A stretch of 64,000 nt of DNA, taken from the NCBI RefSeq assembly GCF_005943945.1, contig NZ_CP040710.1, positions 1 to 64,000 of the forward strand. Direction: 5' to 3'. Under the pieces are notes generated by a model. It was not told the origin of the DNA. It ran no database searches and saw only the letters and a list, made by a program, of their open reading frames with translations. This document shows positions 1-64,000 of the stretch, piece by piece. Origin of the DNA: Aggregatimonas sangjinii (lineage in GTDB: Bacteria; Bacteroidota; Bacteroidia; Flavobacteriales; Flavobacteriaceae). The stretch's first letter is position 1, and every line of letters starts with the position of its first letter. The translations under genes were made by a program, and so were the position numbers.

Positions 1-95
1 GTTCAGGAAATTGTATGATGTGTATTCAGTCTGTTTATGCCTGCAAAACTTTCAATTCAGAATCCCATAGACGATGAAATTGGTTTCGTTTTTCG

Positions 96-974
96 TTAGT
101 AATAAAGTTCATCGGTTCGCAAGTTGAGGAAACGGGAGGTGGCAAAATAGGTGCTGATAAACGAAATCAAAATCCCTAGTAGAAAAACGCCTCCAAAAAC
201 AATACCCAACAGCTGTATGTCTTCCAACAAATTCAGCTCAGGAAAGGTTTCGTCCAAGTAGTAAAGTAGTCCCGCCAAAGCCAGCATGGCCAGGAGCGAT
301 CCGATAACACCCAATTTAATATTGGTTTTGATAAAGGGCTGGCGGATAAAACTCTTGGTAGCCCCAACCATTTGCATGGTCTTGATGATAAAACGTTTAG
401 AGTAGATGCTCAGCCGAATGGAGCTATTGATGAGCAGTACCGCGATAAACGTAAAAATACCACTAGCGACCAGAATCCAAAAACCGAGCTTCTTTACGTT
501 GTCGTTCAAAAGGTCAACGAGCGGTTTGTCATAGCTCACCTCTTCAACATATTCCTTTGCGGTAAGCTTTTCGGCGATATCCTCGATCTGTTCGGGAGAG
601 ACAAAATCGGCCTTGAGCTTAATATCTATGGAGTTCTTTAGCGGATTGTACCCTAAAAAATCCATGAAATTCTCCCCGATTTCTTCCGTGTGCTGCTCGG
701 CGGCCGCCTCCTTTGACACATAGGTAGCCGATTTTACGTATTCGTCGGTAGCGAGGCTTTTTTGCAGTTGGTTGATTTCGACTTCTTTCGCACTTTCTTT
801 CAAAAAGACCGCGATGGTAACCTGCTCCTTAAAGTGGTCGGCCATTTTTTTGGTATTGACCAACAACAGCCCGAGTGTACCCAAGAGAAATAATACTAGG
901 CCGATGCTCAGCACCACTGAGAAATAGGAAGAGATCAGCTTGCGTTTTTGGAAATTTTCAAAAGACTTGGCCAT
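96..974 (-). CDS. ftsX: Cell division protein FtsX (permease of FtsEX)
   Basis: Inner-membrane subunit of the FtsEX complex, which in other bacteria couples ATP hydrolysis by FtsE to periplasmic murein hydrolases at the septum. The 292-residue protein has the usual FtsX layout: a short cytoplasmic N-terminus, TM1 at about residues 17-39, a periplasmic domain at about 40-160, and three TM helices at about 162-184, 217-240 and 254-277. The conserved stretch after TM2 reads MVGATKSFIRQPF (about residues 201-213), a family hallmark. Length is normal. No ftsE lies in the window. It diverges from leuS across a 79-base gap; TACTTTTA on the minus strand (992-999) is a possible -7 element for it. Confidence 0.93.
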   Translation of the reverse strand: MAKSFENFQKRKLISSYFSVVLSIGLVLFLLGTLGLLLVNTKKMADHFKEQVTIAVFLKESAKEVEINQLQKSLATDEYVKSATYVSKEAAAEQHTEEIGENFMDFLGYNPLKNSIDIKLKADFVSPEQIEDIAEKLTAKEYVEEVSYDKPLVDLLNDNVKKLGFWILVASGIFTFIAVLLINSSIRLSIYSKRFIIKTMQMVGATKSFIRQPFIKTNIKLGVIGSLLAMLALAGLLYYLDETFPELNLLEDIQLLGIVFGGVFLLGILISFISTYFATSRFLNLRTDELYY

Positions 975-1020
975 AATCGGTATGAATGCCGTAAAAGTAG
1001 GAAAGTAAATTGAATAAACT

Positions 1021-1028
1021 TATTTTTG
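1021..1028 (+). promoter_or_regulatory. Probable -7 promoter element of leuS
   Basis: TATTTTTG matches the Bacteroidota -7 consensus TAnnTTTG exactly and ends 25 bases before the leuS ATG. No convincing -33 TTTG was found at the right spacing. Confidence 0.45.
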
Positions 1029-1053
1029 CCGCTTACCTAAACATTTCCGGTAG

Positions 1054-4000
1054 ATGCAGTACAACTTCAATGAAATAGAGGCAAAATGGCAAAAGTTTTG
1101 GGCCGATAACCAAACCTTTAAAGCTGAAAACCACTCCCAAAAGGAAAAGTTCTACGTGTTGGATATGTTCCCCTATCCGTCAGGTGCCGGACTGCATGTG
1201 GGTCATCCGTTGGGGTATATCGCCAGCGATATCTACGCACGCTACAAAAGGCATAAAGGCTTTAATGTTCTACATCCTCAAGGCTATGATTCCTTCGGTT
1301 TGCCCGCCGAGCAATATGCGATACAGACCGGGCAGCATCCCGCTATCACCACTGAAGCCAACATCAAAACCTATCGGAGACAGTTGGACCAAATCGGATT
1401 TTCATTCGATTGGAGCCGTGAAGTGCGCACTTCAAATCCCAGCTATTATAAATGGACGCAATGGATTTTCATTCAGTTGTTCAATTCATGGTACAATAAA
1501 GATTCCGATAAGGCTGAGGACATTGAAACCTTGACTGTTATGTTCCAAAAGGATGGAAATACCAAGGTGCATGCCGTTTGTGATGACGATATTACGCCTT
1601 TTTCAGCGGCCGAATGGGCGAAATTTTCAAGCAAGGAGCAACAGGAAATCTTGCTAAAGTACCGTCTTACCTATTTGGCGGATACCGAGGTGAATTGGGT
1701 GCCGGCCTTGGGTACGGTGCTTGCGAACGACGAAATCGTAAACGGTGTCTCGGAACGCGGTGGCCATCCTGTAATCAGAAAGAAAATGACCCAATGGAGC
1801 ATGCGCATCACCGCCTATGCCCAGCGATTGCTGGATGGCTTGGATACTATCGATTGGCCACAACCCCTTAAGGATTCACAAACGAATTGGATAGGGAGAA
1901 GCGAGGGGGCTGAGGTGATTTTCCCCATCCCAGCCTTCCCCGAGGGGGAAGGAACACCTTCTGTACCAAGATATATGACTGGAGGAAATAATTCACATCT
2001 GTCGCTTGAAAGAGCAAAAGAAATGCGAAATAATCCAACCCCAGCCGAAGATGCACTCTGGCAGAGTATAAAATCCAAGAAGGTCGGCCATAAGTTTAGA
2101 AGGCAGCATTTGATCGATAACTACATTGTTGACTTTGTTTGTCTTGCGAAAAAACTAGTTGTTGAGGTTGATGGGGATATTCATGACCTGCAAAAAGAAG
2201 AAGATGAAATTCGAACAGCTGTTCTAAATGAGCTAGGGTTTATAGTGCTCAGATTTAGAAATGAAAGAGTTCTGGGAAATATAGATGCAGTTTTAGAAGA
2301 AATTGCAACTTGTTTAGATAATAGGAAGGTTCCCCCTTCGGGGGTTAAGGGGATATCAGTTTTCACCACCCGCCCCGACACCATCTTCGGGGTCAGCTTT
2401 ATGACCCTTGCCCCGGAGCACGAGCTGGTGCCAAAAATCACGACCCCGGATCAAAAAGCTGAGGTCGACGCTTATATCGAAGCTACGGCTAAACGTTCCG
2501 AAAGGGACCGAATGGCCGATGTCAAAACGATTACAGGAGCTTTTACCGGGGCGTATGCAGAACATCCGTTCACGAAGGAACCGATTCCGATTTGGATCGG
2601 CGACTATGTTTTGGCGGGTTATGGTACCGGGGCAGTAATGTCCGTGCCCTGCGGAGACCAGCGGGATTGGGATTTCGCAAAGCATTTTGGTATTCCGATT
2701 CCCAATATTTTTCAGGGGATTGATATTTCGGAAGGGGCCTTTTCGGATAAGGAAAAGACCATCATCGCCAATTCGGATTTCCTAAACGGCTTGCCCTATA
2801 AAAAAGCGGTAAAAACCGCCATCTACGAGTTGGAAAAATTGGGTCAGGGCAAAGGCAAGGTCAACTACCGCCTGCGCGATGCCGTTTTTAGTCGGCAACG
2901 GTATTGGGGAGAGCCTTTTCCGGTGTATTATGACGCATCGGGAATGCCGCAAATGCTCGATGAAAAGTTCTTGCCCTTAGAACTCCCCGAGGTCGATAAA
3001 TATCTGCCTACCGAAACTGGGGAACCGCCACTAGGCAACGCCAAGAAATGGCATTGGTTGCAGTATGGCGATGAGGGCAAGGTAGTGTCAAAAGAAGAAT
3101 TTGAAAAAGCCATTTCGGAAACCGAGCGTAGCCGAAGTGACGAAATTAAGGGTGGGCCTTTGGAATTGAACACCATGCCCGGCTGGGCAGGCAGTTCCCA
3201 ATATTTCAACCGCTATATGGACCCGCATAATGAAGATGAAATCTTCTCCCAGGAAGCCATCAACTACTGGCAGGACGTGGACTTATACATCGGCGGCAGC
3301 GAACATGCTACGGGACATTTGCTGTACAGCCGTTTTTGGCAGAAATTCATGTTCGATAAAGGCTTGGTGCCCAAAGACGAGTTTGCGAAGAAGCTGATCA
3401 ATCAGGGGATGATAACGGGGGAAAGTGCATTCTTGAGAAGAATAGTCAATGGGTACTATCAATATCAAGAGGGAATTTCTCAAAATGAGTTAGAGGAAAG
3501 TGAGAAGGAATTTGAGTCCATTTTTGATACCTATTTTTTGAACAATGTTGTTTCATGGGATTTGCTTAAAGGTAAAAAGCAACATGATGCAATCGCGGGT
3601 GAATTATATAAACTAGCAGATGTTTTTCCCAAGGATATCATAGAGGAGATATTTGAATCTTCAAAATTTGATGTTGATAAGATAACTTTTACAGTTTCGA
3701 AAATTCATGTTGATGTGGCTTGTGTTGATTTAAAGAATCAATTAATCTTAAATAAGTTCTTTGATTTTTATAAAGAGGATACATCTCCTAGTGAATTATT
3801 TATGACAAATGGCACATATTCTGTCTCCCGCGAAGTCGAAAAAATGTCCAAGTCCAAATACAATGTCGTCAACCCCGATGATATTGTCCAGGAATACGGC
3901 GCCGACAGCCTACGGCTTTATGAAATGTTCCTTGGCCCCTTGGAGCAATCCAAACCTTGGAATACGGCCGGCATCACAGGGGTGCACAGTTTCCTGAAAA

Positions 4001-4536
4001 AACTTTGGAAGCTCTACCATTCCGGACCCAATGGTGAGTTCAAGGCAAGCATCGCTCCACCTTCGGGGGAGTCGGAGGGGGCTCTAAAAACCCTCCACAA
4101 AACCATCAAAAAAGTTGAGGAAGATATCGAAAACTTCAGTTTCAATACCTCGGTCTCGACCTTTATGATTTGCGTGAACGAACTGACAGCCCAAAAATGT
4201 AGCAGTCGTGAAATTTTGGAACCTTTGGCAATCCTTGTTTCCCCCTATGCCCCGCATATCGCGGAGGAACTTTGGGAAAAGCTGGGCCATACCGAATCGA
4301 TTGCTACCGCGCCTTTTCCAAAATTCGAACCGAAATATCTGGTCGAAAGCGATAAAGAATACCCGATATCTTTTAACGGCAAAATGCGCTTTACGATGAA
4401 CCTTCCGTTAGACCTGTCGAAAGAGGAAATCGAATCGGCGGTAATGGCAAACGAAAAAACGCAAGAGCAATTGCAGGGTCGCACGCCCAAGAAAGTAATC
4501 GTTGTCCCAGGTAAAATCGTAAATATCGTGGGTTAA
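1054..4536 (+). CDS. leuS: Leucyl-tRNA synthetase with an in-frame DUF559 domain and further insertions
   Basis: Charges tRNA-Leu with leucine in the cytoplasm. Class I signatures are present: HVGH at residues 48-51, the WIGRSEGAEV stretch entering the CP1 editing domain near 280-289, FTTRPDTIFG near 437-446, the GWAGSSQYF motif near 710 and KMSKS at 930-934. The protein has 1160 residues, roughly 220 more than I would expect for a Bacteroidota LeuRS. The excess has three parts. Residues about 293-433 are a DUF559 endonuclease-like domain placed in the loop before FTTRPD. Residues about 794-925 form a divergent, visibly AT-rich stretch before KMSKS. Residues 1001-1010 (APPSGESEGA) are coded by a GC-rich hairpin. 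The frame is open throughout and the catalytic motifs are intact, so the enzyme is probably functional. It must be essential unless a second leuS exists elsewhere. Confidence 0.95.
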   Translation: MQYNFNEIEAKWQKFWADNQTFKAENHSQKEKFYVLDMFPYPSGAGLHVGHPLGYIASDIYARYKRHKGFNVLHPQGYDSFGLPAEQYAIQTGQHPAITTEANIKTYRRQLDQIGFSFDWSREVRTSNPSYYKWTQWIFIQLFNSWYNKDSDKAEDIETLTVMFQKDGNTKVHAVCDDDITPFSAAEWAKFSSKEQQEILLKYRLTYLADTEVNWVPALGTVLANDEIVNGVSERGGHPVIRKKMTQWSMRITAYAQRLLDGLDTIDWPQPLKDSQTNWIGRSEGAEVIFPIPAFPEGEGTPSVPRYMTGGNNSHLSLERAKEMRNNPTPAEDALWQSIKSKKVGHKFRRQHLIDNYIVDFVCLAKKLVVEVDGDIHDLQKEEDEIRTAVLNELGFIVLRFRNERVLGNIDAVLEEIATCLDNRKVPPSGVKGISVFTTRPDTIFGVSFMTLAPEHELVPKITTPDQKAEVDAYIEATAKRSERDRMADVKTITGAFTGAYAEHPFTKEPIPIWIGDYVLAGYGTGAVMSVPCGDQRDWDFAKHFGIPIPNIFQGIDISEGAFSDKEKTIIANSDFLNGLPYKKAVKTAIYELEKLGQGKGKVNYRLRDAVFSRQRYWGEPFPVYYDASGMPQMLDEKFLPLELPEVDKYLPTETGEPPLGNAKKWHWLQYGDEGKVVSKEEFEKAISETERSRSDEIKGGPLELNTMPGWAGSSQYFNRYMDPHNEDEIFSQEAINYWQDVDLYIGGSEHATGHLLYSRFWQKFMFDKGLVPKDEFAKKLINQGMITGESAFLRRIVNGYYQYQEGISQNELEESEKEFESIFDTYFLNNVVSWDLLKGKKQHDAIAGELYKLADVFPKDIIEEIFESSKFDVDKITFTVSKIHVDVACVDLKNQLILNKFFDFYKEDTSPSELFMTNGTYSVSREVEKMSKSKYNVVNPDDIVQEYGADSLRLYEMFLGPLEQSKPWNTAGITGVHSFLKKLWKLYHSGPNGEFKASIAPPSGESEGALKTLHKTIKKVEEDIENFSFNTSVSTFMICVNELTAQKCSSREILEPLAILVSPYAPHIAEELWEKLGHTESIATAPFPKFEPKYLVESDKEYPISFNGKMRFTMNLPLDLSKEEIESAVMANEKTQEQLQGRTPKKVIVVPGKIVNIVG
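1930..2352 (+). mobile_element. In-frame DUF559 (Vsr/PD-(D/E)XK-like) domain insertion inside leuS
   Basis: Residues about 293-433 of LeuRS match the DUF559 family: NPTPAEDALW (327-336), KFRRQ (347-351), IVDFVC (358-363), VVEVDGDIH (369-377) and VLRFRNERVL (398-407). D360, E371, D373 and H377 are retained at positions conserved in this endonuclease-like fold. The host LeuRS resumes immediately with ISVFTTRPDTIFG. Each border has a GC-rich hairpin: CCTTCCCC/GGGGAAGG at 1934-1952 and CCCCC/GGGGG at 2332-2344. An internal ATG (1975) could start a free-standing domain. No intein splicing motifs are visible, so the domain probably stays in the mature enzyme. Mobility is inferred, not shown. Confidence 0.65.
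3424..3830 (+). other. AT-rich divergent segment of leuS upstream of KMSKS
   Basis: Between the motif MITGESAF (residues 786-793) and REVEKMSKS (926-934) the DNA becomes clearly AT-richer than the flanking leuS sequence and the codon choice changes. The coded residues are charged and helical-looking, and about 80 residues longer than I recall for this region in related LeuRS proteins. Only the IHVDV stretch near 886-890 and the end (FMTNGTYSVSREVEK) resemble the family. The boundaries are by eye. Confidence 0.5.
4055..4081 (+). repeat. GC-rich hairpin repeat read in frame in leuS
   Basis: CTCCACC-TTC-GGGGGAG forms an imperfect 7-bp stem and is followed by a G-rich tail. It codes for residues 1001-1010 (APPSGESEGA). 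The core resembles the hairpin at the right border of the DUF559 insertion (CCCCCTTCGGGGG, 2332-2344), suggesting the same short palindromic family. Confidence 0.5.
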
Positions 4537-4942
4537 TCGCACGCGTCTTTACCCTATAATCGGGGTTTCAATAAACAAAGGTTTGTCACGATAGATATTT
4601 TAGGTCGTTTTCTTCACGGATGTCATATGGGTCTGTCCTAGGTTATTTATTAGGAAACGAGCAAAGCGGGATTGATGAAGTAAACTGCACCTCGGTTTGA
4701 TGCTATAGGAATAGAATGTATCATTTCTAAAAAACAAAATTTCAAAACTGGACGATTATCTAGGTTACCCCTACAAAATTGTTATTTCTTCGAATAAAAA
4801 TTATAAAATTGAAGGAACACCCCTAAAATTTTAAGGGATAATGTGTTGAAAAAGTTAAATTCAGGTAGAAAACCCCTCTTTTTATCGATTTTGTTTTTGT
4901 ACTTGTCTTTTTTATTTCAATTTTGATGCAAATTAAAATGCA
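4537..4942. other. Intergenic region between leuS and ald
   Basis: About 400 bases with no gene I can support. It is AT-rich in its second half. TAAAATTG near 4803-4810 is a one-mismatch -7 element with TTG about 20 bases upstream, so it may hold the ald promoter. No clear leuS terminator hairpin was seen. Confidence 0.3.
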
Positions 4943-6049
4943 ATGGCTATGATTATAGGAATTCCCAAAGAAATAAAGAATAATGAAAGTCGCGTGGGCA
5001 TGACCCCGGCAGGTGTTTTTGAATTGACGAAATATGGGCATAACGTACTGATCCAATCCACCGCCGGTGATGGTAGCGGTTTCTTCGATGCGGATTACCT
5101 GCATGCAGGTGCGACAATCGTGAATACAATCGAAGAAGTGTATGCTGCAAGTGATATGATCGTAAAGGTAAAAGAGCCTATTGCACGTGAGTATGGCCTT
5201 ATTCAAAAAGATCAAGTCGTCTTTACCTATTTCCATTTTGCTTCGAGCGAGCCTTTGACCAAGGCGATGATCGAAAGCAAATCGGTTTGTATCGCCTATG
5301 AAACGGTCGAAGACGATGAGGGCACCTTGCCCTTATTGACACCGATGTCGGAAGTGGCAGGAAGAATGGCCATTCAGCAAGGCGCTAAATATTTGGAAAA
5401 ACCCGTAAAGGGCCGTGGCGTACTTTTGGGGGGCGTACCAGGTGTACAACCCGGAAAGGTATTGGTGCTTGGGGCCGGGGTAGTTGGCATACAGGCTGCT
5501 AAAATGGCAGCAGGGCTTGGGGCACATGTGACCATTATGGATATCAACATGAAACGCCTTCGCTATGTCAACGACGTGATGCCACCACATGTCGTCACCG
5601 AATTTTCCAACGAATACAACATTCGCAAACACATTAAAACCCATGATCTTATTATCGGTGGGGTATTGTTGAAGGGTGCCAAGGCCCCGAATCTTATCAC
5701 TCGGGAAATGCTCAAGGAAATGCGACCGGGAACGGTTATCGTAGATGTCGCGGTAGACCAGGGCGGATGCGTTGAAACGACCAAACCTACCACCCACGAA
5801 GACCCAGTGTATATTATCGACGATGTGGTGCACTATTCCGTGGCGAATATGCCAGGGGCCGTACCATATACCTCTACGGTAGCATTGACCAATGTGACCC
5901 TGCCCTATGTAGTAAAACTGGCCAACCAGGGTTGGGAAAAGGCTACTGTCAATGATGCTACCTTGCATAAAGGGTTGAACATCGTTAAGGGTGAAGTGGT
6001 CTACAAAGAAATTATCGAAGCCTTTGGTTGGGAATCGGCCGAGGTCTAG
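4943..6049 (+). CDS. ald: Alanine dehydrogenase
   Basis: NAD-dependent oxidative deamination of L-alanine to pyruvate and ammonium, and the reverse. At 368 residues it has family length. Visible motifs are GIPKEIKNNESRVGMTP at the N-terminus, KVKEP with K77 matching the substrate-binding lysine, H98 in FTYFHFAS matching the catalytic histidine, a Rossmann glycine motif (VLGAGVVGIQAAKMA, about 175-189), and VDVAVDQGGC with the conserved aspartate near 271-280. The frame begins MAM; the second methionine is an equally good start. It stands alone between leuS and a terminator, so it is probably monocistronic. Confidence 0.95.
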   Translation: MAMIIGIPKEIKNNESRVGMTPAGVFELTKYGHNVLIQSTAGDGSGFFDADYLHAGATIVNTIEEVYAASDMIVKVKEPIAREYGLIQKDQVVFTYFHFASSEPLTKAMIESKSVCIAYETVEDDEGTLPLLTPMSEVAGRMAIQQGAKYLEKPVKGRGVLLGGVPGVQPGKVLVLGAGVVGIQAAKMAAGLGAHVTIMDINMKRLRYVNDVMPPHVVTEFSNEYNIRKHIKTHDLIIGGVLLKGAKAPNLITREMLKEMRPGTVIVDVAVDQGGCVETTKPTTHEDPVYIIDDVVHYSVANMPGAVPYTSTVALTNVTLPYVVKLANQGWEKATVNDATLHKGLNIVKGEVVYKEIIEAFGWESAEV

Positions 6050-6073
6050 AACATACATTTTGTCATGAAAAAC

Positions 6074-6101
6074 AACCCTGTCTCAATATGGCGGGGTTTT
6101 T
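6074..6101 (+). terminator. Rho-independent terminator of ald
   Basis: A 9-bp stem including G-T pairs (6074-6082 with 6090-6098) and an AT-rich loop, followed by a short T run, 25 bases after the ald stop. Confidence 0.6.
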
Positions 6102-6141
6102 GCCGTTATAGAGGTATTATCTTGAGTACAATGAAACGATT

Positions 6142-6172
6142 TTTGTACGCAAGATGAACTTTGTTATCTTTA
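6142..6172 (+). promoter_or_regulatory. Promoter of the zinc peptidase gene
   Basis: TTTG at 6142-6145, a 19-base spacer, then TATCTTTA at 6165-6172. This fits the Bacteroidota pattern TTTG-N19-TAnnTTTG with one mismatch and lies 25 bases before the ATG at 6198. Confidence 0.65.
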
Positions 6173-6197
6173 AGTAGAATTAAAACGGATAGAAATT

Positions 6198-6890
6198 ATG
6201 ATGGGATATTATATATTACTCGGTGCGATCGCCCTAGTAAGTTGGTTGGTGAGTAGCAAGCTAAAAAGCAAGTTCAAGCACTATTCGAAAGTGCAATTGC
6301 AGAATGGAATGAGTGGTGCGGAAATCGCCGAGAAAATGTTGGCCGACCACGGCATATCGGATGTAAAAGTGGTTTCCACGGCAGGAATGTTGACAGACCA
6401 TTACAATCCTAAAAATAAAACGGTAAACCTTAGTGAAGGAGTGTACAACCAACGGAATGCGGCAGCGGCAGCGGTTGCGGCCCATGAATGCGGTCACGCG
6501 GTACAGCATGCGCAGGCGTACGAGTGGTTGACGATGCGATCCAAACTGGTTCCCATAGTGAGCGTTACCTCGGGTATGTCGCAATGGGTCGTTTTTGGAG
6601 GTATTATGCTGGGCGCTGCGGCCGGTATCGGTCTTGGTTACTGGGTAGCCGTGGCTGGTTTGGTAATGATGGGCATGGCGACCTTGTTCAGCTTCATTAC
6701 ACTTCCCGTGGAATATGACGCCAGTAATAGGGCATTGGCCTGGTTGAAAAATAAGAATGTGGTTACCCAACAAGAATATAAAGGTTCCGAAGATGCTTTA
6801 AAATGGGCGGCACGTACCTATTTGGTGGCTGCCATCGGCTCTTTGGCTACTTTGGTCTATTGGGCGCTACAAGTATTGGGTAGGGATTAA
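6198..6890 (+). CDS. Membrane zinc metallopeptidase, YugP family (Peptidase M-type, PF04298-like)
   Basis: Integral-membrane zinc peptidase of the YugP type; the substrate is unknown. HECGH at residues 96-100 is the metal-binding HExxH motif. Hydrophobic segments lie at about residues 4-20, 121-165 and 207-225, with the active site on the intervening loop. The preceding region (LTDHYNPKNKTVNLSEGVY, about 65-83) is typical of the family. The length of 230 residues is normal. It has its own promoter and is followed by two terminator hairpins, so it is a single-gene unit. Two adjacent ATGs make the exact start ambiguous by one codon. Confidence 0.88.
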   Translation: MMGYYILLGAIALVSWLVSSKLKSKFKHYSKVQLQNGMSGAEIAEKMLADHGISDVKVVSTAGMLTDHYNPKNKTVNLSEGVYNQRNAAAAAVAAHECGHAVQHAQAYEWLTMRSKLVPIVSVTSGMSQWVVFGGIMLGAAAGIGLGYWVAVAGLVMMGMATLFSFITLPVEYDASNRALAWLKNKNVVTQQEYKGSEDALKWAARTYLVAAIGSLATLVYWALQVLGRD

Positions 6891-6907
6891 TAACCAAAAA
6901 AAGGATA

Positions 6908-6933
6908 GGGGTTCTACAGCTAGAACTCCTTTT
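6908..6933 (+). terminator. First of two tandem terminator hairpins
   Basis: GGGGTTCTA-CAGC-TAGAACTCC, a 9-bp stem with one G-T pair, followed by four T residues. Confidence 0.6.
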
Positions 6934-6936
6934 GAA

Positions 6937-6973
6937 AACCTGTTTGGACTGCGTTCCGAACAGGTTTTTTTTT
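6937..6973 (+). terminator. Second tandem terminator hairpin
   Basis: A 12-bp stem (6937-6948 with 6955-6966, one G-T pair), a 6-base loop and a run of nine T. This is a strong rho-independent terminator four bases after the first one. Confidence 0.8.
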
Positions 6974-6985
6974 GTAAAGTAAAAC

Positions 6986-7420
6986 ATGATGCGTAGTACT
7001 ATCAATATACGATTGGCCAATGAAAATGACCTTCTAGCAATTGAAACGGTCGGCGAGGCGTTATTTGATTATCCGATACTAAAAAATAGGACGGTTGAAT
7101 TCTTAAACGACCCAAGGCATCACTTGGCGTTGGCATTTGAACATGACACCATAGTGGGAATGGCTTCAGGAGTCCATTATGTGCATCCCGACAAAGATCC
7201 TTCCCTTTTTATCAACGAAGTTAGTGTGCTCGAAGGCTATCAAAATCATGGTATTGGGCGAAGTTTGGTCAAGTATCTTTGTGCGCATGCTAGCCATATA
7301 GGCTGCAGCGAGGCATGGGTGCTTACTGGACAAGAGAACGGTGCAGCTCAAAAGGCATATCTTGCCGCTGGTGGTAAGAAGGAAGATGCCAATACTATCC
7401 TGTTCGAGTTTGAATTGTAA
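6986..7420 (+). CDS. GNAT-family N-acetyltransferase
   Basis: Single GNAT domain of 144 residues that transfers an acyl group from acyl-CoA to an unknown amine. The acyl-CoA-binding motif A is visible as YQNHGIGRSLVKYL (about residues 86-99), preceded by the beta strand FINEVSVLEGY. The C-terminal AWVLTGQENGAAQKAYLAAGG is the usual GNAT motif B region. It starts 13 bases after a terminator and is not clearly in an operon. The acceptor cannot be predicted from the sequence. Confidence 0.85.
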   Translation: MMRSTINIRLANENDLLAIETVGEALFDYPILKNRTVEFLNDPRHHLALAFEHDTIVGMASGVHYVHPDKDPSLFINEVSVLEGYQNHGIGRSLVKYLCAHASHIGCSEAWVLTGQENGAAQKAYLAAGGKKEDANTILFEFEL

Positions 7421-7508
7421 TGTTGGCAACGAACAAAACGAGCTTTAATCTCTATTGGGGAGGGTTTGAGCTGGAAAGTCATTTGGCATTCATCTGCAAA
7501 AGGAAAAA

Positions 7509-8042
7509 ATGGAAAAAGAAATTGAGCGTATATGGATAGACCTTCACGACGAATTGTTTCGATTCGTGCAAGGGCGGGTCAAAAATGAACAAACCGCAAA
7601 AGATATACTGCAAGAGGTGTTTTTAAAAATACAATTGAACTTACCTAGCCTAAAACATACGGCCAAACTAACCTCTTGGGTATATCAAATCACCAGAAAT
7701 ACAATAACCGATACTTATCGCAAAAGCGGGAAAACTACCTCAATAGCTCCTTTTGATTTTCCGGAAGAGGAAGGCACCGATTCGGAATACGCCAAATTGG
7801 AGGGTTGTATCAATCGGAAAATCAAGGAATTGTCTCCAAAACACGAAGAGGCCATCCTACTGACCGCGTTTAAAAAGTACTCCCAAAAAGATTTGGCCAC
7901 TCATTTGAACATCTCTTACTCCGGCACAAAATCCCGGGTTCAAAAGGCGAAGGAACTTCTCAAGGAAGCGATACTCGATTGTCCCAGCGTAGCGTCCGAT
8001 AGTACAGGGAAATTACTGGGGTATGATAAAAAAGAAGGCTGA
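7509..8042 (+). CDS. ECF-type RNA polymerase sigma factor, SigZ-like
   Basis: Sigma-70 family factor of 177 residues. Region 2 is at about residues 10-75 (RVKNEQTAKDILQEVFLKI, then TSWVYQITRNTITDTYRK) and region 4 at about 105-160 (LSPKHEEAILLTAF, QKDLATHLNISYSGTKSRVQ). The C-terminal tail ending DCPSVASDSTGKLLGY resembles the tail of proteins annotated SigZ. No anti-sigma gene is adjacent, which fits the SigZ type rather than classical ECF/anti-sigma pairs. AGGA seven bases before the ATG could aid initiation. Confidence 0.85.
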   Translation: MEKEIERIWIDLHDELFRFVQGRVKNEQTAKDILQEVFLKIQLNLPSLKHTAKLTSWVYQITRNTITDTYRKSGKTTSIAPFDFPEEEGTDSEYAKLEGCINRKIKELSPKHEEAILLTAFKKYSQKDLATHLNISYSGTKSRVQKAKELLKEAILDCPSVASDSTGKLLGYDKKEG

Positions 8043-8125
8043 TTCTACGTCTTTTTAAAGCATCGCACGTCTATCTATAGTAAAGAGCTCAGGAAGGGTT
8101 CGATCACCTTAAATAGAATACTACT

Positions 8126-9022
8126 ATGGAAAATACTAAAAAGGTTCAAGTTCAAGTGCTCAATGCTTTCGTAAAGAACGGCTCAGGGGGTAATCCCGCC
8201 GGGGTAGTGCTCGATGCCGATGCATTGTCGGATAGCGAAAAGCTTCAAATTACCGCAAAAGTGGGGCTATCCGAAACCGCCTTCATTTCAAAATCGGAGA
8301 CGGCCGACTTTAAATTGGATTTCTTTACCCCGAACCGCCAAATAGCCCACTGTGGGCATGCGACCATCGCTGCATTTTCCTATCTCAACCAATTGGGATT
8401 GGTAAGCGGTAGCGCCAGTTCAAAAGAAACCATCGACGGGAATAGGGAAATCAAATTGGTGGGAGACCTCGCCTTTATGGAGCAACAAAAGCCGATATAT
8501 ACTGGTGTTGTAGATAGTGAAGTATTGATTTTAAAATCCCTCGGAATACAAAAATCGGATTTGATTCCCAATGCCCCTATCCTCATGGTCAACACCGGAA
8601 ATTCGTTTGTGATCGTACCGGTTAAAAATCTCGAAATTCTTAAGAATATACGGCCGAACCATACATTAATATCGGAGGTAAGCGAGACCTTTGACCTTAT
8701 CGGATTTTATGTTTTCGCTATGGAAAACCCGCTTTCCGATACCGATGTTGCCACGAGAATGTTCGCGCCTAGGTATGGCATTGAAGAAGAGTCTGGAACG
8801 GGAATGGCGGCGGGACCACTTGCGGCCTATCTCTATGATAAATTGAAAATCGAAAAATCAACATTTCATATCGGTCAAGGAACATTCATGCAAATACCTT
8901 CCCCTTCGTTGATAAAGGTTAAATTAATGCTCGAAAATGGCAAGATTATAGGCTTAATGGCCGGTGGTAAGGGACTACTACAGCGAAAATTTGAAGTTGA
9001 GATTGACGGTGCTAAATCGTAA
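8126..9022 (+). CDS. PhzF-family isomerase/epimerase-like protein
   Basis: Member of the PhzF/diaminopimelate-epimerase-like fold, 298 residues. Motifs are GNPAGVV (22-28), the candidate catalytic glutamate E50 in GLSETAF, HCGHAT (75-80), and the C-half glycine motif EEESGTGMAAGPLAAYL. PhzF itself isomerises dihydro-3-hydroxyanthranilate in phenazine synthesis, but no phenazine genes are nearby, so the substrate is unknown. Its 3' end overlaps the convergent Lrp-family gene by 11 bases. Confidence 0.88.
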   Translation: MENTKKVQVQVLNAFVKNGSGGNPAGVVLDADALSDSEKLQITAKVGLSETAFISKSETADFKLDFFTPNRQIAHCGHATIAAFSYLNQLGLVSGSASSKETIDGNREIKLVGDLAFMEQQKPIYTGVVDSEVLILKSLGIQKSDLIPNAPILMVNTGNSFVIVPVKNLEILKNIRPNHTLISEVSETFDLIGFYVFAMENPLSDTDVATRMFAPRYGIEEESGTGMAAGPLAAYLYDKLKIEKSTFHIGQGTFMQIPSPSLIKVKLMLENGKIIGLMAGGKGLLQRKFEVEIDGAKS

Positions 9023-9482
9023 TCTGTCGGTCTATTTGTTGGTCTAGGGAGATAAAGGTTTCGGTGCGGGACACGCCTTCAATTTGTTGGATATCCTTAT
9101 TGAGTACATGCATTAGATGTTCATTGTCCCGACACAGTACCTTGATAAGAATAGACCAATTGCCGGTCGTATAATGGCACTCCAACACCTCCGGAATTTT
9201 TTCCAGTTGTTTTACGGCAACGGGATTGCTCATCGCCTTATCCAAGTATATACCGATATAGGCCATGGTAGTGTACCCCATTATTTTTGGGTTGATGACG
9301 AATTTCGAACCCGCCAAAAGCCCAGAGGCTTCTAACTTTCGCAAACGCTGGTGAATGGCCGCCCCGGAGATACCGATATTCCTCGCGATTTCCAAAATGG
9401 GTTTTCGGGCGTCGGCCATTAAGAATCTTAGAATCTTCTTGTCGATACCATCGATTTTTACGTTTTTGAAATTGGATTTCAT
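9012..9482 (-). CDS. Lrp/AsnC-family transcriptional regulator
   Basis: A 156-residue feast/famine regulator: winged helix-turn-helix at about residues 10-65 (DGIDKKILRFLMADARK, then ISGAAIHQRLRKLEASGLL) and an effector-binding RAM domain at about 70-150 (MAYIGIYLDKA, then VLECHYTTGNWSILIKVLC). Such proteins bind amino acids and control amino-acid genes. It is transcribed next to the saccharopine dehydrogenase gene (same strand, upstream) and faces the PhzF gene; either could be a target, but no operator was identified. Confidence 0.92.
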   Translation of the reverse strand: MKSNFKNVKIDGIDKKILRFLMADARKPILEIARNIGISGAAIHQRLRKLEASGLLAGSKFVINPKIMGYTTMAYIGIYLDKAMSNPVAVKQLEKIPEVLECHYTTGNWSILIKVLCRDNEHLMHVLNKDIQQIEGVSRTETFISLDQQIDRQITI

Positions 9483-9584
9483 AGATAAGCTTTCATTTTT
9501 ACCATAAAAGTACGGAAGTTATACGGAATCGAAGTTTATGCACGGGGGTGTTAATCGAATGATGGCATTACTTCACACAGTTTT

Positions 9585-10958
9585 CTAACGCAATACAGAT
9601 TCCGTATTGTAACCTAAATAGGGCACCTCGATTTCCTTGAAAACCATACCATACTCCTGAAGTTCGCGGAGTATGGGTTCGTAGACCTCTTTTTGAAGCG
9701 GAATCTGAACGCCGGGCGTGGTTATTTTCTTTTTGAGGATGAGCAGAGTAGCAATGGCAACGGGTAAACCTACCGTTTTTGCCATGGCGGTATGGGTTCG
9801 TGTCTCCCCGAGTACGACCATGTTCGCATCGATCTGATGTTTTTTGCCCTGAAGCTCATAGCCGAATTTGTGGTACATGACGATCATGTCTTTTTCGTTG
9901 TCCTTTAACGTCCAACTCGCTTCTAGAATTTGTTGTAATGCCTGTGCCGGACTGGCGTTTTCGATGGTAATCGTCTTTTGTGAATCGAAAAGATTGAGTT
10001 CCACCAATTTCTCCCACATAATATCGTCTTGATCGATATTCAAGTAGTGTCTCAATTTCAACTCTACCGAATCGGTCGGGGAATAGGGCAAAAAGGAATT
10101 GGTAAAATCGCGGTAAGACATGCCTTTTGAGTTTTCGAGAACATAGGTGTCGTCGGTCATGCCCAATTCCACCAACATATTCCATGCCTTTGAAAATCCG
10201 ACCCTGCGCATGGTACCCCGATATAAGGTGAGTACGTCTTCGAGTCCGTACGCTTCCCGATAGTTGAGGGAGTCTCTGTTGGCATACCCTTCAAAACGAC
10301 CGTATCCTTCAATTTCGAAAAACTCCGTCCTGCGAAATAATTTATGGTAGGGAATGTATTTATATGTACCTTCCTGTAAGAATTTTGCGGCCCCTCCCTG
10401 TCCTGCCAACACCACATTTCTGGGATTCCAGGTAAACTTATAATTCCATAGGTTATCGTCGCTTTCAGGGGCGACCAAGCCTCCGGTAAACGATTCGAAC
10501 AACAAAATTTTACCTCCTTTTTCGCGAATACGGTCTAAAATCTGCATGGCGCTCATATGGTCGATGCCGGGATCCAGACCGATTTCATTCATAAAGACGA
10601 GTCCTTTTTTCTTCGCTTCTTCATCGAGGGTCTTGATTTCTTCGGATACATAGGAAGCCGTGACCAAGTGCTTTTCGAAGGCGATACAATCCCGGGCTAC
10701 TTTCATGTGCATTCTGGCAGGAAGCATAGAAACGACGATATCGCTCTGCTTTATGGCCGATTTGCGCTCTTCGTCCTCGAAAACATCAAGCCGAACGACG
10801 GTACAGGCGTCATGGTTTTTAATAGGTGAGGCGATTGCATCGGGATAAAGGTCGCCGATGGTAAGATGAAGATTTTCCGATGTCGATTTCTCTAAAAAAT
10901 AGTCGATCAAATAGGAGGTGGACTTGCCGGCGCCAACAATAAGTATTTTTCGGGACAT
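9585..10958 (-). CDS. Saccharopine dehydrogenase family protein (LYS9-like)
   Basis: NAD(P)-dependent oxidoreductase of the saccharopine dehydrogenase family, 457 residues. The start is set at MSRKILIVGAGKSTSYL, which opens directly with the dinucleotide-binding GxGxxS motif; the longer reading frame would run into the divergent DUF423 gene. Other features are DIVVSMLPARMHMKVA near residue 75, NEIGLDPGIDHM near 120 and ESFTGGLVAPESDDNLWNYK, matching the glutamate-forming enzyme that releases lysine and 2-oxoglutarate from saccharopine. In Bacteroidota the role may be lysine degradation; this is inferred. The Lrp-type regulator lies 102 bases downstream. Confidence 0.88.
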   Translation of the reverse strand: MSRKILIVGAGKSTSYLIDYFLEKSTSENLHLTIGDLYPDAIASPIKNHDACTVVRLDVFEDEERKSAIKQSDIVVSMLPARMHMKVARDCIAFEKHLVTASYVSEEIKTLDEEAKKKGLVFMNEIGLDPGIDHMSAMQILDRIREKGGKILLFESFTGGLVAPESDDNLWNYKFTWNPRNVVLAGQGGAAKFLQEGTYKYIPYHKLFRRTEFFEIEGYGRFEGYANRDSLNYREAYGLEDVLTLYRGTMRRVGFSKAWNMLVELGMTDDTYVLENSKGMSYRDFTNSFLPYSPTDSVELKLRHYLNIDQDDIMWEKLVELNLFDSQKTITIENASPAQALQQILEASWTLKDNEKDMIVMYHKFGYELQGKKHQIDANMVVLGETRTHTAMAKTVGLPVAIATLLILKKKITTPGVQIPLQKEVYEPILRELQEYGMVFKEIEVPYLGYNTESVLR

Positions 10959-11052
10959 GGTATCAATCGTATTTTCAAACATTAACTTTGTGCTAGAACG
11001 AAAGACGAAGGTATTGATTGTTATATTTATAAAAAAGTAGAACGTTAAAGTT

Positions 11053-11439
11053 ATGAACAAAACAATTTTTATGACAGGAATCATCCTTGGTGTCTTAGCG
11101 GTCATATTAGGGGCTTTTGGCGCGCACGGATTGGAAAAAGTATTGGATACCGATGCCATAGACACCTTCGAAACTGGGGTGACGTACCAAATGTATCATG
11201 CCTTACTGCTGTTGGTCTTAGGTGGTGTGATACCTATTCCCGAGCGTACAAAAAAAGTAGTCTACTATCTAATGACCCTAGGGGTGGTTTTGTTTTCTTT
11301 TTCGATTTATTTTTTGGCCACCAATGCCCTAACAGGATTCGATTTTAGAACCATCGGCTTCATTACTCCGATAGGGGGAACGCTTCTTATCGCAGGCTGG
11401 GGATGGTTGGGTCTCGGCTGTATTCGACATTTCAACTAA
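11053..11439 (+). CDS. DUF423 family membrane protein (YgdD-like)
   Basis: Small integral membrane protein of 128 residues with four hydrophobic segments (about 5-22, 46-62, 73-90, 99-122) and the DUF423 signature GAFGAHGLE (about 21-29) followed by FETGVTYQMYHALLLL. Function is unknown. It diverges from the saccharopine dehydrogenase gene across 94 bases and lies 68 bases upstream of pckA, which has its own -7 element. Confidence 0.88.
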   Translation: MNKTIFMTGIILGVLAVILGAFGAHGLEKVLDTDAIDTFETGVTYQMYHALLLLVLGGVIPIPERTKKVVYYLMTLGVVLFSFSIYFLATNALTGFDFRTIGFITPIGGTLLIAGWGWLGLGCIRHFN

Positions 11440-11478
11440 TAAATCCGCAAAATAGATAGGTAAAATATATATTTATGA

Positions 11479-11486
11479 TAATTTTG
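11479..11486 (+). promoter_or_regulatory. Probable -7 promoter element of pckA
   Basis: TAATTTTG is an exact match to TAnnTTTG and ends 21 bases before the pckA ATG. No clear -33 element. Confidence 0.5.
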
Positions 11487-11507
11487 CGGCATAAAAATAA
11501 CTCTTGA

Positions 11508-13124
11508 ATGAATAATTCGAAAAAAGCACCAACTACCGTCTCTTTGGCTTCCTACGGGATAACCCACCAGAACATCAACTATCAATTGCCTTCCAGTAAG
11601 CTGCATAAGATTACTTTGGAAATGGGCATGGGGAAGGAAGCCTCTTCGGGGGCTTTGGCTGTAAATACCGGGGAGTTTACCGGTAGATCCCCAAAAGATC
11701 GCTTTATCGTTAAAGACGAAACCACAGCTGAAAAGGTGTGGTGGGGCGATATCAATATCCCTTTCGAGCCTTCAAAGTTCGATGCGCTGTATGATAAGGT
11801 CATCGCATATTTGAATGACAAGGAATTATACGTACGCGACTGCTACGCCTGCGCCGACCATAATTACCGAATGGATATTCGGGTCATTAACGAGTACCCT
11901 TGGTCGAATATGTTCGCCTACAATATGTTCATTAGACCGACCGAGGAAGAGCTCAAGAATTTTAATGTTGAATGGACGGTCATCAACGCGCCTGGTTTTA
12001 TGGCCGATGCGGCAGTAGATGGCACGCGCCAGCATAACTTTGCGATTTTAAACTTTACTAGAAAAATAGCTCTTATCGGAGGTACGGGATACACCGGGGA
12101 AATTAAAAAGGGAATTTTTTCGGCCCTGAATTTTATTCTTCCCGTAGAAAAGAACACCCTACCGATGCACTGTTCATCGAATGTAGGCGAGAACGGGGAG
12201 ACAGCGATTTTCTTCGGACTTTCCGGAACGGGAAAAACAACCCTTTCTACCGATGCTTCCAGAAAACTTATCGGTGACGATGAGCATGGGTGGAACAACG
12301 AGAACGCCGTTTTTAATTTTGAGGGCGGCTGCTATGCCAAAGTTATCAACCTATCCCAGGAAAGCGAGCCCGAGATTTATGGAGCCATAAAAAAAGGCGC
12401 ATTGTTGGAAAATATTATAATGGACGAAAATGGGGTAGTTGATTTTGCCGATACCTCCATCACTCAAAATACAAGGGTCAGCTATCCGATTTACCATATT
12501 GATAATGTACAGCGGCCTTCCATAGGAAAGAATCCGAAAAACATCTTCTTTTTGACCGCCGATGCCTTCGGCGTTATACCTCCCATTTCAAAGTTGACAC
12601 CAAGTCAGGCAGCCTATCATTTTATCTCTGGTTATACAGCTAAGGTAGCAGGAACAGAGGCTGGGGTAAAAGAGCCTATTCCATCATTTTCGGCATGTTT
12701 TGGGGCACCTTTTATGCCTTTACATCCCGCAAAATATGCAGAGATGTTAAGTAAGAAGATGAAGGATAGCGGAGTGAACGTATGGCTGGTAAATACCGGT
12801 TGGACAGGGGGTCCCTACGGTGTTGGTACACGAATGAAATTGAAATATACCCGTGCCATGGTCAACGCAGTTTTGAATGGAGATTTAGGATTGTATTCCT
12901 ATGACGACTATCACATTCACTCGGTCTTCGGGGTAGCACAACCAAGGTCTTGCCCTGGTGTTCCTACCGATGTGCTGAGTCCGCGTACGACTTGGAACGA
13001 TGATAAGGCCTATTACACCACGGCTTTTAAACTGACCAACGCTTTTCGGGAAAACTTCAAACAGTTCGAGGCCTATGCCAGTGAGGAGATTCGTAGAGGC
13101 GGACCGCAACGATATGCCTTCTAA
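11508..13124 (+). CDS. pckA: Phosphoenolpyruvate carboxykinase (ATP)
   Basis: Converts oxaloacetate and ATP to phosphoenolpyruvate and CO2, the first committed step of gluconeogenesis. At 538 residues it has normal length for the ATP type. Motifs: TGRSPKDRF near 58-66, GGTGYTGEIKKGIF near 191-204 (substrate lysine region), the P-loop GLSGTGKTT at 237-245, LIGDDEHGW near 254-262, and FEGGCYAKVI near 271-280. It is monocistronic, ending at a long inverted repeat that probably terminates transcription from both sides. Confidence 0.97.
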   Translation: MNNSKKAPTTVSLASYGITHQNINYQLPSSKLHKITLEMGMGKEASSGALAVNTGEFTGRSPKDRFIVKDETTAEKVWWGDINIPFEPSKFDALYDKVIAYLNDKELYVRDCYACADHNYRMDIRVINEYPWSNMFAYNMFIRPTEEELKNFNVEWTVINAPGFMADAAVDGTRQHNFAILNFTRKIALIGGTGYTGEIKKGIFSALNFILPVEKNTLPMHCSSNVGENGETAIFFGLSGTGKTTLSTDASRKLIGDDEHGWNNENAVFNFEGGCYAKVINLSQESEPEIYGAIKKGALLENIIMDENGVVDFADTSITQNTRVSYPIYHIDNVQRPSIGKNPKNIFFLTADAFGVIPPISKLTPSQAAYHFISGYTAKVAGTEAGVKEPIPSFSACFGAPFMPLHPAKYAEMLSKKMKDSGVNVWLVNTGWTGGPYGVGTRMKLKYTRAMVNAVLNGDLGLYSYDDYHIHSVFGVAQPRSCPGVPTDVLSPRTTWNDDKAYYTTAFKLTNAFRENFKQFEAYASEEIRRGGPQRYAF

Positions 13125-13152
13125 CAAATTGATGAGCAATTGAAACCAATAG

Positions 13153-13290
13153 AAAAGAGGGTGTCTAAAAAGTACTTTCAGCCGTATTTGCGAAGCACGA
13201 AGCAGTCTGTAACTCGTTGGTATTGACAAACAGATTACTTCGTCTTGCTCGTAATGACGTTTGGGTTATACTTTTTAGACACCCTCTTTT
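13153..13290. repeat. 138-base nested palindromic repeat, probable bidirectional terminator
   Basis: Perfect 22-base inverted arms (13153-13174 and 13269-13290) are followed by a T run on the plus strand. They enclose an imperfect inner inverted repeat containing CGAAGCA and ACTTCG blocks (GAAGCAGTCTG on the left, CAGATTACTTCG on the right). It lies between the convergent genes pckA and hemD. The inner part resembles the repeat at 31387-31512, pointing to a dispersed palindromic family. Confidence 0.75.
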
Positions 13291-13313
13291 TTGGTAAAGA
13301 CAATATTTGTCTC

Positions 13314-14060
13314 TTATTTTTTATTCGCTTCGTTTATATATTTCTGCAGCGCCATGGTCATTGAAGGCGTATCCGGGGTCGGTGCCTTAATATCTATCCG
13401 CAGGCCGGCATCTGTTGCGGCATTTACCGTAGAATTGCCGAAAACCGCTATTCGCGTCTCCTTTTGGTCGAAATCAGGGAAGTTTTGCAATAAGGATTCA
13501 ATCCCCGATGGACTGAAAAAGACCAAAATATCGTAATAGACATCACGGAGGTCCGATAAATCGCTGATGACCGTTTTGTAGAAAATACCTCTGGTCCAAT
13601 TAACGCCCAATTTGTCCAAGGTTTCCGGAACAACAGGTTTTAAGGAGTCGGATGAGGGTAAGAGAAATTTTTCGTCTTTGTATTTTTTGAAAATACTCAC
13701 CATATCGGAAAAATTCATTTTCCCAACATAGATTTTACGCTTTCTATACACGACGTACTTCTGCAAATAATAAGCGACCGCTTCCGACTGACAGAAATAT
13801 TTCATACTGTCCGGTACTTTAAAACGCATTTCCTCGGCCAGCCTAAAATAATGATTTACCGCATTTCTGCTGGTAAGTATAATGGCAGTGTAGTTTTTGA
13901 GGTCTATCTTCTGCTGACGAACGTCCTTCGCATCTACGCCCTCTACATGAATAAAAGGTCGAAAATCTACTTTCACCTTCTCCTTGTCGATAAGCCTCGC
14001 ATACGGAGAATTTTCCATTTTCGGTTCTGGCTGAGATACCAAAATCGTCTTTACTTTCAT
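13314..14060 (-). CDS. hemD: Uroporphyrinogen-III synthase
   Basis: Cyclises hydroxymethylbilane to uroporphyrinogen III in haem synthesis. The start is set at MKVKTILVSQPEP, giving 248 residues; the family fold begins at this strand. Typical features are the N-terminal strand KTILVSQPEP, IILTSRNAVNHYFRLAEE, and the C-terminal FFSPSGIESLLQNFP with IAVFGNSTVNAATDAGLRID. Sequence conservation in this family is always low. It follows DUF4271 with a 5-base gap, an arrangement common in Flavobacteriia, so the two are probably cotranscribed. Confidence 0.88.
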   Translation of the reverse strand: MKVKTILVSQPEPKMENSPYARLIDKEKVKVDFRPFIHVEGVDAKDVRQQKIDLKNYTAIILTSRNAVNHYFRLAEEMRFKVPDSMKYFCQSEAVAYYLQKYVVYRKRKIYVGKMNFSDMVSIFKKYKDEKFLLPSSDSLKPVVPETLDKLGVNWTRGIFYKTVISDLSDLRDVYYDILVFFSPSGIESLLQNFPDFDQKETRIAVFGNSTVNAATDAGLRIDIKAPTPDTPSMTMALQKYINEANKK

Positions 14061-14065
14061 AGTTC

Positions 14066-14722
14066 TCAATGGTTTAGGTAGCTTCCTATGATGACTAAGG
14101 GTGCAATTTCGAGTGCGCAAAGGTACAAAATAAAATAGAAAAAATGGCTAGCGATGAATTTTTGATGATTCTGCAATGCCGCTGTCCAACCCATGACATT
14201 GATGGAAAGAATAAGCAAAATTGCTGCATAAACTATAATTTCCGAATCAGTAGCAACAAAAGACAATGCGATATTGGCCAAAAACATGATCAGGCCACTG
14301 TAATTCAGGTAGGAGAGCTTTTTAAATACGATTTCAGACAGTACTTTCGAGGATCCAAAAATAAAACCATTACCTAGTTGTAAGAGGATCTTTAGAATAA
14401 AAAAGGTCAGTACCGCTCCTGTGATGACCAGGAAAAGAGTGGGGTTTGCATCATTCGGCATTTGTAGGAGTACATTGCGTGCCAAAAACACGAAAAGCGA
14501 AAAATTTATAAGCTGAAAAATCGTAAAAAAGACGTGAAACCAATTCCCGAGCTTGTCTTTTTTATTGTACATGAAAATATACTTGTTGTTGAAAGGCAGT
14601 ATGATAAAGTTCAAGAATCGACTATAGAACATACTTTTCGCAATGACCACAAAAAGCAAACTAGCAAACAGCAAAATGGTTACCCAATCTATGGTATTCG
14701 AAGGTCTTAAGAGCGGCTCCAT
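14066..14722 (-). CDS. DUF4271 domain-containing membrane protein
   Basis: A 218-residue polytopic membrane protein with about six hydrophobic helices (roughly 14-28, 60-83, 97-116, 139-160, 163-181, 193-216). The N-terminus with DWVTILLFASLL and the SMFYSRF stretch fit DUF4271. It is found beside hemD in Flavobacteriia; its role is unknown. Its ATG overlaps the stop codon of the upstream GT39 gene by one base, indicating translational coupling. Confidence 0.85.
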   Translation of the reverse strand: MEPLLRPSNTIDWVTILLFASLLFVVIAKSMFYSRFLNFIILPFNNKYIFMYNKKDKLGNWFHVFFTIFQLINFSLFVFLARNVLLQMPNDANPTLFLVITGAVLTFFILKILLQLGNGFIFGSSKVLSEIVFKKLSYLNYSGLIMFLANIALSFVATDSEIIVYAAILLILSINVMGWTAALQNHQKFIASHFFYFILYLCALEIAPLVIIGSYLNH

Positions 14723-16389
14723 TAGTCTAGTTTTATGGTTTTCCCATTGAGCCCGAAACGCAAATCCTTTTCGGAGATGCTCAGCCTGAAATAATCGGGT
14801 GTTTTCGTTTTGGGCGGGGGTAACCTAAACGTAAAATTAGTGGTATCATTTGATTTGAGCACCGAAATATTTTCATCGGTGGCGCTCACATATATGGGAA
14901 TTACCTCTTGAAGTTGCTTGTAATCGTCAAGGTAACCCACGGCGAATTTTAGTTTCTGTAAATCGATGTCTTCGTCATACGGGTTGAAAATCTTTACAAG
15001 CCGTTCTTTTTCCGTATCCAACGAGAAAGCATCACCATCAACGATGCAGCGTAGTTTTCGAAACGATTCGAATTGATTGATGTAATGTCCAAAATAGGGC
15101 TTTCCTTTGGCGTTTTCGAAAGCAAGCTCGGCATTTTTGAGAAATGGTGATACGTAGTACACTTTTCTCAATTGTACATTACGTTCGCTATCATCGAGAG
15201 AGTATTGATTTTGTCTGTAATTGATGTTGTTCAATGAAAAAGAAGTGTTTCCGCTGTAATAGGCATACATCGGTGCAAGACGGTAGCTATTTTCGAAAAC
15301 AACCGGGGTATCGCCCACTTTGTCCTTGAGCTGTTGCACCCATTTTTTATTTCCGTGGCTTTCATAATAAATCGGGAAAAGGGGTTCAAACACAAGTCCC
15401 AGGCGCAGATAAAGCAAAATAACAATGTTTAGGATGCCCATGCGGTAAATCCATTTGCGACTGGTTTCGTCGGCCATCATATCCCTAAAGACCAAGATGA
15501 CCAACGGGATGCTCACTACGATAATCCATTGGGTTTGTACACGACGGTTAAAGCTTGAGATAAAAAAGAAAAGCAGTACCCCGTACGTCAAAAAAAGAAG
15601 GGCTTTGGTAAATACATCTTTCGACCTCGTGCGGAAAAGCGACCGGTAAATCCACGGGAACGTAAATCCGAATAAGGCAACCAAATTGACCAAAAAGCCC
15701 AAGGTGTATTTGTTGAAATCATAGGGGCCGTTCTTCCGTTCCGAAAGGTGGTACTTGATCGAGATAAAATCCTGCTCGTACAGCCATAAAAAATGAGGTG
15801 TATAGGCCAGCAAAGCGACTAGTACGGCCAACCAGGCATATGTATTCTTGAGTAATTTCAAATTGGAGAGCAGTACGAAAACGATGATCAGTACCGCATG
15901 GTATTTACTGTACATTAAAGCTGCCATGACCATACCAAGGGCAATGGCAAGGCCTATACCGGGCTTTTCCACAAAACGTTTGTAGACCAAGAGAAACAGG
16001 GCACAGAAAAAGAGCAGGGGTGTATCGGGCAAGGTAAGGAAACCATAGGCGTTCAATAAGGTCATCGAAAAGGCAAGTACTACGAAGTGGGTGGCGTACT
16101 TGTTTTTCTGAGGGTGGTCTATGGTTTTCCACAAGACCAGCAAAGTACCTACCGAAAGCAGGCAGCTTACAAATCGTACCCCGAGATGGCCTTCAAAAAT
16201 CAGACTGCTGAGTGCGATAAACCAAGCCACCATGGGCGGATGATCAAAATACCCGAACGTAATATTCCGAGCGTAGTGCCAATAATAGGCCTCATCGAAA
16301 ATCAACTCTGTAAAATACGCCTGCGTTACATTTAGAATGAAAATAGCGCCAAGCAGATAAAGCAGGGTTTTGGGAAGAGTTGAAGGCAT
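14722..16389 (-). CDS. GT39/ArnT-like membrane glycosyltransferase
   Basis: Polytopic GT-C glycosyltransferase of 555 residues that should use a polyprenyl-phosphate-linked sugar. The N-terminal loop holds the family acidic motif (IFDEAYYWHYA, then GYFDHPPMVAW at about 30-55), followed by about ten TM helices to residue ~345 and a soluble C-terminal domain of about 200 residues. ATG at 16389 is chosen over a GTG two codons upstream. It diverges from a polyprenol-phosphate mannosyltransferase gene, which could supply its lipid-linked donor (inference). The acceptor is unknown. Confidence 0.87.
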   Translation of the reverse strand: MPSTLPKTLLYLLGAIFILNVTQAYFTELIFDEAYYWHYARNITFGYFDHPPMVAWFIALSSLIFEGHLGVRFVSCLLSVGTLLVLWKTIDHPQKNKYATHFVVLAFSMTLLNAYGFLTLPDTPLLFFCALFLLVYKRFVEKPGIGLAIALGMVMAALMYSKYHAVLIIVFVLLSNLKLLKNTYAWLAVLVALLAYTPHFLWLYEQDFISIKYHLSERKNGPYDFNKYTLGFLVNLVALFGFTFPWIYRSLFRTRSKDVFTKALLFLTYGVLLFFFISSFNRRVQTQWIIVVSIPLVILVFRDMMADETSRKWIYRMGILNIVILLYLRLGLVFEPLFPIYYESHGNKKWVQQLKDKVGDTPVVFENSYRLAPMYAYYSGNTSFSLNNINYRQNQYSLDDSERNVQLRKVYYVSPFLKNAELAFENAKGKPYFGHYINQFESFRKLRCIVDGDAFSLDTEKERLVKIFNPYDEDIDLQKLKFAVGYLDDYKQLQEVIPIYVSATDENISVLKSNDTTNFTFRLPPPKTKTPDYFRLSISEKDLRFGLNGKTIKLD

Positions 16390-16480
16390 ATACACGATGA
16401 TTCAACGCAAAATTAAGGGTTATAGTTTTAAAAAAAGCATAAAACCCTTCAGGCGGACGTAGCGCAGTAGTTTAAAATAC

Positions 16481-16488
16481 TATTTTTG
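16481..16488 (+). promoter_or_regulatory. Possible -7 element upstream of the mannosyltransferase operon
   Basis: TATTTTTG fits TAnnTTTG exactly but lies about 140 bases before the chosen ATG, so it would imply a long 5' leader. Confidence 0.3.
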
Positions 16489-16527
16489 TCTACAGACTGT
16501 TTTGAAACAAGTTCAATATGTGATTAG

Positions 16528-16573
16528 TCCCGAAGCTCCGGGGTTATAGGCTGTTTATCCTACCGGACGGGCA
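16528..16573. repeat. Short palindromic repeat pair in the 5' leader
   Basis: TCCCGAAGCTCCGGGG (short stem) is followed by CCTACCGGACGGGCAGG. The second part resembles the CCTGCCTGACGGCAGG hairpin embedded in the repeat cluster at 35950-35965, suggesting a dispersed family. Confidence 0.4.
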
Positions 16574-16625
16574 GGAGAAAATGACGAACCTATTTTTAGA
16601 CAATCTTCCTAACACGCGAAAATCA

Positions 16626-17354
16626 ATGTCCGACAGCCTACTCATTATCCCCACTTACAACGAGATTGAGAATATTGAAGCAATCATCAAAGCTGTTTTT
16701 AAATTGAAAAAGGACTTTGATGTCTTGATTGTTGACGACAGTTCCCCGGATGGTACTTCGGCAAAGGTGACAGCAATGCAACTCGAGTTTCCCGATCGGC
16801 TTTTTCTTGAGGTTAGGGCAGGGAAAGGCGGTCTGGGAACGGCTTATATACACGGCTTTAAATGGGCGATCGAAAAGAAGTACGATTACATCTTTGAGAT
16901 GGATGCCGATTTTTCCCATAATCCCCCAGATTTGCTACGCTTGTATCGGGCGTGTAAAAACGGGGCGGACATGTCCGTAGGTTCGCGCTACAAAAAAGGG
17001 GTAAATGTGGTCAACTGGCCGCTGTACCGGGTGCTGTTATCGTATGGGGCCTCTTTTTACGTTAAAATGATAACCGGAATGCGGGTACACGACCCTACCG
17101 CCGGATTCGTTTGCTACCGAAGACATGTTTTGGAGTCGATAAGTCTAGATTCTGTGCGGTTCGTAGGCTATGCATTTCAAATCGAGATGAAGTTCAGGGC
17201 CTATTTACTGGATTTCAAGATCGAGGAAGTCTCGATTATCTTCCGGGATCGCGTTAAAGGTAAATCAAAGATGAGCGGGTCTATCGTAAAGGAAGCTATT
17301 TGGGGTGTGTTCGTGATGAAATTGCGTAGTATTTTTCAAAAAAATAGATTCTGA
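16626..17354 (+). CDS. Polyprenol monophosphomannose synthase-like GT2 glycosyltransferase
   Basis: Family 2 glycosyltransferase, 242 residues, of the Dpm1 type that moves mannose from GDP-mannose to polyprenyl phosphate at the cytoplasmic face. Motifs are IPTYNEIENIEAII at the N-terminus, DDSSPDGT near 35-42, and the metal-binding EMDADFSHNP near 93-102. No C-terminal TM helices are present, so this is the soluble DPM form. The start is set at MSDSLLIIPTYNE; the upstream extension lacks family similarity. It precedes the dihydroorotase gene by one base, so they are cotranscribed. Confidence 0.9.
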   Translation: MSDSLLIIPTYNEIENIEAIIKAVFKLKKDFDVLIVDDSSPDGTSAKVTAMQLEFPDRLFLEVRAGKGGLGTAYIHGFKWAIEKKYDYIFEMDADFSHNPPDLLRLYRACKNGADMSVGSRYKKGVNVVNWPLYRVLLSYGASFYVKMITGMRVHDPTAGFVCYRRHVLESISLDSVRFVGYAFQIEMKFRAYLLDFKIEEVSIIFRDRVKGKSKMSGSIVKEAIWGVFVMKLRSIFQKNRF

Positions 17355-17355
17355 T

Positions 17356-18693
17356 ATGGGACGTAAGTTAATTAAGAATGCAAAGTTGGTCAATGAAGGA
17401 AGGATTTATGAAAGTGACCTTCTCATAGCCGATGATACGATTTTGAAAATCGCTCCCGACATCAGCGATGCAAGCGCAGTGGTCTATGATGTGGCTGGAA
17501 GTTACGTGCTACCCGGTATTATCGATGATCAGGTGCATTTTCGGGAACCGGGCCTTACACACAAGGGCACCATCGCGACGGAGAGTAGGGCCGCACTGGC
17601 CGGAGGTATCACTACATTTATGGAGCAACCGAACACCAATCCCCAGACCACCACGAGGGCCAAGTTGGAGGAGAAGTTCGCCATGGCCGCGGAAAGTGCC
17701 TTTGCCAACTATTCGTTTTTGTTCGGGGGTACCAACGATAATCTCGAAGAACTCAAAAAATTGGATAAAAATGCCTGTTCTGGGGTAAAGTTGTTCTTGG
17801 GATCTTCAACGGGTAATATGCTGGTCGATGATGAGGTGGTGATCGAGCAGATTTTCCGCAATACCGAAATGGTGATTTCGGCGCATTGTGAAGACGAAAC
17901 GACCATCAAGCAAAATCTCGCTCGGTACAAAGAGGAATATGGCGACGCCATTCCGATCAAATACCATCCGCTTATCCGAAGTGCGGAGGCCTGTTATCTT
18001 TCTTCGTCAAAAGCGATTGCCCTCGCCAAAAAGACGGGAGCGCGTTTGCACGTATTTCATTTGTCTACGGCCAAGGAGACGAATTTGTTTCGAAATGACA
18101 TACCACTTCATGAAAAGAAAATAACGGCAGAGGTATGCATTCACCACCTTTGGTTCTCCGATACCGATTACGATGAAAAAGGTACACTGATCAAATGGAA
18201 CCCTGCCGTAAAGACTGCCAATGACCGGGAAAAGCTTTGGGAGGCCTTACTGGATGACCGTTTGGATATTATCGCCACCGACCATGCGCCCCATCTTTTG
18301 GAAGAAAAAGACAATGTGTATACAAAAGCCCCTTCGGGTGGGCCGCTAGTGCAGCATGCCCTGCCTGCTATGTTAGAGAAATATCATCAAGGCATGATTT
18401 CGTTGGAGCAGCTGGGGCAGAAAATGTGCCATAACCCGGCGATTTTATTTCAGATTGAGAAGCGGGGTTACTTGAGGGAGGGGTATTTTGCCGATTTGGT
18501 CGTTGTCGATCTCAATTCCCCTTGGGATGTATCGAAAGACAATATCGCTTATCACTGTGGGTGGTCTCCTTTTGAGGGAACTACCTTTTCGTCTAGCATC
18601 ACACATACTTTTATAAACGGTCATTTGGGCTATGAAAACGGAAATTTTTCAGGGCAGCGCAAAGCAAAACGCTTGACATTCGATAGGAATTAA
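17356..18693 (+). CDS. pyrC: Dihydroorotase
   Basis: Amidohydrolase that closes carbamoyl aspartate to dihydroorotate in pyrimidine synthesis; 445 residues. Metal-site residues: Q59-V-H61 in the DDQVHFREPG motif (the usual first histidine is glutamine here), K145 in VKLFLGSSTGN (candidate carboxylated lysine), H177 in SAHCED, H232/H235 in LHVFHLS and D309 in ATDHAPH. The Q variant agrees with what I recall of Bacteroidota enzymes, but a related amidohydrolase cannot be excluded. It lies between the mannosyltransferase and DUF4296 genes with 1-base gaps, a tight operon. Confidence 0.87.
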   Translation: MGRKLIKNAKLVNEGRIYESDLLIADDTILKIAPDISDASAVVYDVAGSYVLPGIIDDQVHFREPGLTHKGTIATESRAALAGGITTFMEQPNTNPQTTTRAKLEEKFAMAAESAFANYSFLFGGTNDNLEELKKLDKNACSGVKLFLGSSTGNMLVDDEVVIEQIFRNTEMVISAHCEDETTIKQNLARYKEEYGDAIPIKYHPLIRSAEACYLSSSKAIALAKKTGARLHVFHLSTAKETNLFRNDIPLHEKKITAEVCIHHLWFSDTDYDEKGTLIKWNPAVKTANDREKLWEALLDDRLDIIATDHAPHLLEEKDNVYTKAPSGGPLVQHALPAMLEKYHQGMISLEQLGQKMCHNPAILFQIEKRGYLREGYFADLVVVDLNSPWDVSKDNIAYHCGWSPFEGTTFSSSITHTFINGHLGYENGNFSGQRKAKRLTFDRN

Positions 18694-18694
18694 T

Positions 18695-19126
18695 ATGAAG
18701 AATAGATGGATACATATCGCTGCCTTGCTACTCATGGTTTCTTGTGGGGAAGAATTGATCGACAAACCGGACAACTTGATCCCAAAAGATAAGATGATTA
18801 ATATTATCGAGGAAATGGCGGTTATCAATGCGGCCAAATCGACCAATGCGGATAAGCTACGGAAAAAGGAAATCGACCCTACTGATTTCATCTTGAAAAA
18901 ATACGAGGTCGATAGCCTTCAATTTGTGGAAAGCGACCGCTATTATGTGTCGAAACCGGTCGAATACAAAGATATTTATGAAACGGTGGAAAAACGCTTG
19001 GATGCAAAGGGCAAAGAAATGGGAGAGACCAAACGTATAAGAGACAGTATTTCCCTTAAAAACCAATTGCAAGAGGCTCAGGAAAAAGCAAGAATGCTGA
19101 ACGAGGCTACCGATTCTCTTCCTTAA
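18695..19126 (+). CDS. DUF4296 domain-containing lipoprotein
   Basis: A 143-residue lipoprotein with a signal peptide ending in the lipobox MVSC (Cys17). The mature part begins with the DUF4296 core LIPKDKMINIIEEMAVINAAKS and ends in a charged helix (about 105-143). Function unknown; a Bacteroidota-restricted family. It is the last gene of the mannosyltransferase-dihydroorotase operon and overlaps the convergent epimerase gene by 20 bases at the 3' end. Confidence 0.85.
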   Translation: MKNRWIHIAALLLMVSCGEELIDKPDNLIPKDKMINIIEEMAVINAAKSTNADKLRKKEIDPTDFILKKYEVDSLQFVESDRYYVSKPVEYKDIYETVEKRLDAKGKEMGETKRIRDSISLKNQLQEAQEKARMLNEATDSLP

Positions 19127-20114
19127 AAATCCGGCACGAAAAGGCGATGGTCTCTTTGATGGGCTCAAAGGTGAAATTCAATTCATCTTCGGCTTTACGG
19201 GAGGAATAGTATTTACGCTGCTTCAAAGACGCTATTCCGTTCCTAGTAATGCGGCGTCCCTTTCCGGTGACCGTATTCCAAAATATATCCAATAAACGAA
19301 GTAGCTGCAGCTGCCATAGCTGTAGTTGCTTTGTCGGCGGCTTTACACCAAGGTAAGTTGTGAAGTGTACTAATATCTCCTTGTAAGAGCAGTTTTCCGC
19401 AACGGCGATAAAGCGTTCTTTTTCCAATTTTGATTCCATGGCCACTCGCATCATCCGTGCAACATCGGTCACGATTACGAAACCGGTACCCGATGGTGGA
19501 TAAAAGGAGTAGCCCTTATTCGCCGTGGCAAACAAAGTGCCACTGCCCCCTTCCCAAAAACCAGGTCCGATAATGACGCCGGGATTTATCATGACAACTG
19601 AAAGCCCTTCTTGCGAACCACGCCAGACTTCTAACTCCGCCCCGTATTTTGATCGGGAATATACATCGGCATGCTGTTCGGTAAATTCATTTTCTTCGGT
19701 AATGGGTTGACCATCTAAACTAGGTCCTATGGCGGCAATACTACTTACGTAACAGAGTTTTTGAACTTTTCTGGCGATACAAAGGTTTACGATATTCGCC
19801 GTGCCCTCTACGTTCACCTTCATTAACTTGTCAAAATCATTCGGGTCAAAAGAAATGAGCGCGGCCGCGTGGTATACTTTTTCGATATCCTCAAAAGCGG
19901 TTTCTAAGGCTGGAATGTCGTTGATGTCTGCCAGCATCCATTCGATTTCGGCGAACATTTGCGCACTATTTTCCACGTAGTAAGAAAACACCTTTTGCAC
20001 GGCTTGCAAGTTGCTCGACTTACGGTGCACTGCACGGACTTTATAGCCCTTTTGTAATAAAATAAGCAACAAATGTGACCCTACCAATCCCGTACCTCCA
20101 GTGACCAAAATCAT
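19107..20114 (-). CDS. NAD-dependent epimerase/dehydratase family protein
   Basis: Extended short-chain dehydrogenase of 335 residues. The N-terminal ILVTGGTGLVGSHLL holds the GxxGxxG nucleotide motif, with YHAAALISFDPNDF near 85-98 and the catalytic Y-x-x-x-K as YSRSK near 152-156. The family includes dihydroflavonol-reductase-like enzymes; the substrate is unknown. It is convergent with the DUF4296 gene and divergent from tyrS. Confidence 0.87.
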   Translation of the reverse strand: MILVTGGTGLVGSHLLLILLQKGYKVRAVHRKSSNLQAVQKVFSYYVENSAQMFAEIEWMLADINDIPALETAFEDIEKVYHAAALISFDPNDFDKLMKVNVEGTANIVNLCIARKVQKLCYVSSIAAIGPSLDGQPITEENEFTEQHADVYSRSKYGAELEVWRGSQEGLSVVMINPGVIIGPGFWEGGSGTLFATANKGYSFYPPSGTGFVIVTDVARMMRVAMESKLEKERFIAVAENCSYKEILVHFTTYLGVKPPTKQLQLWQLQLLRLLDIFWNTVTGKGRRITRNGIASLKQRKYYSSRKAEDELNFTFEPIKETIAFSCRIFKEENR

Positions 20115-20166
20115 GGTTTAAAGGTAGCGATTTGGCAATTGTTATTTTGAATTCGCAGCACTGAAA

Positions 20167-20193
20167 AACTCCAATTGGAGTTCTTTATATTTG
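20167..20193 (+). promoter_or_regulatory. tyrS promoter with a 16-base perfect palindrome
   Basis: TATATTTG (20186-20193) is an exact -7 element 22 bases before the tyrS ATG. Directly upstream lies the perfect palindrome AACTCCAATTGGAGTT (20167-20182), inside the window where the -33/-7 spacer would be. The arrangement resembles an operator, but no regulator is assigned. Confidence 0.5.
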
Positions 20194-20215
20194 CAGCGTA
20201 GAAAATCAAATACCT

Positions 20216-21511
20216 ATGGCGATTAATTTTGTGGAAGAGTTGAAGTGGCGCGGAATGTTGCACGATGCCATGCCAGGAACCGAAGAACACCTGTTGAGTG
20301 GTATGCAATCGGCCTATATGGGCATTGACCCTACCGCGGATTCGTTGCATATCGGACATTTGGTCGGGGTGATGCTGTTACGGCATTTTCAATTGGCAGG
20401 GCACAAACCCTATGCCTTGGTCGGTGGTGCCACCGGAATGATCGGAGACCCCTCGGGCAAATCGGCCGAGCGGAATCTGCTCGATGAGACCACCCTACGT
20501 CATAACCAAGAAGCACTGAAAGAACAGCTATCCCGTTTCTTGGATTTTACTGGCGACACTGCCAACGCAGCAGTACTGGTGAACAACTACGATTGGATGA
20601 AGGATTTCTCCTTTCTCGACTTTATTCGCGATGTGGGAAAACACATTACGGTCAATTATATGATGGCCAAAGACTCCGTGAAAAAGCGCTTGTCCTCAGA
20701 GGCGAAAGAGGGTATGTCGTTTACCGAGTTTACCTACCAATTGGTACAGGGCTATGACTTTCTTCATTTATACAAACACCATAATTGCACCCTTCAAATG
20801 GGAGGTAGCGATCAGTGGGGCAATATCACCACAGGTACCGAATTGATCAGAAGAATCAGCGGGGGTAAAGGCTACGCGCTTACCTGTCCGTTGATTACCA
20901 AGGCTGATGGTAGCAAATTCGGAAAGACCGAAGGCGGTAACATTTGGTTGGATGCCGAGAGAACATCGCCCTATAAATTCTATCAATTTTGGCTAAATAC
21001 CTCGGATGCCGATGCGGAGAAATATATCAAGATTTTCACGTTCATATCAAAAAAAGAAATCGAGGGTCTTGTAAAAGCCCATAGGGAAGCACCACATACG
21101 AGGGGCTTGCAAAAACGCTTGGCGGAAGAGATTACGGTGATGGCACATTCCCAAGAAGACCTTGCCAATGCCCAAAAAGCCACTATGATACTCTTTGGAA
21201 AATCCACCTCCGAAGATCTGAAACAGCTGAATGAAAAAACATTCTTGGATGTTTTCGATGGTGTACCGCAGGCGGAAATTGGCAAGGCCGACTTGAAAAA
21301 CGGATTGGATATGATTGCAGCCCTTGCTGCGAAAACGGGCTTTTTAGGGTCTAATGGCGAGGCACGTCGGGAGCTGAAACAGAACTCCATTTCAGTAAAT
21401 AAGGAGAAGGTGAAGGAGGATTATACCATTACCGAAACCGATTTGATCAACGACAAGTTCGTGCTGTTGCAACGCGGGAAGAAAAATTACTTTGTTTTGG
21501 TCGTTAAATAG
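20216..21511 (+). CDS. tyrS: Tyrosyl-tRNA synthetase
   Basis: Class I synthetase charging tRNA-Tyr; 431 residues, TyrRS of the bacterial TyrS type. HIGH at 45-48 ([10 protein letters not shown]), the second signature KFGKT at 234-238, the tyrosine-binding [19 protein letters not shown] region near 181-200, and an S4 RNA-binding domain in the last 80 residues ([20 protein letters not shown]). Single-gene unit with its own promoter. Confidence 0.97.
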
Positions 21512-21727
21512 GACCGCTCATGTTGCCGCATCGAGTGTTCCATTCAAATCAAAGCTATTTTGCTTATTTAGAAACAAGCATTTAGGCAGTTGAGATGTAC
21601 GGTTTTTTCGAATTAGTTTCCGTTTCCAATAATGGACAACGTTTTACCTCCTAACGTTTCCGTGTGGTATCCAATAAAAACAGTTCATTTTCGTTGTTAC
21701 TAGGAGAATCCCCTAAACTAAGTAGCA

Positions 21728-22255
21728 ATGCGCAAAATACTGTACGTTTTTAGTCTTTTAACCCTTCTGGTCAGCTGTGACAAAATTGACGACCTCACCA
21801 AGTTCAATCTGGACTACGAGACACAGGTAACCATACCCTCTTCCGCTGGTATTAACCTGCCCTTTGATGTGCTGACGCCGGAAACGGAAACCGATTCCGA
21901 ATCGAAATTCAATTCCAACGACACCCGTAAGGATCTGATAGAGGAAATAAAACTCACACAATTGCAACTGGTCATTACCTCACCTTCCGATGCCGATTTC
22001 AGTTTTTTAGAGTCGATAGAGGTATATATTTCGGCCGATGGCCTTGAGGAAATCAAAATCGCCTCTAAGCTTGACGTGCCCGAGACCGTGTCAATATTGG
22101 ATTTAGAAGTTTCGGACGCCGATTTAAAGGAATACATCAAAAAAGACAGCTACAACCTGCGTTTAAATACGGTAACGGATGAGGCGATGAGTCAAGACCA
22201 CGAAATTGATGTTAATTCTACCTTTTTCGTTGATGCCAAAATTTTGGGACTTTAA
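21728..22255 (+). CDS. Hypothetical lipoprotein
   Basis: A 175-residue protein with a signal peptide and lipobox (LLVSC, Cys17), so probably an outer-membrane-anchored lipoprotein. The mature part is acidic and predicted mainly beta (for example QVTIPSSAGINLPFDV and LRLNTVTDEAM), without a motif I recognise. It is followed by a convergent LuxE-like gene after about 20 bases. Confidence 0.75.
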   Translation: MRKILYVFSLLTLLVSCDKIDDLTKFNLDYETQVTIPSSAGINLPFDVLTPETETDSESKFNSNDTRKDLIEEIKLTQLQLVITSPSDADFSFLESIEVYISADGLEEIKIASKLDVPETVSILDLEVSDADLKEYIKKDSYNLRLNTVTDEAMSQDHEIDVNSTFFVDAKILGL

Positions 22256-22276
22256 CGTTTGTCCAGAGATTATCGG

Positions 22277-23278
22277 TCAGAGCACCATCAAATTACAACC
22301 CCGAATATCGGAATGGTCGAACCGGCCTAAAATCTCAAAACGCCCGTCTTCATAGCGTTTCCCTAGATCTTGAGTGGCGATAAAGGCACAGGAGTTGATA
22401 TTGGCCAAATCGATGACGTTGATACCACCTGTTTTATCAATGGGCTGCTCCGTTAAGGGGTCTTCGGTATCCCGTACCAAAACACGCATCCATGGAGGTG
22501 TTTCGAAAATACCATTACCCAAGGAGTAGGCTTGGGATAACAGTTCGGTCATGCCGTACTCTGAATGTATTCCAGTTACACCAAAGCCTTTTTTTAGCAG
22601 GTCGTGCAATTCTTCCCGTATCATTTCTTTTCGACGTCCCTTCATGCCCCCGGTTTCCATGACGATTGTATTGCGGAGACGAAAGCTGTACGTTTCCACC
22701 AAATCCAACAAGGCAAAAGACACTCCGATGAGGAGGACCTTGGTTCCTTTGGCATCCAATCGGGTAAGGGTTTGTGCTAGATCATCCACCGCATCCAAAT
22801 AAAAACCACTTTCAGGATGACCGCTTTGAGCGATAAGGTCCGTTACCATATAGATTAACGAAGAACCATCGCGTTCCAAATAGGAGGGTAACAGCGCCAG
22901 AACGCAGTAGTCCGAAATAGCCCCATAAAAATGGGCGAAACCCTTTGTGTAGCTTGTCTTGTAGGTAGATATATCCGTAACGTAATGCTTGCTTAGAGCG
23001 CTGCCAGTTGTGCCGCTACTGCTAAAATCCATTGTCTCCGGGGCTGAGCCTGTGGTGATTTTATATTTTTTAAAGAATTCAATCGGTAAGAACGGAATGT
23101 CGCCAACATTCAAAACGGAAGCTGGGTCTTTTTTCAAGTGATTACAGAAATCACAATAGATCTGGTTGTGCTCATATTGATATTGGAATACGGAAAGGGC
23201 AACGGATTCAAAGTTGTACGCCGGTGCGTCGGAGGTTACTTCAGATGCAATATTGAAAATGGTTTCGTTACCGATCAT
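22277..23278 (-). CDS. LuxE-like acyl-protein synthetase / acyl-adenylate-forming protein
   Basis: A 333-residue protein related to the LuxE acyl-protein synthetase family of adenylate-forming enzymes. It carries the phosphate-binding motif FSSSGTTGS near residues 84-92 and the later HSEYGMTELLSQAY stretch, equivalent to the aromatic/Tx-E motif of ANL enzymes. LuxE activates fatty acids for transfer to a reductase; no lux genes are present here. In flavobacteria, LuxE-type proteins may feed cell-envelope or lipid pathways, but the substrate is not predictable. It stands alone. Confidence 0.8.
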   Translation of the reverse strand: MIGNETIFNIASEVTSDAPAYNFESVALSVFQYQYEHNQIYCDFCNHLKKDPASVLNVGDIPFLPIEFFKKYKITTGSAPETMDFSSSGTTGSALSKHYVTDISTYKTSYTKGFAHFYGAISDYCVLALLPSYLERDGSSLIYMVTDLIAQSGHPESGFYLDAVDDLAQTLTRLDAKGTKVLLIGVSFALLDLVETYSFRLRNTIVMETGGMKGRRKEMIREELHDLLKKGFGVTGIHSEYGMTELLSQAYSLGNGIFETPPWMRVLVRDTEDPLTEQPIDKTGGINVIDLANINSCAFIATQDLGKRYEDGRFEILGRFDHSDIRGCNLMVL

Positions 23279-23410
23279 TTGGTAAAAATAGCCAAATTAA
23301 TAGCGCTATGGGACTAGAGATTAGGTCATCGTCTGTGGGAGGGGAGGTGCTTTTCGAGGCTATTGGAGCTAGAATTGGCCTTCCAACATCAGCTTGCGGT
23401 CAAGTACAGA

Positions 23411-23734
23411 CTATTTGACTACCAACTTTCGGGTAATGCTCTTGTTTTCCTCAACAACTTGCATCACGTACACACCGGGGTCTAAGTCCCTGACGTCCAA
23501 GCGGGTGTTGGTTACACGAGCGCGCAATACGACCTTACCAAAAACATCATATACCAGTATGTCTTTTTGTGCATTTTGTGCCGTAGTGATGTAGATAACA
23601 TCGTTGAAAGCAGGGTTTGGGTACATTTTAAAACCAGGTATTTCCGCTTTTCCTACAGCATCATGCGCGGGTATTTCTTGAGCGGAAATACCCATGGCAA
23701 ATGCCAAAAAGAGCATCGTGTAAAGTAATTTCAT
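23411..23734 (-). CDS. Minimal secreted protein made almost only of a T9SS type A sorting domain
   Basis: A 107-residue protein with a signal peptide (residues about 1-18, ending GISAQ) and a type A T9SS C-terminal sorting domain (about 34-107: GFKMYPNPAFNDVIYI ... YDVFGKVVLRARV ... LDPGVYVMQVV ... ITRKLVVK). No passenger domain is present; only about 15 residues separate the signal peptide and sorting domain. TACCTTTA on the minus strand (23760-23767) is a plausible -7 element. A close paralogue lies just upstream on the same strand. Confidence 0.85.
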   Translation of the reverse strand: MKLLYTMLFLAFAMGISAQEIPAHDAVGKAEIPGFKMYPNPAFNDVIYITTAQNAQKDILVYDVFGKVVLRARVTNTRLDVRDLDPGVYVMQVVEENKSITRKLVVK

Positions 23735-23901
23735 AAATATTGATTTGGGACCAATACCCTAAAGGTAAATAAAGCAGGGCCTTACCTCATAAAATTGTTG
23801 TGAAACGACTTAAATTGTAGGTGAACAAAATGAGCGATGTGATTCATCGATATTTTCGGTAATTCGTCGGAGAGTAAAAGTAAGGAAGGCCGAACGGGAA
23901 G

Positions 23902-24210
23902 CTACTTAATAATCAATTTTCTAGTGGCGACTTTATCCTTTTCGAAAACACGCAGGACATAAATGCCCGCATCCAAATCGGAGAGATTCAGGTCAGATCC
24001 TAAAATGGTTGTTTGAAGTACTTGAGTGCCCATGACATCGAAAATCAAGATGTCTTTCGGAGCATTCGCAGCCGTATTGATATACACCTTGCCGTCCGTA
24101 ACCGGATTCGGATACAATTTGAAGCCATCAATATCTCCATTAGTGCCCGATTCTTGGGCATAACTAAAGGAAATAAAGCATAAACAAATAAGAAAGTAAG
24201 GTTTATTCAT
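23902..24210 (-). CDS. Second minimal T9SS sorting-domain protein
   Basis: A 102-residue paralogue of the neighbouring protein: signal peptide (ending SFSYAQ) and a T9SS type A sorting domain from about residue 29 (GFKLYPNPVTDGKVYI ... ILIFDVMGTQVLQT ... LDAGIYVLRVFEKDK ... TRKLIIK). The start at 24210 is chosen because it opens the signal peptide and lies 16 bases after an exact -7 element. It again lacks a passenger domain. The two genes are 167 bases apart and each seems to have its own promoter. Confidence 0.85.
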   Translation of the reverse strand: MNKPYFLICLCFISFSYAQESGTNGDIDGFKLYPNPVTDGKVYINTAANAPKDILIFDVMGTQVLQTTILGSDLNLSDLDAGIYVLRVFEKDKVATRKLIIK

Positions 24211-24226
24211 ACAAGGTTGTATAACG

Positions 24227-24234
24227 CAAATATA
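24227..24234 (-). promoter_or_regulatory. Probable -7 element of the T9SS mini-protein gene
   Basis: On the minus strand TATATTTG, an exact match to TAnnTTTG, 16 bases before the ATG. Confidence 0.5.
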
Positions 24235-24584
24235 ATAAAATTCCGGTTTTATCGTTTCTCGATGCTGCAAACAGTTCAAAAATTTGGCCAAAATGCCGTA
24301 AACCACAAGAAAAATTGAAAAATCAGCAAAATAAACCAGTGGATACTGCTTTCAAACTATTACCGTACCTGTGCCTCTATCTTATATTATAGGCTTTTTG
24401 GTACTTAAAGTGTGGGTAATCAATAACGTCGGCTTTAAGACCAAAATTTACACGCACTGCGACCGGGTTCTTTATTTTATGTGTAAAAATGGTGAGGGTT
24501 AACATCTTCCTTTCTCAATGTTACCTCAAAGTTATGTTATCCTAGGATGCCGCTCTTTTAGGAGAGCGGTAAAGGTTTTATATT

Positions 24585-24592
24585 TATATTTG
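24585..24592 (+). promoter_or_regulatory. Probable -7 element of the response-regulator operon
   Basis: TATATTTG, an exact TAnnTTTG match, 25 bases before the ATG; a 7-bp inverted repeat lies 15 bases upstream. Confidence 0.5.
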
Positions 24593-24617
24593 AAACAGTA
24601 CGACCAAGTTTTCAACT

Positions 24618-25304
24618 ATGAAAAAAAAGGACATTCGAATATTGTTGGTAGATGATGAGCCGGATATTCTTGAGATTGTAGGTTACAATCTTTCTGGGGA
24701 GGGATACCAAATATTCACTGCTAAAAACGGAGTCGAAGGAATAGCGAAGGCTAAAAAGAAAATGCCCCATTTGATTTTACTGGACGTAATGATGCCCGAG
24801 ATGGATGGCATCGAGGCTTGCGAAGTACTGCGAAAGACAGCGGGATTGGAAAACGCGATTATCGTATTTCTTACGGCCAGAGGTGAAGACTATTCCCAGC
24901 TGGCAGGCTTTGACGCCGGGGCCGATGATTACATCACCAAACCAATTAAACCCAAAGTATTGGTCAGTAAGGTAAAATCCTTACTCCGAAGATTAAAAGA
25001 CGATACCGCCGAACCTGAGGATATCGTTACCGTTGGTCAGATTGTCATCAATAGGGAAGAATATAAAATCGTCAATAAAGGAGAGGAAATGGCACTTCCT
25101 AGAAAGGAATTCGAATTACTTTCCCTCTTGACTTCCAAACCCAACAAGGTATTTAAGCGGGAAGTGATTTTAGACAAGGTCTGGGGCAACGAAGTGGTCG
25201 TAGGTGGTCGCACTATTGATGTGCACATCCGTAAACTTCGGGAAAAAATCGGAGAGGAACACTTCAAGACCGTAAAGGGCGTAGGTTATAAGTTCGTACT
25301 CTAA
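24618..25304 (+). CDS. OmpR/PhoB-family response regulator
   Basis: A 228-residue response regulator: receiver domain 1-125 with acidic pocket D12/D13, phosphorylation site D56 (LLDVMMPEMDG) and conserved K108 (DDYITKP), followed by a winged-helix DNA-binding domain (about 135-228; RKEFELLSLL, RTIDVHIRKLREKIG, VKGVGYKF). It pairs with the histidine kinase gene 78 bases downstream. The architecture equals PhoB, but no phosphate genes are adjacent, so the stimulus is unknown. Confidence 0.93.
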   Translation: MKKKDIRILLVDDEPDILEIVGYNLSGEGYQIFTAKNGVEGIAKAKKKMPHLILLDVMMPEMDGIEACEVLRKTAGLENAIIVFLTARGEDYSQLAGFDAGADDYITKPIKPKVLVSKVKSLLRRLKDDTAEPEDIVTVGQIVINREEYKIVNKGEEMALPRKEFELLSLLTSKPNKVFKREVILDKVWGNEVVVGGRTIDVHIRKLREKIGEEHFKTVKGVGYKFVL

Positions 25305-25382
25305 ATGGTATTTTGTACATTGCTTTCGCGCTAGAGAGCATCAAGTATTTTAAACTATTCTTTAATCCTTCCACAAAAGCCG

Positions 25383-26462
25383 ATGGCAATCAAGCTAAAG
25401 AGGTCATATCGATTTGCGATTCGTTCAGCAGCCTTGATTACGATAGTTGCGCTGCTTTTCATGGCTGTCATACTTTTTATTTTTCATTTTTTGGATTGGA
25501 GAATCCTTTTATCTTTTACCGTCGTACTATTTATCATTTCCTTCTTCATCCTCCAGATTAGGATCGAGCGTTTCATTTACCGACGGATAAAAAAAATATA
25601 CGATGACGTGGCGCTCTTGGAATCATCTACGCTAACCTCCGACCCCATTACCACCGATATGAAGACCTTGACGGCCGAAATCGAAAAATTCGCCAAGGAC
25701 AAGAAAATAGAGATCGACACCCTTAAAATTAGGGAAGAATACCGAAAAGACTTTCTAGGGAACGTATCCCACGAATTGAAAACGCCGCTCTTTACCGTAC
25801 AGGGATTTATAGAAACCCTGCTTGACGGTGCTATCGACGATAAAAAGGTGCGGGAAAAGTACCTGCAAAGGGCCAATAAGGGGGTCGATCGCTTGATATA
25901 TATCGTAAAAGACCTGGATTTAATCACCAAATTGGAGGCCGGGGAACTCGCTGTGGAAACGGTGGATTTCGATATTATTGAGCTAATAGGCAATGTTTTC
26001 GACCTGCTTGAAATGAAGGCGGCCAAAAAGAAAATAGCGCTTGTTTTTGATATGGACTATCAGGAGCCGATTCGAGTATTGGCAGATCGTGAAAAAATAC
26101 AGCAGGTGCTGACCAATCTTCTAGTGAACTCCATAAAATACGGCAACGAAAATGGTACGACCGAAGTTAGTGTCGAGAATCTTATACAGAATAAGGTAAT
26201 TGTACGGGTTACCGATAATGGTGAAGGAATCGATACGCAGTATCTACCACGTCTTTTTGAGCGTTTTTATCGCATTGATCGCAGCGGAAGCCGAAAAGAG
26301 GGCGGCTCCGGACTTGGCCTGGCCATCGTGAAGCATATTATCGAGGCGCATGGTGAAAAAATCTACGTGGAAAGTGTTTCGGGTGTCGGTTCTGAATTCT
26401 CGTTTACCTTAGAGAAGGCCACCGTTTCCAACGAAGAAGAAGAGCTGCTCACCTTCGATTAG
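25383..26462 (+). CDS. PhoR-like sensor histidine kinase
   Basis: Membrane histidine kinase of 359 residues. Two closely spaced TM helices (about 13-35 and 39-58) leave almost no periplasmic loop. A linker (about 60-115) leads to HisKA with the phospho-acceptor H130 in NVSHELKTPL and an HATPase domain with NLLVNSIKYG (N box), DNGEGI (G1) and GGSGLGLAI (G2). The lack of an extracytoplasmic sensor suggests sensing in the membrane or through a partner. It follows the PhoB-like regulator. Confidence 0.92.
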   Translation: MAIKLKRSYRFAIRSAALITIVALLFMAVILFIFHFLDWRILLSFTVVLFIISFFILQIRIERFIYRRIKKIYDDVALLESSTLTSDPITTDMKTLTAEIEKFAKDKKIEIDTLKIREEYRKDFLGNVSHELKTPLFTVQGFIETLLDGAIDDKKVREKYLQRANKGVDRLIYIVKDLDLITKLEAGELAVETVDFDIIELIGNVFDLLEMKAAKKKIALVFDMDYQEPIRVLADREKIQQVLTNLLVNSIKYGNENGTTEVSVENLIQNKVIVRVTDNGEGIDTQYLPRLFERFYRIDRSGSRKEGGSGLGLAIVKHIIEAHGEKIYVESVSGVGSEFSFTLEKATVSNEEEELLTFD

Positions 26463-26498
26463 ATTTCTTAGTTTTGCCCAAGCAATCGGGAATTGAAA

Positions 26499-27167
26499 AT
26501 GGGGAGCAAAAACAAGCTTAAACGATTTAAGGAAAACGAAACCTTCAAAAATGTACTTCAGCCTACGCGGGAAGAAGTAAAGGCAGGCTTTCCCCTAAAA
26601 GGAAAATGGTCTGAGCATTTCGGGAACGACAACCCGATAGTGCTGGAACTAGGCTGTGGAAAAGGGGAATATACCTTAGGATTGGCCGAACAAAATGCCC
26701 GAAAAAATTTTATCGGAATCGATATTAAGGGCGCTCGATTCTGGAGGGGAGCCAAAACCGCCTTGGAAGAGGAACGGGAAAATGTAGCCTTTCTACGATC
26801 ACAAATCGAATTGATCGATGCGCTGTTCGCCGAAAACGAAGTCTCCGAAATCTGGATTACCTTTCCAGATCCTCAGATAAAATACAAACGCACCAAGCAC
26901 AGAATGACGAATGGCATGTTTTTGGAAAAATACAAGAAAGTGCTTTCTCCGGGCGGACTGGTGCATCTCAAGACCGATAGCGAATTCATGCATGGTTACA
27001 CTTTGGGACTTTTGCATGGGCTTGGCTATGAAATCAACTATGCCAACCACAACGTGTATAAGAATGAGGGAAGCCCTGCCGAAGTTTTAAATCTTCAGAC
27101 TTTCTATGAAAAACAGTACCTTGAAAAAGGGAAGCCCATTACGTATATCCAATTTAAACTGAGCTAG
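26499..27167 (+). CDS. trmB: tRNA (guanine-N7-)-methyltransferase
   Basis: SAM-dependent enzyme methylating G46 of tRNA. The start is set at ATG 26499 (222 residues); a TTG two codons upstream is in frame. The SAM site is VLELGCGKGEYTLGLA (about 48-63), with IGIDIKGARFWRG after it and WITFPDPQIKYKRTKHRM (about 123-140), the TrmB signature. It starts 36 bases after the histidine kinase gene and overlaps the next gene's upstream region, so it is probably cotranscribed. Confidence 0.93.
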   Translation: MGSKNKLKRFKENETFKNVLQPTREEVKAGFPLKGKWSEHFGNDNPIVLELGCGKGEYTLGLAEQNARKNFIGIDIKGARFWRGAKTALEEERENVAFLRSQIELIDALFAENEVSEIWITFPDPQIKYKRTKHRMTNGMFLEKYKKVLSPGGLVHLKTDSEFMHGYTLGLLHGLGYEINYANHNVYKNEGSPAEVLNLQTFYEKQYLEKGKPITYIQFKLS

Positions 27168-27190
27168 TGTATAGTTACCAGACCAACGCA

Positions 27191-27820
27191 ATGCAGCACC
27201 TACTCATCTTATTCTTCGCCACCTTTTCCGCTGCCGCGATGGCGACCGTACCTCCTGGTCTGCTGAACATGAACGCAGCCAAGGTAAGCGTTGAGAAAGG
27301 AAAGCTGAACGGGGTTATTTTCAGTCTGGGGGTCTCGACAATGATTTTGATACAGGCGTATATCGCGGTCATGATTTCGAAGTTCCTGTTCAATAATCCA
27401 GCGGTTATCGATTGGCTACTAAAAATCGCTGTAGGCGTGTTCGCATTTTTTGCGATATACTTTTTTAGAGCGGCGCGGAACAAAAATCCCGTGGTTGCTA
27501 AAGCGGTAACGGTCAGCAAACGCAACAGTTATCTGAAAGGTTTCCTGCTTGCCGCTGTAAATCTGCTGACGATTCCCTATTACAGCGGACTCAATGCCAT
27601 GTGGAATGCCTCTGGTTGGATCAAATTTGAGATAACCGATATCCTTATCTTTGTTTTGGCCGCGGGACTGGGCACTTTTTCAGTACTTTATCTCTACGTT
27701 TTTTATTTCAACAAACTCGACCAAAAAACAGACGGATTTTCGAAAAACAGTAATTACATCCTATGCGGTCTTATGGTGGTATTGTTGATCGTAACATTAT
27801 TTAGGATTTTATATCAATAA
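27191..27820 (+). CDS. LysE-family amino-acid exporter
   Basis: Polytopic membrane protein of 209 residues with about six TM helices, starting with MQHLLILFFATFSAAAMATVPPGLLNMNAAK; the PPG-LNM stretch after TM1 is the LysE/RhtB translocator signature. Substrate unknown, probably an amino acid. ATG 27191 is chosen over a GTG 24 bases upstream that overlaps the trmB stop codon. It lies 4 bases before the alkyltransferase-like gene. Confidence 0.85.
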   Translation: MQHLLILFFATFSAAAMATVPPGLLNMNAAKVSVEKGKLNGVIFSLGVSTMILIQAYIAVMISKFLFNNPAVIDWLLKIAVGVFAFFAIYFFRAARNKNPVVAKAVTVSKRNSYLKGFLLAAVNLLTIPYYSGLNAMWNASGWIKFEITDILIFVLAAGLGTFSVLYLYVFYFNKLDQKTDGFSKNSNYILCGLMVVLLIVTLFRILYQ

Positions 27821-27824
27821 AAGG

Positions 27825-28169
27825 ATGAACCCGGAGAACAAAAATTTTTTCCAAAAGGTGTATGAAGTGGCGAGCCAAATACCGGAGGGCAGGGTCACCT
27901 CCTATGGTGCCATTGCCAAATATTTGGGTGCGGCCCGTAGCGCCCGTATGGTAGGTTGGGCCATGAACAGCGCGGGAAGTATGGAACATGTACCCGCCCA
28001 TCGTGTGGTCAATAAAGCGGGATTATTGACTGGAAAGCATCATTTTGATGGTACCAACCTCATGCAACAACTATTGGAAAACGAGGGAATAGAGGTAATC
28101 GACAATCAAATCCAAAATTTGGATAAACATTTTTGGGACCCGTTTAAGGAATTGGGAGTCGAGGAGTAA
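27825..28169 (+). CDS. Alkyltransferase-like protein (MGMT family without catalytic cysteine)
   Basis: A 114-residue protein with the DNA-binding domain of O6-alkylguanine-DNA alkyltransferase: IPEGRVTSYGAIAKYLG, then RSARMVGWAM (recognition helix with arginine finger candidate R41) and the active-site motif VPAHRV, where the usual PCHRV cysteine is alanine (A58). Such ATL proteins bind O6-alkylguanine, flip it and hand it to nucleotide excision repair; they cannot remove the alkyl group. It is the last gene of the two-component/trmB/LysE unit. Confidence 0.9.
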   Translation: MNPENKNFFQKVYEVASQIPEGRVTSYGAIAKYLGAARSARMVGWAMNSAGSMEHVPAHRVVNKAGLLTGKHHFDGTNLMQQLLENEGIEVIDNQIQNLDKHFWDPFKELGVEE

Positions 28170-28232
28170 TTTGAAATATTTGAGAATTTGACAATTGCCA
28201 TTGACACGCTCACCTGACTTTATCTAATTTTT

Positions 28233-28309
28233 ACCCAGCACCCAGCACCCAGCACCCGGCACCCAGCACCCAGCACCCAGCACCCAGCACCCAGCACCCA
28301 GCACCCGGC
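28233..28309. repeat. Tandem heptanucleotide repeat, 11 units of ACCCAGC
   Basis: Eleven consecutive 7-base units; units 4 and 11 read ACCCGGC, the rest ACCCAGC. It is intergenic, 64 bases after the alkyltransferase-like gene and about 40 bases before the promoter of the mrp gene. The period is not a multiple of three, so it is unlikely to be coding; slippage could vary the copy number. Confidence 0.95.
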
Positions 28310-28349
28310 CAAAATCCTTCTAAGACATACTACATTTCACCCCAAACCC

Positions 28350-28380
28350 TTTACCTTCTCGTGCTTAACACCTATCTTTG
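28350..28380 (+). promoter_or_regulatory. Promoter of the mrp-nifU unit
   Basis: TTTA (28350-28353), 19-base spacer, TATCTTTG (28373-28380), an exact -7 element 22 bases before the ATG. Confidence 0.65.
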
Positions 28381-28402
28381 TTGTTTAGAATGATTATACA
28401 TA

Positions 28403-29542
28403 ATGAAGCTAGACAAAAAGGAAGTTTTAAAGGCTCTTGAACATATCACGGTACCCGGTGAAGGGAAGAACATGGTCGAAAGCGGTGCAGTCAAGAACAT
28501 TCAGATTTTCGGTGATGAAGTAGAGGTAGATATTACCATCAACAACCCTAGTCTTCAAGCTAGAAAAAAGACCGAGGTAGAGATTTTGAAAATCATTCAC
28601 CGCGAAGTCTATGAAAAGGCTAAAATCAAAGTGAACATCAAAGTGGATGCTCCCGCAGCGCCAAAGCCGAATCAAATCAAAGGGAAACCCATTCCCGGGA
28701 TACAGAATATCATAGCCGTTGCATCCGGAAAAGGAGGGGTGGGTAAATCTACCGTGACGGCCAATTTGGCGGTTACTCTGGCAAAAATGGGGTTTAAAGT
28801 CGGTTTGTTGGATGCGGATATCTATGGTCCTTCAATGCCAATAATGTTCGATGTTGCCCATGAAAAGCCCTTGGCGGTGACCATCGATGGCAAATCGAAG
28901 ATGAAACCAGTGGAAAGCTATGGCGTAAAATTACTTTCCATAGGATTCTTCACCCAGCCTAACCAAGCGGTGATATGGCGTGGGCCAATGGCGTCAAAAG
29001 CCTTGAACCAAATGATATTCGATGCCCACTGGGGCGATTTGGATTTTATGCTGCTCGACCTTCCCCCCGGCACAGGGGATATTCATCTCAGTATCATGCA
29101 AGCCATGCCCGTAACCGGTGCGGTCGTGGTAAGTACACCTCAAGCGGTGGCTTTGGCAGATGCCCGAAAAGGGGTGGCCATGTTTCAGCAAGATTCGATC
29201 AATGTGCCGGTACTGGGCATCGTGGAGAATATGGCGTATTTCACGCCAGCGGAGTTACCAAGCAACAAATATTATATCTTTGGTGAAAAGGGCGCAAGAC
29301 ATTTGTCCGAAGACCTGAAAGTACCTTTTCTAGGAGAAATTCCTTTGGTACAGAGCATCCGCGAAGCGGGTGATATCGGGAGACCTGCCGCAATGCAAAC
29401 GGGATCACCGATTGAAGAGGCTTTTGAAGCACTCACTAAAAACGTTGTGCAGGAAACGGTAAGACGCAACAAGAGTATTCCTCCGACCGAGGCAATCAAA
29501 ATAACGACAATGGCCGGTTGTTCCAGTGTCGCAAAAAAATAG
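28403..29542 (+). CDS. Mrp/ApbC-family Fe-S cluster carrier ATPase
   Basis: P-loop ATPase of 379 residues that carries and transfers iron-sulfur clusters. An N-terminal MIP18/DUF59 domain (about 1-85) is followed by the deviant Walker A motif SGKGGVGKST (about 108-117), DADIYGPSMP near 137-146 and LLDLPPGTGD near 215-224. The CxxC motif that bridges a cluster in many Mrp/NBP35 proteins is absent: the only cysteine is C374 near the C-terminus, and the usual site reads MAYFTPAELPSNKYYIFG. It lies three bases before a NifU-domain gene. Confidence 0.92.
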   Translation: MKLDKKEVLKALEHITVPGEGKNMVESGAVKNIQIFGDEVEVDITINNPSLQARKKTEVEILKIIHREVYEKAKIKVNIKVDAPAAPKPNQIKGKPIPGIQNIIAVASGKGGVGKSTVTANLAVTLAKMGFKVGLLDADIYGPSMPIMFDVAHEKPLAVTIDGKSKMKPVESYGVKLLSIGFFTQPNQAVIWRGPMASKALNQMIFDAHWGDLDFMLLDLPPGTGDIHLSIMQAMPVTGAVVVSTPQAVALADARKGVAMFQQDSINVPVLGIVENMAYFTPAELPSNKYYIFGEKGARHLSEDLKVPFLGEIPLVQSIREAGDIGRPAAMQTGSPIEEAFEALTKNVVQETVRRNKSIPPTEAIKITTMAGCSSVAKK

Positions 29543-29545
29543 ATT

Positions 29546-29794
29546 ATGACGACGATGACATCCGAAGAACTAAAGAGTAATGTCGAAAAGGCGTTGGAAG
29601 AAATCCGACCGTTTTTACAGAGCGACGGTGGGGATATCACCCTGGTTTCCATAGATAACGAAAATTCCGTAAAGGTTCGCTTAGAAGGGGCCTGTGTTGG
29701 GTGTAGTGTAAACCAGATGACCTTGAAAAGCGGTGTGGAAATGACCATTAAAAAATATGCGCCCCAAATTGAAGAGGTCGTTAATCTGGAATAA
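29546..29794 (+). CDS. NifU C-terminal-domain Fe-S scaffold protein
   Basis: An 82-residue protein consisting of the NifU C-terminal domain, with C50 and C53 in GACVGCSVNQMTL as cluster ligands (a shared cluster per dimer in the family). It serves as scaffold or carrier for Fe-S clusters. Immediate coupling to the Mrp ATPase gene suggests that the two act together, NifU providing the cysteines that Mrp lacks (inference). Confidence 0.92.
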   Translation: MTTMTSEELKSNVEKALEEIRPFLQSDGGDITLVSIDNENSVKVRLEGACVGCSVNQMTLKSGVEMTIKKYAPQIEEVVNLE

Positions 29795-29804
29795 TCGGGT
29801 GTTT

Positions 29805-29871
29805 CCCCGACAAGGAGTCGGGGTCGGGCTTTCGGCACTCGCTTTTGGGTCTTCTACCCAAAGAGCTCGAA
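29805..29871. repeat. Hairpin repeat after nifU, possible terminator
   Basis: A perfect 7-bp stem CCCCGAC/GTCGGGG with a 5-base loop (29805-29823), then a second hairpin built on TTTTGGGT/ACCCAAAG (about 29842-29862). The first lies 10 bases after the nifU stop. GC-rich and lacking a T run, so it looks more like a dispersed palindrome than a classical terminator. Confidence 0.5.
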
Positions 29872-29917
29872 CAAAGCCTCAATCCCTAACACAATTCGTA
29901 CAGCGTTACCATTAAGA

Positions 29918-30979
29918 ATGATCAAGACAGATATACTGATAATAGGAGCGGGCCCAACGGGGCTTTTTGCCGTTTTTGAGGCGGGGCTTCTCAAACTAAA
30001 ATGCCATTTGATCGATGCGTTGCCACAAGCTGGTGGGCAATGTTCCGAAATCTATCCAAAAAAGCCTATTTACGATATTCCGGGCTTCCCAGAGGTTTTG
30101 GCAGGGGATTTGGTCGATAACCTCATGGAACAGATCAAACCATTTCAACCAGGCTTTACGCTGGGTGAACGGGCACAAACGATTGAAAAATGCGATGACG
30201 GTTCTTTTATCGTTACCACGAACAAAGGTACCAAGCATCATGCACCTATTGTGGCCATCGCTGGTGGTTTGGGAAGTTTTGAACCACGTAAACCGTTGTT
30301 GGGAAATTTATCCGAATATGAAGATAGGGGAGTCGCCTATATCATCAAGTATCCGGAAGTGTACCGGAATAAAAGAGTAGTCATTGCCGGCGGTGGGGAT
30401 TCAGCCTTGGATTGGAGTATTTTTCTTGCCGATGTGGCTTCCGAGGTCACTTTGGTACATCGCCGGAACGAGTTTCGAGGGGCATTGGACTCTGTTGAAA
30501 AGGTACAGGAGCTGAAAAACATTGGAAAAATCAACTTGATAACCCCCGCCGAGATAGTAGGTCTCAATGGTGTGGAAAGACTTGAATCCGTTACGATTCG
30601 TAAAACGATGAATGCTGCGGAAGACATCACTTTGGAAGTCGATAATTTTATCCCCCTTTTCGGACTCTCCCCTAAATTAGGCCCTATTGGTGACTGGGGA
30701 CTTGAAATCGAAAAGAATGCCATAAAAGTGGACAATACCTTGGATTATCAAACCAATATCCCGGGCATTTACGCCATCGGCGACGTAAACACCTATCCGG
30801 GAAAATTAAAGCTCATTCTTTGCGGTTTCCACGAGGCGACCCTGATGTGCCAAAGTGCCTATCAAAGAATCTTCCCCGATAAAAAATATGTTATGAAATA
30901 CACCACGGTAGGTGGCGTAACCGGTTTTGATGGAAGTAAAAAGGAAGCTCCGAAAGCAGTGGTAAAAGCCATAGACTAA
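29918..30979 (+). CDS. Ferredoxin-NADP reductase, thioredoxin-reductase-like type
   Basis: FAD-dependent oxidoreductase of 353 residues. The N-terminal FAD motif is IIGAGPTGLFAVFEAG, followed by GGQCSEIYP near 39-47 and IYDIPGFP; the NADP motif GGGDSALDW lies near 157-165; the C-terminal FAD motif is IYAIGDVNTYPGKLKLI. It lacks the redox CxxC of thioredoxin reductase, which defines the TrxR-like ferredoxin-NADP reductases. The next gene codes a 2Fe-2S ferredoxin, its likely partner. Confidence 0.9.
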   Translation: MIKTDILIIGAGPTGLFAVFEAGLLKLKCHLIDALPQAGGQCSEIYPKKPIYDIPGFPEVLAGDLVDNLMEQIKPFQPGFTLGERAQTIEKCDDGSFIVTTNKGTKHHAPIVAIAGGLGSFEPRKPLLGNLSEYEDRGVAYIIKYPEVYRNKRVVIAGGGDSALDWSIFLADVASEVTLVHRRNEFRGALDSVEKVQELKNIGKINLITPAEIVGLNGVERLESVTIRKTMNAAEDITLEVDNFIPLFGLSPKLGPIGDWGLEIEKNAIKVDNTLDYQTNIPGIYAIGDVNTYPGKLKLILCGFHEATLMCQSAYQRIFPDKKYVMKYTTVGGVTGFDGSKKEAPKAVVKAID

Positions 30980-30985
30980 CAGACT

Positions 30986-31013
30986 GAAATGTCATCCTGA
31001 GCGAAGTCGAAGG
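30986..31013. repeat. Fragment of a palindromic repeat
   Basis: TGTCATCCTGAGCGAAGTCGAAGG, which resembles the half-elements TGTCACGCTGAGCCTGTCGAAGC of the cluster at 35643-36027. It lies between the reductase and ferredoxin genes. Confidence 0.45.
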
Positions 31014-31045
31014 GCTACAACGCTACAGGGTTCTAAATTGATTTA

Positions 31046-31375
31046 ATGTCAGACATCAAAATAAAAATCACCGACCGCGAAGGCATAACCCACGAAGTAG
31101 ACGCCCCGACCGACATGAATATGAATCTAATGGAGGTCGTTCGTTCCTATGAACTGGCTCCGGAGGGAACTATTGGGGTATGCGGCGGCATGGCCATGTG
31201 CGCATCATGCCAATGCTATGTGAAATCAGAACATGAACTTCCAGAAATGTCGGATGATGAGGATGCCATGCTGGCCGAAGCTTTCTATGTTGAGGATAAC
31301 AGTCGCCTAGGCTGTCAAATTCATATGACCTTGGAATTGGATGGGCTGGAGGTCGAATTGGCACCAGAGAGCTAA
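31046..31375 (+). CDS. Adrenodoxin-type 2Fe-2S ferredoxin
   Basis: A 109-residue electron carrier with the plant/adrenodoxin-type cluster motif C46-x5-C52-x2-C55 and C90; an additional C57 is nearby. The acidic stretch PEMSDDEDAML after the motif is typical of adrenodoxin-like proteins. It most likely accepts electrons from the reductase coded directly upstream. The final electron acceptor is not evident; Fe-S assembly or an oxygenase are both possible. Confidence 0.93.
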   Translation: MSDIKIKITDREGITHEVDAPTDMNMNLMEVVRSYELAPEGTIGVCGGMAMCASCQCYVKSEHELPEMSDDEDAMLAEAFYVEDNSRLGCQIHMTLELDGLEVELAPES

Positions 31376-31386
31376 ATCAAAAACGG

Positions 31387-31512
31387 CATTGCGAGGAGCC
31401 GTCCAGAATAGTTGGGCCCTACCAAAGGCTTGATGGCGACGAAGCAATCTGTCAACCTTTGTAGATAATTTTAATCAGATTCTCAAGTTGCAAAAAGCTC
31501 CTCGCAATAACG
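31387..31512. repeat. Palindromic repeat of the GCGAGGAGC...GAAGCAATCTG family
   Basis: Arms CATTGCGAGGAGC (31387-31399) and GCTCCTCGCAATAACG (31497-31512) pair over 12 bases; the centre holds GACGAAGCAATCTGTC and CAGATT. It sits between the convergent ferredoxin and ABC exporter genes. The same core words occur in degenerate form in the element at 13153-13290. Confidence 0.7.
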
Positions 31513-31521
31513 AGTTCCTCA

Positions 31522-33258
31522 TCAAATCCTCGCCTGATAGGTAAACAGATTGTAGTACCTGCCCTCTATAGCAATCAGCTCCTCATGCGTGCCCTGCTCC
31601 GCTATCCGCCCATTTTCAATGACCAGAATTTGATTTGCTTTTCGGATCGTACTTAAACGGTGCGCAATAACAAAAGTGGTCCTGCCCTCGGTCAAGGTCG
31701 CTAAACTCCTTTGAATCAAAGCCTCGCTTTCGGTGTCTAAGTTGGACGTGGCTTCGTCCAGTATCAAAATTTTCGGGTCGGCCAAAACCGCTCTGGCAAT
31801 GGCAATTCGTTGACGTTGTCCTCCCGAGAGTTTTACGCCCCGTTCGCCGATCAGCGTCTCCAATCCATCTTCGAAACGGTCTGTAAACTCATTTACATAA
31901 GCCGCTTTTACCGCTGCTTGTAACTCTTCTTCAGAAGCATTAGGCCGGGGGAACAGGATGTTTTGGCGAATGGTGCCTTCGAACAAAAATTCGTCCTGCA
32001 AAACGACACCAAGATTTTTTCTAAAACTATTCAGATTTACTTTCGAGACATCCTGTCCGTCAATGAAAATATTTCCGGATTGCGGATTCAAAAAAGTGGC
32101 CGCCAATCCGGCAATGGTAGATTTCCCGGAACCCGAACTTCCTACCAAGGCAATGACATCACCGGAATTGGCTTCAAAACTAATGTTGTGCAAAACCTCC
32201 TTGTCCTCTTCGTACGCAAATGACACATCGTCAAAGACAATATCCCCTTTTATCGCATCCAGAACAATGGTCCGATTTTCCTCATCCGATTCTGGGGTCA
32301 TGTTCATGAGTTCTTCGGTACGGTCCAAGCCCGCCAAGGCCTCGGTCAATTGACTGCCGATATTGCTCATTTGCACAATCGGGGCAATCATCAATCCCAA
32401 TAAAAAAGTAAAGGTCAAGAATTCCCCTATCGTTAAACTGCCCTCCATGATTTCGTAGCCTCCAAGGCCCATAACCCCTGTCGTGGCTACTCCCAACAAG
32501 AATGTAGAGGAGCTGGTCATAAAGGCGGTTGCCGTCAAACTCTTTTTTACGTTTTCGAACAGTTTGGCCACGCCCACTTCAAAAACCTTGTTTTCCTGGG
32601 CTTCTGCATTAAAACCCTTTATGACGCGAACCCCGCCCAAGGTTTCGGTAAGCCTACCGGTGACCTCGGCGTTGATTTTTCCCCTATTTCTAAAAATGGG
32701 GCGAATGATTTTAAAGGCTTTCAATGCGACCACAGCGAAAATTGCCAATGGAATAAGCGTGAAAAGCGTCATTGACCAGCTGATGTTGAGCAAAAGAACA
32801 AGCGAAACGATGGCCGTAATCGAGCCGCCCACCAGCTGCACCAGCCCGGTACCGATGAGGTTCCGGACTCCTTCCACGTCCGTCATGATTCTGGAAACCA
32901 ATGCCCCTGATTTTGCATTGTCAAAAAAACGAATCGGCAGCGAAAGCACCTTCTTCTGTACTTGCGCTCGAAGCTCCGAAATTAAAAACTGTGCTTGTAC
33001 ACTCAAGATTTTTGTAAGTAGAAAGGAGGTGACCGCCTGAACGGTAATGGCTAAAATAACGGCCCCGACCAATAATTTTAAAAACCCGACATCCTTGTTA
33101 GGGATGATATCATCCATGAGATATTTGAGCGATAACGGGGCCACAAAACTGGCTGCTTTACTGATTACGATTAAAAGTAATCCGATAAAAACCAAATTTC
33201 TTCTGGGCCAGATGATGGTTTTAAATGCGGTAAGGATACTGACTTTTTTTTCGGCCAT
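31522..33258 (-). CDS. ABC exporter, fused permease-ATPase (MsbA-like)
   Basis: Half-transporter of 578 residues that would work as a homodimer exporting lipid or drug. Six TM helices lie at about 20-310 and the ATPase domain at about 340-575 with Walker A GSSGSGKST, signature LSGGQRQRIAIARAV and Walker B ILILDEATSNLD. The start is set at MAEKKVSILTAF; the longer frame adds an unconserved arginine-rich tail. Substrate unknown; lipid A-type MsbA function is possible but not proven. It stands alone. Confidence 0.92.
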   Translation of the reverse strand: MAEKKVSILTAFKTIIWPRRNLVFIGLLLIVISKAASFVAPLSLKYLMDDIIPNKDVGFLKLLVGAVILAITVQAVTSFLLTKILSVQAQFLISELRAQVQKKVLSLPIRFFDNAKSGALVSRIMTDVEGVRNLIGTGLVQLVGGSITAIVSLVLLLNISWSMTLFTLIPLAIFAVVALKAFKIIRPIFRNRGKINAEVTGRLTETLGGVRVIKGFNAEAQENKVFEVGVAKLFENVKKSLTATAFMTSSSTFLLGVATTGVMGLGGYEIMEGSLTIGEFLTFTFLLGLMIAPIVQMSNIGSQLTEALAGLDRTEELMNMTPESDEENRTIVLDAIKGDIVFDDVSFAYEEDKEVLHNISFEANSGDVIALVGSSGSGKSTIAGLAATFLNPQSGNIFIDGQDVSKVNLNSFRKNLGVVLQDEFLFEGTIRQNILFPRPNASEEELQAAVKAAYVNEFTDRFEDGLETLIGERGVKLSGGQRQRIAIARAVLADPKILILDEATSNLDTESEALIQRSLATLTEGRTTFVIAHRLSTIRKANQILVIENGRIAEQGTHEELIAIEGRYYNLFTYQARI

Positions 33259-33475
33259 TGGATAATTTGATTTGTTTGTCTGGTCGGGCCTTTTAACTCT
33301 GACTGCCCTGGAATACAGCCGAAGGACTCGACCGCACACTCTGCCCGCAAGTTACTTCAAAAAAAGGGCTATTGAAATGATGCTAGGTGCTAGAGTAGAT
33401 TTTTTGGGTAAAAATTAGCATCCTTAAGGCAAGTCTATTAATTTAACGGTACATAAAAATCGATATCCAATTTCC

Positions 33476-35665
33476 ATGAGACTTTCACTCCTGTTCGCTT
33501 GTTTTATTTTCCTTTCCTGTAACTCCCAACCTGCTCAGGATATTGGCACGTCAAGCCTTAAAGCCAAAGCGGAACGGGTGACCATTATCCGTGACGACTA
33601 CGGTGTACCTCACATTTATGGAAAAACCGATGCGGATGCCGTGTTCGGGCTGCTATATGCCCAATGTGAGGATGATTTCAACCGTGTGGAGCAAAACTAT
33701 ATCTGGGCGACCGGTAGACTTGCCGAAGTGGAAGGGGAAGAAGCCCTTTACAGCGACCTAAGGGCAAAACTTTTTATGACAGAGGAGGAAGCGAAAGCCA
33801 ATTACGAAAACAGTCCCGATTGGTTGAAAAAACTTTGTGACGCTTTCGCGGATGGCATCAATTATTATTTGGAAACCCACCCTGAGGTAACCCCAAAGCT
33901 CCTCACTCATTTTGAACCGTGGATGCCCATGTATTTTAGTGAAGGATCTATTGGCGGAGATATTGAACGAATTCGTACTGAAAAAATAAAGGCGTTTTAT
34001 GAAAGCTGGATGGATTTACCCGAGGCGGAGCTGCTTGAAATACAAAAAAAGGAAGCCATGGCGGAACCCCAAGGCTCCAATGGAATCGCCATTTCTGGGG
34101 AATTGACCCAATCGGGAAATACCATGCTCTTGATTAATCCCCATACCTCCTTTTATTTTCGGGGCGAAGTGCATGTGGTAAGTGAAGAAGGTCTGAATGC
34201 CTATGGCGCGGTTACTTGGGGTCAATTTTTCGTGTACCAAGGCTTTAACGAAAAGACCGGATGGATGCACACGTCTACCTATACCGATGTGATGGACGAA
34301 TTTTTGGAGACCGTCACCAAGGTTGATGAAAAATACCTATACCAATACGGAGAGGAACTACGCCCGGTCGAAACCTCGGAAATTGTTTTGCAGTATAGGG
34401 ATGGTGATAGGATGAAGAAAAAAACGTTTCCTGCCTATCGTACTCATCACGGCCCGATTACCCATCGGACCAACGGCATCTGGACGGCCTCTGCCATGAT
34501 GTGGGATCCGGTCAAGGCTTTGGAGCAATCTTTTATACGTACTAAAAAAGATGGATATAAGGGTTTTCGCGAAATGATGGACATTCGTACGAATTCCAGT
34601 AACAACACGGTATATGCCGATGCCGAGGGCAATATCGCCTATTTTCACGGTAATTTCGTGCCCAAACGCGATGTGTCTTTCGATTATTCCAAACCCGTTG
34701 ATGGTAGTAATCCGAAGACCGATTGGCAGGGGCTGCATACTGTTGATGAGAATATTCTAGTACTCAATCCGGAAAACGGTTGGATTCAGAACTGTAATTC
34801 CACCCCTTATACAGCTGCTTTGGAGTTCAGTCCGAAAAAAGAGGATTACCCTTACTATATGTCTAGGGACGAAGAGAATTTTCGCGGCGTGCATGCCATC
34901 TCCTTACTGAAAGATAAAAAGGGGTACACTTTGGATAGTTTGATTGCATTAGCGCACGACCCCTACCTGCCCGCCTTTGCAGTTATGATTCCGGGTTTGA
35001 TAAAAAATTACAACCGATACGACGATAAAAATCCGAAATTACGGGAGCCTATGGAGGTGCTGGAAGCTTGGGACTACACAACATCGAAGGAATCGGTAGC
35101 GATGACCCTGGCCCATTTTTATGGAACACGATATTATCAAAAAGGAAAGTATCCGGAAGGAATGACGGCTATGGAGCGCGCGGAGTTCTGGGGTAGTGAA
35201 GATGGTGAACAGACCAAATTCTTTGAAGAGACCATTGATCAACTTACAGCTGATTTTGGGACATGGAACATCCCCTGGGGAGAGGTCAACCGCTACCAAA
35301 GGCTCAATGGCGACATTCGACAAGCCTTTGATGATAGCAAGCCGAGTATTCCCATAGGTTTTGCGTCGGGAACTTGGGGCGCTCTGGCTGCTTACGGGGC
35401 GCGTTATACGAACAATACCAAAAAAATATACGGTACCCGGGGCAACAGTTTCGTCGCCGCCGTCGAGTTCGGGGAGAAGGTTAAAGCAAAAACGATTTTA
35501 GCAGGAGGCCAAAGTGGAAATCCAGATTCCCCTCATTTTGATGACCAGATCCAAAAATATGCCGATGTGGATTGGAAAGAGGTGCCTTACTACAAAGAAG
35601 ATGTGCTGAAACGGGCGAAGGAAACCTATAATCCGGGAAAAAGGTCTTCGACAGGCTCAGATTGA
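33476..35665 (+). CDS. Penicillin acylase family lipoprotein (Ntn hydrolase)
   Basis: A 729-residue secreted Ntn-hydrolase. The signal peptide ends in a lipobox (FLSC, Cys15). The catalytic serine S201 stands in EPQGSNGIAI, where the precursor is expected to cleave itself to free the nucleophile; the downstream NPHTSF and GAVTWGQFFVYQGFNEKTGW stretches match the family. Such enzymes hydrolyse amides including beta-lactams and acyl-homoserine lactones; the natural substrate here is unknown. The last eight residues (KRSSTGSD) and the stop codon are coded by the first copy of a palindromic repeat cluster, so the original C-terminus may have been changed. Confidence 0.9.
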   Translation: MRLSLLFACFIFLSCNSQPAQDIGTSSLKAKAERVTIIRDDYGVPHIYGKTDADAVFGLLYAQCEDDFNRVEQNYIWATGRLAEVEGEEALYSDLRAKLFMTEEEAKANYENSPDWLKKLCDAFADGINYYLETHPEVTPKLLTHFEPWMPMYFSEGSIGGDIERIRTEKIKAFYESWMDLPEAELLEIQKKEAMAEPQGSNGIAISGELTQSGNTMLLINPHTSFYFRGEVHVVSEEGLNAYGAVTWGQFFVYQGFNEKTGWMHTSTYTDVMDEFLETVTKVDEKYLYQYGEELRPVETSEIVLQYRDGDRMKKKTFPAYRTHHGPITHRTNGIWTASAMMWDPVKALEQSFIRTKKDGYKGFREMMDIRTNSSNNTVYADAEGNIAYFHGNFVPKRDVSFDYSKPVDGSNPKTDWQGLHTVDENILVLNPENGWIQNCNSTPYTAALEFSPKKEDYPYYMSRDEENFRGVHAISLLKDKKGYTLDSLIALAHDPYLPAFAVMIPGLIKNYNRYDDKNPKLREPMEVLEAWDYTTSKESVAMTLAHFYGTRYYQKGKYPEGMTAMERAEFWGSEDGEQTKFFEETIDQLTADFGTWNIPWGEVNRYQRLNGDIRQAFDDSKPSIPIGFASGTWGALAAYGARYTNNTKKIYGTRGNSFVAAVEFGEKVKAKTILAGGQSGNPDSPHFDDQIQKYADVDWKEVPYYKEDVLKRAKETYNPGKRSSTGSD

Positions 35666-36027
35666 CAAATTCAGTTGATTTGGCTTTGGGCTTAATTTGA
35701 GGATTTTTTGAGAAAAGCCAATTTTGAAAACCATTGTCACGCTGAGCCTGTCGAAGCGCAGCTACTTGAGCGAGGTTTTCAACAGGTTAGCTTGCCGAAA
35801 TGGTAGGTTCGTCACAACACGTCGACCAAAAAAGGTCTTCGACAAGCTCAGACTGACAAATTCAATTGATTTGGCCTTCGGTCGGAGTTTAGGATTTTTT
35901 GAGAAAGCCAGATTTAAAAACCGTTGTCACGCTGAGCCTGCCTGACGGCAGGTAGGCTCGTCGAAGCGCGTCTACTGGAGAGCAGGGTCTTCGACAGGCT
36001 CAGACTGACATACTCGATTGATTTGGC
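35643..36027. repeat. Cluster of long direct repeats with palindromic ends
   Basis: Three copies of GGTCTTCGACA(G/A)GCTCAGA start at 35643, 35834 and 35986 (periods 191 and 152). Copies 1 and 2 continue with ACAAATTCA(G/A)TTGATTTGG and the complementary half TTGTCACGCTGAGCCTG (35735-35751 and 35924-35940), followed by TCGAAGCGC after the hairpin insertion in copy 2. Copy 3 is truncated. Inside copy 2, a hairpin CCTGCC-TGAC-GGCAGG (35940-35955 region) is inserted within the word GAGCCTGTCGAAG. Copy 1 overlaps the 3' end of the acylase gene. Confidence 0.85.
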
Positions 36028-36110
36028 AAGAAAGTAAAAAATATATGGAATTTTTGATGTAAGAAGACTTCCGTAGATGCTTACTGCACATTGCAACTAC
36101 CTACTATTTT
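35666..36110. other. Intergenic region dominated by repeats
   Basis: About 445 bases without a supported gene. Nearly all up to 36027 belongs to the repeat cluster; the remaining AT-rich stretch up to 36110 shows nothing distinctive. Confidence 0.6.
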
Positions 36111-36770
36111 TTACTCTTTCGTAATAATCAAGCTAGCTTTTGACTTTGCAGAGAGCAACCATTTGTTCGAATAGATCAATTGGCCTTGATCGTCGTACAC
36201 ATCAACTTGGGCAGTGTTGGGAGAAGAACTTCCTTCGTTCAACGCTTCGAACTCGAGGCGGTTGAATCCCTTTTTTAAATCCACATTAATACCTTTAAAA
36301 GTTCCGGAAAGCATTACATTCGGGTCAATAACATCGCCGTTCAAATAAATTCTTACCCGATCCCCGTCAACATATTCATGATCCCGACAGACTACACCCA
36401 CAAACTTGCCGTTGCTTTTAACTTCGCCCAAGTACATATCGCCAAAATAGTTTTTGGAGCCCTCTTTTTCATTTTCCCGAGGCCCCACTTTCGGGTCTAT
36501 CTTCATTCCGGTTCCGGCTTGCACCAGTTCCCGATCGGGATACATTTTTATGGGTTTTTTACCGGCCAAGGAATCTTTGAAGTTGATTTCGGGTTTGTTC
36601 CCAACGATGTCCGGCATGCGAAGTGCGGTACCTTTTTGCTCTTTCCCCTGCTCGTCTTTTTTATTCGCCACCTCGATTTTCAGCGGCTTTGATTTTGGGG
36701 TATCGCCTACTTGTGACCATCCCATGTTGGGAATGATAAAAAGGGCCAATAATATTGTTAGTTGTCGCAT
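36111..36770 (-). CDS. Hypothetical secreted protein
   Basis: A 219-residue protein with a cleavable signal peptide (MRQLTILLALFIIPNMGWSQ); the start is set there rather than at an upstream in-frame ATG. The mature N-terminal third is lysine-rich and low in structure (about 20-90); the C-terminal part (about 125-215) looks like a beta-sandwich, with YLNGDVIDPNVMLSG, LKKGFNRLEFEALNEG and DVYDDQGQLIYSNKWLL. No known domain is recognised. It lies 100 bases downstream of the dipeptidase operon on the same strand and may or may not belong to it. Confidence 0.75.
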   Translation of the reverse strand: MRQLTILLALFIIPNMGWSQVGDTPKSKPLKIEVANKKDEQGKEQKGTALRMPDIVGNKPEINFKDSLAGKKPIKMYPDRELVQAGTGMKIDPKVGPRENEKEGSKNYFGDMYLGEVKSNGKFVGVVCRDHEYVDGDRVRIYLNGDVIDPNVMLSGTFKGINVDLKKGFNRLEFEALNEGSSSPNTAQVDVYDDQGQLIYSNKWLLSAKSKASLIITKE

Positions 36771-36870
36771 TGCCAAGAATAGGTCGAAAATTCTTAATAA
36801 AAATAACAAATACCCTGCCACAGGGTCTAAAAACGCTGTTAAATTCGTTAAAGCGAACAGATTTGGCCTT

Positions 36871-37935
36871 TCAAGGGAGGTTTACGCGAAGAAATTCTAT
36901 AAAGTTACCGTACATTATTTGAGCGGTATCCTTAGGCGAGTAGCCTCTTTGCGCCAATAGATCTGGTATTTTTTGAAGGTCGGCTATTGTATCGATATCC
37001 GATGGACATTGTTCTTTGCCAAAGCCTCCATCCAAATCGGTGCCTATACCCACGTGGTTTGCGTTTCCAGCGAGTTGACAGATATGGTCGATGTGGTCTA
37101 TCATCCGGTGTAGGGTTAAATCCATACCTGTTGGGGTTGATTTACCCTTAATCCAGTTCGGAATCATCATCCATGCATCCAGAGCAACGCCGATGACCGC
37201 TTTTCGGGAGATCAGTTCTTTTATTTGGGCATCTGAAAACTGACGATTGTGGTCCACCAGTGCACGGCAATTATTATGGCTAGCCCAAACCGCACCCTGA
37301 TAGGCATCCATGGTTTCCCAAAAGCTTTGGTCGCAAAGGTGCGTGGCATCCAAGATAATGCCCAGGTGTTCAATTTCCCTTAGCAGTGCCTTGCCCTTTT
37401 CTCCGATTCCCCCGACCGAATTCGTTCCAAAGGCATAGGTGCCGGGACCATAATGCGCAGGCCCAATGGCACGTAAGCCCTGTTCATACGCGATTTCAAG
37501 TTGTTTGATGTCATAAATGGAGTCCGCACCCTCTAAGCTGAGTACATAACCGATAGGTTTTTTTTCGGTTGTTGTTTTCCACAGTTCCAAGTGCTGATTC
37601 AGTTGGCTGCGATTGTGAATCTGTACCAATTCCCCCAAATCCTCCATTGCATGGTACCAGGCCAATTGCGCCTGCGTCTGGGCCCATGCCTGATGTGGTG
37701 AATTCCATCCCGGAAGCGGGTTGCCTGGTTTAACATACCTCGCAATCTGTGTCGCCATACAGAGGCCGATGTTTCCTTTTCGCATTGCTTCGAACGAAAC
37801 GGTGTTGTTCCCCCGATCCGGTTTGTCGGTCATTCCCTGTTCGCTTTCGCGGATGGCATTTACCGACCAAGTGAGGTCTCGGTTCCACTCCATGGCATTC
37901 ATGGCAAGGTCGAGATGGGCATCGAAAATGAACAT
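36871..37935 (-). CDS. Membrane dipeptidase-like enzyme (peptidase M19)
   Basis: Zinc dipeptidase of the renal dipeptidase family, 354 residues, with no signal peptide and so probably cytoplasmic. Metal ligands are visible: FDAHLDLAM (H6, D8), the bridging glutamate in LSLEGADSIYD, H in LDATHLCDQSFWE, H in WASHNNCRAL, and D in GIGTDLDGGFG. M19 enzymes cleave dipeptides, often with a D-residue at the C-terminus. It is the distal gene of the GntP-RidA-aldolase operon, 15 bases after the aldolase gene, which fits D-amino-acid release. Confidence 0.9.
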   Translation of the reverse strand: MFIFDAHLDLAMNAMEWNRDLTWSVNAIRESEQGMTDKPDRGNNTVSFEAMRKGNIGLCMATQIARYVKPGNPLPGWNSPHQAWAQTQAQLAWYHAMEDLGELVQIHNRSQLNQHLELWKTTTEKKPIGYVLSLEGADSIYDIKQLEIAYEQGLRAIGPAHYGPGTYAFGTNSVGGIGEKGKALLREIEHLGIILDATHLCDQSFWETMDAYQGAVWASHNNCRALVDHNRQFSDAQIKELISRKAVIGVALDAWMMIPNWIKGKSTPTGMDLTLHRMIDHIDHICQLAGNANHVGIGTDLDGGFGKEQCPSDIDTIADLQKIPDLLAQRGYSPKDTAQIMYGNFIEFLRVNLP

Positions 37936-37950
37936 GATTACATTATAAAC

Positions 37951-39063
37951 TTAGATTGTTATCCTTCTATTTTGTGCGGCAACCTGCCAAGCCCCGGTTA
38001 CTTCACCCTCGGAAATCGTAATCGCTTCCTGATATTTGGCTACGGTCGGGCAGACATGCATCGGAATCGCATAAAAGACATCACCCACTTTGAACGCATC
38101 GCTCTTATTGGTCCGGACCACTAAATGTTCTTCACTTTGACCGATTTGCTCACTGTCTTCCAGACCCAATATAGTGACCCGAGGGAATCCCATTTCAGGG
38201 GCGACGGATTTATGTCCCAAATCGAAGCATATGATATCTTTGGCGGGTTTACTGATAATGCGCATCAACAATACCGCCGCATGTAAAAAGGGCATGTCGG
38301 GGAAGAGTTCGGCATAGCGCGAATCCCACAGCAAGGTCGTGCCCGGGGCGGTTTCGATGTTCGTGCGCTGCGCATGAATAGGGAAGGAGGGCGACCCACC
38401 GGCAATGACGTTTTCAACCTGAAAGCCGTGATTTTCTATTCCAAGTTTCAATTCTAGGATGGTTTCGAATGCCGTATCGCATACTTCTTTTCGTTCCGAA
38501 ATATCCGTATGTCGGATGTGACCGTCGTACACATGCAATCCTCTAGCCTTCGTATGTTCATTTTCTTCGATGGAAGCGAACAGGTCAATAGCCTTATCAT
38601 CCGGGGCGCAACCCGTGCGATTCATACCGTTGTTGATATCGATATATAGGGAAACTATTTTATTTGCTTTCGCTGCCTTTGACACCATTTCAGAAAGCGT
38701 ATTCGAATTATCGACCAATGTTGAAAATTCAGTTTCGGGATAGGCATCCATCAATCTAAAAAAGCGATCGATGTTCGCTGCCACGGGCTGCATGGCCAAG
38801 AGCACATCTTCGGCCTTGCATTTACCCAAAAGTTCCGCTTCGGCAATAGTGGCACACTTGAACTTTTGAATGCCATGGCGTTGCTGCATTTGAATGACCT
38901 CGGCCATTTTGTGCGTCTTGATATGGGGTCGCAGGCTCGAAACACTGCCGGAAATGGAAAGCATGGTCCGAATGTTCTCTTCAATCCGTTCTGGAAATAG
39001 CAGAAGGGCAGGGGAGCTGATCTGACTCGTATCTTTTAGGGCATACCAAAGTGTATCTGACAT
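37951..39063 (-). CDS. D-threonine aldolase-like PLP enzyme (alanine-racemase-fold)
   Basis: PLP enzyme of 370 residues of the D-TA family, which cleaves D-3-hydroxyamino acids to glycine and an aldehyde. The alanine-racemase barrel carries the PLP lysine in RPHIKTHKMAEV (about 45-56), and the C-terminal MHVCPTVAKY holds the H-x-C metal ligands typical of the family. The related D-serine dehydratase/deaminase subfamily has the same fold and cannot be excluded. It lies 5 bases after ridA and 15 bases before the dipeptidase gene. Confidence 0.88.
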   Translation of the reverse strand: MSDTLWYALKDTSQISSPALLLFPERIEENIRTMLSISGSVSSLRPHIKTHKMAEVIQMQQRHGIQKFKCATIAEAELLGKCKAEDVLLAMQPVAANIDRFFRLMDAYPETEFSTLVDNSNTLSEMVSKAAKANKIVSLYIDINNGMNRTGCAPDDKAIDLFASIEENEHTKARGLHVYDGHIRHTDISERKEVCDTAFETILELKLGIENHGFQVENVIAGGSPSFPIHAQRTNIETAPGTTLLWDSRYAELFPDMPFLHAAVLLMRIISKPAKDIICFDLGHKSVAPEMGFPRVTILGLEDSEQIGQSEEHLVVRTNKSDAFKVGDVFYAIPMHVCPTVAKYQEAITISEGEVTGAWQVAAQNRRITI

Positions 39064-39068
39064 AGCTA

Positions 39069-39533
39069 TTACGTATGAAGTTCGAACATGGCCTCTATCT
39101 CGACAGCCACCTGACCGGGAAGCATCATCCCGACCGCACTTCTGACCCCGACGCCATTATCTGCTCCGAAAACATCGGCCATAAGTTCGCTGTAGCCATT
39201 GATGACCAAGGGCTGGTCGCTAAAATCCGGGGTACAATTTACCATTCCGAGTGTTTTGACCAAGCGTTTAATGCGGTCCAACTCCCCAAAATGCTTCGTA
39301 ATAGTAGCCAACATGGTCAGTGCTACTTGCCTTGCGGCATCCTTGCCTTGTTGCATGCTCAGGTTTTCGCCCACGCGACCAGTGTAAAGCGATCCGTCGC
39401 TAAGCAAAGGGCCTTGACCTGAAACGTAAAGAAAGTTATCAACTACCAATACAGGTTTGTATAATCCTGCGGGTGGTGGTGCTGGTGGGAGTTCTAGCCC
39501 TAATTCTTTGAGGCGTTCAGAAGGTGTTTTCAT
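39069..39533 (-). CDS. RidA/YjgF family protein
   Basis: A 154-residue RidA-type protein that hydrolyses reactive enamine/imine intermediates made by PLP enzymes. Features: FLYVSGQGPLLSDG near 33-46, DRIKRLVKTLGMVNC near 104-118, and GVRSAVGMMLPGQVAVEIEAMF, retaining the conserved arginine needed for imine hydrolysis. It is longer than the canonical ~125 residues through an N-terminal extension, as in YjgF-like proteins of catabolic operons. Placement next to a PLP lyase fits the role. Confidence 0.9.
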   Translation of the reverse strand: MKTPSERLKELGLELPPAPPPAGLYKPVLVVDNFLYVSGQGPLLSDGSLYTGRVGENLSMQQGKDAARQVALTMLATITKHFGELDRIKRLVKTLGMVNCTPDFSDQPLVINGYSELMADVFGADNGVGVRSAVGMMLPGQVAVEIEAMFELHT

Positions 39534-39567
39534 TTCTTTCGGTTTTGGGAATTTTCAGAGATTTCGA

Positions 39568-40719
39568 CTAATCAAAGTTGGTTTCTGACTTCTGGTATCC
39601 TTTCTCGTAAATGGTTTCGGCGAGTACCTTGCCTCCGGGACTATAGCGTTTCCATTTTCCTTCCTTTTTTCCATCAATATAATGTCCTTCTATAAACAGG
39701 TTGCCCTCCCTATTGTACTCCTTGTGCACCCCGTCTTGAATGCCATTTTTGTATTCGTGTTCATAGGATAGCTCGCCCTTATCGGAATACTTGGTTTCCA
39801 TTCCGTTTTTCCTGCCATCCACATATGTAGTGCTGTATGTTTTTATGCCCAATTCATTATAGCTTTCGAAAACACCATTTTTACCTTTACTGTTGAAACT
39901 GCTTACCGACCTGATTTCACCTGTTCTAAAAAATTGTTTATCGCTGGTTTTTAGTCCATTCTCGTAGGTAATGCTATATACTTTTTTCCCTTCTTCGTTA
40001 AATGCCTCGGCAAGACCATGCGATTTACCATCTTTATGGTTTTCTACGCGCTTTACGGTACCATTATCGTGGAATGTTTTTTCTTCGTAAGTCTTGGCCC
40101 CCGTGTACTTTTTGATCCATTTTTTTTCGCCGTTTTCCCAAGTTTCGTCCCACGTACCCGTGGGTTGCCCGTTTTTGTAATACTCGGTAGTGATGGATTT
40201 ACGGCCGTTATTTTGGGAATATTTGCTCGTTGAGGTCCATTTTCCCTCTTTTACCCCATCTTTATAGGTTTCGGTGCGCGTCGTATGACCGTCTTTATCA
40301 TAGGTAATCCACTCTCCGTCCTCCTTGCCATCTTTCCAATACGATTTATTGTTGACTTTTCCATTCTGAAAATAGGACAGTGCTTCCCCATTGGGAACAC
40401 CCTTTGTAAAAGTAGATGTATAGTCGAGATTTCCGAAGCTATCATAGGCAGTCCACTGGCCGTCTACTTTTCCATCCACGAAGGTTGCCTCACTGTATGC
40501 TCCGTTTTGTTCGGCTATTTTGTAAAAACCATTTAAAACCGCCTTACTACTATCATAATAGACGACTTCCTTTCCAAATCGTGCCGTACTGACATAATCG
40601 ATTACCGTGGGGTTTTTGTCCTGCGCCTGCAGTGCCGTTAACGAAACGGCAAAGTAGATTAAACTTAGGCACGCTATCATAAAAGAGCGGTACTGGGGAA
40701 AATTTGAAATCGGAGTCAT
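39568..40719 (-). CDS. MORN-variant repeat protein (YwqK-type)
   Basis: A 383-residue exported protein with a signal peptide ending near LTALQAQ and about 14 tandem repeats of ~22 residues of the MORN variant type (for example GQWTAYDSFGNLDYTSTF, GVPNGEALSYFQNGK, DGEWITYDKDGH, EGKWKRYSPGGK). In Bacteroidota such proteins are labelled YwqK-like antitoxins by homology only; a surface or periplasmic scaffold is as likely. An internal start at 40680 is possible. It lies inside the GntP-RidA operon with gaps of 24 and 34 bases; its link to catabolism is unclear. Confidence 0.82.
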   Translation of the reverse strand: MTPISNFPQYRSFMIACLSLIYFAVSLTALQAQDKNPTVIDYVSTARFGKEVVYYDSSKAVLNGFYKIAEQNGAYSEATFVDGKVDGQWTAYDSFGNLDYTSTFTKGVPNGEALSYFQNGKVNNKSYWKDGKEDGEWITYDKDGHTTRTETYKDGVKEGKWTSTSKYSQNNGRKSITTEYYKNGQPTGTWDETWENGEKKWIKKYTGAKTYEEKTFHDNGTVKRVENHKDGKSHGLAEAFNEEGKKVYSITYENGLKTSDKQFFRTGEIRSVSSFNSKGKNGVFESYNELGIKTYSTTYVDGRKNGMETKYSDKGELSYEHEYKNGIQDGVHKEYNREGNLFIEGHYIDGKKEGKWKRYSPGGKVLAETIYEKGYQKSETNFD

Positions 40720-40743
40720 AAAATAGGTGTTTAAATGGATTTA

Positions 40744-42060
40744 TTAAATAAAAAAATCAAGTGTCAATACCCCCAAAAGGCCCATAATGCCCACAGTGGT
40801 TTCCATGACGGTCCAGGTTTTCAGGGTATCCTTTACCGAAAGGTTAAAGTACTCTTTGTATAACCAAAAACCCCCATCGTTTACGTGGGAAAGCATAAGG
40901 CTGCCCGATCCTATCGCCAAGACCATCAGTTCCGGACTTACGCCAGAGTCGCCGAGCAAGGGTAAGGCAATACCAGCTGCGGTCAATCCTGCTACCGTAG
41001 CCGAACCCACGCATACGCGTATTACCGTAGCGATGCCCCAGGCCAAAACCAAGGGTGAAAGGGTGGAGCCCTTTAGCAGGTCGCCAATATAGGTGCTTAC
41101 ACCACTATCTATAAGCACTTCCTTTAAGGCGCCCGCACCTGCAATGATCAATAGTACCATCGTAATGCCCGCGACCGATTTTGCTACGGAATCCATAACC
41201 TCGGTCATTTTACGGCCCCGTGCCAAGCCTAGGGTGTAGATGGCGACCAAGACGGAAATCAGCATCGCCAATACTGGATTTCCGATTACCGAGGTAACTT
41301 TTTTGATTGGATTCCCGTCAGGAAGAATCGAGTCTATTATGGCGGCAAGTCCGATCAGAATCACGGGTAGCAAAGCCGTAAAAATGCTGATAAAAGTACT
41401 TGGCATTTCCTTATCGGTTAAGACTTTCGGATTTAAAAATTCCTTGAGCGGAGTTGCCTTTATGTTTTTTATGGTTCTTGAAAACAGTGGCCCGGCTACG
41501 ATAATGGCAGGAATGGCGACGATGATGCCATAGAGCAGGGTTTTACCGATATCTGCTTGGAACATGACCGCAATACCTGTGGGCGCCGGGTGGGGAGGAA
41601 GGTAGCCATGCGTGACCGAAAGCGAGGCCAGCATCGGTAAGCCTACATATATCAATGGAAGGCCGGTGGCCGCCGCGACGGTAAATACCAAAGGTACCAA
41701 TATGACGAAACCAACGGTGTAGAACATCGGTATTCCGACGATAAAACCGGTAAGCACTACTGCCCATTGAATGTTTTTCTTGCCGAACTTGTCGATCAAT
41801 TGTGCTGTAATACGCTGGGCGGCCCCACTATCGGCTACCAACTTTCCAAGCATCGCTCCGAGACCGAGTATCAATATCAGTCCTCCAAGTGTTTTGCCCA
41901 AGCCCGTTTGAATGGATGCGACGACCTTCAAAATATCCATGCCTTCGGCTACTCCAACAAATAGCGAAACTAAAATAAAGGCGATAAAAGCATTGAGTTT
42001 AAAATGGGCGATAAGGAGGAATAAAAATAGAATTCCGATACAGACGATAACGATGGGCAT
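40744..42060 (-). CDS. GntP-family gluconate/organic-acid permease
   Basis: Polytopic proton symporter of 438 residues with about 12-14 TM helices. The GntP signatures are visible: LILILGLGAMLGKLVADSG near 60-78, GIPMFYTVGFVILVPLVF near 110-127, HGYLPPHPAPTGIA near 152-165 and the C-terminal SHVNDGGFWLYKEYF. Family members import gluconate, fructuronate, D-serine (DsdX) or related acids. With a D-amino-acid-type catabolic operon directly downstream, a D-serine/D-hydroxyamino-acid substrate is plausible (inference). First gene of that operon. Confidence 0.92.
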   Translation of the reverse strand: MPIVIVCIGILFLFLLIAHFKLNAFIAFILVSLFVGVAEGMDILKVVASIQTGLGKTLGGLILILGLGAMLGKLVADSGAAQRITAQLIDKFGKKNIQWAVVLTGFIVGIPMFYTVGFVILVPLVFTVAAATGLPLIYVGLPMLASLSVTHGYLPPHPAPTGIAVMFQADIGKTLLYGIIVAIPAIIVAGPLFSRTIKNIKATPLKEFLNPKVLTDKEMPSTFISIFTALLPVILIGLAAIIDSILPDGNPIKKVTSVIGNPVLAMLISVLVAIYTLGLARGRKMTEVMDSVAKSVAGITMVLLIIAGAGALKEVLIDSGVSTYIGDLLKGSTLSPLVLAWGIATVIRVCVGSATVAGLTAAGIALPLLGDSGVSPELMVLAIGSGSLMLSHVNDGGFWLYKEYFNLSVKDTLKTWTVMETTVGIMGLLGVLTLDFFI

Positions 42061-42125
42061 AGGTCGGTCTTAGGTACTGGTATGCCCTAAATATACGATT
42101 TTAGGACAATTCGCGAGGCGGAATC

Positions 42126-42521
42126 CTATTTGTAGAAAAAACGTTTCAATAGTTTTTGCTCCAAGAGAAATGCGACGAATGCCCCGATGAGATAGGCCAA
42201 TAAATCGCTCCAAAGAAAACCATGGCCCAGAATCAGTCCGCCAATTCGGGTCTGGCGTATCCTTACGATCCACTCGGCCTCGTAAAGCTGAAAGATTTCG
42301 ATGAAAAAGCAGCATCCTATACCAATCAATAGTGTTTTTAAGGGTCTCAGGCTAGGAAAGAGGAATCCAATGAGAAAATAGATAAGTACTGCATAGAGGG
42401 CATCACCCAAATAAGGATACACCACATCCGGAATGTAATCGGTTCTTGAAAACAGCCCTGATGCTATGGTCAGCAGTATGAGGAAGAAATAAAGAAGACG
42501 GTTTCTTTTTGGGATTGCCAT
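42126..42521 (-). CDS. DUF2809 membrane protein
   Basis: Small membrane protein of 131 residues with four TM helices (about 8-24, 36-54, 62-78, 100-122). DUF2809 signatures: LFSRTDYIPDVVYPYLGDALYAVLIYFLIG and EIFQLYEAEWIVRIRQTRIG and SDLLAYLIG. Function unknown. It lies 65 bases upstream of the gntP gene on the same strand, so it may be the first gene of that operon, and diverges from the aminotransferase gene. Confidence 0.87.
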   Translation of the reverse strand: MAIPKRNRLLYFFLILLTIASGLFSRTDYIPDVVYPYLGDALYAVLIYFLIGFLFPSLRPLKTLLIGIGCCFFIEIFQLYEAEWIVRIRQTRIGGLILGHGFLWSDLLAYLIGAFVAFLLEQKLLKRFFYK

Positions 42522-42617
42522 TCGCTTATGTAAACGATTCTTTTCTATCTTGTTAGGGCCAACACTATTTCAGCCTGCCAACTAGCAGGTTTAAAATGAC
42601 CGCTAAAGTAGTTCAAA

Positions 42618-43880
42618 ATGTTAAAAAGAGACTTTCTAAAACGTATGGGGCAGGTGGCCATGGTATCCCCTTTTTTACCGATTACCGCCCGTACTCATGG
42701 TAAATCCGAACCAAAGCCCTATCCGAACGGGAACGACGAGGCATTTTGGAAACGGATTCGAGAGGACTATGCTTTAAAACCGGATTATATCAACCTAGAA
42801 AACGGCTATTATAATTTTACGCCACAACCTACGCTCGATAAGTTTATCGAACACGTGCGGATGGTCAATTACGAGGCTTCCTACTATATGCGAACGGTGC
42901 AATGGGACAACAAGAAAAGTATTGCCGAGCGTTTGGCAAAATTGGTAAACTGTAGCTCGGATGAACTGGTAATCACTCGAAATACCACCGAATCCTTAGA
43001 TTTGATAGTCGGCGGTTTTCCCTGGGAAAAAGGGGACGAGGCCATTTATGCGGAACAGGATTATGGGTCGATGCAGGACCATTTTCAACTGATGGCAAAG
43101 CGCTACGGTATCGTCAACAAGGTGGTATCGCTCCCGAACCACCCACAATCGGATGAAGAAATCGTAGCACTTTACGAAAGTAAACTAACCAATCGTACGA
43201 AATTGATTATGATTTGCCAGATGGTGAATATCACGGGCCAAATCCTACCCGTCAGAAAAATATGTGATATGGCGCACGTTCATGGCGTTGAGGTGATGGT
43301 CGACGGCGCGCATTGTGTTGGCCACATTAAAGTTGACCTGAAAGCATTGGATTGCGATTATTACGGTAGCAGCCTGCACAAATGGTTGAGTACGCCCTTG
43401 GGTGCCGGCCTGTTGTTCGTGAAAAAGGATAAAATCGCCAACATATGGCCTTTGTTGGCCGAACATGACCGTAAGCCGGACGATATTTCCCGTTTGAACC
43501 ATACCGGAACACACCCTGTACATACCGACCTTGCGATCAATGACGCTTTGGATTACCTCGATATGATCGGTCTCGATAGAAAAGAAAAACGAATGCGCTA
43601 TTTACAGCGTTATTGGAGTGATCAATTACGCGATGTTGAAAATGTGGTCGTCAACACCCCAATTGAAAAGCATCGCAGTTGTGGGATTGCGAACGTAAGA
43701 ATTACAACCATGCCGCCTGCTGATTTTGCGAAGGCCTTGCTGCAGGAATTCAAGATATTTACGGTGGCCATCGATCGCAAGAACGTGCAAGGCTGCCGAA
43801 TTACCCCGAATGTGTATACCACAACCGATGAGTTGGATGCCTTTGTACTTGCGGTAAAGACCTTGGCAGCTCGGGGTTGA
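42618..43880 (+). CDS. Aminotransferase class V-fold PLP enzyme with Tat-like leader
   Basis: A 420-residue PLP enzyme of the class V / isopenicillin-N-epimerase-like group. D229 in VMVDGAHCVGH and the PLP lysine K255 in GSSLHKWLSTPLGAG are present, as is ITRNTTESLDLI near 119-130. The N-terminus MLKRDFLKRMGQVAMVSPFLPITA looks like a twin-arginine signal with KR in place of RR, followed by a hydrophobic stretch; this fits export of a cofactor-loaded protein. It diverges from the DUF2809/GntP genes, so it may act on the same class of substrate. Reaction unknown. Confidence 0.85.
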   Translation: MLKRDFLKRMGQVAMVSPFLPITARTHGKSEPKPYPNGNDEAFWKRIREDYALKPDYINLENGYYNFTPQPTLDKFIEHVRMVNYEASYYMRTVQWDNKKSIAERLAKLVNCSSDELVITRNTTESLDLIVGGFPWEKGDEAIYAEQDYGSMQDHFQLMAKRYGIVNKVVSLPNHPQSDEEIVALYESKLTNRTKLIMICQMVNITGQILPVRKICDMAHVHGVEVMVDGAHCVGHIKVDLKALDCDYYGSSLHKWLSTPLGAGLLFVKKDKIANIWPLLAEHDRKPDDISRLNHTGTHPVHTDLAINDALDYLDMIGLDRKEKRMRYLQRYWSDQLRDVENVVVNTPIEKHRSCGIANVRITTMPPADFAKALLQEFKIFTVAIDRKNVQGCRITPNVYTTTDELDAFVLAVKTLAARG

Positions 43881-43920
43881 TTTTGGCACACTACGTATGG
43901 CGCACAGCTAAGAAGATTCC

Positions 43921-44643
43921 TTAATACTCAAACGGATCGGTCATCTCATTGTTGAGAATCTGGTCGAACTGGATGTTTTGCAGGGCTTGTATGGTTTGCA
44001 TTTGGGATAAGGTAACCATTTGCTCCAGTAGGTTTTCCTGCAGGGCATCAACGGTTTCTTCATAGAGCTTTACCTGTCCGTCTAAAGGGGCGTTCGCTAT
44101 TTGCTCCAAGCGTTCTTTTGGGAAGACCGAGGGATCGCTGATGATTTCGCGTAGCGTTAAGATTCGGGCCACCCCGCCCCAATCCCGATAGGTCTTTGCG
44201 GTCATTTCAAGGCCGATCATATAATAGTTTTCGTCTTTTGGAGGTTTGGAGATGAGTAGAAAGAGCACCCCGTCAACGCCACTGTATGTGGTGGGCGTGA
44301 GGGAAATTCGAAGGTCGGTACCGTCCCATTTTTCGTAGGCATCCAATTTTTCGAAGGTTGGGTCGTGCTTTACATTGATGTCCACGGCGCTTTCCAAATC
44401 CTTGAACGCCTCCGGAAAGGATTGCACATTAAATTCGGGCCCTGTTGTGGCCGATACCAATCTTGGGGTATAAGGGGATATTTTATCCTGCAAGTACCAA
44501 AACTCACCTTGTCTTGGCCATTTTTTAACAGCTTGCATATTTTTAGGGACTTTGAAATCAGGAATCGTAGCAGTGCTGTTTTGGCATTGCACCATACTGA
44601 GCAGCGTACCCATACAAACGAGAGAACACAACAGCTTTTTCAT
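43921..44643 (-). CDS. Hypothetical lipoprotein
   Basis: A 240-residue lipoprotein with lipobox SMVQC (Cys20). The mature domain (about 30-185) contains FKVPKNMQAVKKWPRQGEFWYLQDKI and LRISLTPTTYSGVDGVLFLLIS, predicted alpha/beta; the C-terminal 50 residues are helical and rich in Gln/Leu. No family recognised. It is convergent with the aminotransferase gene and stands alone. Confidence 0.75.
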   Translation of the reverse strand: MKKLLCSLVCMGTLLSMVQCQNSTATIPDFKVPKNMQAVKKWPRQGEFWYLQDKISPYTPRLVSATTGPEFNVQSFPEAFKDLESAVDINVKHDPTFEKLDAYEKWDGTDLRISLTPTTYSGVDGVLFLLISKPPKDENYYMIGLEMTAKTYRDWGGVARILTLREIISDPSVFPKERLEQIANAPLDGQVKLYEETVDALQENLLEQMVTLSQMQTIQALQNIQFDQILNNEMTDPFEY

Positions 44644-44784
44644 ATTCGGAAGGGTAGGATGATTTTACGTATCGGCGAAAATTTGTCGGTATACCATTGA
44701 ACAAAAGATTGATTCAAAGTTTGGGCTCGGTCGCTATATTACGGACTTGCTTCTTGAGCGATACCAATTACTAAAATACACGTT

Positions 44785-45123
44785 TTATTTCAAAGGGTCG
44801 TGGCCCCAATTTTTTAAGGAATAACGCCAATCGGATTCCTTTACATCACCGTCCGGCTTTTGCGCCTTATGGCGGGCCACATAGGAATTGACCTTTTGCA
44901 TGTGTTCATAGTTGGAGTCCGTCAGTTCGTCTTTTTTGGTTCTTTTGATTTTTATGATTTTCCGACCGCTCTTATGCCCAATAGCTTCGCCATCACCGCT
45001 ATCCTGGCCCACGGATTTCGACTTTTCGGTATCCAGCCAATCCTCCAACTCCGATGGGGTCATGTTTACGTTATCATAAAACTCATCGTAGATTTCTTCT
45101 TTTTCTTCTTCTTTCATTTTCAT
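44785..45123 (-). CDS. DUF3140 domain-containing protein
   Basis: A 112-residue charged protein. The DUF3140 signature runs through the whole chain: NMTPSELEDWLDTEKSKSVG, SGRKIIKI, DSNYEHMQKVNSYVARHKAQKP and WRYSLKNWGHDP at the C-terminus. Family members are annotated as possible DNA-binding proteins on weak evidence; the function is not established. Two in-frame ATGs near the start make the exact N-terminus uncertain by two codons. It is a single gene. Confidence 0.85.
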   Translation of the reverse strand: MKMKEEEKEEIYDEFYDNVNMTPSELEDWLDTEKSKSVGQDSGDGEAIGHKSGRKIIKIKRTKKDELTDSNYEHMQKVNSYVARHKAQKPDGDVKESDWRYSLKNWGHDPLK

Positions 45124-45313
45124 TGTTTTAAATGCGCTAGCCGGGTACTGTTTTTATTGTTCTCAGCGGGCTCTCGCATAGCGATTCTGTCTTAAATAAA
45201 AATAAGAAATCAGCTCTGATTTGCAGTGGGTGTTTTTGGTCCTATTGATAATTTTTATGACTGTTAAAGAACTAGTGGGGGTTTTGGGATAGTGATAGCG
45301 TTGACCATGGTTT

Positions 45314-45835
45314 TTATTTGGTCTCATTGGTTTCTGACCCATATATTGTTGTTTGCATCCCTGCAATTTTCCATTCCCCATTTACCTTTTCCATGAGTCT
45401 GGTCTCTCGTTTCCGACCTCTTAGTGCATCTTGCTGCTCGTAGGTAACCCAGGCGCCGTTGCCGTAGAGGCGCACTTCAATTTCATCCAGTAGTTCAGGT
45501 AGGGGTTCAGTTTCGGGATGCTCTTCCATAAAGGTCTTGACGAATTGGCTGATTTCATTCCAGCCCACCGATTCGGAAAACGTATTTTCAGGGAAATCTA
45601 GATAGATTTTGGTGATGTCGGGGTCATGTACCCATTTGGTTTGCCATGCCTCATAATCCCTTTGAAAAGCAGCCTTGGTTTCATTATTTAAGGTGGCTAG
45701 GATTGCCTTTCTTTCTTGTTCAATAATTACTTTTTGACTTGTGATTGCTTCGCCTTGCTGTTTGTTCGGCTCTTCACAGCTTGTGGTCGCTAGAAGGGAC
45801 GACAAAACGAGCATTAGTATCTTTTTGAATTTCAT
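45314..45835 (-). CDS. NTF2/SnoaL-like (DUF4440-type) lipoprotein
   Basis: A 173-residue lipoprotein with lipobox ATTSC (Cys20). The mature part has the cone-shaped NTF2-like fold pattern: a long N-terminal helix (KVIIEQERKAILATLNNETKAAFQRDYEAW), a WVHDPDITKIYL strand, SVGWNEISQFVKTFMEEHP, then the strands EVRLYGNGAWVTYEQQD and TRLMEKVNGEWKIAGMQT. Such domains bind small hydrophobic ligands or act as enzymes; the ligand is unknown. It stands alone in a region of small genes. Confidence 0.8.
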   Translation of the reverse strand: MKFKKILMLVLSSLLATTSCEEPNKQQGEAITSQKVIIEQERKAILATLNNETKAAFQRDYEAWQTKWVHDPDITKIYLDFPENTFSESVGWNEISQFVKTFMEEHPETEPLPELLDEIEVRLYGNGAWVTYEQQDALRGRKRETRLMEKVNGEWKIAGMQTTIYGSETNETK

Positions 45836-46053
45836 CTGCCTTTTTTAGATTGTTGTTCATGGGCGCCTGTAAAAAAGCCCCTGTTTTAAATGAGAATAAA
45901 AAATTGCTTTTGATTTACAGTGCATTGTCATGGGCTTTTAGCATTTTCTCCCAATTTATGACCTGAAGAATCAAAAAATAAAAATATGGAGGCAAGGATA
46001 ACTCGCTCGACAGGTCGTCTTATAAAATAGGTATTTGCTTTGGGGATACCGAA

Positions 46054-47124
46054 CTAGGGCTTTTTGTAAGAAATTTTATTAGCTGATTTTTCTATAAGTT
46101 TATTTGATGATTCTATTAAATTTCCCACAATTATTTTTGCAACTTTATATTCATCAATAATTAAATCAACGACGGACATCATCTGCTTTTTAGCGATAAT
46201 TAGTGTCTTATAGTCTTCTGGGAGTTTTGATATTGATTCTTGCATAAAATTCACCCCTTTTATCGCACTATCAAGTGCAGATGGTAATGTTTCTACACTT
46301 TTCAGATTTTTCTGGACATTTTCAATGTCCTGTGTTATAAAAAAATGTACCATTATTGCTTGTTCAAATGCGAAAATACCCGCCCCGAAGGTCTCGGAAA
46401 ATATTTGGCATTCATTTTCCATTCTTTTAGAAGCTAGATTCATGTTCTTGGCATATGTGCCGACTGATGCAATCACTCGCGGGGATTTGAATGTTAAACC
46501 AATTTCATTAAAATATTTGAACTTTTCGCTACTCTCGTTCGATTTCAAAGTAAAAGATTCAAGCAACTCAATTGTTTTAATAGTCGAATCTTTACAATCC
46601 TCTAGACAGGTTGATTTTTCGGCTATGTCATATACAGTTTGGGAGTCAATATCTTCTCCTTTGAATATTTTGATAGATTGATACTCGTAATTTTTATCAG
46701 TTAACAATTCTGCAATCTTTTCCTTAGCCTTAATATTTAGCTTATTTCTTATGGGAATATCAACTTTCCATCTCTTTTTAGTTTTTTTGATAGTTCTCTG
46801 AGAAATTTCTATCCAGTAGGTAAGATTCGTTTCAGGGATATGAGCAATTAACAACATTGGAATGTCAAAATTCAACCAATAGTTGTGATGTATATTGGAG
46901 ATATAATAAGTTAGTTTATCTCTTGAAAGTGAAAAATTTCCTTTTCCTGACTTTATTTGGAGAGCAATGAATTTTCCAGTTGGATTTCCATCCTCTGATT
47001 CCTCAATCAGAGCATCTATTCCAACATCTACAATTGGTTGTTCTCTAAAAATCCAATCAAATTCACGAAGAATAATACCTTCAGTTGCATTTACGCCGAG
47101 CCTTTCAGTTGACTTATACCTCAT
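46054..47124 (-). CDS. DUF4365 domain-containing protein, nuclease-fold-like, AT-rich
   Basis: A 356-residue protein whose N-terminal ~145 residues match DUF4365: TERLGVNATEGIILREFDWIFREQ, then VDVGIDALIEE (D of a PD-(D/E)xK site) and FIALQIKSGKGNF (the QxK part), and WLNFDIPMLLIAH. The C-terminal ~200 residues are helical and unrecognised. Its DNA is visibly AT-richer than its neighbours and codon choice differs, suggesting acquisition. Related domains occur in restriction or defence loci, but no partner genes are next to it. DNase activity is inferred from fold only. Confidence 0.8.
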   Translation of the reverse strand: MRYKSTERLGVNATEGIILREFDWIFREQPIVDVGIDALIEESEDGNPTGKFIALQIKSGKGNFSLSRDKLTYYISNIHHNYWLNFDIPMLLIAHIPETNLTYWIEISQRTIKKTKKRWKVDIPIRNKLNIKAKEKIAELLTDKNYEYQSIKIFKGEDIDSQTVYDIAEKSTCLEDCKDSTIKTIELLESFTLKSNESSEKFKYFNEIGLTFKSPRVIASVGTYAKNMNLASKRMENECQIFSETFGAGIFAFEQAIMVHFFITQDIENVQKNLKSVETLPSALDSAIKGVNFMQESISKLPEDYKTLIIAKKQMMSVVDLIIDEYKVAKIIVGNLIESSNKLIEKSANKISYKKP

Positions 47125-47314
47125 AGGTTTATTTATATAGCATCTAACAACTATTAGACAATAAACAAAAAATTATATTTAGTAATCTAGAGAACAGGAT
47201 TAAATGAACTTGTGATGCACCCATGTGCAGAATAAAGAAACTCGAAATTATTATCTCATAATGGCCCTTTAAAAGCAAAAGAGTGAAGAACGATTTGTGC
47301 GGATAGATTTCAGG

Positions 47315-47968
47315 TTATTCTTCCCCCAACTCCGTAATCTTCTTTTCATACAGCTTTTTGCTTTCTACTACAGCCACGTTGAGTTCCGACATGATAGCAT
47401 CCACACGGCCTTCGATGCTTTTCATCTGATCGTTAATGTTGTCAAATGAATTTAGGGCGGCGGCCACCTCCAAGGCTTTTACCACCTCAACGGCATCGCC
47501 ATGTAGTAAACGGAGCTTGTCTATCGCCTTTGAGGTATTGGCCAAGGTTCCGTCGTATTTGGTCCGCGCCTTTTGAATAAAACCAAGAAGTGTATTGCGG
47601 TTTTTTTCATCACTTAGGCTATTGGTCTGGGTTTCCATCGCCGTAAAGAGGTTCGAGGCCTTTTCTTTAAGGTCTTCGTACTCTTTATTGAGGTTGTTGA
47701 CACGTTTGTCTACTTTTTCCCAATCGCCGTAGACCTTGGCGAATTCCTTGTCCTCGTTTTTAGCATCCTCTAAAGCACCTTTTAGGGCACTAAGTGATTC
47801 CAATCCTTCGTTGACGTTTTTGTTGGCGGTTTCTTTTTTCTTTTCGAAGGCCGCTACCTGCGATTTGAACTTATCCTTGAGGCGAATAAGGTCCTCTGGG
47901 CTTTTGTCTTTCCAACAGGAAACGAAGAGTAAGGAAACTAGGCTGACGTAGAGTGCTTTTTTGAACAT
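47315..47968 (-). CDS. Coiled-coil lipoprotein
   Basis: A 217-residue lipoprotein with lipobox LFVSC (Cys18). Nearly all of the mature chain is charged and helical with heptad patterns (about 25-110, 120-165, 180-217), such as KDKFKSQVAAFEKKKETANK and LNKEYEDLKEKASNLF. Resembles DUF2959-like coiled-coil lipoproteins in style, but I do not claim membership. Function unknown. It lies 81 bases upstream of the phosphoesterase-barrel gene on the same strand. Confidence 0.75.
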   Translation of the reverse strand: MFKKALYVSLVSLLFVSCWKDKSPEDLIRLKDKFKSQVAAFEKKKETANKNVNEGLESLSALKGALEDAKNEDKEFAKVYGDWEKVDKRVNNLNKEYEDLKEKASNLFTAMETQTNSLSDEKNRNTLLGFIQKARTKYDGTLANTSKAIDKLRLLHGDAVEVVKALEVAAALNSFDNINDQMKSIEGRVDAIMSELNVAVVESKKLYEKKITELGEE

Positions 47969-48048
47969 GGTGAATATGTTAAGTGTTTAGTTGCCCGCAA
48001 AAGTAAGAATTTATACTTCTTAAATTTTGCTATCACCTTGGGTGGGAG

Positions 48049-51000
48049 TTAAAATTCAAAACCAAACCCAAATTGAAATAAGATTCCTTCCTTAGAGTTA
48101 AAGGCACCCAAGTTAAGGGTGATAAAGTCGAGACCGCTGGCCCAAAAACCTATTCCTTGGGAGGTATGCCAGATATTGCTGCTCTCATTGGGCTGCCAAA
48201 CACGTCCGTAGTCAAAACCGCCGTAGATACCAACGGTAACGGGCGCTACAGCCGTAACGTACCGCTTTACCCGCCACCGTAGGTCGGTGGTCTGGTAGAA
48301 GTAGGTCTTGCCGGAAAAGCGCTCATCGCGAAAACCTCGAAGTCCATTATTTCCTCCAATAGAGGCGGCGTGGTAGTAAAAATAGTCGTTGCCGAAATTG
48401 GTCATGACCTCGCCCATGGTGCCGAGCACCACATCCCCCGAGGGAATAAGCTTATGGCTAAAGCCCAACTTGAATTTTAGGTAACCGAATTTGTTCGCTG
48501 CAATACTGGTATTCGCCTTAAAACCGGCCGAGAGACCGATGATGATATATTTTGAAGGAAAATCTTTGGCATCGGCTTTATCATACAAGGCGGACATCTC
48601 GGCGCCAACATAGTTCTGGGAATTAAATACCTCGGGGTCTACATTGTCCGGAGTAAACAAGCGGTTCGGCAGCTCCCGGGTTCGGTACGATTCGTATAAT
48701 GCTTTAAAGCGTAAGGTATGGTATGCGATACCTACATCAAAGCTGATTCTTTGCATACGGTCGCGATAGAAATCCCTGTCCAAAGTGTCCTCTAGGTTAA
48801 CCGTTTCGTTGCCAAAGCCAAAGAAGTTCCTTGAAAAGCGGTTGTTGGTGTAGTAACCGTTTACCTCAAAATTCCACATGGGCATTATCCCTGCAAAAAT
48901 TCCTGAATACGACGCTTCCAACGCCCTGAACTTAAAGAAGTAATTCGCGGCAATACTGTGTTTTTGACGGAATTTTGCGGCATTGAACCCTTTATAGGTG
49001 TAAGTTTCCTTTACGCCTAAAAATACCCCGTCATCGGTTCGAAATCCGATTGCTGGCACCAGAAGATTGATGTTCGGCTCAAAATACCGCCAATGATAGG
49101 TGTTGGTCTTGTACATATTCGAAAGATTGCGCTTGGGCGTCTCCCCTTCGAAGGTGGTTTCTTCGTGCTCCCAGTCGTAGACTTTGATATTCTTTTTTTC
49201 GGAAATTTTAAAAACATCCGCGCCGTACCCGCCTATCAACCGAATCGTAATATTATTCTTCTCGGGGCCGAGCACCTCGAATACATCGTCATCACCCAAC
49301 CCATAAATCCATAATTCCTTGGTTTCCTTTGGGTCGAAGGTTCGCTCGAAAATTTTCATGTTGGGATCATCGCTAAAAATACGTCGAATGACCACCTTGG
49401 TTTTACCATCTGCCAGCGCGGTAATCTGGATTTTATCGTCCTTTTCGGTACCATGCAAAGCTACCGTGCGGTTAAGCATCTTACTATATGCTTTGGCGAA
49501 GGTTCCCAAATTGGCCAAGCGAAGCTCCAGGGTACGACGGATTTCAGCACTGGTTTCGTCCTGTACCTCAGGCGGTAAATTGTTAAAAGCGTTCTCGATT
49601 TTTTCCGGAGTAAGGTTTTGCTGGATCAGGGCCGCTTCCTCCTCCCAGACTTCGGTATCGAAACGGGTAAGTATAGCTCGATCTAATTTATTGCCGTTGG
49701 CATTCAACCATTTTAGGCTTTTGACCTCGGGCGCGAAGGACTGAAACCGTCTTGATGCCGGTGCAAAAACCTTTACCAGTTTTATGGCGAAACCATCGAA
49801 CTTGGGGAAGACGTTGTCGCGATCTCTGGGTACCGGTAAAAATTCCCTGTCGCCGTCGTTCTTTTCATACTCTACCCAGCGCCATTGGTCCTGATGACGA
49901 TCCCAATCGCCGATCAGCATATCGAACAGGCGTGCGCGAATGAATTCGCGCTGGTCTACGGTGTACGACTCATCGCTGGCTATTCTTTCCAACATATCGG
50001 TCGTACTTTCAAAATCTTTGATGTTCCCCGCTTCATCGATGGCTCTTCGATAGCCCTTGAAATTCAATTGCTCATCGGAAGGGCGTTCCTCTATAAAATA
50101 AAGCTCGTCGCCGAAGGTGGTATTCAGGTCGCCTAATGCTGCTTGCTTGGGAATGTAAAACAGGCTAGGGCTCGAATGGTTCACTTGAACAGAACGGGCC
50201 AGAGGGTTGACGATCAATTGCATGTAGGGGTGTGCCGTGGTAAAGAAATCAGAAACGATTTCCTCCGGTACCGAATCGTCATAATCGTTTTCGGTATAGG
50301 CGATTCCCGGAATCTTGAACTTGAGGTATTTCAAGGCATTTTTACGAAGAGAACGCATGGCGTACTGCTTGCCGTTGGCATCTTCCAATCGGAGGGAAAA
50401 AGACTGATGGCCCCCACCTTCTTTAATGACTTTAAGGCCACCGTAAAGGGTGTCGAGCATGGTTACGGGCGCGCTAACCGATTCACCAAAATACTTTCGG
50501 TAGCGTTCGCCCCATAAAAAGGTGTAAAAATCTGATTTTTCTATTGCTTCCCGATTGGGAAGTACGGTTTCGCTTACCGTTTTTTCGGTGATTTCTCTAA
50601 ATTTAAAGGGCTCGAGGTCTTTCTTTAGTTTCGAGAGAACGGGCATTTTGTACTCCTCTTTGTTTCCACTAATAAAGGTGACTTGCGACGAACCATCCTC
50701 GAAATAATCCAAGCGGGTAAAACCTTTTTCGCCGTAGGTGAACAGGCCTTTGTACTTTAAGGCACCGCCTATACTGTTGATACGTTCTCTAGAGCGTCTG
50801 GTAGCTGTTCTTTGGGTTAACGAACCAGCGATGATCTGATGAATATTGCCCCCCTCAAGATACTGCAGACTTTCCTCATGCCCAGAAACAATAGTAATCC
50901 GATCAGAGGCCTTGGCGTAAGCGCTTAAGGCAATGCGTAGGTAGTTGTACCTTCTTGAATTTAAGCGATCGGGTGAAAATGCTCCAAGTTCTTTGAACGC

Positions 51001-51747
51001 ATTAAGCAAAGTGCCTACAATAGGCAAAGGGGTCATGTGGCTTTTAAAACTATCCTTACCGGCGTATTTGCCATTACTCATGATCGGATGGTGCATGGCA
51101 ATAACGATATTTTTGTCCTGTCCGTCATTGATAAAGCCTTCCAATTCCTCTATAAAACGGCGTCTGGTAACGATATCGGTACATTTTTTATTCATGTCCT
51201 TAATGCGCGACCAGTTCGATATAAACCAACGTGAATCGATCACTATCAGATCAAGTTGCTCGCTAATTACCCTTCTTGTAATCGGACATACATTTTCCGG
51301 ATAGAAATCGATATCATCATCGTCTATTTCCTTGATAAAGTTCTCTACCCGTTCAATTTTATTGGTATCGAAGCTCCGCCATTCGTTGGCGCCGGGCATA
51401 AAAATCGTTTGACCTTTAAATTTTTTGGTGGCTGCAATCTGGCGTTCGAGCAGGAGCTTGTTCTTTTTCCAATTTGCAGTGTCTTGCGAGATATTGTCTC
51501 CCGTGAAGAGCAGTGTAGATGCCTCGCTGGCCTTCGCGAGGTGGGCTTCCAAAAGTTCCAATACCTTTTCATCCTCGCTATCTCCGACATTGCCCGCACC
51601 TGAGGCGATAAAAAAGGAATGGCTAATTTTTTCGTCCTTTTCGCCACCAATAAGCGTGTTATCCTCATATTGGGACTTAAATGTGGCACACGCATTACAA
51701 AGTACGGCAAGCGCCATTGCGATACCGTATTTTGATAATTGGGTCAT
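48049..51747 (-). CDS. Metallophosphoesterase-like lipoprotein with C-terminal surface-antigen barrel, eroded active site
   Basis: A 1232-residue lipoprotein (LCNAC lipobox, Cys20). Residues about 40-330 align with the calcineurin-like phosphoesterase of the paralogue that starts at 63175, but metal-binding motifs are lost: motif I GDAG is SGAG (49-52), GNHDW is GANEW (119-123) and GHxH is GHEES; only GDN (83-85) and MHHP remain. A middle domain (about 420-830) carries DWDRHQDQWRW (GDWDRHxDQWRW), typical of this family. The last ~330 residues are a beta barrel of the bacterial surface antigen/BamA type ending in FQFGFGFEF, with the terminal aromatic outer-membrane signal. Enzymatic activity is doubtful; an outer-membrane role persists. 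Confidence 0.85.
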   Translation of the reverse strand: MTQLSKYGIAMALAVLCNACATFKSQYEDNTLIGGEKDEKISHSFFIASGAGNVGDSEDEKVLELLEAHLAKASEASTLLFTGDNISQDTANWKKNKLLLERQIAATKKFKGQTIFMPGANEWRSFDTNKIERVENFIKEIDDDDIDFYPENVCPITRRVISEQLDLIVIDSRWFISNWSRIKDMNKKCTDIVTRRRFIEELEGFINDGQDKNIVIAMHHPIMSNGKYAGKDSFKSHMTPLPIVGTLLNAFKELGAFSPDRLNSRRYNYLRIALSAYAKASDRITIVSGHEESLQYLEGGNIHQIIAGSLTQRTATRRSRERINSIGGALKYKGLFTYGEKGFTRLDYFEDGSSQVTFISGNKEEYKMPVLSKLKKDLEPFKFREITEKTVSETVLPNREAIEKSDFYTFLWGERYRKYFGESVSAPVTMLDTLYGGLKVIKEGGGHQSFSLRLEDANGKQYAMRSLRKNALKYLKFKIPGIAYTENDYDDSVPEEIVSDFFTTAHPYMQLIVNPLARSVQVNHSSPSLFYIPKQAALGDLNTTFGDELYFIEERPSDEQLNFKGYRRAIDEAGNIKDFESTTDMLERIASDESYTVDQREFIRARLFDMLIGDWDRHQDQWRWVEYEKNDGDREFLPVPRDRDNVFPKFDGFAIKLVKVFAPASRRFQSFAPEVKSLKWLNANGNKLDRAILTRFDTEVWEEEAALIQQNLTPEKIENAFNNLPPEVQDETSAEIRRTLELRLANLGTFAKAYSKMLNRTVALHGTEKDDKIQITALADGKTKVVIRRIFSDDPNMKIFERTFDPKETKELWIYGLGDDDVFEVLGPEKNNITIRLIGGYGADVFKISEKKNIKVYDWEHEETTFEGETPKRNLSNMYKTNTYHWRYFEPNINLLVPAIGFRTDDGVFLGVKETYTYKGFNAAKFRQKHSIAANYFFKFRALEASYSGIFAGIMPMWNFEVNGYYTNNRFSRNFFGFGNETVNLEDTLDRDFYRDRMQRISFDVGIAYHTLRFKALYESYRTRELPNRLFTPDNVDPEVFNSQNYVGAEMSALYDKADAKDFPSKYIIIGLSAGFKANTSIAANKFGYLKFKLGFSHKLIPSGDVVLGTMGEVMTNFGNDYFYYHAASIGGNNGLRGFRDERFSGKTYFYQTTDLRWRVKRYVTAVAPVTVGIYGGFDYGRVWQPNESSNIWHTSQGIGFWASGLDFITLNLGAFNSKEGILFQFGFGFEF

Positions 51748-51787
51748 AGGTTCGTATTAGTTCAGGAAAATACCTAAGGGTGTCGCT

Positions 51788-51964
51788 TTAGTTTTCGAAA
51801 AACACGCCGGATACCAACAGACCGATTCCCAATAGTATCAAAAAAGCGATAATGATAATTGTTCCGGTTTTTGTAATGGTATTTTTCTGAAAAATATACT
51901 CCTCTTTCTTTTCGTCTTCCTCTTTGACGAATTCCGTTTTTTCGTTGCCTTGTTTCTTGGTCAT
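51788..51964 (-). CDS. 58-residue single-pass membrane protein
   Basis: Short reading frame on the minus strand: a lysine/glutamate-rich N-terminal half (residues 1-31, beginning MTKKQGNEKTEFVKEEDEKK) followed by one hydrophobic helix (about 34-54, TGTIIIIAFLILLGIGLLVSG) and the tail VFFEN. The charge distribution predicts a cytoplasmic N-terminus. It lies 40 bases upstream of the phosphoesterase-barrel gene on the same strand and could be cotranscribed. Function unknown. Not an artefact of a larger gene, because the opposite strand has no gene here. Confidence 0.65.
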   Translation of the reverse strand: MTKKQGNEKTEFVKEEDEKKEEYIFQKNTITKTGTIIIIAFLILLGIGLLVSGVFFEN

Positions 51965-52074
51965 GATTGTAAAATATTAGGATAATTTGGAAAAGTAAGC
52001 ATTGCCGTTGGTTTTGACGAACGATTTTAGAAGTAAAGTTGACTCGTTCACCTCTTGCTGAAATATCGGCGTAT

Positions 52075-52674
52075 TTATTCGGTGAGGGGCTTCAGGTTAA
52101 TGTATTTAAAGCCTACATCGCCCATGTGTTTTATTTTGATACTACTTTCCTTAAGACTCGCCCAATCAAAATCATCGTTTGAAATAGAATCGTACTCAGA
52201 AATCAGTTGGTCCGATATTAAAATGTATTCGTCTATGGGGACATTGTTCTTTAAAAGCCGATGCGCTACGATGACATCCTCGCCCATTAGTTTTATTCGT
52301 TTTCCCACGGGAACCACACCTATTTCCTGACCGTAATGTAAGATGATTTTCAACCCGAGCATTTCCGGTATTTTATAGGCACCGTTCTTATCGCTGTGCT
52401 TCTTTCGTAGCGTATTCATTTGTTTGTAGAATTCCGTGTAAAAATAACGGCATTGTTCAACCAATTTATCTAAGGGAGGGAGTTCTCCTTGTCGAAAAAA
52501 TAACACGGCGTCTCCCTCGATTTCCGAAACCTTTAGTTCGATTTCGTTGGAATAAATGATGTTGTTCAACAAGGAGGGGATTACCCTAGAGGTCAGTTCA
52601 AAATCCATGTCACTCATAAATTGGGTAAAACCACTGATGTCGGGTATGCAAATTAAAGTCGGTGCTGCTTTCAT
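52075..52674 (-). CDS. DUF2652 protein, class III nucleotidyl-cyclase-like fold
   Basis: A 199-residue cytoplasmic protein. The N-terminal ICIPDISGFTQFM matches the first metal-binding motif of class III cyclases (D-x-SGFT), SEIEGDAVLFF matches the second (GDAV; the residue four before the aspartate is Glu, as in guanylate cyclases), and LMGEDVIVAHRLL corresponds to the VNxAxR motif with Asn replaced by Ile. Metal ligands are kept while the transition-state Asn is lost, so activity is uncertain. The start MKAAPTL is chosen over an upstream M. It follows ppk1 on the same strand with a 46-base gap. Confidence 0.82.
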   Translation of the reverse strand: MKAAPTLICIPDISGFTQFMSDMDFELTSRVIPSLLNNIIYSNEIELKVSEIEGDAVLFFRQGELPPLDKLVEQCRYFYTEFYKQMNTLRKKHSDKNGAYKIPEMLGLKIILHYGQEIGVVPVGKRIKLMGEDVIVAHRLLKNNVPIDEYILISDQLISEYDSISNDDFDWASLKESSIKIKHMGDVGFKYINLKPLTE

Positions 52675-52720
52675 ACTATTTGTGTTTTTATATCGCAAAA
52701 AGTTCGCTACGAACTGTGCA

Positions 52721-54781
52721 TTAAATTGTTTTTAAGGTGTCTCGAACAGGTAGCTGCTTTTCCAATGATTCATAAATATGGTATTGCGATCGTATCTTCG
52801 GGTCGTTGGGAGCCGGTGCTACAAAATCGTTCGTTCCCTTGCCGTCTATCATCCTCGCTTTGGTATTATCGGAAAACTGTAATTCGAGCATTTCTTTGAG
52901 TTCTCTAAAAATATCTTTGTCAGTAAGTTGTACCAAAACCTCGATGCGCTTGTCGAGGTTCCGGGTCATCCAATCGGCACTGCCCATGTACAATTTGTCT
53001 TCTCCATTGTTGTGAAACAGGAATACCCGTGCATGTTCCAAAAAGCGGTCAACGACACTAATAACCTCGATATTTTCGCTTTGTCCCGGAATTTGTGGTA
53101 TCAGACAACAAAAACCACGTACCAATAGCTTTATTTTCACACCGGCATTGCTCGCCCTATATAGCTGATTGATCATCTTTTTATCTTCAAGACTGTTCAT
53201 CTTGATACTGATCTTGGCCGGTAGGCCTTTTTTAGCATTCGTTATCTCGGCCTGAATCAACTCTTCGAACCGTTGGCGGGTATTATAGGGTGAAATCAAG
53301 AGCGTTTTTAATTTGGGCAGAATCAGTTCCCGTTTCAATACCCTGAATACTTGTTCTAAGTCCTTGCCTATTTTCTTTTTTGCGGTAAAAAGGGCGTGAT
53401 CACAATAGATTTTGGAGGTCTTGGCATTAAAATTACCCGTACCGATATAGGCATAGCCTTTTATCCTCTTACCTTCCTTCCGTTGGATGTACAATATCTT
53501 GGAGTGTACCTTAACATTGGGAAAACTATAGAATACCTCGGCTCCCTTCTCCTCAAAATGGATGCCCCATTTGATGTTGTTCGCTTCATCGAACCGCGCT
53601 TTTCCCTCGACGAATATAACCACCTTTTTACCGTTTTCAAGCGCTTTTAATAACGCGGAGGTCAATAGTGATTCTTTGGCGATACGATAGAGGGAGATAT
53701 GAATGGAAACGACTTGCGGATCATTTGCTGCCTCTAAAAGCCACTTTTCCAAATACCCGAATCGTTGGTACGGAAAATGCAACAGTCGGTCTTTTTCCCG
53801 GATAAGGTCGAAGATATTATCGGCCTCTTCAAAATCTTTTTGCCGCAAAGGTGGCAGATCTTTGTACTCCAAGTCATGATTACCAGTGCTGTTCGGAAAA
53901 TCGAAAAAATCACTAAAATTGTGATGGGTACCCCCCTTGACCATATCTACCTTGCCCAGTTGCAACGCCTTGCGAATACGCTTTCGTAACGTTTTGGGCA
54001 TTCCGCCTTCGTAAAGCAGTCGTGTGGGCTGGCCGGTTTGTCTTTTGGAAAGGGAGGCGTATACCTGTTCTATCCATTCCCCCTCATAGTCCTCTTCCAA
54101 ATAAAGTTCAGCGTCTTTGGAAATTTTGATGCTGTAAAGCCCTTTAATGGCCTTGCCCGGGAATATATCCGTAGCATGTGCTTTTAGGATGTCCTCTAAG
54201 AATACATATTCGTATACATCCCTATCCCTTGAAATTTCAACAAACCTGCCCAACCGATTAGTGGGTACTTTAACGAACAGTAGGTCGTCTACTTCACTCA
54301 AGTCGGCGACGAGATACAATTGCCCGTCCGCAAAGGCGTTGGCCGAAACGTTCGCCGCGTTTAAAATCGTTGGGCCGTCCTTCAGATGCGTGTCGTAGTA
54401 AGACTTCAACTTGGCAAGATGCTTGGTTTTCAAATCCTGAAGCTCTAAAATATGGATACCCTTATCGGCAAGTTCGGGAAGAATACCCTCTCGGAAAACC
54501 TGCCCAAAGCGTATCTGTTGCTCATTAATCTCCGCTAGGAGGGTCTTCAACAGCTTGTTCGGTCGCAGGCCCAATGGTTTTCGAATACTTTTTTTTACCT
54601 TTTTAATCTGGCGGAGTTTGGAAACGCGTACTTTAAAAAATTCATCCAGATTGGAGGAGAATATGGCTAGGAAGCGCAGCCTTTCGAATACGGGATTGGA
54701 AGTATCTCCCGCCTCCTGTAAGACCCTCTCATTGAAATAGATCCAGTCGATTTCGCGATTGTTGTAGGTAAACGTAGCCAT
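52721..54781 (-). CDS. ppk1: Polyphosphate kinase 1
   Basis: Makes inorganic polyphosphate from ATP. The 686-residue protein has the four PPK1 domains: N-terminal (1-105), head (about 110-300), and two phospholipase-D-like catalytic domains. The catalytic histidine is in NVKVHSKILYIQ, the GTGN motif is GYAYIGTGNFNAKTSKIY and the second active histidine is in FLEHARVFLFHNN followed by YMGSADWMTRNLDKRIE. Length and motifs are normal. The cyclase-like DUF2652 gene follows immediately, so they may be cotranscribed. Confidence 0.95.
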   Translation of the reverse strand: MATFTYNNREIDWIYFNERVLQEAGDTSNPVFERLRFLAIFSSNLDEFFKVRVSKLRQIKKVKKSIRKPLGLRPNKLLKTLLAEINEQQIRFGQVFREGILPELADKGIHILELQDLKTKHLAKLKSYYDTHLKDGPTILNAANVSANAFADGQLYLVADLSEVDDLLFVKVPTNRLGRFVEISRDRDVYEYVFLEDILKAHATDIFPGKAIKGLYSIKISKDAELYLEEDYEGEWIEQVYASLSKRQTGQPTRLLYEGGMPKTLRKRIRKALQLGKVDMVKGGTHHNFSDFFDFPNSTGNHDLEYKDLPPLRQKDFEEADNIFDLIREKDRLLHFPYQRFGYLEKWLLEAANDPQVVSIHISLYRIAKESLLTSALLKALENGKKVVIFVEGKARFDEANNIKWGIHFEEKGAEVFYSFPNVKVHSKILYIQRKEGKRIKGYAYIGTGNFNAKTSKIYCDHALFTAKKKIGKDLEQVFRVLKRELILPKLKTLLISPYNTRQRFEELIQAEITNAKKGLPAKISIKMNSLEDKKMINQLYRASNAGVKIKLLVRGFCCLIPQIPGQSENIEVISVVDRFLEHARVFLFHNNGEDKLYMGSADWMTRNLDKRIEVLVQLTDKDIFRELKEMLELQFSDNTKARMIDGKGTNDFVAPAPNDPKIRSQYHIYESLEKQLPVRDTLKTI

Positions 54782-55286
54782 GCAAGGGATTTAGAGCCGA
54801 TAAAAGTGAAAATTAAACCATCACTATATAAACAATGTAAAATTAGCCATTCTGGCGGTACGAGAGCCATACTATTTTTGACTCAATCGATAGGTGTTAA
54901 ATGGCAATGACACGTATTTCTATCGTTGTACTTTAACCAAGACCATTTGAAGAATGAAAAAAATACTACTAGGTAGTTGCATTATTATTTTTAAACGTAA
55001 TCTTCATTTCGAGTTACAGGGAAGCAAAATTTAAAGAAGAGAACGTAGAAAGCAAGCTTTAAAAAGCTACCGAAAAAGTGGAGGAAGCCGGAAAAAGAAT
55101 CAAGGAAAAAAAAGTCACTGTTGATGTTGCTCAGGAAGAAATTGGTGGGAAGTGATGACGACTAGTACAGAAGTGCCAGGGAAAAATCCACATTTATAGA
55201 TACGGGCAAGCGCAGATGCGCTACATCAATTTTTTTAGTCTTGTACTAAAATCTTGGGTTCCAAGATGATTTTGAAGGTTGGTTTT
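54782..55286. other. Intergenic region with a decayed small gene
   Basis: About 500 bases. 54954-55155 looks like a broken small gene (listed separately). The rest, to the stop of the DUF748-like gene at 55287, shows no other supported feature. Confidence 0.4.
54954..55155 (+). pseudogene. Possible pseudogene of a small secreted charged protein
   Basis: An ATG opens a short signal-like peptide (MKKILLGSCIIIF) that loses frame after about 13 codons. In the +1 frame the sequence continues with a charged helical-looking stretch (REAKFKEENVESKL), then an in-frame TAA at 55060-55062, then KATEKVEEAGKRIKEKK ending at a stop at 55155. One frameshift plus one stop would restore a ~65-residue secreted charged protein. 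Codon pattern fits a coding origin; alternatives are chance similarity or a sequencing error. Confidence 0.4.
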
Positions 55287-56408
55287 TTAATCGTTTTCTT
55301 TCTTTTTCGCTTCAATAGCGTCGACTTCTTGTGTTGCATCTTCAAATTCTACCTCGTCATCAACAATACCTTTGAATCCGCTAATCCATGCATTCTTGAA
55401 AATGTTGAAAATTGCAGGGAAAACTTTTGATTTTACCTGGGTTAAATCGCCTTCAAGCGGGATTTTTGTAGCGAGGGTATCCGTCTTTTGGTTTTTGAGA
55501 ACGAACTTGAAGAATCCGACAAAACCTTCCCAAAGTTTTTCAAAGAAGTTGTCTTTTTTTTCAATTAGTTTAGAGTCTTTCAACATCGGTTTGATGTATC
55601 CTTTTAAAAACCCATCTGCGATAGCGAGTTCGCTATACAGATTAAAATTGCCCTCGGCAAAATCAATACCGGCATAGTGGCTGGTAAAATCGTTCAAGGC
55701 GCCCATATCGGTATTTTCAAGGGAGAAAGACATATCCATATCCGGAATTTGCTTTACAAGGTTCAGCCGGCCTTCCAAATTTACTTTTCCATTCCCGATA
55801 GAAATAGCGGTGCCTTTTACATGCGACGGAAGATTTCGCTCTTGTGAAATCACGTTTCTGAGATTGTCGGCGATAAGATTAATATCATGCATGTTCAAAT
55901 CGATAGTCGGGTCTGCGGTAACTTCTACAAAAGCTGCCTTGCCATTTACGATTTCCAAATGGTTTATGTCTATTGGTATCAAATCGGTCAGGGCCTTGGT
56001 CCAATCATCGATATCGGCTTCGTCGCCGCTCTGTTGATCTTCAAATACATAGATAAAGACGGGTTTGGTCATGATGACTTCCCCTACTATTTTACCCTTG
56101 AACAACGATTTCCATTCTAAGGAAATATCGGTTCTTTCCAAATCTAAATACGGTACTTCTGAACCTGCGTCCACTTTGTTCAATTTCAGGTTATGTATAA
56201 CGTAGGCTCCCCGTAATAACGAGATATCAATATCCTCTACGGCGCCAGAATAGCCTGGGATATTGGCCAAAACGTCATTCACATAATTTTTTACGATAGT
56301 TGGGAGCGATAAACGAAGTACGATGAGCAGAACGATGATCGCTACAGGCAATGCATATCTTTTTTTCTTGTACACTTTTCTCTTGCTCTTTTGGTTTTTC
56401 GTTTCCAT
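55287..56408 (-). CDS. DUF748/AsmA-like membrane-anchored protein
   Basis: A 373-residue protein with a basic N-terminus, one TM helix (about 18-36) and a large periplasmic part of the DUF748 type: VEDIDISLLRGAYVIHNLKLNK, LERTDISLEWKSLFKGKIVGEVIMTKP and INHLEIVNGKAAFVEV. AsmA-like repeats are thought to form lipid-transfer grooves or to affect outer-membrane assembly; here this is inference. The C-terminus is charged and ends at a long coil. It starts 14 bases downstream of the 526-residue homologous gene. Confidence 0.82.
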   Translation of the reverse strand: METKNQKSKRKVYKKKRYALPVAIIVLLIVLRLSLPTIVKNYVNDVLANIPGYSGAVEDIDISLLRGAYVIHNLKLNKVDAGSEVPYLDLERTDISLEWKSLFKGKIVGEVIMTKPVFIYVFEDQQSGDEADIDDWTKALTDLIPIDINHLEIVNGKAAFVEVTADPTIDLNMHDINLIADNLRNVISQERNLPSHVKGTAISIGNGKVNLEGRLNLVKQIPDMDMSFSLENTDMGALNDFTSHYAGIDFAEGNFNLYSELAIADGFLKGYIKPMLKDSKLIEKKDNFFEKLWEGFVGFFKFVLKNQKTDTLATKIPLEGDLTQVKSKVFPAIFNIFKNAWISGFKGIVDDEVEFEDATQEVDAIEAKKKEND

Positions 56409-56422
56409 CGCCTGTTGTATTG

Positions 56423-58003
56423 TTATTTTTCTTTTTCGCCATCGCCGGTTAAAGTGCTCAGGAGACCATCTTGGGTGATCTTCCAGATAAAATTAAAAAA
56501 TGATTTGCTCTGGTCCCGTTCTACGTCAATAGTTCCGTAGCGGTATCCGGCAGCATCGGTGTCCGAACCATCATTGACGAAAAGATTTCCTATCGCAGAA
56601 AGTAACTTGTTAATGTGCAATCTGTCTTTTTTAAGGATTTCGAATTTCAGGTCGTTGTACTTCATTTTCATATCGCCCCTAGCCTTAAGATTATTGCCCG
56701 AAGCAGTGAGATACAATTCGTTTATAGTGCCTGTAATCTGCGTATTAAGGTTGGGTCGCAAAAAGGAATTTACGCGCTCGCCGTCGAGCGAAAAAAGAGT
56801 TGCTTTGAGTGTAAAAGCATCGTCCTTCCGGTTCATATCAAAACGATATTCCAAAGAAATCGGCGCGGTCCCCATTAGATTGCCTTTTAGATTGGCCAGC
56901 GTTTTCTCTCCTTCGGGATAGCCATTATTAATATTGTACATGGTGCCATCCAAAGCATCAAAATACAAGCTACCCGCCTTGGTTTCGTAGGTCGAATTTT
57001 CTTCATACCGAACCTTACCCTCCTTCATGTTGAGGCTATCAATAGCGATGTGTATAGGAATTTCTCTCAGCATAGCACTATACATACGTTTTGAGGAAAA
57101 ATCATCGGAAACCATCTTATCCCTATACACGGTCAAATCGGGATTGTCGATTTCTCCATACTGGGAGAAAAAGAAAAAGCGATTGCTCTCAAACCCCAAT
57201 TTTATCCCCTTAAGTCGAAACTCAGGAATGTGCAGGTCAATATGGTCGTGTTCCTTTGCGATTGCTCTTGACAAGGCCGCTTTCGAATATTTGGAGGTCA
57301 ATCGGGTATTTTTTACCAGGACATCTGTTTTGGTGATCAGCAGCGTATCGGCCGTAGCGGTTTCGTAATCTCCTAAATCGACAAAAATTTGTGCGGCTTC
57401 GAATTCATAGTCTCCATATTCCAACGGGATTTTTTTAACAATGATATCCGGACCCGTGCGCCCGTTTAGAAGTGTGAAATTGATATTTCTGGCCTTGGTC
57501 CGAAAACTGTCGTTTTGTTTTTTGGTAAGGTCGAAGCTCCCATTCGTAAGACCAATCTTTCCGATGACGATATCTTTCAACAGGTTGACCAAGCCCTCTG
57601 GCTCGTTTTGATCTTTGGGCAGTACACGGGAAGCAAAATGCGTCACGTATGGGCTCTTCAAACTCACTTCGTCTGCCTTAATCGTATTTTTAATAAAAAA
57701 TTGCCAGTAGCCAATACCCTCTATATTCAGGTTTTCGGCGGTAATGTCGGTATGGACAAGCGTGCTGTCCCGGTCTAAAAGCTGCATGCTGATGTCGGAG
57801 AAATGAATATTGCCGCTAAGTAAGCTAACTTCCAAACTTTCGTAATTCAGTTTGATGTGGGAAGGTATTTTGCGTTGCAGGAAGTCAGCAACCATATTTT
57901 TAGCCTGTAGCTGCAGAAGCACAAAAACAGCAACAAATGCCACGGTGATAAATGCACCAATTTTTAGGATTCGATTTCTGTAATTTCTATGCCTCTTCCC
58001 CAT
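56423..58003 (-). CDS. AsmA/DUF748-like membrane-anchored protein
   Basis: A 526-residue protein with a basic N-terminus, TM helix at about 12-31 and a periplasmic beta-rich region. The stretch NYESLEVSLLSGNIHFSDISMQLL mirrors VEDIDISLLRGAYVIHNLKL in the neighbouring protein, and later there are repeated strands such as HIDLHIPEFRLKGIKLGF and IHIAIDSLNMKEGKVRYEE. The pair looks like an AsmA-type tandem; both probably act in the envelope. The domain identity is by pattern only, and no close relative is named. Confidence 0.75.
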   Translation of the reverse strand: MGKRHRNYRNRILKIGAFITVAFVAVFVLLQLQAKNMVADFLQRKIPSHIKLNYESLEVSLLSGNIHFSDISMQLLDRDSTLVHTDITAENLNIEGIGYWQFFIKNTIKADEVSLKSPYVTHFASRVLPKDQNEPEGLVNLLKDIVIGKIGLTNGSFDLTKKQNDSFRTKARNINFTLLNGRTGPDIIVKKIPLEYGDYEFEAAQIFVDLGDYETATADTLLITKTDVLVKNTRLTSKYSKAALSRAIAKEHDHIDLHIPEFRLKGIKLGFESNRFFFFSQYGEIDNPDLTVYRDKMVSDDFSSKRMYSAMLREIPIHIAIDSLNMKEGKVRYEENSTYETKAGSLYFDALDGTMYNINNGYPEGEKTLANLKGNLMGTAPISLEYRFDMNRKDDAFTLKATLFSLDGERVNSFLRPNLNTQITGTINELYLTASGNNLKARGDMKMKYNDLKFEILKKDRLHINKLLSAIGNLFVNDGSDTDAAGYRYGTIDVERDQSKSFFNFIWKITQDGLLSTLTGDGEKEK

Positions 58004-58535
58004 CTTATTTTTTATTAGTAAGCGATAAGCACGTGTCTAGGTGAACCTGGTTTTGCTTGAAATATAATCATAACGCTTTAAATAAAGTCATTTCGGTACA
58101 GTCGGATGGATAAGATGGGATTATAGTAAGAAGGCGAAAAATCGTGGCGAATTACTTGAATCAGCAAGGAGGAACCGATATAAAAAAAGAAAGGGAACGT
58201 CCCCACGTTCCCTATTCCGTGTTAAGTTTTCCACCAGAACAGATGTATTCTTAACCTACTCATGGTAAAAGTAGTATGAAGAGCATTTTAACATTTGCTC
58301 AAAAAGTTAAATTGTTAGCACTATCCGTTCCATTGATCAAAAGACTTAAAAAAAGGAATTTTAATGGTAGTTACGAACTTTTCAACTGAAAATCGGTTGA
58401 TATTCCAAGGTTTTAGGCAATTTGGAACATATTCATATCTCGGCATCCGGTACTTTGTTTATTTTTTCCTCTTTCAACACCACCAACGCATCTTTAATTA
58501 GTTTAGTCAGTGCGCATAGCCTAAAACTTACGAGC
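58004..58535. other. Intergenic region with possible small transcript
   Basis: About 530 bases without a large gene. On the minus strand, a 13-codon reading frame (MSRLRIHLFWWKT, 58224-58265) is followed by the terminator at 58184-58212. On the plus strand, a 37-codon frame (58275-58388) is seen, with no support. The remainder is unremarkable and AT-rich. Confidence 0.3.
58184..58212 (-). terminator. Strong terminator hairpin on the minus strand
   Basis: GGGAACGT-CCCC-ACGTTCCC, a perfect 8-bp stem (58193-58200 with 58205-58212), followed on the minus strand by a T-rich run (TTTCTTTTTTT). It has no large gene directly upstream, since the metallophosphoesterase gene ends about 320 bases away. 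Confidence 0.65.
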
Positions 58536-59468
58536 TTATCCTTTTCTATAATCCGATAATTTTTGAGGCCCTTCGAGCAACACCCGAACCACACGCAGGG
58601 TACCATCTTCGGTAGAGCTAATATGCCATTTGATAAGCGAAATCTTACCATTTTCAATTTCGATACCGGTAATACTCCTGGGATGTACACAACTACCATC
58701 GTTAAAAAACGGAATGTCGCCCGGTTCCGGAAAACGGGGCCGATGGGTATGCCCCACTATGGTAATCAGTAAATCGTTGGCCAGAATCCATTTTTTTATC
58801 CTTCGTTCTATTTTTATCAGTTCCTTATAGTTTTTGGCAGGACTGGTAGGATCTGCGATACCCCATACTTGCAAGGGTTTCCAAAGTACGCGCACCAGAA
58901 ATCGTCCCCAGCGCCAGAAGGTGTAGTTCCACCAATCGGCTTGATGGCCGTGCGCCAAAAAAATTTCTTGTTGGGTGTTTTTGTGCTTTAGCACAACGGC
59001 CTCATGATAGGTAATGCCCTCTAAAAGGGTTTTGTCGCAGCCCTCAACCGGGTCAAAATAATGTGATAGGTGTTCTTTTACATATTTGGCATCCTTATAC
59101 ACCATGTCGTGGTTACCCCAAATCATATGCAAACGGTTTTCCTGATGAAACTGCTTCAATAGTTTGAACACGTTCTTGTGCGCCTGAAAAATGGAATCGA
59201 AATGGATATTTTCCCAGAGTTCGTCACCGTCGCCCAATTCCAAATAAGAAAATCCCTCTTTGTAGTAAAACTTCAAGGCGTGAAAATAGATGTTACGGTT
59301 GTTGGCAAAATCATCCGCAAAACTATTGTCACCTCGGTGGCAATCGCTAAAAAGGATAAGTTTAGAATTATCATCAAAGGGCAATACCTTGGCATTCTTA
59401 TAGGCTCTGTTTAACCGGTATTTAGACGACATTGACGTTTTTTTATAAATATCCGAAAAACGGGGCAT
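58536..59468 (-). CDS. Calcineurin-like metallophosphoesterase
   Basis: Soluble metallophosphoesterase of 310 residues. Metal-site motifs are all intact: LFSDCHRGDN (about 43-52), LELGDGDELWENI (about 75-87), IWGNHDM (about 115-121), and VGHTHRPRFP (about 239-248), with HGHQADWW in between. The two-metal core suggests hydrolysis of a phosphomonoester or diester; the pattern SDCHRGD with GDGDELW is reminiscent of LpxH-type enzymes but the substrate is not predicted. A second start at M13 is possible. It diverges from the GAF gene across 89 bases. Confidence 0.88.
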   Translation of the reverse strand: MPRFSDIYKKTSMSSKYRLNRAYKNAKVLPFDDNSKLILFSDCHRGDNSFADDFANNRNIYFHALKFYYKEGFSYLELGDGDELWENIHFDSIFQAHKNVFKLLKQFHQENRLHMIWGNHDMVYKDAKYVKEHLSHYFDPVEGCDKTLLEGITYHEAVVLKHKNTQQEIFLAHGHQADWWNYTFWRWGRFLVRVLWKPLQVWGIADPTSPAKNYKELIKIERRIKKWILANDLLITIVGHTHRPRFPEPGDIPFFNDGSCVHPRSITGIEIENGKISLIKWHISSTEDGTLRVVRVLLEGPQKLSDYRKG

Positions 59469-59557
59469 ACCTTGAAACTTTTGCGAAAGGATTGCTTTAA
59501 CAAAATTCTACGCTTTGTTTTGTAATTTTATGGCCAAAGCGACTACTAATAGTTACT

Positions 59558-61933
59558 ATGTCTTTAACGAACTACGAAAATATGCCGATACAGCGGCTCA
59601 TCAGTTTCAATAAATTATTGGAATATTATGATGGGTTGGCTAAAAGCGAGGACCCTTTTCTCGCCGCAAAGGCGAAGCGGGTTCTAGATGCACAAGCTCC
59701 GTTTCCGGAGCTGCGTGATGGGTTTGAAGACCTAAATCTACTTGATACGTACAAAGAGGTGATCGGCATCATTTTGGAGGATACCTTTTCGGATGTTTTG
59801 AGCTCGAACGAAATCAAGACGGCTTCATGGCCATACGACAACTTGGTATTCAACTCCTCGAAAAGATTTAAGGATATCTTGAAGAATGCGGGCCCTGGCT
59901 TCGAACTTAAGATTCGAAATCAAGAAGAGGACTTCAATTACATCATGGCGGCTGTAGTCGTTCTCAATTTTCATTACGGATTCAAATTGGATTTTACTAG
60001 GCCCTATTTTTATGATATTCCCAATGCGGAGGGTGTAATGCATCACTATAGGATTCTTTACAATGCGGATTTTCTTGAATTGATACCCACCGATAAAGCC
60101 AAGCCACTTACTCAGGACGATGTTGATGATCTTCTCGAAAACTATGACAATATTGAACTCTGGAGGGAAAAAGTACCGCCTGGAAGCTTCATATCAAAAG
60201 GTTTTGTGATTTCGAACATGTTCGACGTGACCGCAGAGCATTCCATTTCGGAAATCAAATCGAGTCTGATTGCCGCCGATAAGCGCAAGAGCGACAGCTT
60301 TATGGAACATCTGAGCGAAACATTTCGATCTTTTTTCCGAATTAAGAATATTCAATCGAGTTTCGTAGCATACAACGCCAAAGAGAACCAATTTGAACAA
60401 GTGCATTCAAATGGTATCAATAGCGTTCTTTTGAACGACCAGGAAACTGGAAAATGTGAAAATATTTTATGCAGCAGTTCATATGGGACATTGCTGGAAG
60501 ATAAAACGTACTTCGCCGTTTCCGATGTGGATAAGTATTTTACAATGTCTAAAGGTGCGGCGCCCTACAAGAATTTGAAACAAGCGGGCATAAAAAGTGC
60601 TATTCTTGCCCCCATTGCCGATGGGGATACCTTATTGGGTGTTTTAGAACTTACGTCAACCAAGAAAAATGAGTTGAACAGTGTTAATGCTACGAAGTTA
60701 GACGACATTATGCCATTTATCGTCTCTGCCGTCCTACGATCGAAAATCGAAGAGGCGAATTTGATCGATGCGATAATTCAACATGAATGCACTTCGGTAC
60801 ACCCTGCGGTGCATTGGCGTTTTGAGGAAGAAGCCAAGCTATTTATCAAAGACGATCTTCAAGGCCTGCAACCTACATTCAAAGAAATCGTTTTTAAGGA
60901 TGTGTATCCGCTCTATGGCCAAATCGATATCAAAAATTCTTCCCAGGCAAGAAATACGGCAATTCAACGCGACTTGACCATACAACTATCGGTCATCAAA
61001 TCGATTTTACTGAAGGTACAGGAGACGAAGAAACTTCCTTTTTATGAGGAGTTGACCTTTAGAGTAGACAATCATATCGATGACATCAAGGAAATGCTGC
61101 ATACGAATAGCGAGCAGGCTATTTTCAAATTCGTGAACGAAGAAATCGCTCCGGTCTTTGCGCATTTGAAAAAATCAGAATCCAAAGAACTATTGCAGCA
61201 AATCATATCCTACGAAGCAAGTATCGATTCAGGTACCGATTCGTTTTATGACCATCGTAAAAATTACGATGAAAGCGTAATGCGAATCAACAAAAAGTTG
61301 GCCAAGGTAATCGATCAAAGACAGGAACAAGCGCAAGAAATGTTCCCACATTACTTTGAGCGTTACAAGACCGACGGGGTCGAGCACAATATGTATATCG
61401 GCGATGCCATCGTACCCAACGATAGTTTTGATCCCATCTATATCAATAACCTAAGGTTGTGGCAGCTGCAGGTCATGTGTGAAATGGAGAATGTGCATTA
61501 TAACCTAAAGCCTAAGCTGGACATTCCTTTGGATGTGGCTTCCCTGATATTGGTGTACAACACCTCTCTATCCATTCGTTTTCGATTGGATGAAAAGCGT
61601 TTTGATGTAGACGGTACATACAACGCGCGTTATGAAATTATCAAAAAGCGAATCGATAAGTCTTTTGTAAAGGGCACCAACGAGCGGCTTACGCAACCTG
61701 GTAAAATGGTCGTCGTATATTCCCAAAAGTCGGACGAACTTGAATATTTGCGGTACATCAAATTCTTGAAATCAAAAGGATATTTTACCGGTAAGGTAGA
61801 GATCGTAGAGTTAGAGGGATTACAAGGCGTATCCGGGCTAAAGGCCATAAGGGCAGATATCCTGTACACTACAGATGCCGCTCCGGAAGAGACCTATACC
61901 TATGAAGATTTGATGGTAGAGCTAAAGGCTTAA
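59558..61933 (+). CDS. Large GAF-domain protein
   Basis: A 791-residue cytoplasmic protein with one recognisable GAF domain at about 245-400 (FMEHLSETFRSFFRIKNIQS ... AGIKSAILAPIADGDTLLGVLELTST). The N-terminal ~240 residues and the C-terminal ~390 residues (containing NMYIGDAIVPNDSFDPIYINN and an extended helical region) have no recognised domain. GAF domains bind cyclic nucleotides, haem or other small ligands. No kinase or cyclase domain is visible, so it may be a sensor or adaptor. It is convergent with the HD-PycTM gene and overlaps its stop by 4 bases. Confidence 0.82.
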   Translation: MSLTNYENMPIQRLISFNKLLEYYDGLAKSEDPFLAAKAKRVLDAQAPFPELRDGFEDLNLLDTYKEVIGIILEDTFSDVLSSNEIKTASWPYDNLVFNSSKRFKDILKNAGPGFELKIRNQEEDFNYIMAAVVVLNFHYGFKLDFTRPYFYDIPNAEGVMHHYRILYNADFLELIPTDKAKPLTQDDVDDLLENYDNIELWREKVPPGSFISKGFVISNMFDVTAEHSISEIKSSLIAADKRKSDSFMEHLSETFRSFFRIKNIQSSFVAYNAKENQFEQVHSNGINSVLLNDQETGKCENILCSSSYGTLLEDKTYFAVSDVDKYFTMSKGAAPYKNLKQAGIKSAILAPIADGDTLLGVLELTSTKKNELNSVNATKLDDIMPFIVSAVLRSKIEEANLIDAIIQHECTSVHPAVHWRFEEEAKLFIKDDLQGLQPTFKEIVFKDVYPLYGQIDIKNSSQARNTAIQRDLTIQLSVIKSILLKVQETKKLPFYEELTFRVDNHIDDIKEMLHTNSEQAIFKFVNEEIAPVFAHLKKSESKELLQQIISYEASIDSGTDSFYDHRKNYDESVMRINKKLAKVIDQRQEQAQEMFPHYFERYKTDGVEHNMYIGDAIVPNDSFDPIYINNLRLWQLQVMCEMENVHYNLKPKLDIPLDVASLILVYNTSLSIRFRLDEKRFDVDGTYNARYEIIKKRIDKSFVKGTNERLTQPGKMVVVYSQKSDELEYLRYIKFLKSKGYFTGKVEIVELEGLQGVSGLKAIRADILYTTDAAPEETYTYEDLMVELKA

Positions 61934-63135
61934 GTCGGTAGTTCGATAAGCGCCCTTTCCGGGCCATAGAATTTCAATGCAACAAAGAACGCGATTACCG
62001 ATAAGATCATGCCGATCATAAAAATGGTGTAGGTCCACCGCAAGAGCTTGTACTTTGTATTCAATACCACCCCCAAGAAGTAAAGGTCTTTGGTCAAATT
62101 CGAATACAAATAACTTTGATCCTTTATGAGTTCCTGCATGGCCCATTCATAATCCGGTAATTTCATTTTGTGAAAGTTTCCGAAAAATAAGAGATTCACC
62201 TTTTTATTCTTTACATCCTCTTTATTGAATTCTCCACTCGTAATATTCGGTCGTGTGGCCAAGACCGACATGATCATCGATGCTACGCTAAAAAGTACAA
62301 AGATTCCAGTAGGATAAATTAGATAATCGTTGCTCGGGTTGTCAAGCTTGGGAATAAGGTTGGTAAGCAGGAGAGAAATGATGATGGCATTGACCGACAA
62401 TAAGATATTTGCTTTGGTATCGGCAATATCGCTGAGTTTCAAATGATTGCGCATGGTAACGCGGTACATTGTCTGAATGCCTCTTTCCGGACTGTTATTT
62501 TTTAACTTGACCTTAAGCGCTTCTTTTCTGAACGTTTTTTGCTGTTTCTTACGGGCTTTGACCAGCTTTTTGAGATTGCTGTCCTTTCCGCTTTGCCAAT
62601 TTTCCCTGGCATAATCGGTGTAGAAGCGATGTTCCGTTTGAAACATTTTAATATTCGCTTTACGCCATTGCTTCTGGTTAAATTCTGCTACGCCCAGCAA
62701 TGATAGCTCCTCCCTTAGCATTTCGGAGGTCTGCACATAACTGCTTTGTCCCAAGTGGGAGGAGTCGGCATCCCTTATGATTTCTTCCAAAAGATTTTTT
62801 GGGGAATGGGTGCGCATGGTGGCCATGATTAGGGAGCAGACCAATTGAACTCCTTCGGTATCATAATTTCGTTCTGTCAAGAATTCCTTGGCAATTGCAC
62901 AGCTATTTTTCTCGTGCTCCGCTATCCCTTTCGTATAACCGGTGTCGTGAAGCCAAGCCGCTAGATGTATCGCTTCTCTTTCTTTTGCTTTCAGGTCAAA
63001 GTTATCCAACAATTCTTTAGTACTTTTAACGACCCGTTGTGTATGCCTCAGATTGTGGTACAAAAAATTCTTGTCTAGCTCATTGGTCAAGAGCTCGGTT
63101 ACATATTCTTCGGTCTTGGAAAGTATATCGGACAT
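61930..63135 (-). CDS. HD-domain phosphohydrolase fused to a Pycsar-type membrane effector domain (DUF5706/PycTM)
   Basis: A 401-residue protein. The N-terminal HD domain shows H31 (LYHNLRHTQRVV), H63-D64 (AAWLHDTGY), H74 and D122/D124 (IIRDADSSHLG), a metal-dependent phosphohydrolase site. After a basic linker (about 185-215) comes the PycTM/DUF5706 module: RGIQTMYRVTMRNHLKLSDIADTKANILL (220-246), TM helices about 242-260, 273-293 and 366-390, and ATRPNI (293-298). In Pycsar phage defence such effectors disrupt the membrane when a cyclase makes cCMP or cUMP. No cyclase is adjacent. It diverges from the metallophosphoesterase gene at 63175 with only 39 bases between. Confidence 0.86.
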   Translation of the reverse strand: MSDILSKTEEYVTELLTNELDKNFLYHNLRHTQRVVKSTKELLDNFDLKAKEREAIHLAAWLHDTGYTKGIAEHEKNSCAIAKEFLTERNYDTEGVQLVCSLIMATMRTHSPKNLLEEIIRDADSSHLGQSSYVQTSEMLREELSLLGVAEFNQKQWRKANIKMFQTEHRFYTDYARENWQSGKDSNLKKLVKARKKQQKTFRKEALKVKLKNNSPERGIQTMYRVTMRNHLKLSDIADTKANILLSVNAIIISLLLTNLIPKLDNPSNDYLIYPTGIFVLFSVASMIMSVLATRPNITSGEFNKEDVKNKKVNLLFFGNFHKMKLPDYEWAMQELIKDQSYLYSNLTKDLYFLGVVLNTKYKLLRWTYTIFMIGMILSVIAFFVALKFYGPERALIELPT

Positions 63136-63174
63136 GGCCTGGTTTTAGAAATTCCAAATTACAAAATATAACTA

Positions 63175-64000
63175 ATGAAGGGTGTCGTTATCACTAAACA
63201 TTTTATACTAATTGTATTGCTCGCACTATTTACGGGCTGTGCCACATACAAAAGCAAGTATCTAGATACCGCCAATGCAGACGATGCCCCTACTACAAAA
63301 GAGGTTTCGCATACGTTTTATCTAGTGGGCGACGCCGGTCTCTCGCCCTTTGGCGGAATGAACAAAGCTTTGACCATTTTCAAGGATCGATTGGACAAGG
63401 CCGATGAGAACAGTACGGCGATTTTCTTGGGAGATAATATCTACCCTGCGGGTATGCCTGATAAAAAAGATTCTACGGCCGCATATGTAAATGCCAAAAA
63501 CGACCTGGATGCCCAACTCAAGACGCTGGAGAACTATAAAGGGAAGCCTTTCTTCATTCCCGGTAATCACGATTGGTACACCGAAGGTCTCGTAGGGTTG
63601 GAACGTGAACAGAAGTACATACAGGAGAAATTGGATAGTAAGGAAGTATTCTTTCCGGAGGATGGCTGTCCTATGAAAACCATCGAGGTCAATGATCAAA
63701 TCATCATCATCGCGTTGGATACGGAATGGTACCTCACGAATTGGAACAAGCGTCCCGATATCAATGACAAATGCGAGATCAAAGACCGTGAAAAACTTTT
63801 TGAGGAAATCGAGAGCGAGATTAAAAAAAATGCCGGCAAAACCATCGTAATGGCATTTCACCACCCGATGTTCAGCTACGGTTCGCATGGGGGTCAATAT
63901 AGTGTGAAACAGCATTTATACCCAAAGAGCAACATTGGCCCGGTGCCTTTTTTGGGCACTTTTGTAAATGTGCTCCGAAGAACCACAGGGGCGTCTATTG
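63175..64000 (+). CDS. Metallophosphoesterase lipoprotein with intact motifs (3' end outside window)
   Basis: Reading frame open from the ATG at 63175 through the right edge of the window (275 codons seen). Lipobox LFTGC (Cys22). Calcineurin-like motifs are intact: GDAG (52-55), LGDNIYP (85-91), GNHDW (130-134) and FHHPMFSYGSHG near 230-241. The N-terminus and spacing match the 51747-48049 protein, which has lost most of these residues. If complete, it would probably also carry the DWDRH middle domain and the barrel, but these lie beyond the window. Substrate unknown. Confidence 0.88.
   Translation, partial: MKGVVITKHFILIVLLALFTGCATYKSKYLDTANADDAPTTKEVSHTFYLVGDAGLSPFGGMNKALTIFKDRLDKADENSTAIFLGDNIYPAGMPDKKDSTAAYVNAKNDLDAQLKTLENYKGKPFFIPGNHDWYTEGLVGLEREQKYIQEKLDSKEVFFPEDGCPMKTIEVNDQIIIIALDTEWYLTNWNKRPDINDKCEIKDREKLFEEIESEIKKNAGKTIVMAFHHPMFSYGSHGGQYSVKQHLYPKSNIGPVPFLGTFVNVLRRTTGASI

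Follow-up and report, generated by a model that had tools for sequence, protein, structure and literature searches.

Inteins that carry homing endonucleases are nuclease-bearing elements that sit in frame near the conserved motifs of essential genes, form lineages bound to particular sites, and are patchily distributed. The insert described here, which lies in the leuS gene of Aggregatimonas sangjinii, resembles them in being an in-frame nuclease near conserved motifs, with site-bound lineages of patchy occurrence. Unlike inteins, it has no splicing domain detectable in a Pfam scan, it occupies a variable loop, and its ends are formed by hairpin repeats.

The nuclease belongs to DUF559 (PF04480), a family to which Pfam assigns no function. 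Free-standing genes of this family are also often flanked by hairpins, but the insert form carries an additional leader of the YxTA / YMTGGNNSH type. In the fold and sequence of its catalytic domain the insert is similar to I-Bth0305I, an EDxHD (Vsr-like) enzyme whose structure (3r3p) is listed as that of a mobile intron protein. In excerpts of its description, I-Bth0305I is an elongated multi-domain enzyme with a separate DNA-binding region (PMC3943268), whereas the insert is a domain of about 120 aa on its own, placed between palindromes and lacking a separate DNA-binding region.

Rickettsia palindromic elements (RPEs) are palindromes that occur in frame in unrelated genes and are translated, and the word “nuclease” does not occur in the review covering them (PMC10969869). 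In contrast, the palindromes considered here often flank a nuclease, and solo copies occur as well. The solo copies that are translated in frame in leuS of two congeners (G001 and G003) and in metH of A. sangjinii work like RPEs. The REPtrons of REP/RAYT systems, as outlined in part of a report, consist of short, often paired palindromes that flank a DNA-processing gene (PMC3733652). The same arrangement recurs here, but REPtrons encode a HuH tyrosine transposase and lie mostly outside genes, whereas the present element codes for DUF559 only, a Vsr-type nuclease, and has no Y1 HuH transposase. A search of titles and abstracts, with preprints and most subscription papers outside its scope, returned no DUF559 inserts of this kind.

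We consider it probable that the insert is a homing-like, non-splicing mobile element that is tolerated in protein loops as a linker-tethered domain.

Anatomy of the leuS insert

The window is the whole stretch of DNA that was analyzed, 64,000 nt in length. Its relevant features, all on the forward (+) strand, are these:

1054 to 4536, +, the leuS host gene with its insert, an uninterrupted ORF of 1160 aa
1934 to 1952, +, left palindrome, CCTTCCCC-GAG-GGGGAAGG, translated within AFPEGEG
1963 to 2328, +, DUF559 / Vsr-EDxHD-like nuclease domain with its leader (VPRYMTGGNNSH)
2329 to 2352, +, right palindrome, GTTCCCCCTTCGGGGGTTAAGGGG, translated as VPPSGVKG
4055 to 4084, +, nuclease-free palindrome in leuS, CTCCACCTTCGGGGGAGTCGGAGGGGGCTC, within APPSGESEGA

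The original prediction, made from the sequence alone, was that a complete DUF559 domain lies in frame in leuS, and profile searches bear this out; in agreement with that prediction, the insert covers about residues 294-433 of the synthetase. The product scores 874.7 bits against NCBIfam leuS_bact, and a Pfam scan recovers both the LeuRS domains and DUF559, the latter at residues 319-421 with a score of 120.9 bits (cut-off 20.6). The insert extends from the first palindrome (1934-1952) through the second (2329-2352) and takes the place of a short loop that separates NWIGRSEGA from FTTRPDT. The domain keeps the conserved residues E332, D360, E371, D373, and H377 (LeuRS numbering). Hairpins had been proposed at both borders and are present there: on the left a perfect 8-bp stem with arms 1934-1941 and 1945-1952, and on the right CCCCCTTCGGGGG at 2332-2344. 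G+C content is 37% in the DUF559 domain, 74% and 65% in the left and right palindromes, and 47% and 50% in leuS before and after the insert.

An AlphaFold model of the whole LeuRS is of moderate quality (pLDDT 72.5, pTM 0.59). A nuclease fold lies between two palindrome-coded borders, residues 296-311 and 425-431, whose pLDDT falls under 50, as it does in some other stretches of the model. In a model of this quality the palindrome peptides look like linkers.

The model used for fold comparison has a pLDDT of 84 and a pTM of 0.81. A Foldseek search with it gave E values below 0.001 only for 3hrl (E 2e-7) and I-Bth0305I (3r3p; E 1.3e-4, target-length TM 0.79); next came a mitoribosomal protein and Vsr (1cw0, E 0.011). 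The nearest solved structures by sequence are likewise 3hrl, a putative endonuclease, and 3r3p (E 2.2e-7), which is the catalytic domain of I-Bth0305I, a homing endonuclease. The predicted fold thus places the insert in the Vsr / EDxHD nuclease superfamily. Among 79 domains, twelve columns are invariant, including E29, D57, E68, D70, and D81, and H74 is conserved in at least 90%; this conservation is partly built in, because peptide patterns derived from those motifs had been used to find the loci.

Two other parts of leuS drew attention. The loop that holds the palindrome at 4055-4084 is not the same in the congeners that were read. The segment 3419-3825, between LINQGMI and EKMSKS, has a G+C content of 31% and is strongly unlike its counterparts in G001, G002, and G004, and G003 has a different diverged stretch there; it is possibly another insertion or a recombination hot spot.

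Copies in the genome, the genus, and other bacteria

A profile search of the 4.72 Mb genome found eight PF04480 matches. Three lie in long host frames, those of leuS, metH (1075 aa), and ileS (1287 aa), each with C/G palindromes at both borders; the others are four free-standing copies and one that resembles Vsr. At its N-terminus, metH additionally contains an insertion that consists of a palindrome alone, with 24 nt common to the right border of its nuclease insert, and a second loop of the gene has palindromic sequence. When metH was compared with congeners, the second loop was readable in two of nine and the N-terminus in eight of nine.

Palindromes free of any nuclease occur in the genome as well. 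One inverted pair (507370/507636) was read in sequence, and two further close pairs (3557700/3557774 and 3800879/3801010) are known from coordinates only. A RAYT was considered as the mover of these repeats and rejected: the genome has a single, weak Y1 transposase match (26.1 bits), whose locus contains no CCCC/GGGG palindrome.

Comparison within the genus reveals a polymorphic insert. The metH and ileS inserts are absent from all nine congeners, in which the frames measure 899-919 aa (metH) and 1137-1152 aa (ileS) and the sites hold short loops of 15 and 11 aa, respectively. For leuS, ten genomes were considered, that of A. sangjinii included, and nine gave a match. A nuclease between palindromes is present in three of the nine (A. 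sangjinii, G004, and G008), a solo palindrome occupies the site in two (G001 and G003), and three have neither (G002, G006, and G007); leuS of G005 did not fit the search expression. In G006 the loop, 23 aa long, may represent a worn palindrome. It had been foreseen that a domain shared by all close relatives, with no hairpin-bordered copies elsewhere, would be an old fixed one. This is not what the genus shows, and hairpin-bordered copies are found in metH and ileS of the same genome. In LeuRS of G008 (L011) an additional in-frame segment was observed near QHPKNTTE...YRRQLDKIG, in the N-terminal part of the protein.

A profile built from ten inserts found at least 528 confirmed relatives. Of the best 80, which were kept, 76 are from Bacteroidota according to their record titles, and 74 have an open frame that continues for at least 60 codons on either side; since the query was of the insert type, the set is skewed toward such copies. 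The inserts occupy recurring sites in about 15 host genes. Internal inserts occur in LeuRS, IleRS, MetH, RecG, RecJ, a UvrD-type helicase, methylmalonyl-CoA mutase, acetyl-CoA synthetase, class III CoA transferase, MmeI, and MazG, and DUF559 is fused terminally to HemD, IspF, and HisD. Restriction-type genes, recognized by eye, are also among the hosts. LeuRS has a second insertion site (L205, L210, and L211). MetH has two sites, and one MetH (L119, from G246) holds two separate DUF559 inserts, both in loops. Profile scans covered LeuRS and seven other hosts; RecG, RecJ, IleRS, MetH, HisD, IspF, and HsdR/methylase-like hosts are what we take them to be from recognized motifs, as is L008, presumably a free-standing Vsr-like gene. 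The insertion sites adjoin strongly conserved motifs of the host families. Some loci from separate searches represent the same or nearly the same genome, and the near copies L044 and L069 were omitted from analysis A2.

In the family draw, the insert was read in leuS of at least 17 genomes, of 290 with a leuS match. Among 30 leuS loci that were read, six carry the nuclease; in the remainder the loop is 18-49 aa long and in several cases holds palindromic repeats of unrelated families. In related genomes (L157, L158, L163, L165, and L173) this LeuRS loop contains nuclease-free in-frame repeats of the NVIASEAKQS / CHAEPVEAS type. Similarly, the second loop of one MetH (L016, from G024) has a repeat of the RHAKLDSAS type in place of a C/G palindrome.

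With the plain Pfam model, a family search gave frames of at least 250 aa for 47 of the 150 matches listed. Across the phylum, the profile matched in 98 of 247 genomes (E 1e-20), mostly in short free-standing frames among the matches listed. Two LeuRS loci stand apart. In L081, from a metagenome-assembled genome titled Candidatus Paceibacterota, the insert is at the usual site, and among the pairs listed its identity with other carriers is 52-57% for the insert and 44-46% for the host, which suggests transfer across phyla. L025, at the LeuRS site of G011, is what remains of a DUF559 domain after strong divergence: it scores 49 bits, its active-site letters are altered, and C/G palindrome peptides are absent; it may be a decayed or domesticated copy.

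Two further ideas about the family were set aside. Carriage on phages or plasmids was sought at E 1e-8 and gave 3 phage and 35 plasmid records, all below 60% identity. A role in defense was sought with PADLOC, which had no match for the window insert, the metH insert of the same genome, or L007, and weak ones for the ileS insert and L004.

Repeats, lineages, and the probable mode of spread

The right-border hairpin pattern in the window alone is within chance (0.32 expected; at least one in 25 of 100 shuffles). The genome and family tests rule chance out. In the genome, CCCCCN2-6GGGGG matches 22 times, at 21 places, compared with 4 times for the reversed control, and 4 of the 22 are situated at the borders of the three in-frame DUF559 inserts; CTCCCCTN2-6AGGGGAG has no match in the 4.72 Mb. 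In the family, represented by 132 distinct domains from L001-L144, a strict hairpin was found within 150 bp on both sides of 52 domains, on one side of 36, and on neither side of 44, by a detector that overlooks some real hairpins, that of our own metH included. At sham positions in the same loci, hairpins on both sides were found in 0 of 1431 cases.

The hairpins often lie inside longer terminal repeats, which were assessed in 126 domains with enough flanking sequence. At the ends of in-host inserts the inverted alignment scores above the direct one in 80 of 103 cases, and the reverse holds in 22. The 99% level of shuffled sequences is exceeded by the inverted alignment in 61 of 103 and by the direct one in 22 of 103, compared with 18% (inverted) and 8% (direct) for control ends taken from mismatched loci. 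Free-standing copies have direct repeats scoring above inverted ones in 13 of 23. The best terminal matches shown are mostly 30-51 nt long with the hairpin inside; L102, for instance, matches over 43 nt with a single mismatch, and L092 over 33 of 33 nt. Inverted repeats at the ends, as expected of a transposon, therefore characterize the 61 inserts above the threshold, and among the inserts of A. sangjinii only ileS (score 30) exceeds the shuffled 99% level of 21, with leuS at it (21) and metH below it (16).

Such ends raise the possibility that the element is copied in the manner of a transposon through its repeats, with the nuclease or a RAYT-like, hairpin-acting enzyme moving both the element and solo palindromes. 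The in-frame copies would then be those that selection spared, and allelic homing would be minor. The palindrome pairs without a nuclease fit this account, as do the solo copy at the metH N-terminus and the hairpins on both sides of 13 of the 29 domains in frames under 250 aa. Random transposition, however, would not lead one to expect single-site lineages across genera or a low-dS tract that extends into host DNA, both of which are described below. By eye, no target-site duplication was seen in the leuS, metH, and ileS alleles, in which host loop residues are replaced. We judge this account unlikely.

The lineages are evident in a tree of 127 distinct domains (score at least 90, exact duplicates removed), 103 of them labeled as in-host, our own three included, and one LeuRS insert (L050) counted as “other.” Site labels change 23 times, compared with 72.3 times on average when shuffled, and none of 200 shuffles was as low. 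Inserts of RecG (12), the UvrD-type helicase (10), IleRS (4), HemD (4), and RecJ (3) each fall on one side of a branch. LeuRS inserts take 10 label changes, and those of MetH site 2 are unclustered (3 of 3). Only 22 of 124 inner branches of this quick tree are well supported.

The dS values bear on the homing-like reading. In G004 and G008, which are of one genus, dS is 1.75 for metH and 1.31 for ileS, whereas for the leuS insert it is 0.15 (bootstrap 0.07-0.27). It rises to 0.34 in the next 68 codons and to 0.43-0.50 over about 100 codons upstream, and at codons about 61-245 it is 1.3-2.0 or saturated. A minimum that rises into the flanks is as expected from homing with co-conversion. Away from the insert, in the first 100 codons, dS is low again (0.28-0.66), a feature that homing leaves unexplained. 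GC3 is lower in inserts than in their hosts, and insert dS may be partly lowered for this reason, but low GC3 does not account for the low dS in the host flanks of G004 and G008.

Other pairs point in the same direction. Among 39 pairs chosen by common 3-mers, 31 were usable on all three parts, and in these non-independent pairs the insert has a lower dS than either host side in 19, a higher one than either in 3, and a value between or equal in 9. Seven of these pairs, chosen by hand, have a dS minimum at or near the insert. It is clear in RecJ and in the RecG genes of a pair of Tenacibaculum species (for RecG, 0.11-0.43 within the insert and 0.40-2.48 in flanking windows), and weak in Gillisia leuS and one helicase pair. 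The suggestion that the element spreads between leuS alleles in a homing-like manner gains support from these minima. The wider claim of a nuclease-bearing element that tolerates in-frame insertion into an essential gene is supported as well. The other option raised from the sequence, a domestication that alters editing or tRNA binding, may also apply.

A different possibility is ectopic recombination, in which something unrelated spreads the palindromes, DUF559 genes that chance to lie between them are swapped into solo palindromes already in genes, and the nuclease plays no part in movement. Palindromes of unrelated families do occupy the same LeuRS loop, and metH of G042 has similar palindrome pairs on both sides as direct repeats. 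Against this, the same nuclease family is present at every site found, albeit in searches all seeded with it, and the putative catalytic residues are retained, partly by ascertainment. We regard this possibility as quite improbable.

The inserts might also be an old and useful accessory domain, for example in tRNA or DNA processing or in defense, that is vertically inherited and often lost. Consistent with this, dN/dS of the insert is 0.03-0.24 in the 10 pairs, out of 12, that gave a value, indicative of purifying selection, and the nuclease therefore appears to be maintained. Purifying selection also counts in favor of the homing-like reading. Insert and host identities are also correlated (0.68 in LeuRS, 0.47 in RecG), and much of the inheritance is therefore vertical or local. 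On the other side, the hosts have no obvious function in common, metH and ileS of all nine congeners lack the domain, and PADLOC assigns no family to the window insert and only weak ones to the ileS insert. Moreover, near relatives have different lineages at one site: the LeuRS of A. sangjinii and that of G253 are 90% identical as hosts and 49% identical as inserts, so that different element lineages have taken the one site. An accessory domain of this kind seems very doubtful.

An intein, an intron, or a ribosome-bypass element whose product is removed would suit the location beside conserved motifs and the hairpin borders, but this is scarcely credible given a frame that is open through insert and palindromes (partly by construction, because host copies were picked by open frame), the linker-like palindrome peptides of the moderate-quality model, and a Pfam scan of the whole LeuRS that found no intein or Hint family at E 0.001, in agreement with the predicted lack of intein splicing; intein or intron identity was dropped for want of a supporting Pfam family.

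A homing-like element is the simplest account because it accommodates the polymorphism, the terminal repeats, the site-bound lineages, the low-dS tracts, and the homing-endonuclease fold. In its anatomy the element is a DUF559 nuclease of the Vsr/EDxHD type enclosed by two C/G-rich repeats that can form hairpins, and in many copies these repeats are terminal inverted repeats. Having neither a stop codon nor a recognized splicing part, it enters in frame in place of a loop that adjoins a conserved motif. It is translated as an extra domain tethered by palindrome-encoded peptides, which would leave the essential enzyme, here an unspliced LeuRS, able to work. The nuclease most likely cuts element-less alleles near the insertion site, and repair would then copy the element and flanking DNA into the cut allele. 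New sites may be colonized in turn, and the palindromes could also move, or stay alone. The element may spread by homing through cutting, by movement through its repeats, or by both.

Implications for DUF559 and its hosts

Here, conserved genes appear to harbor a nuclease element that has no splicing part. To our knowledge, the mover of in-frame palindromes is unknown, and this element is a candidate for it. We give about even chances to the broader proposal that these inserts are a new class of mobile element, namely splicing-free homing elements that invade essential genes in frame. Their tolerance would come from flexible linkers encoded by the palindromes and from sites in loops beside highly conserved motifs. 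If this is true, in-frame palindromic repeats would have the DUF559 nucleases as their autonomous partners, and a working nuclease would be part of every host enzyme, including LeuRS.

The finding also points to a likely biological role for DUF559 and to a route by which nuclease domains enter enzymes and are possibly domesticated there. Some aminoacyl-tRNA synthetases and repair enzymes would bear a nuclease that has gone unnoticed.
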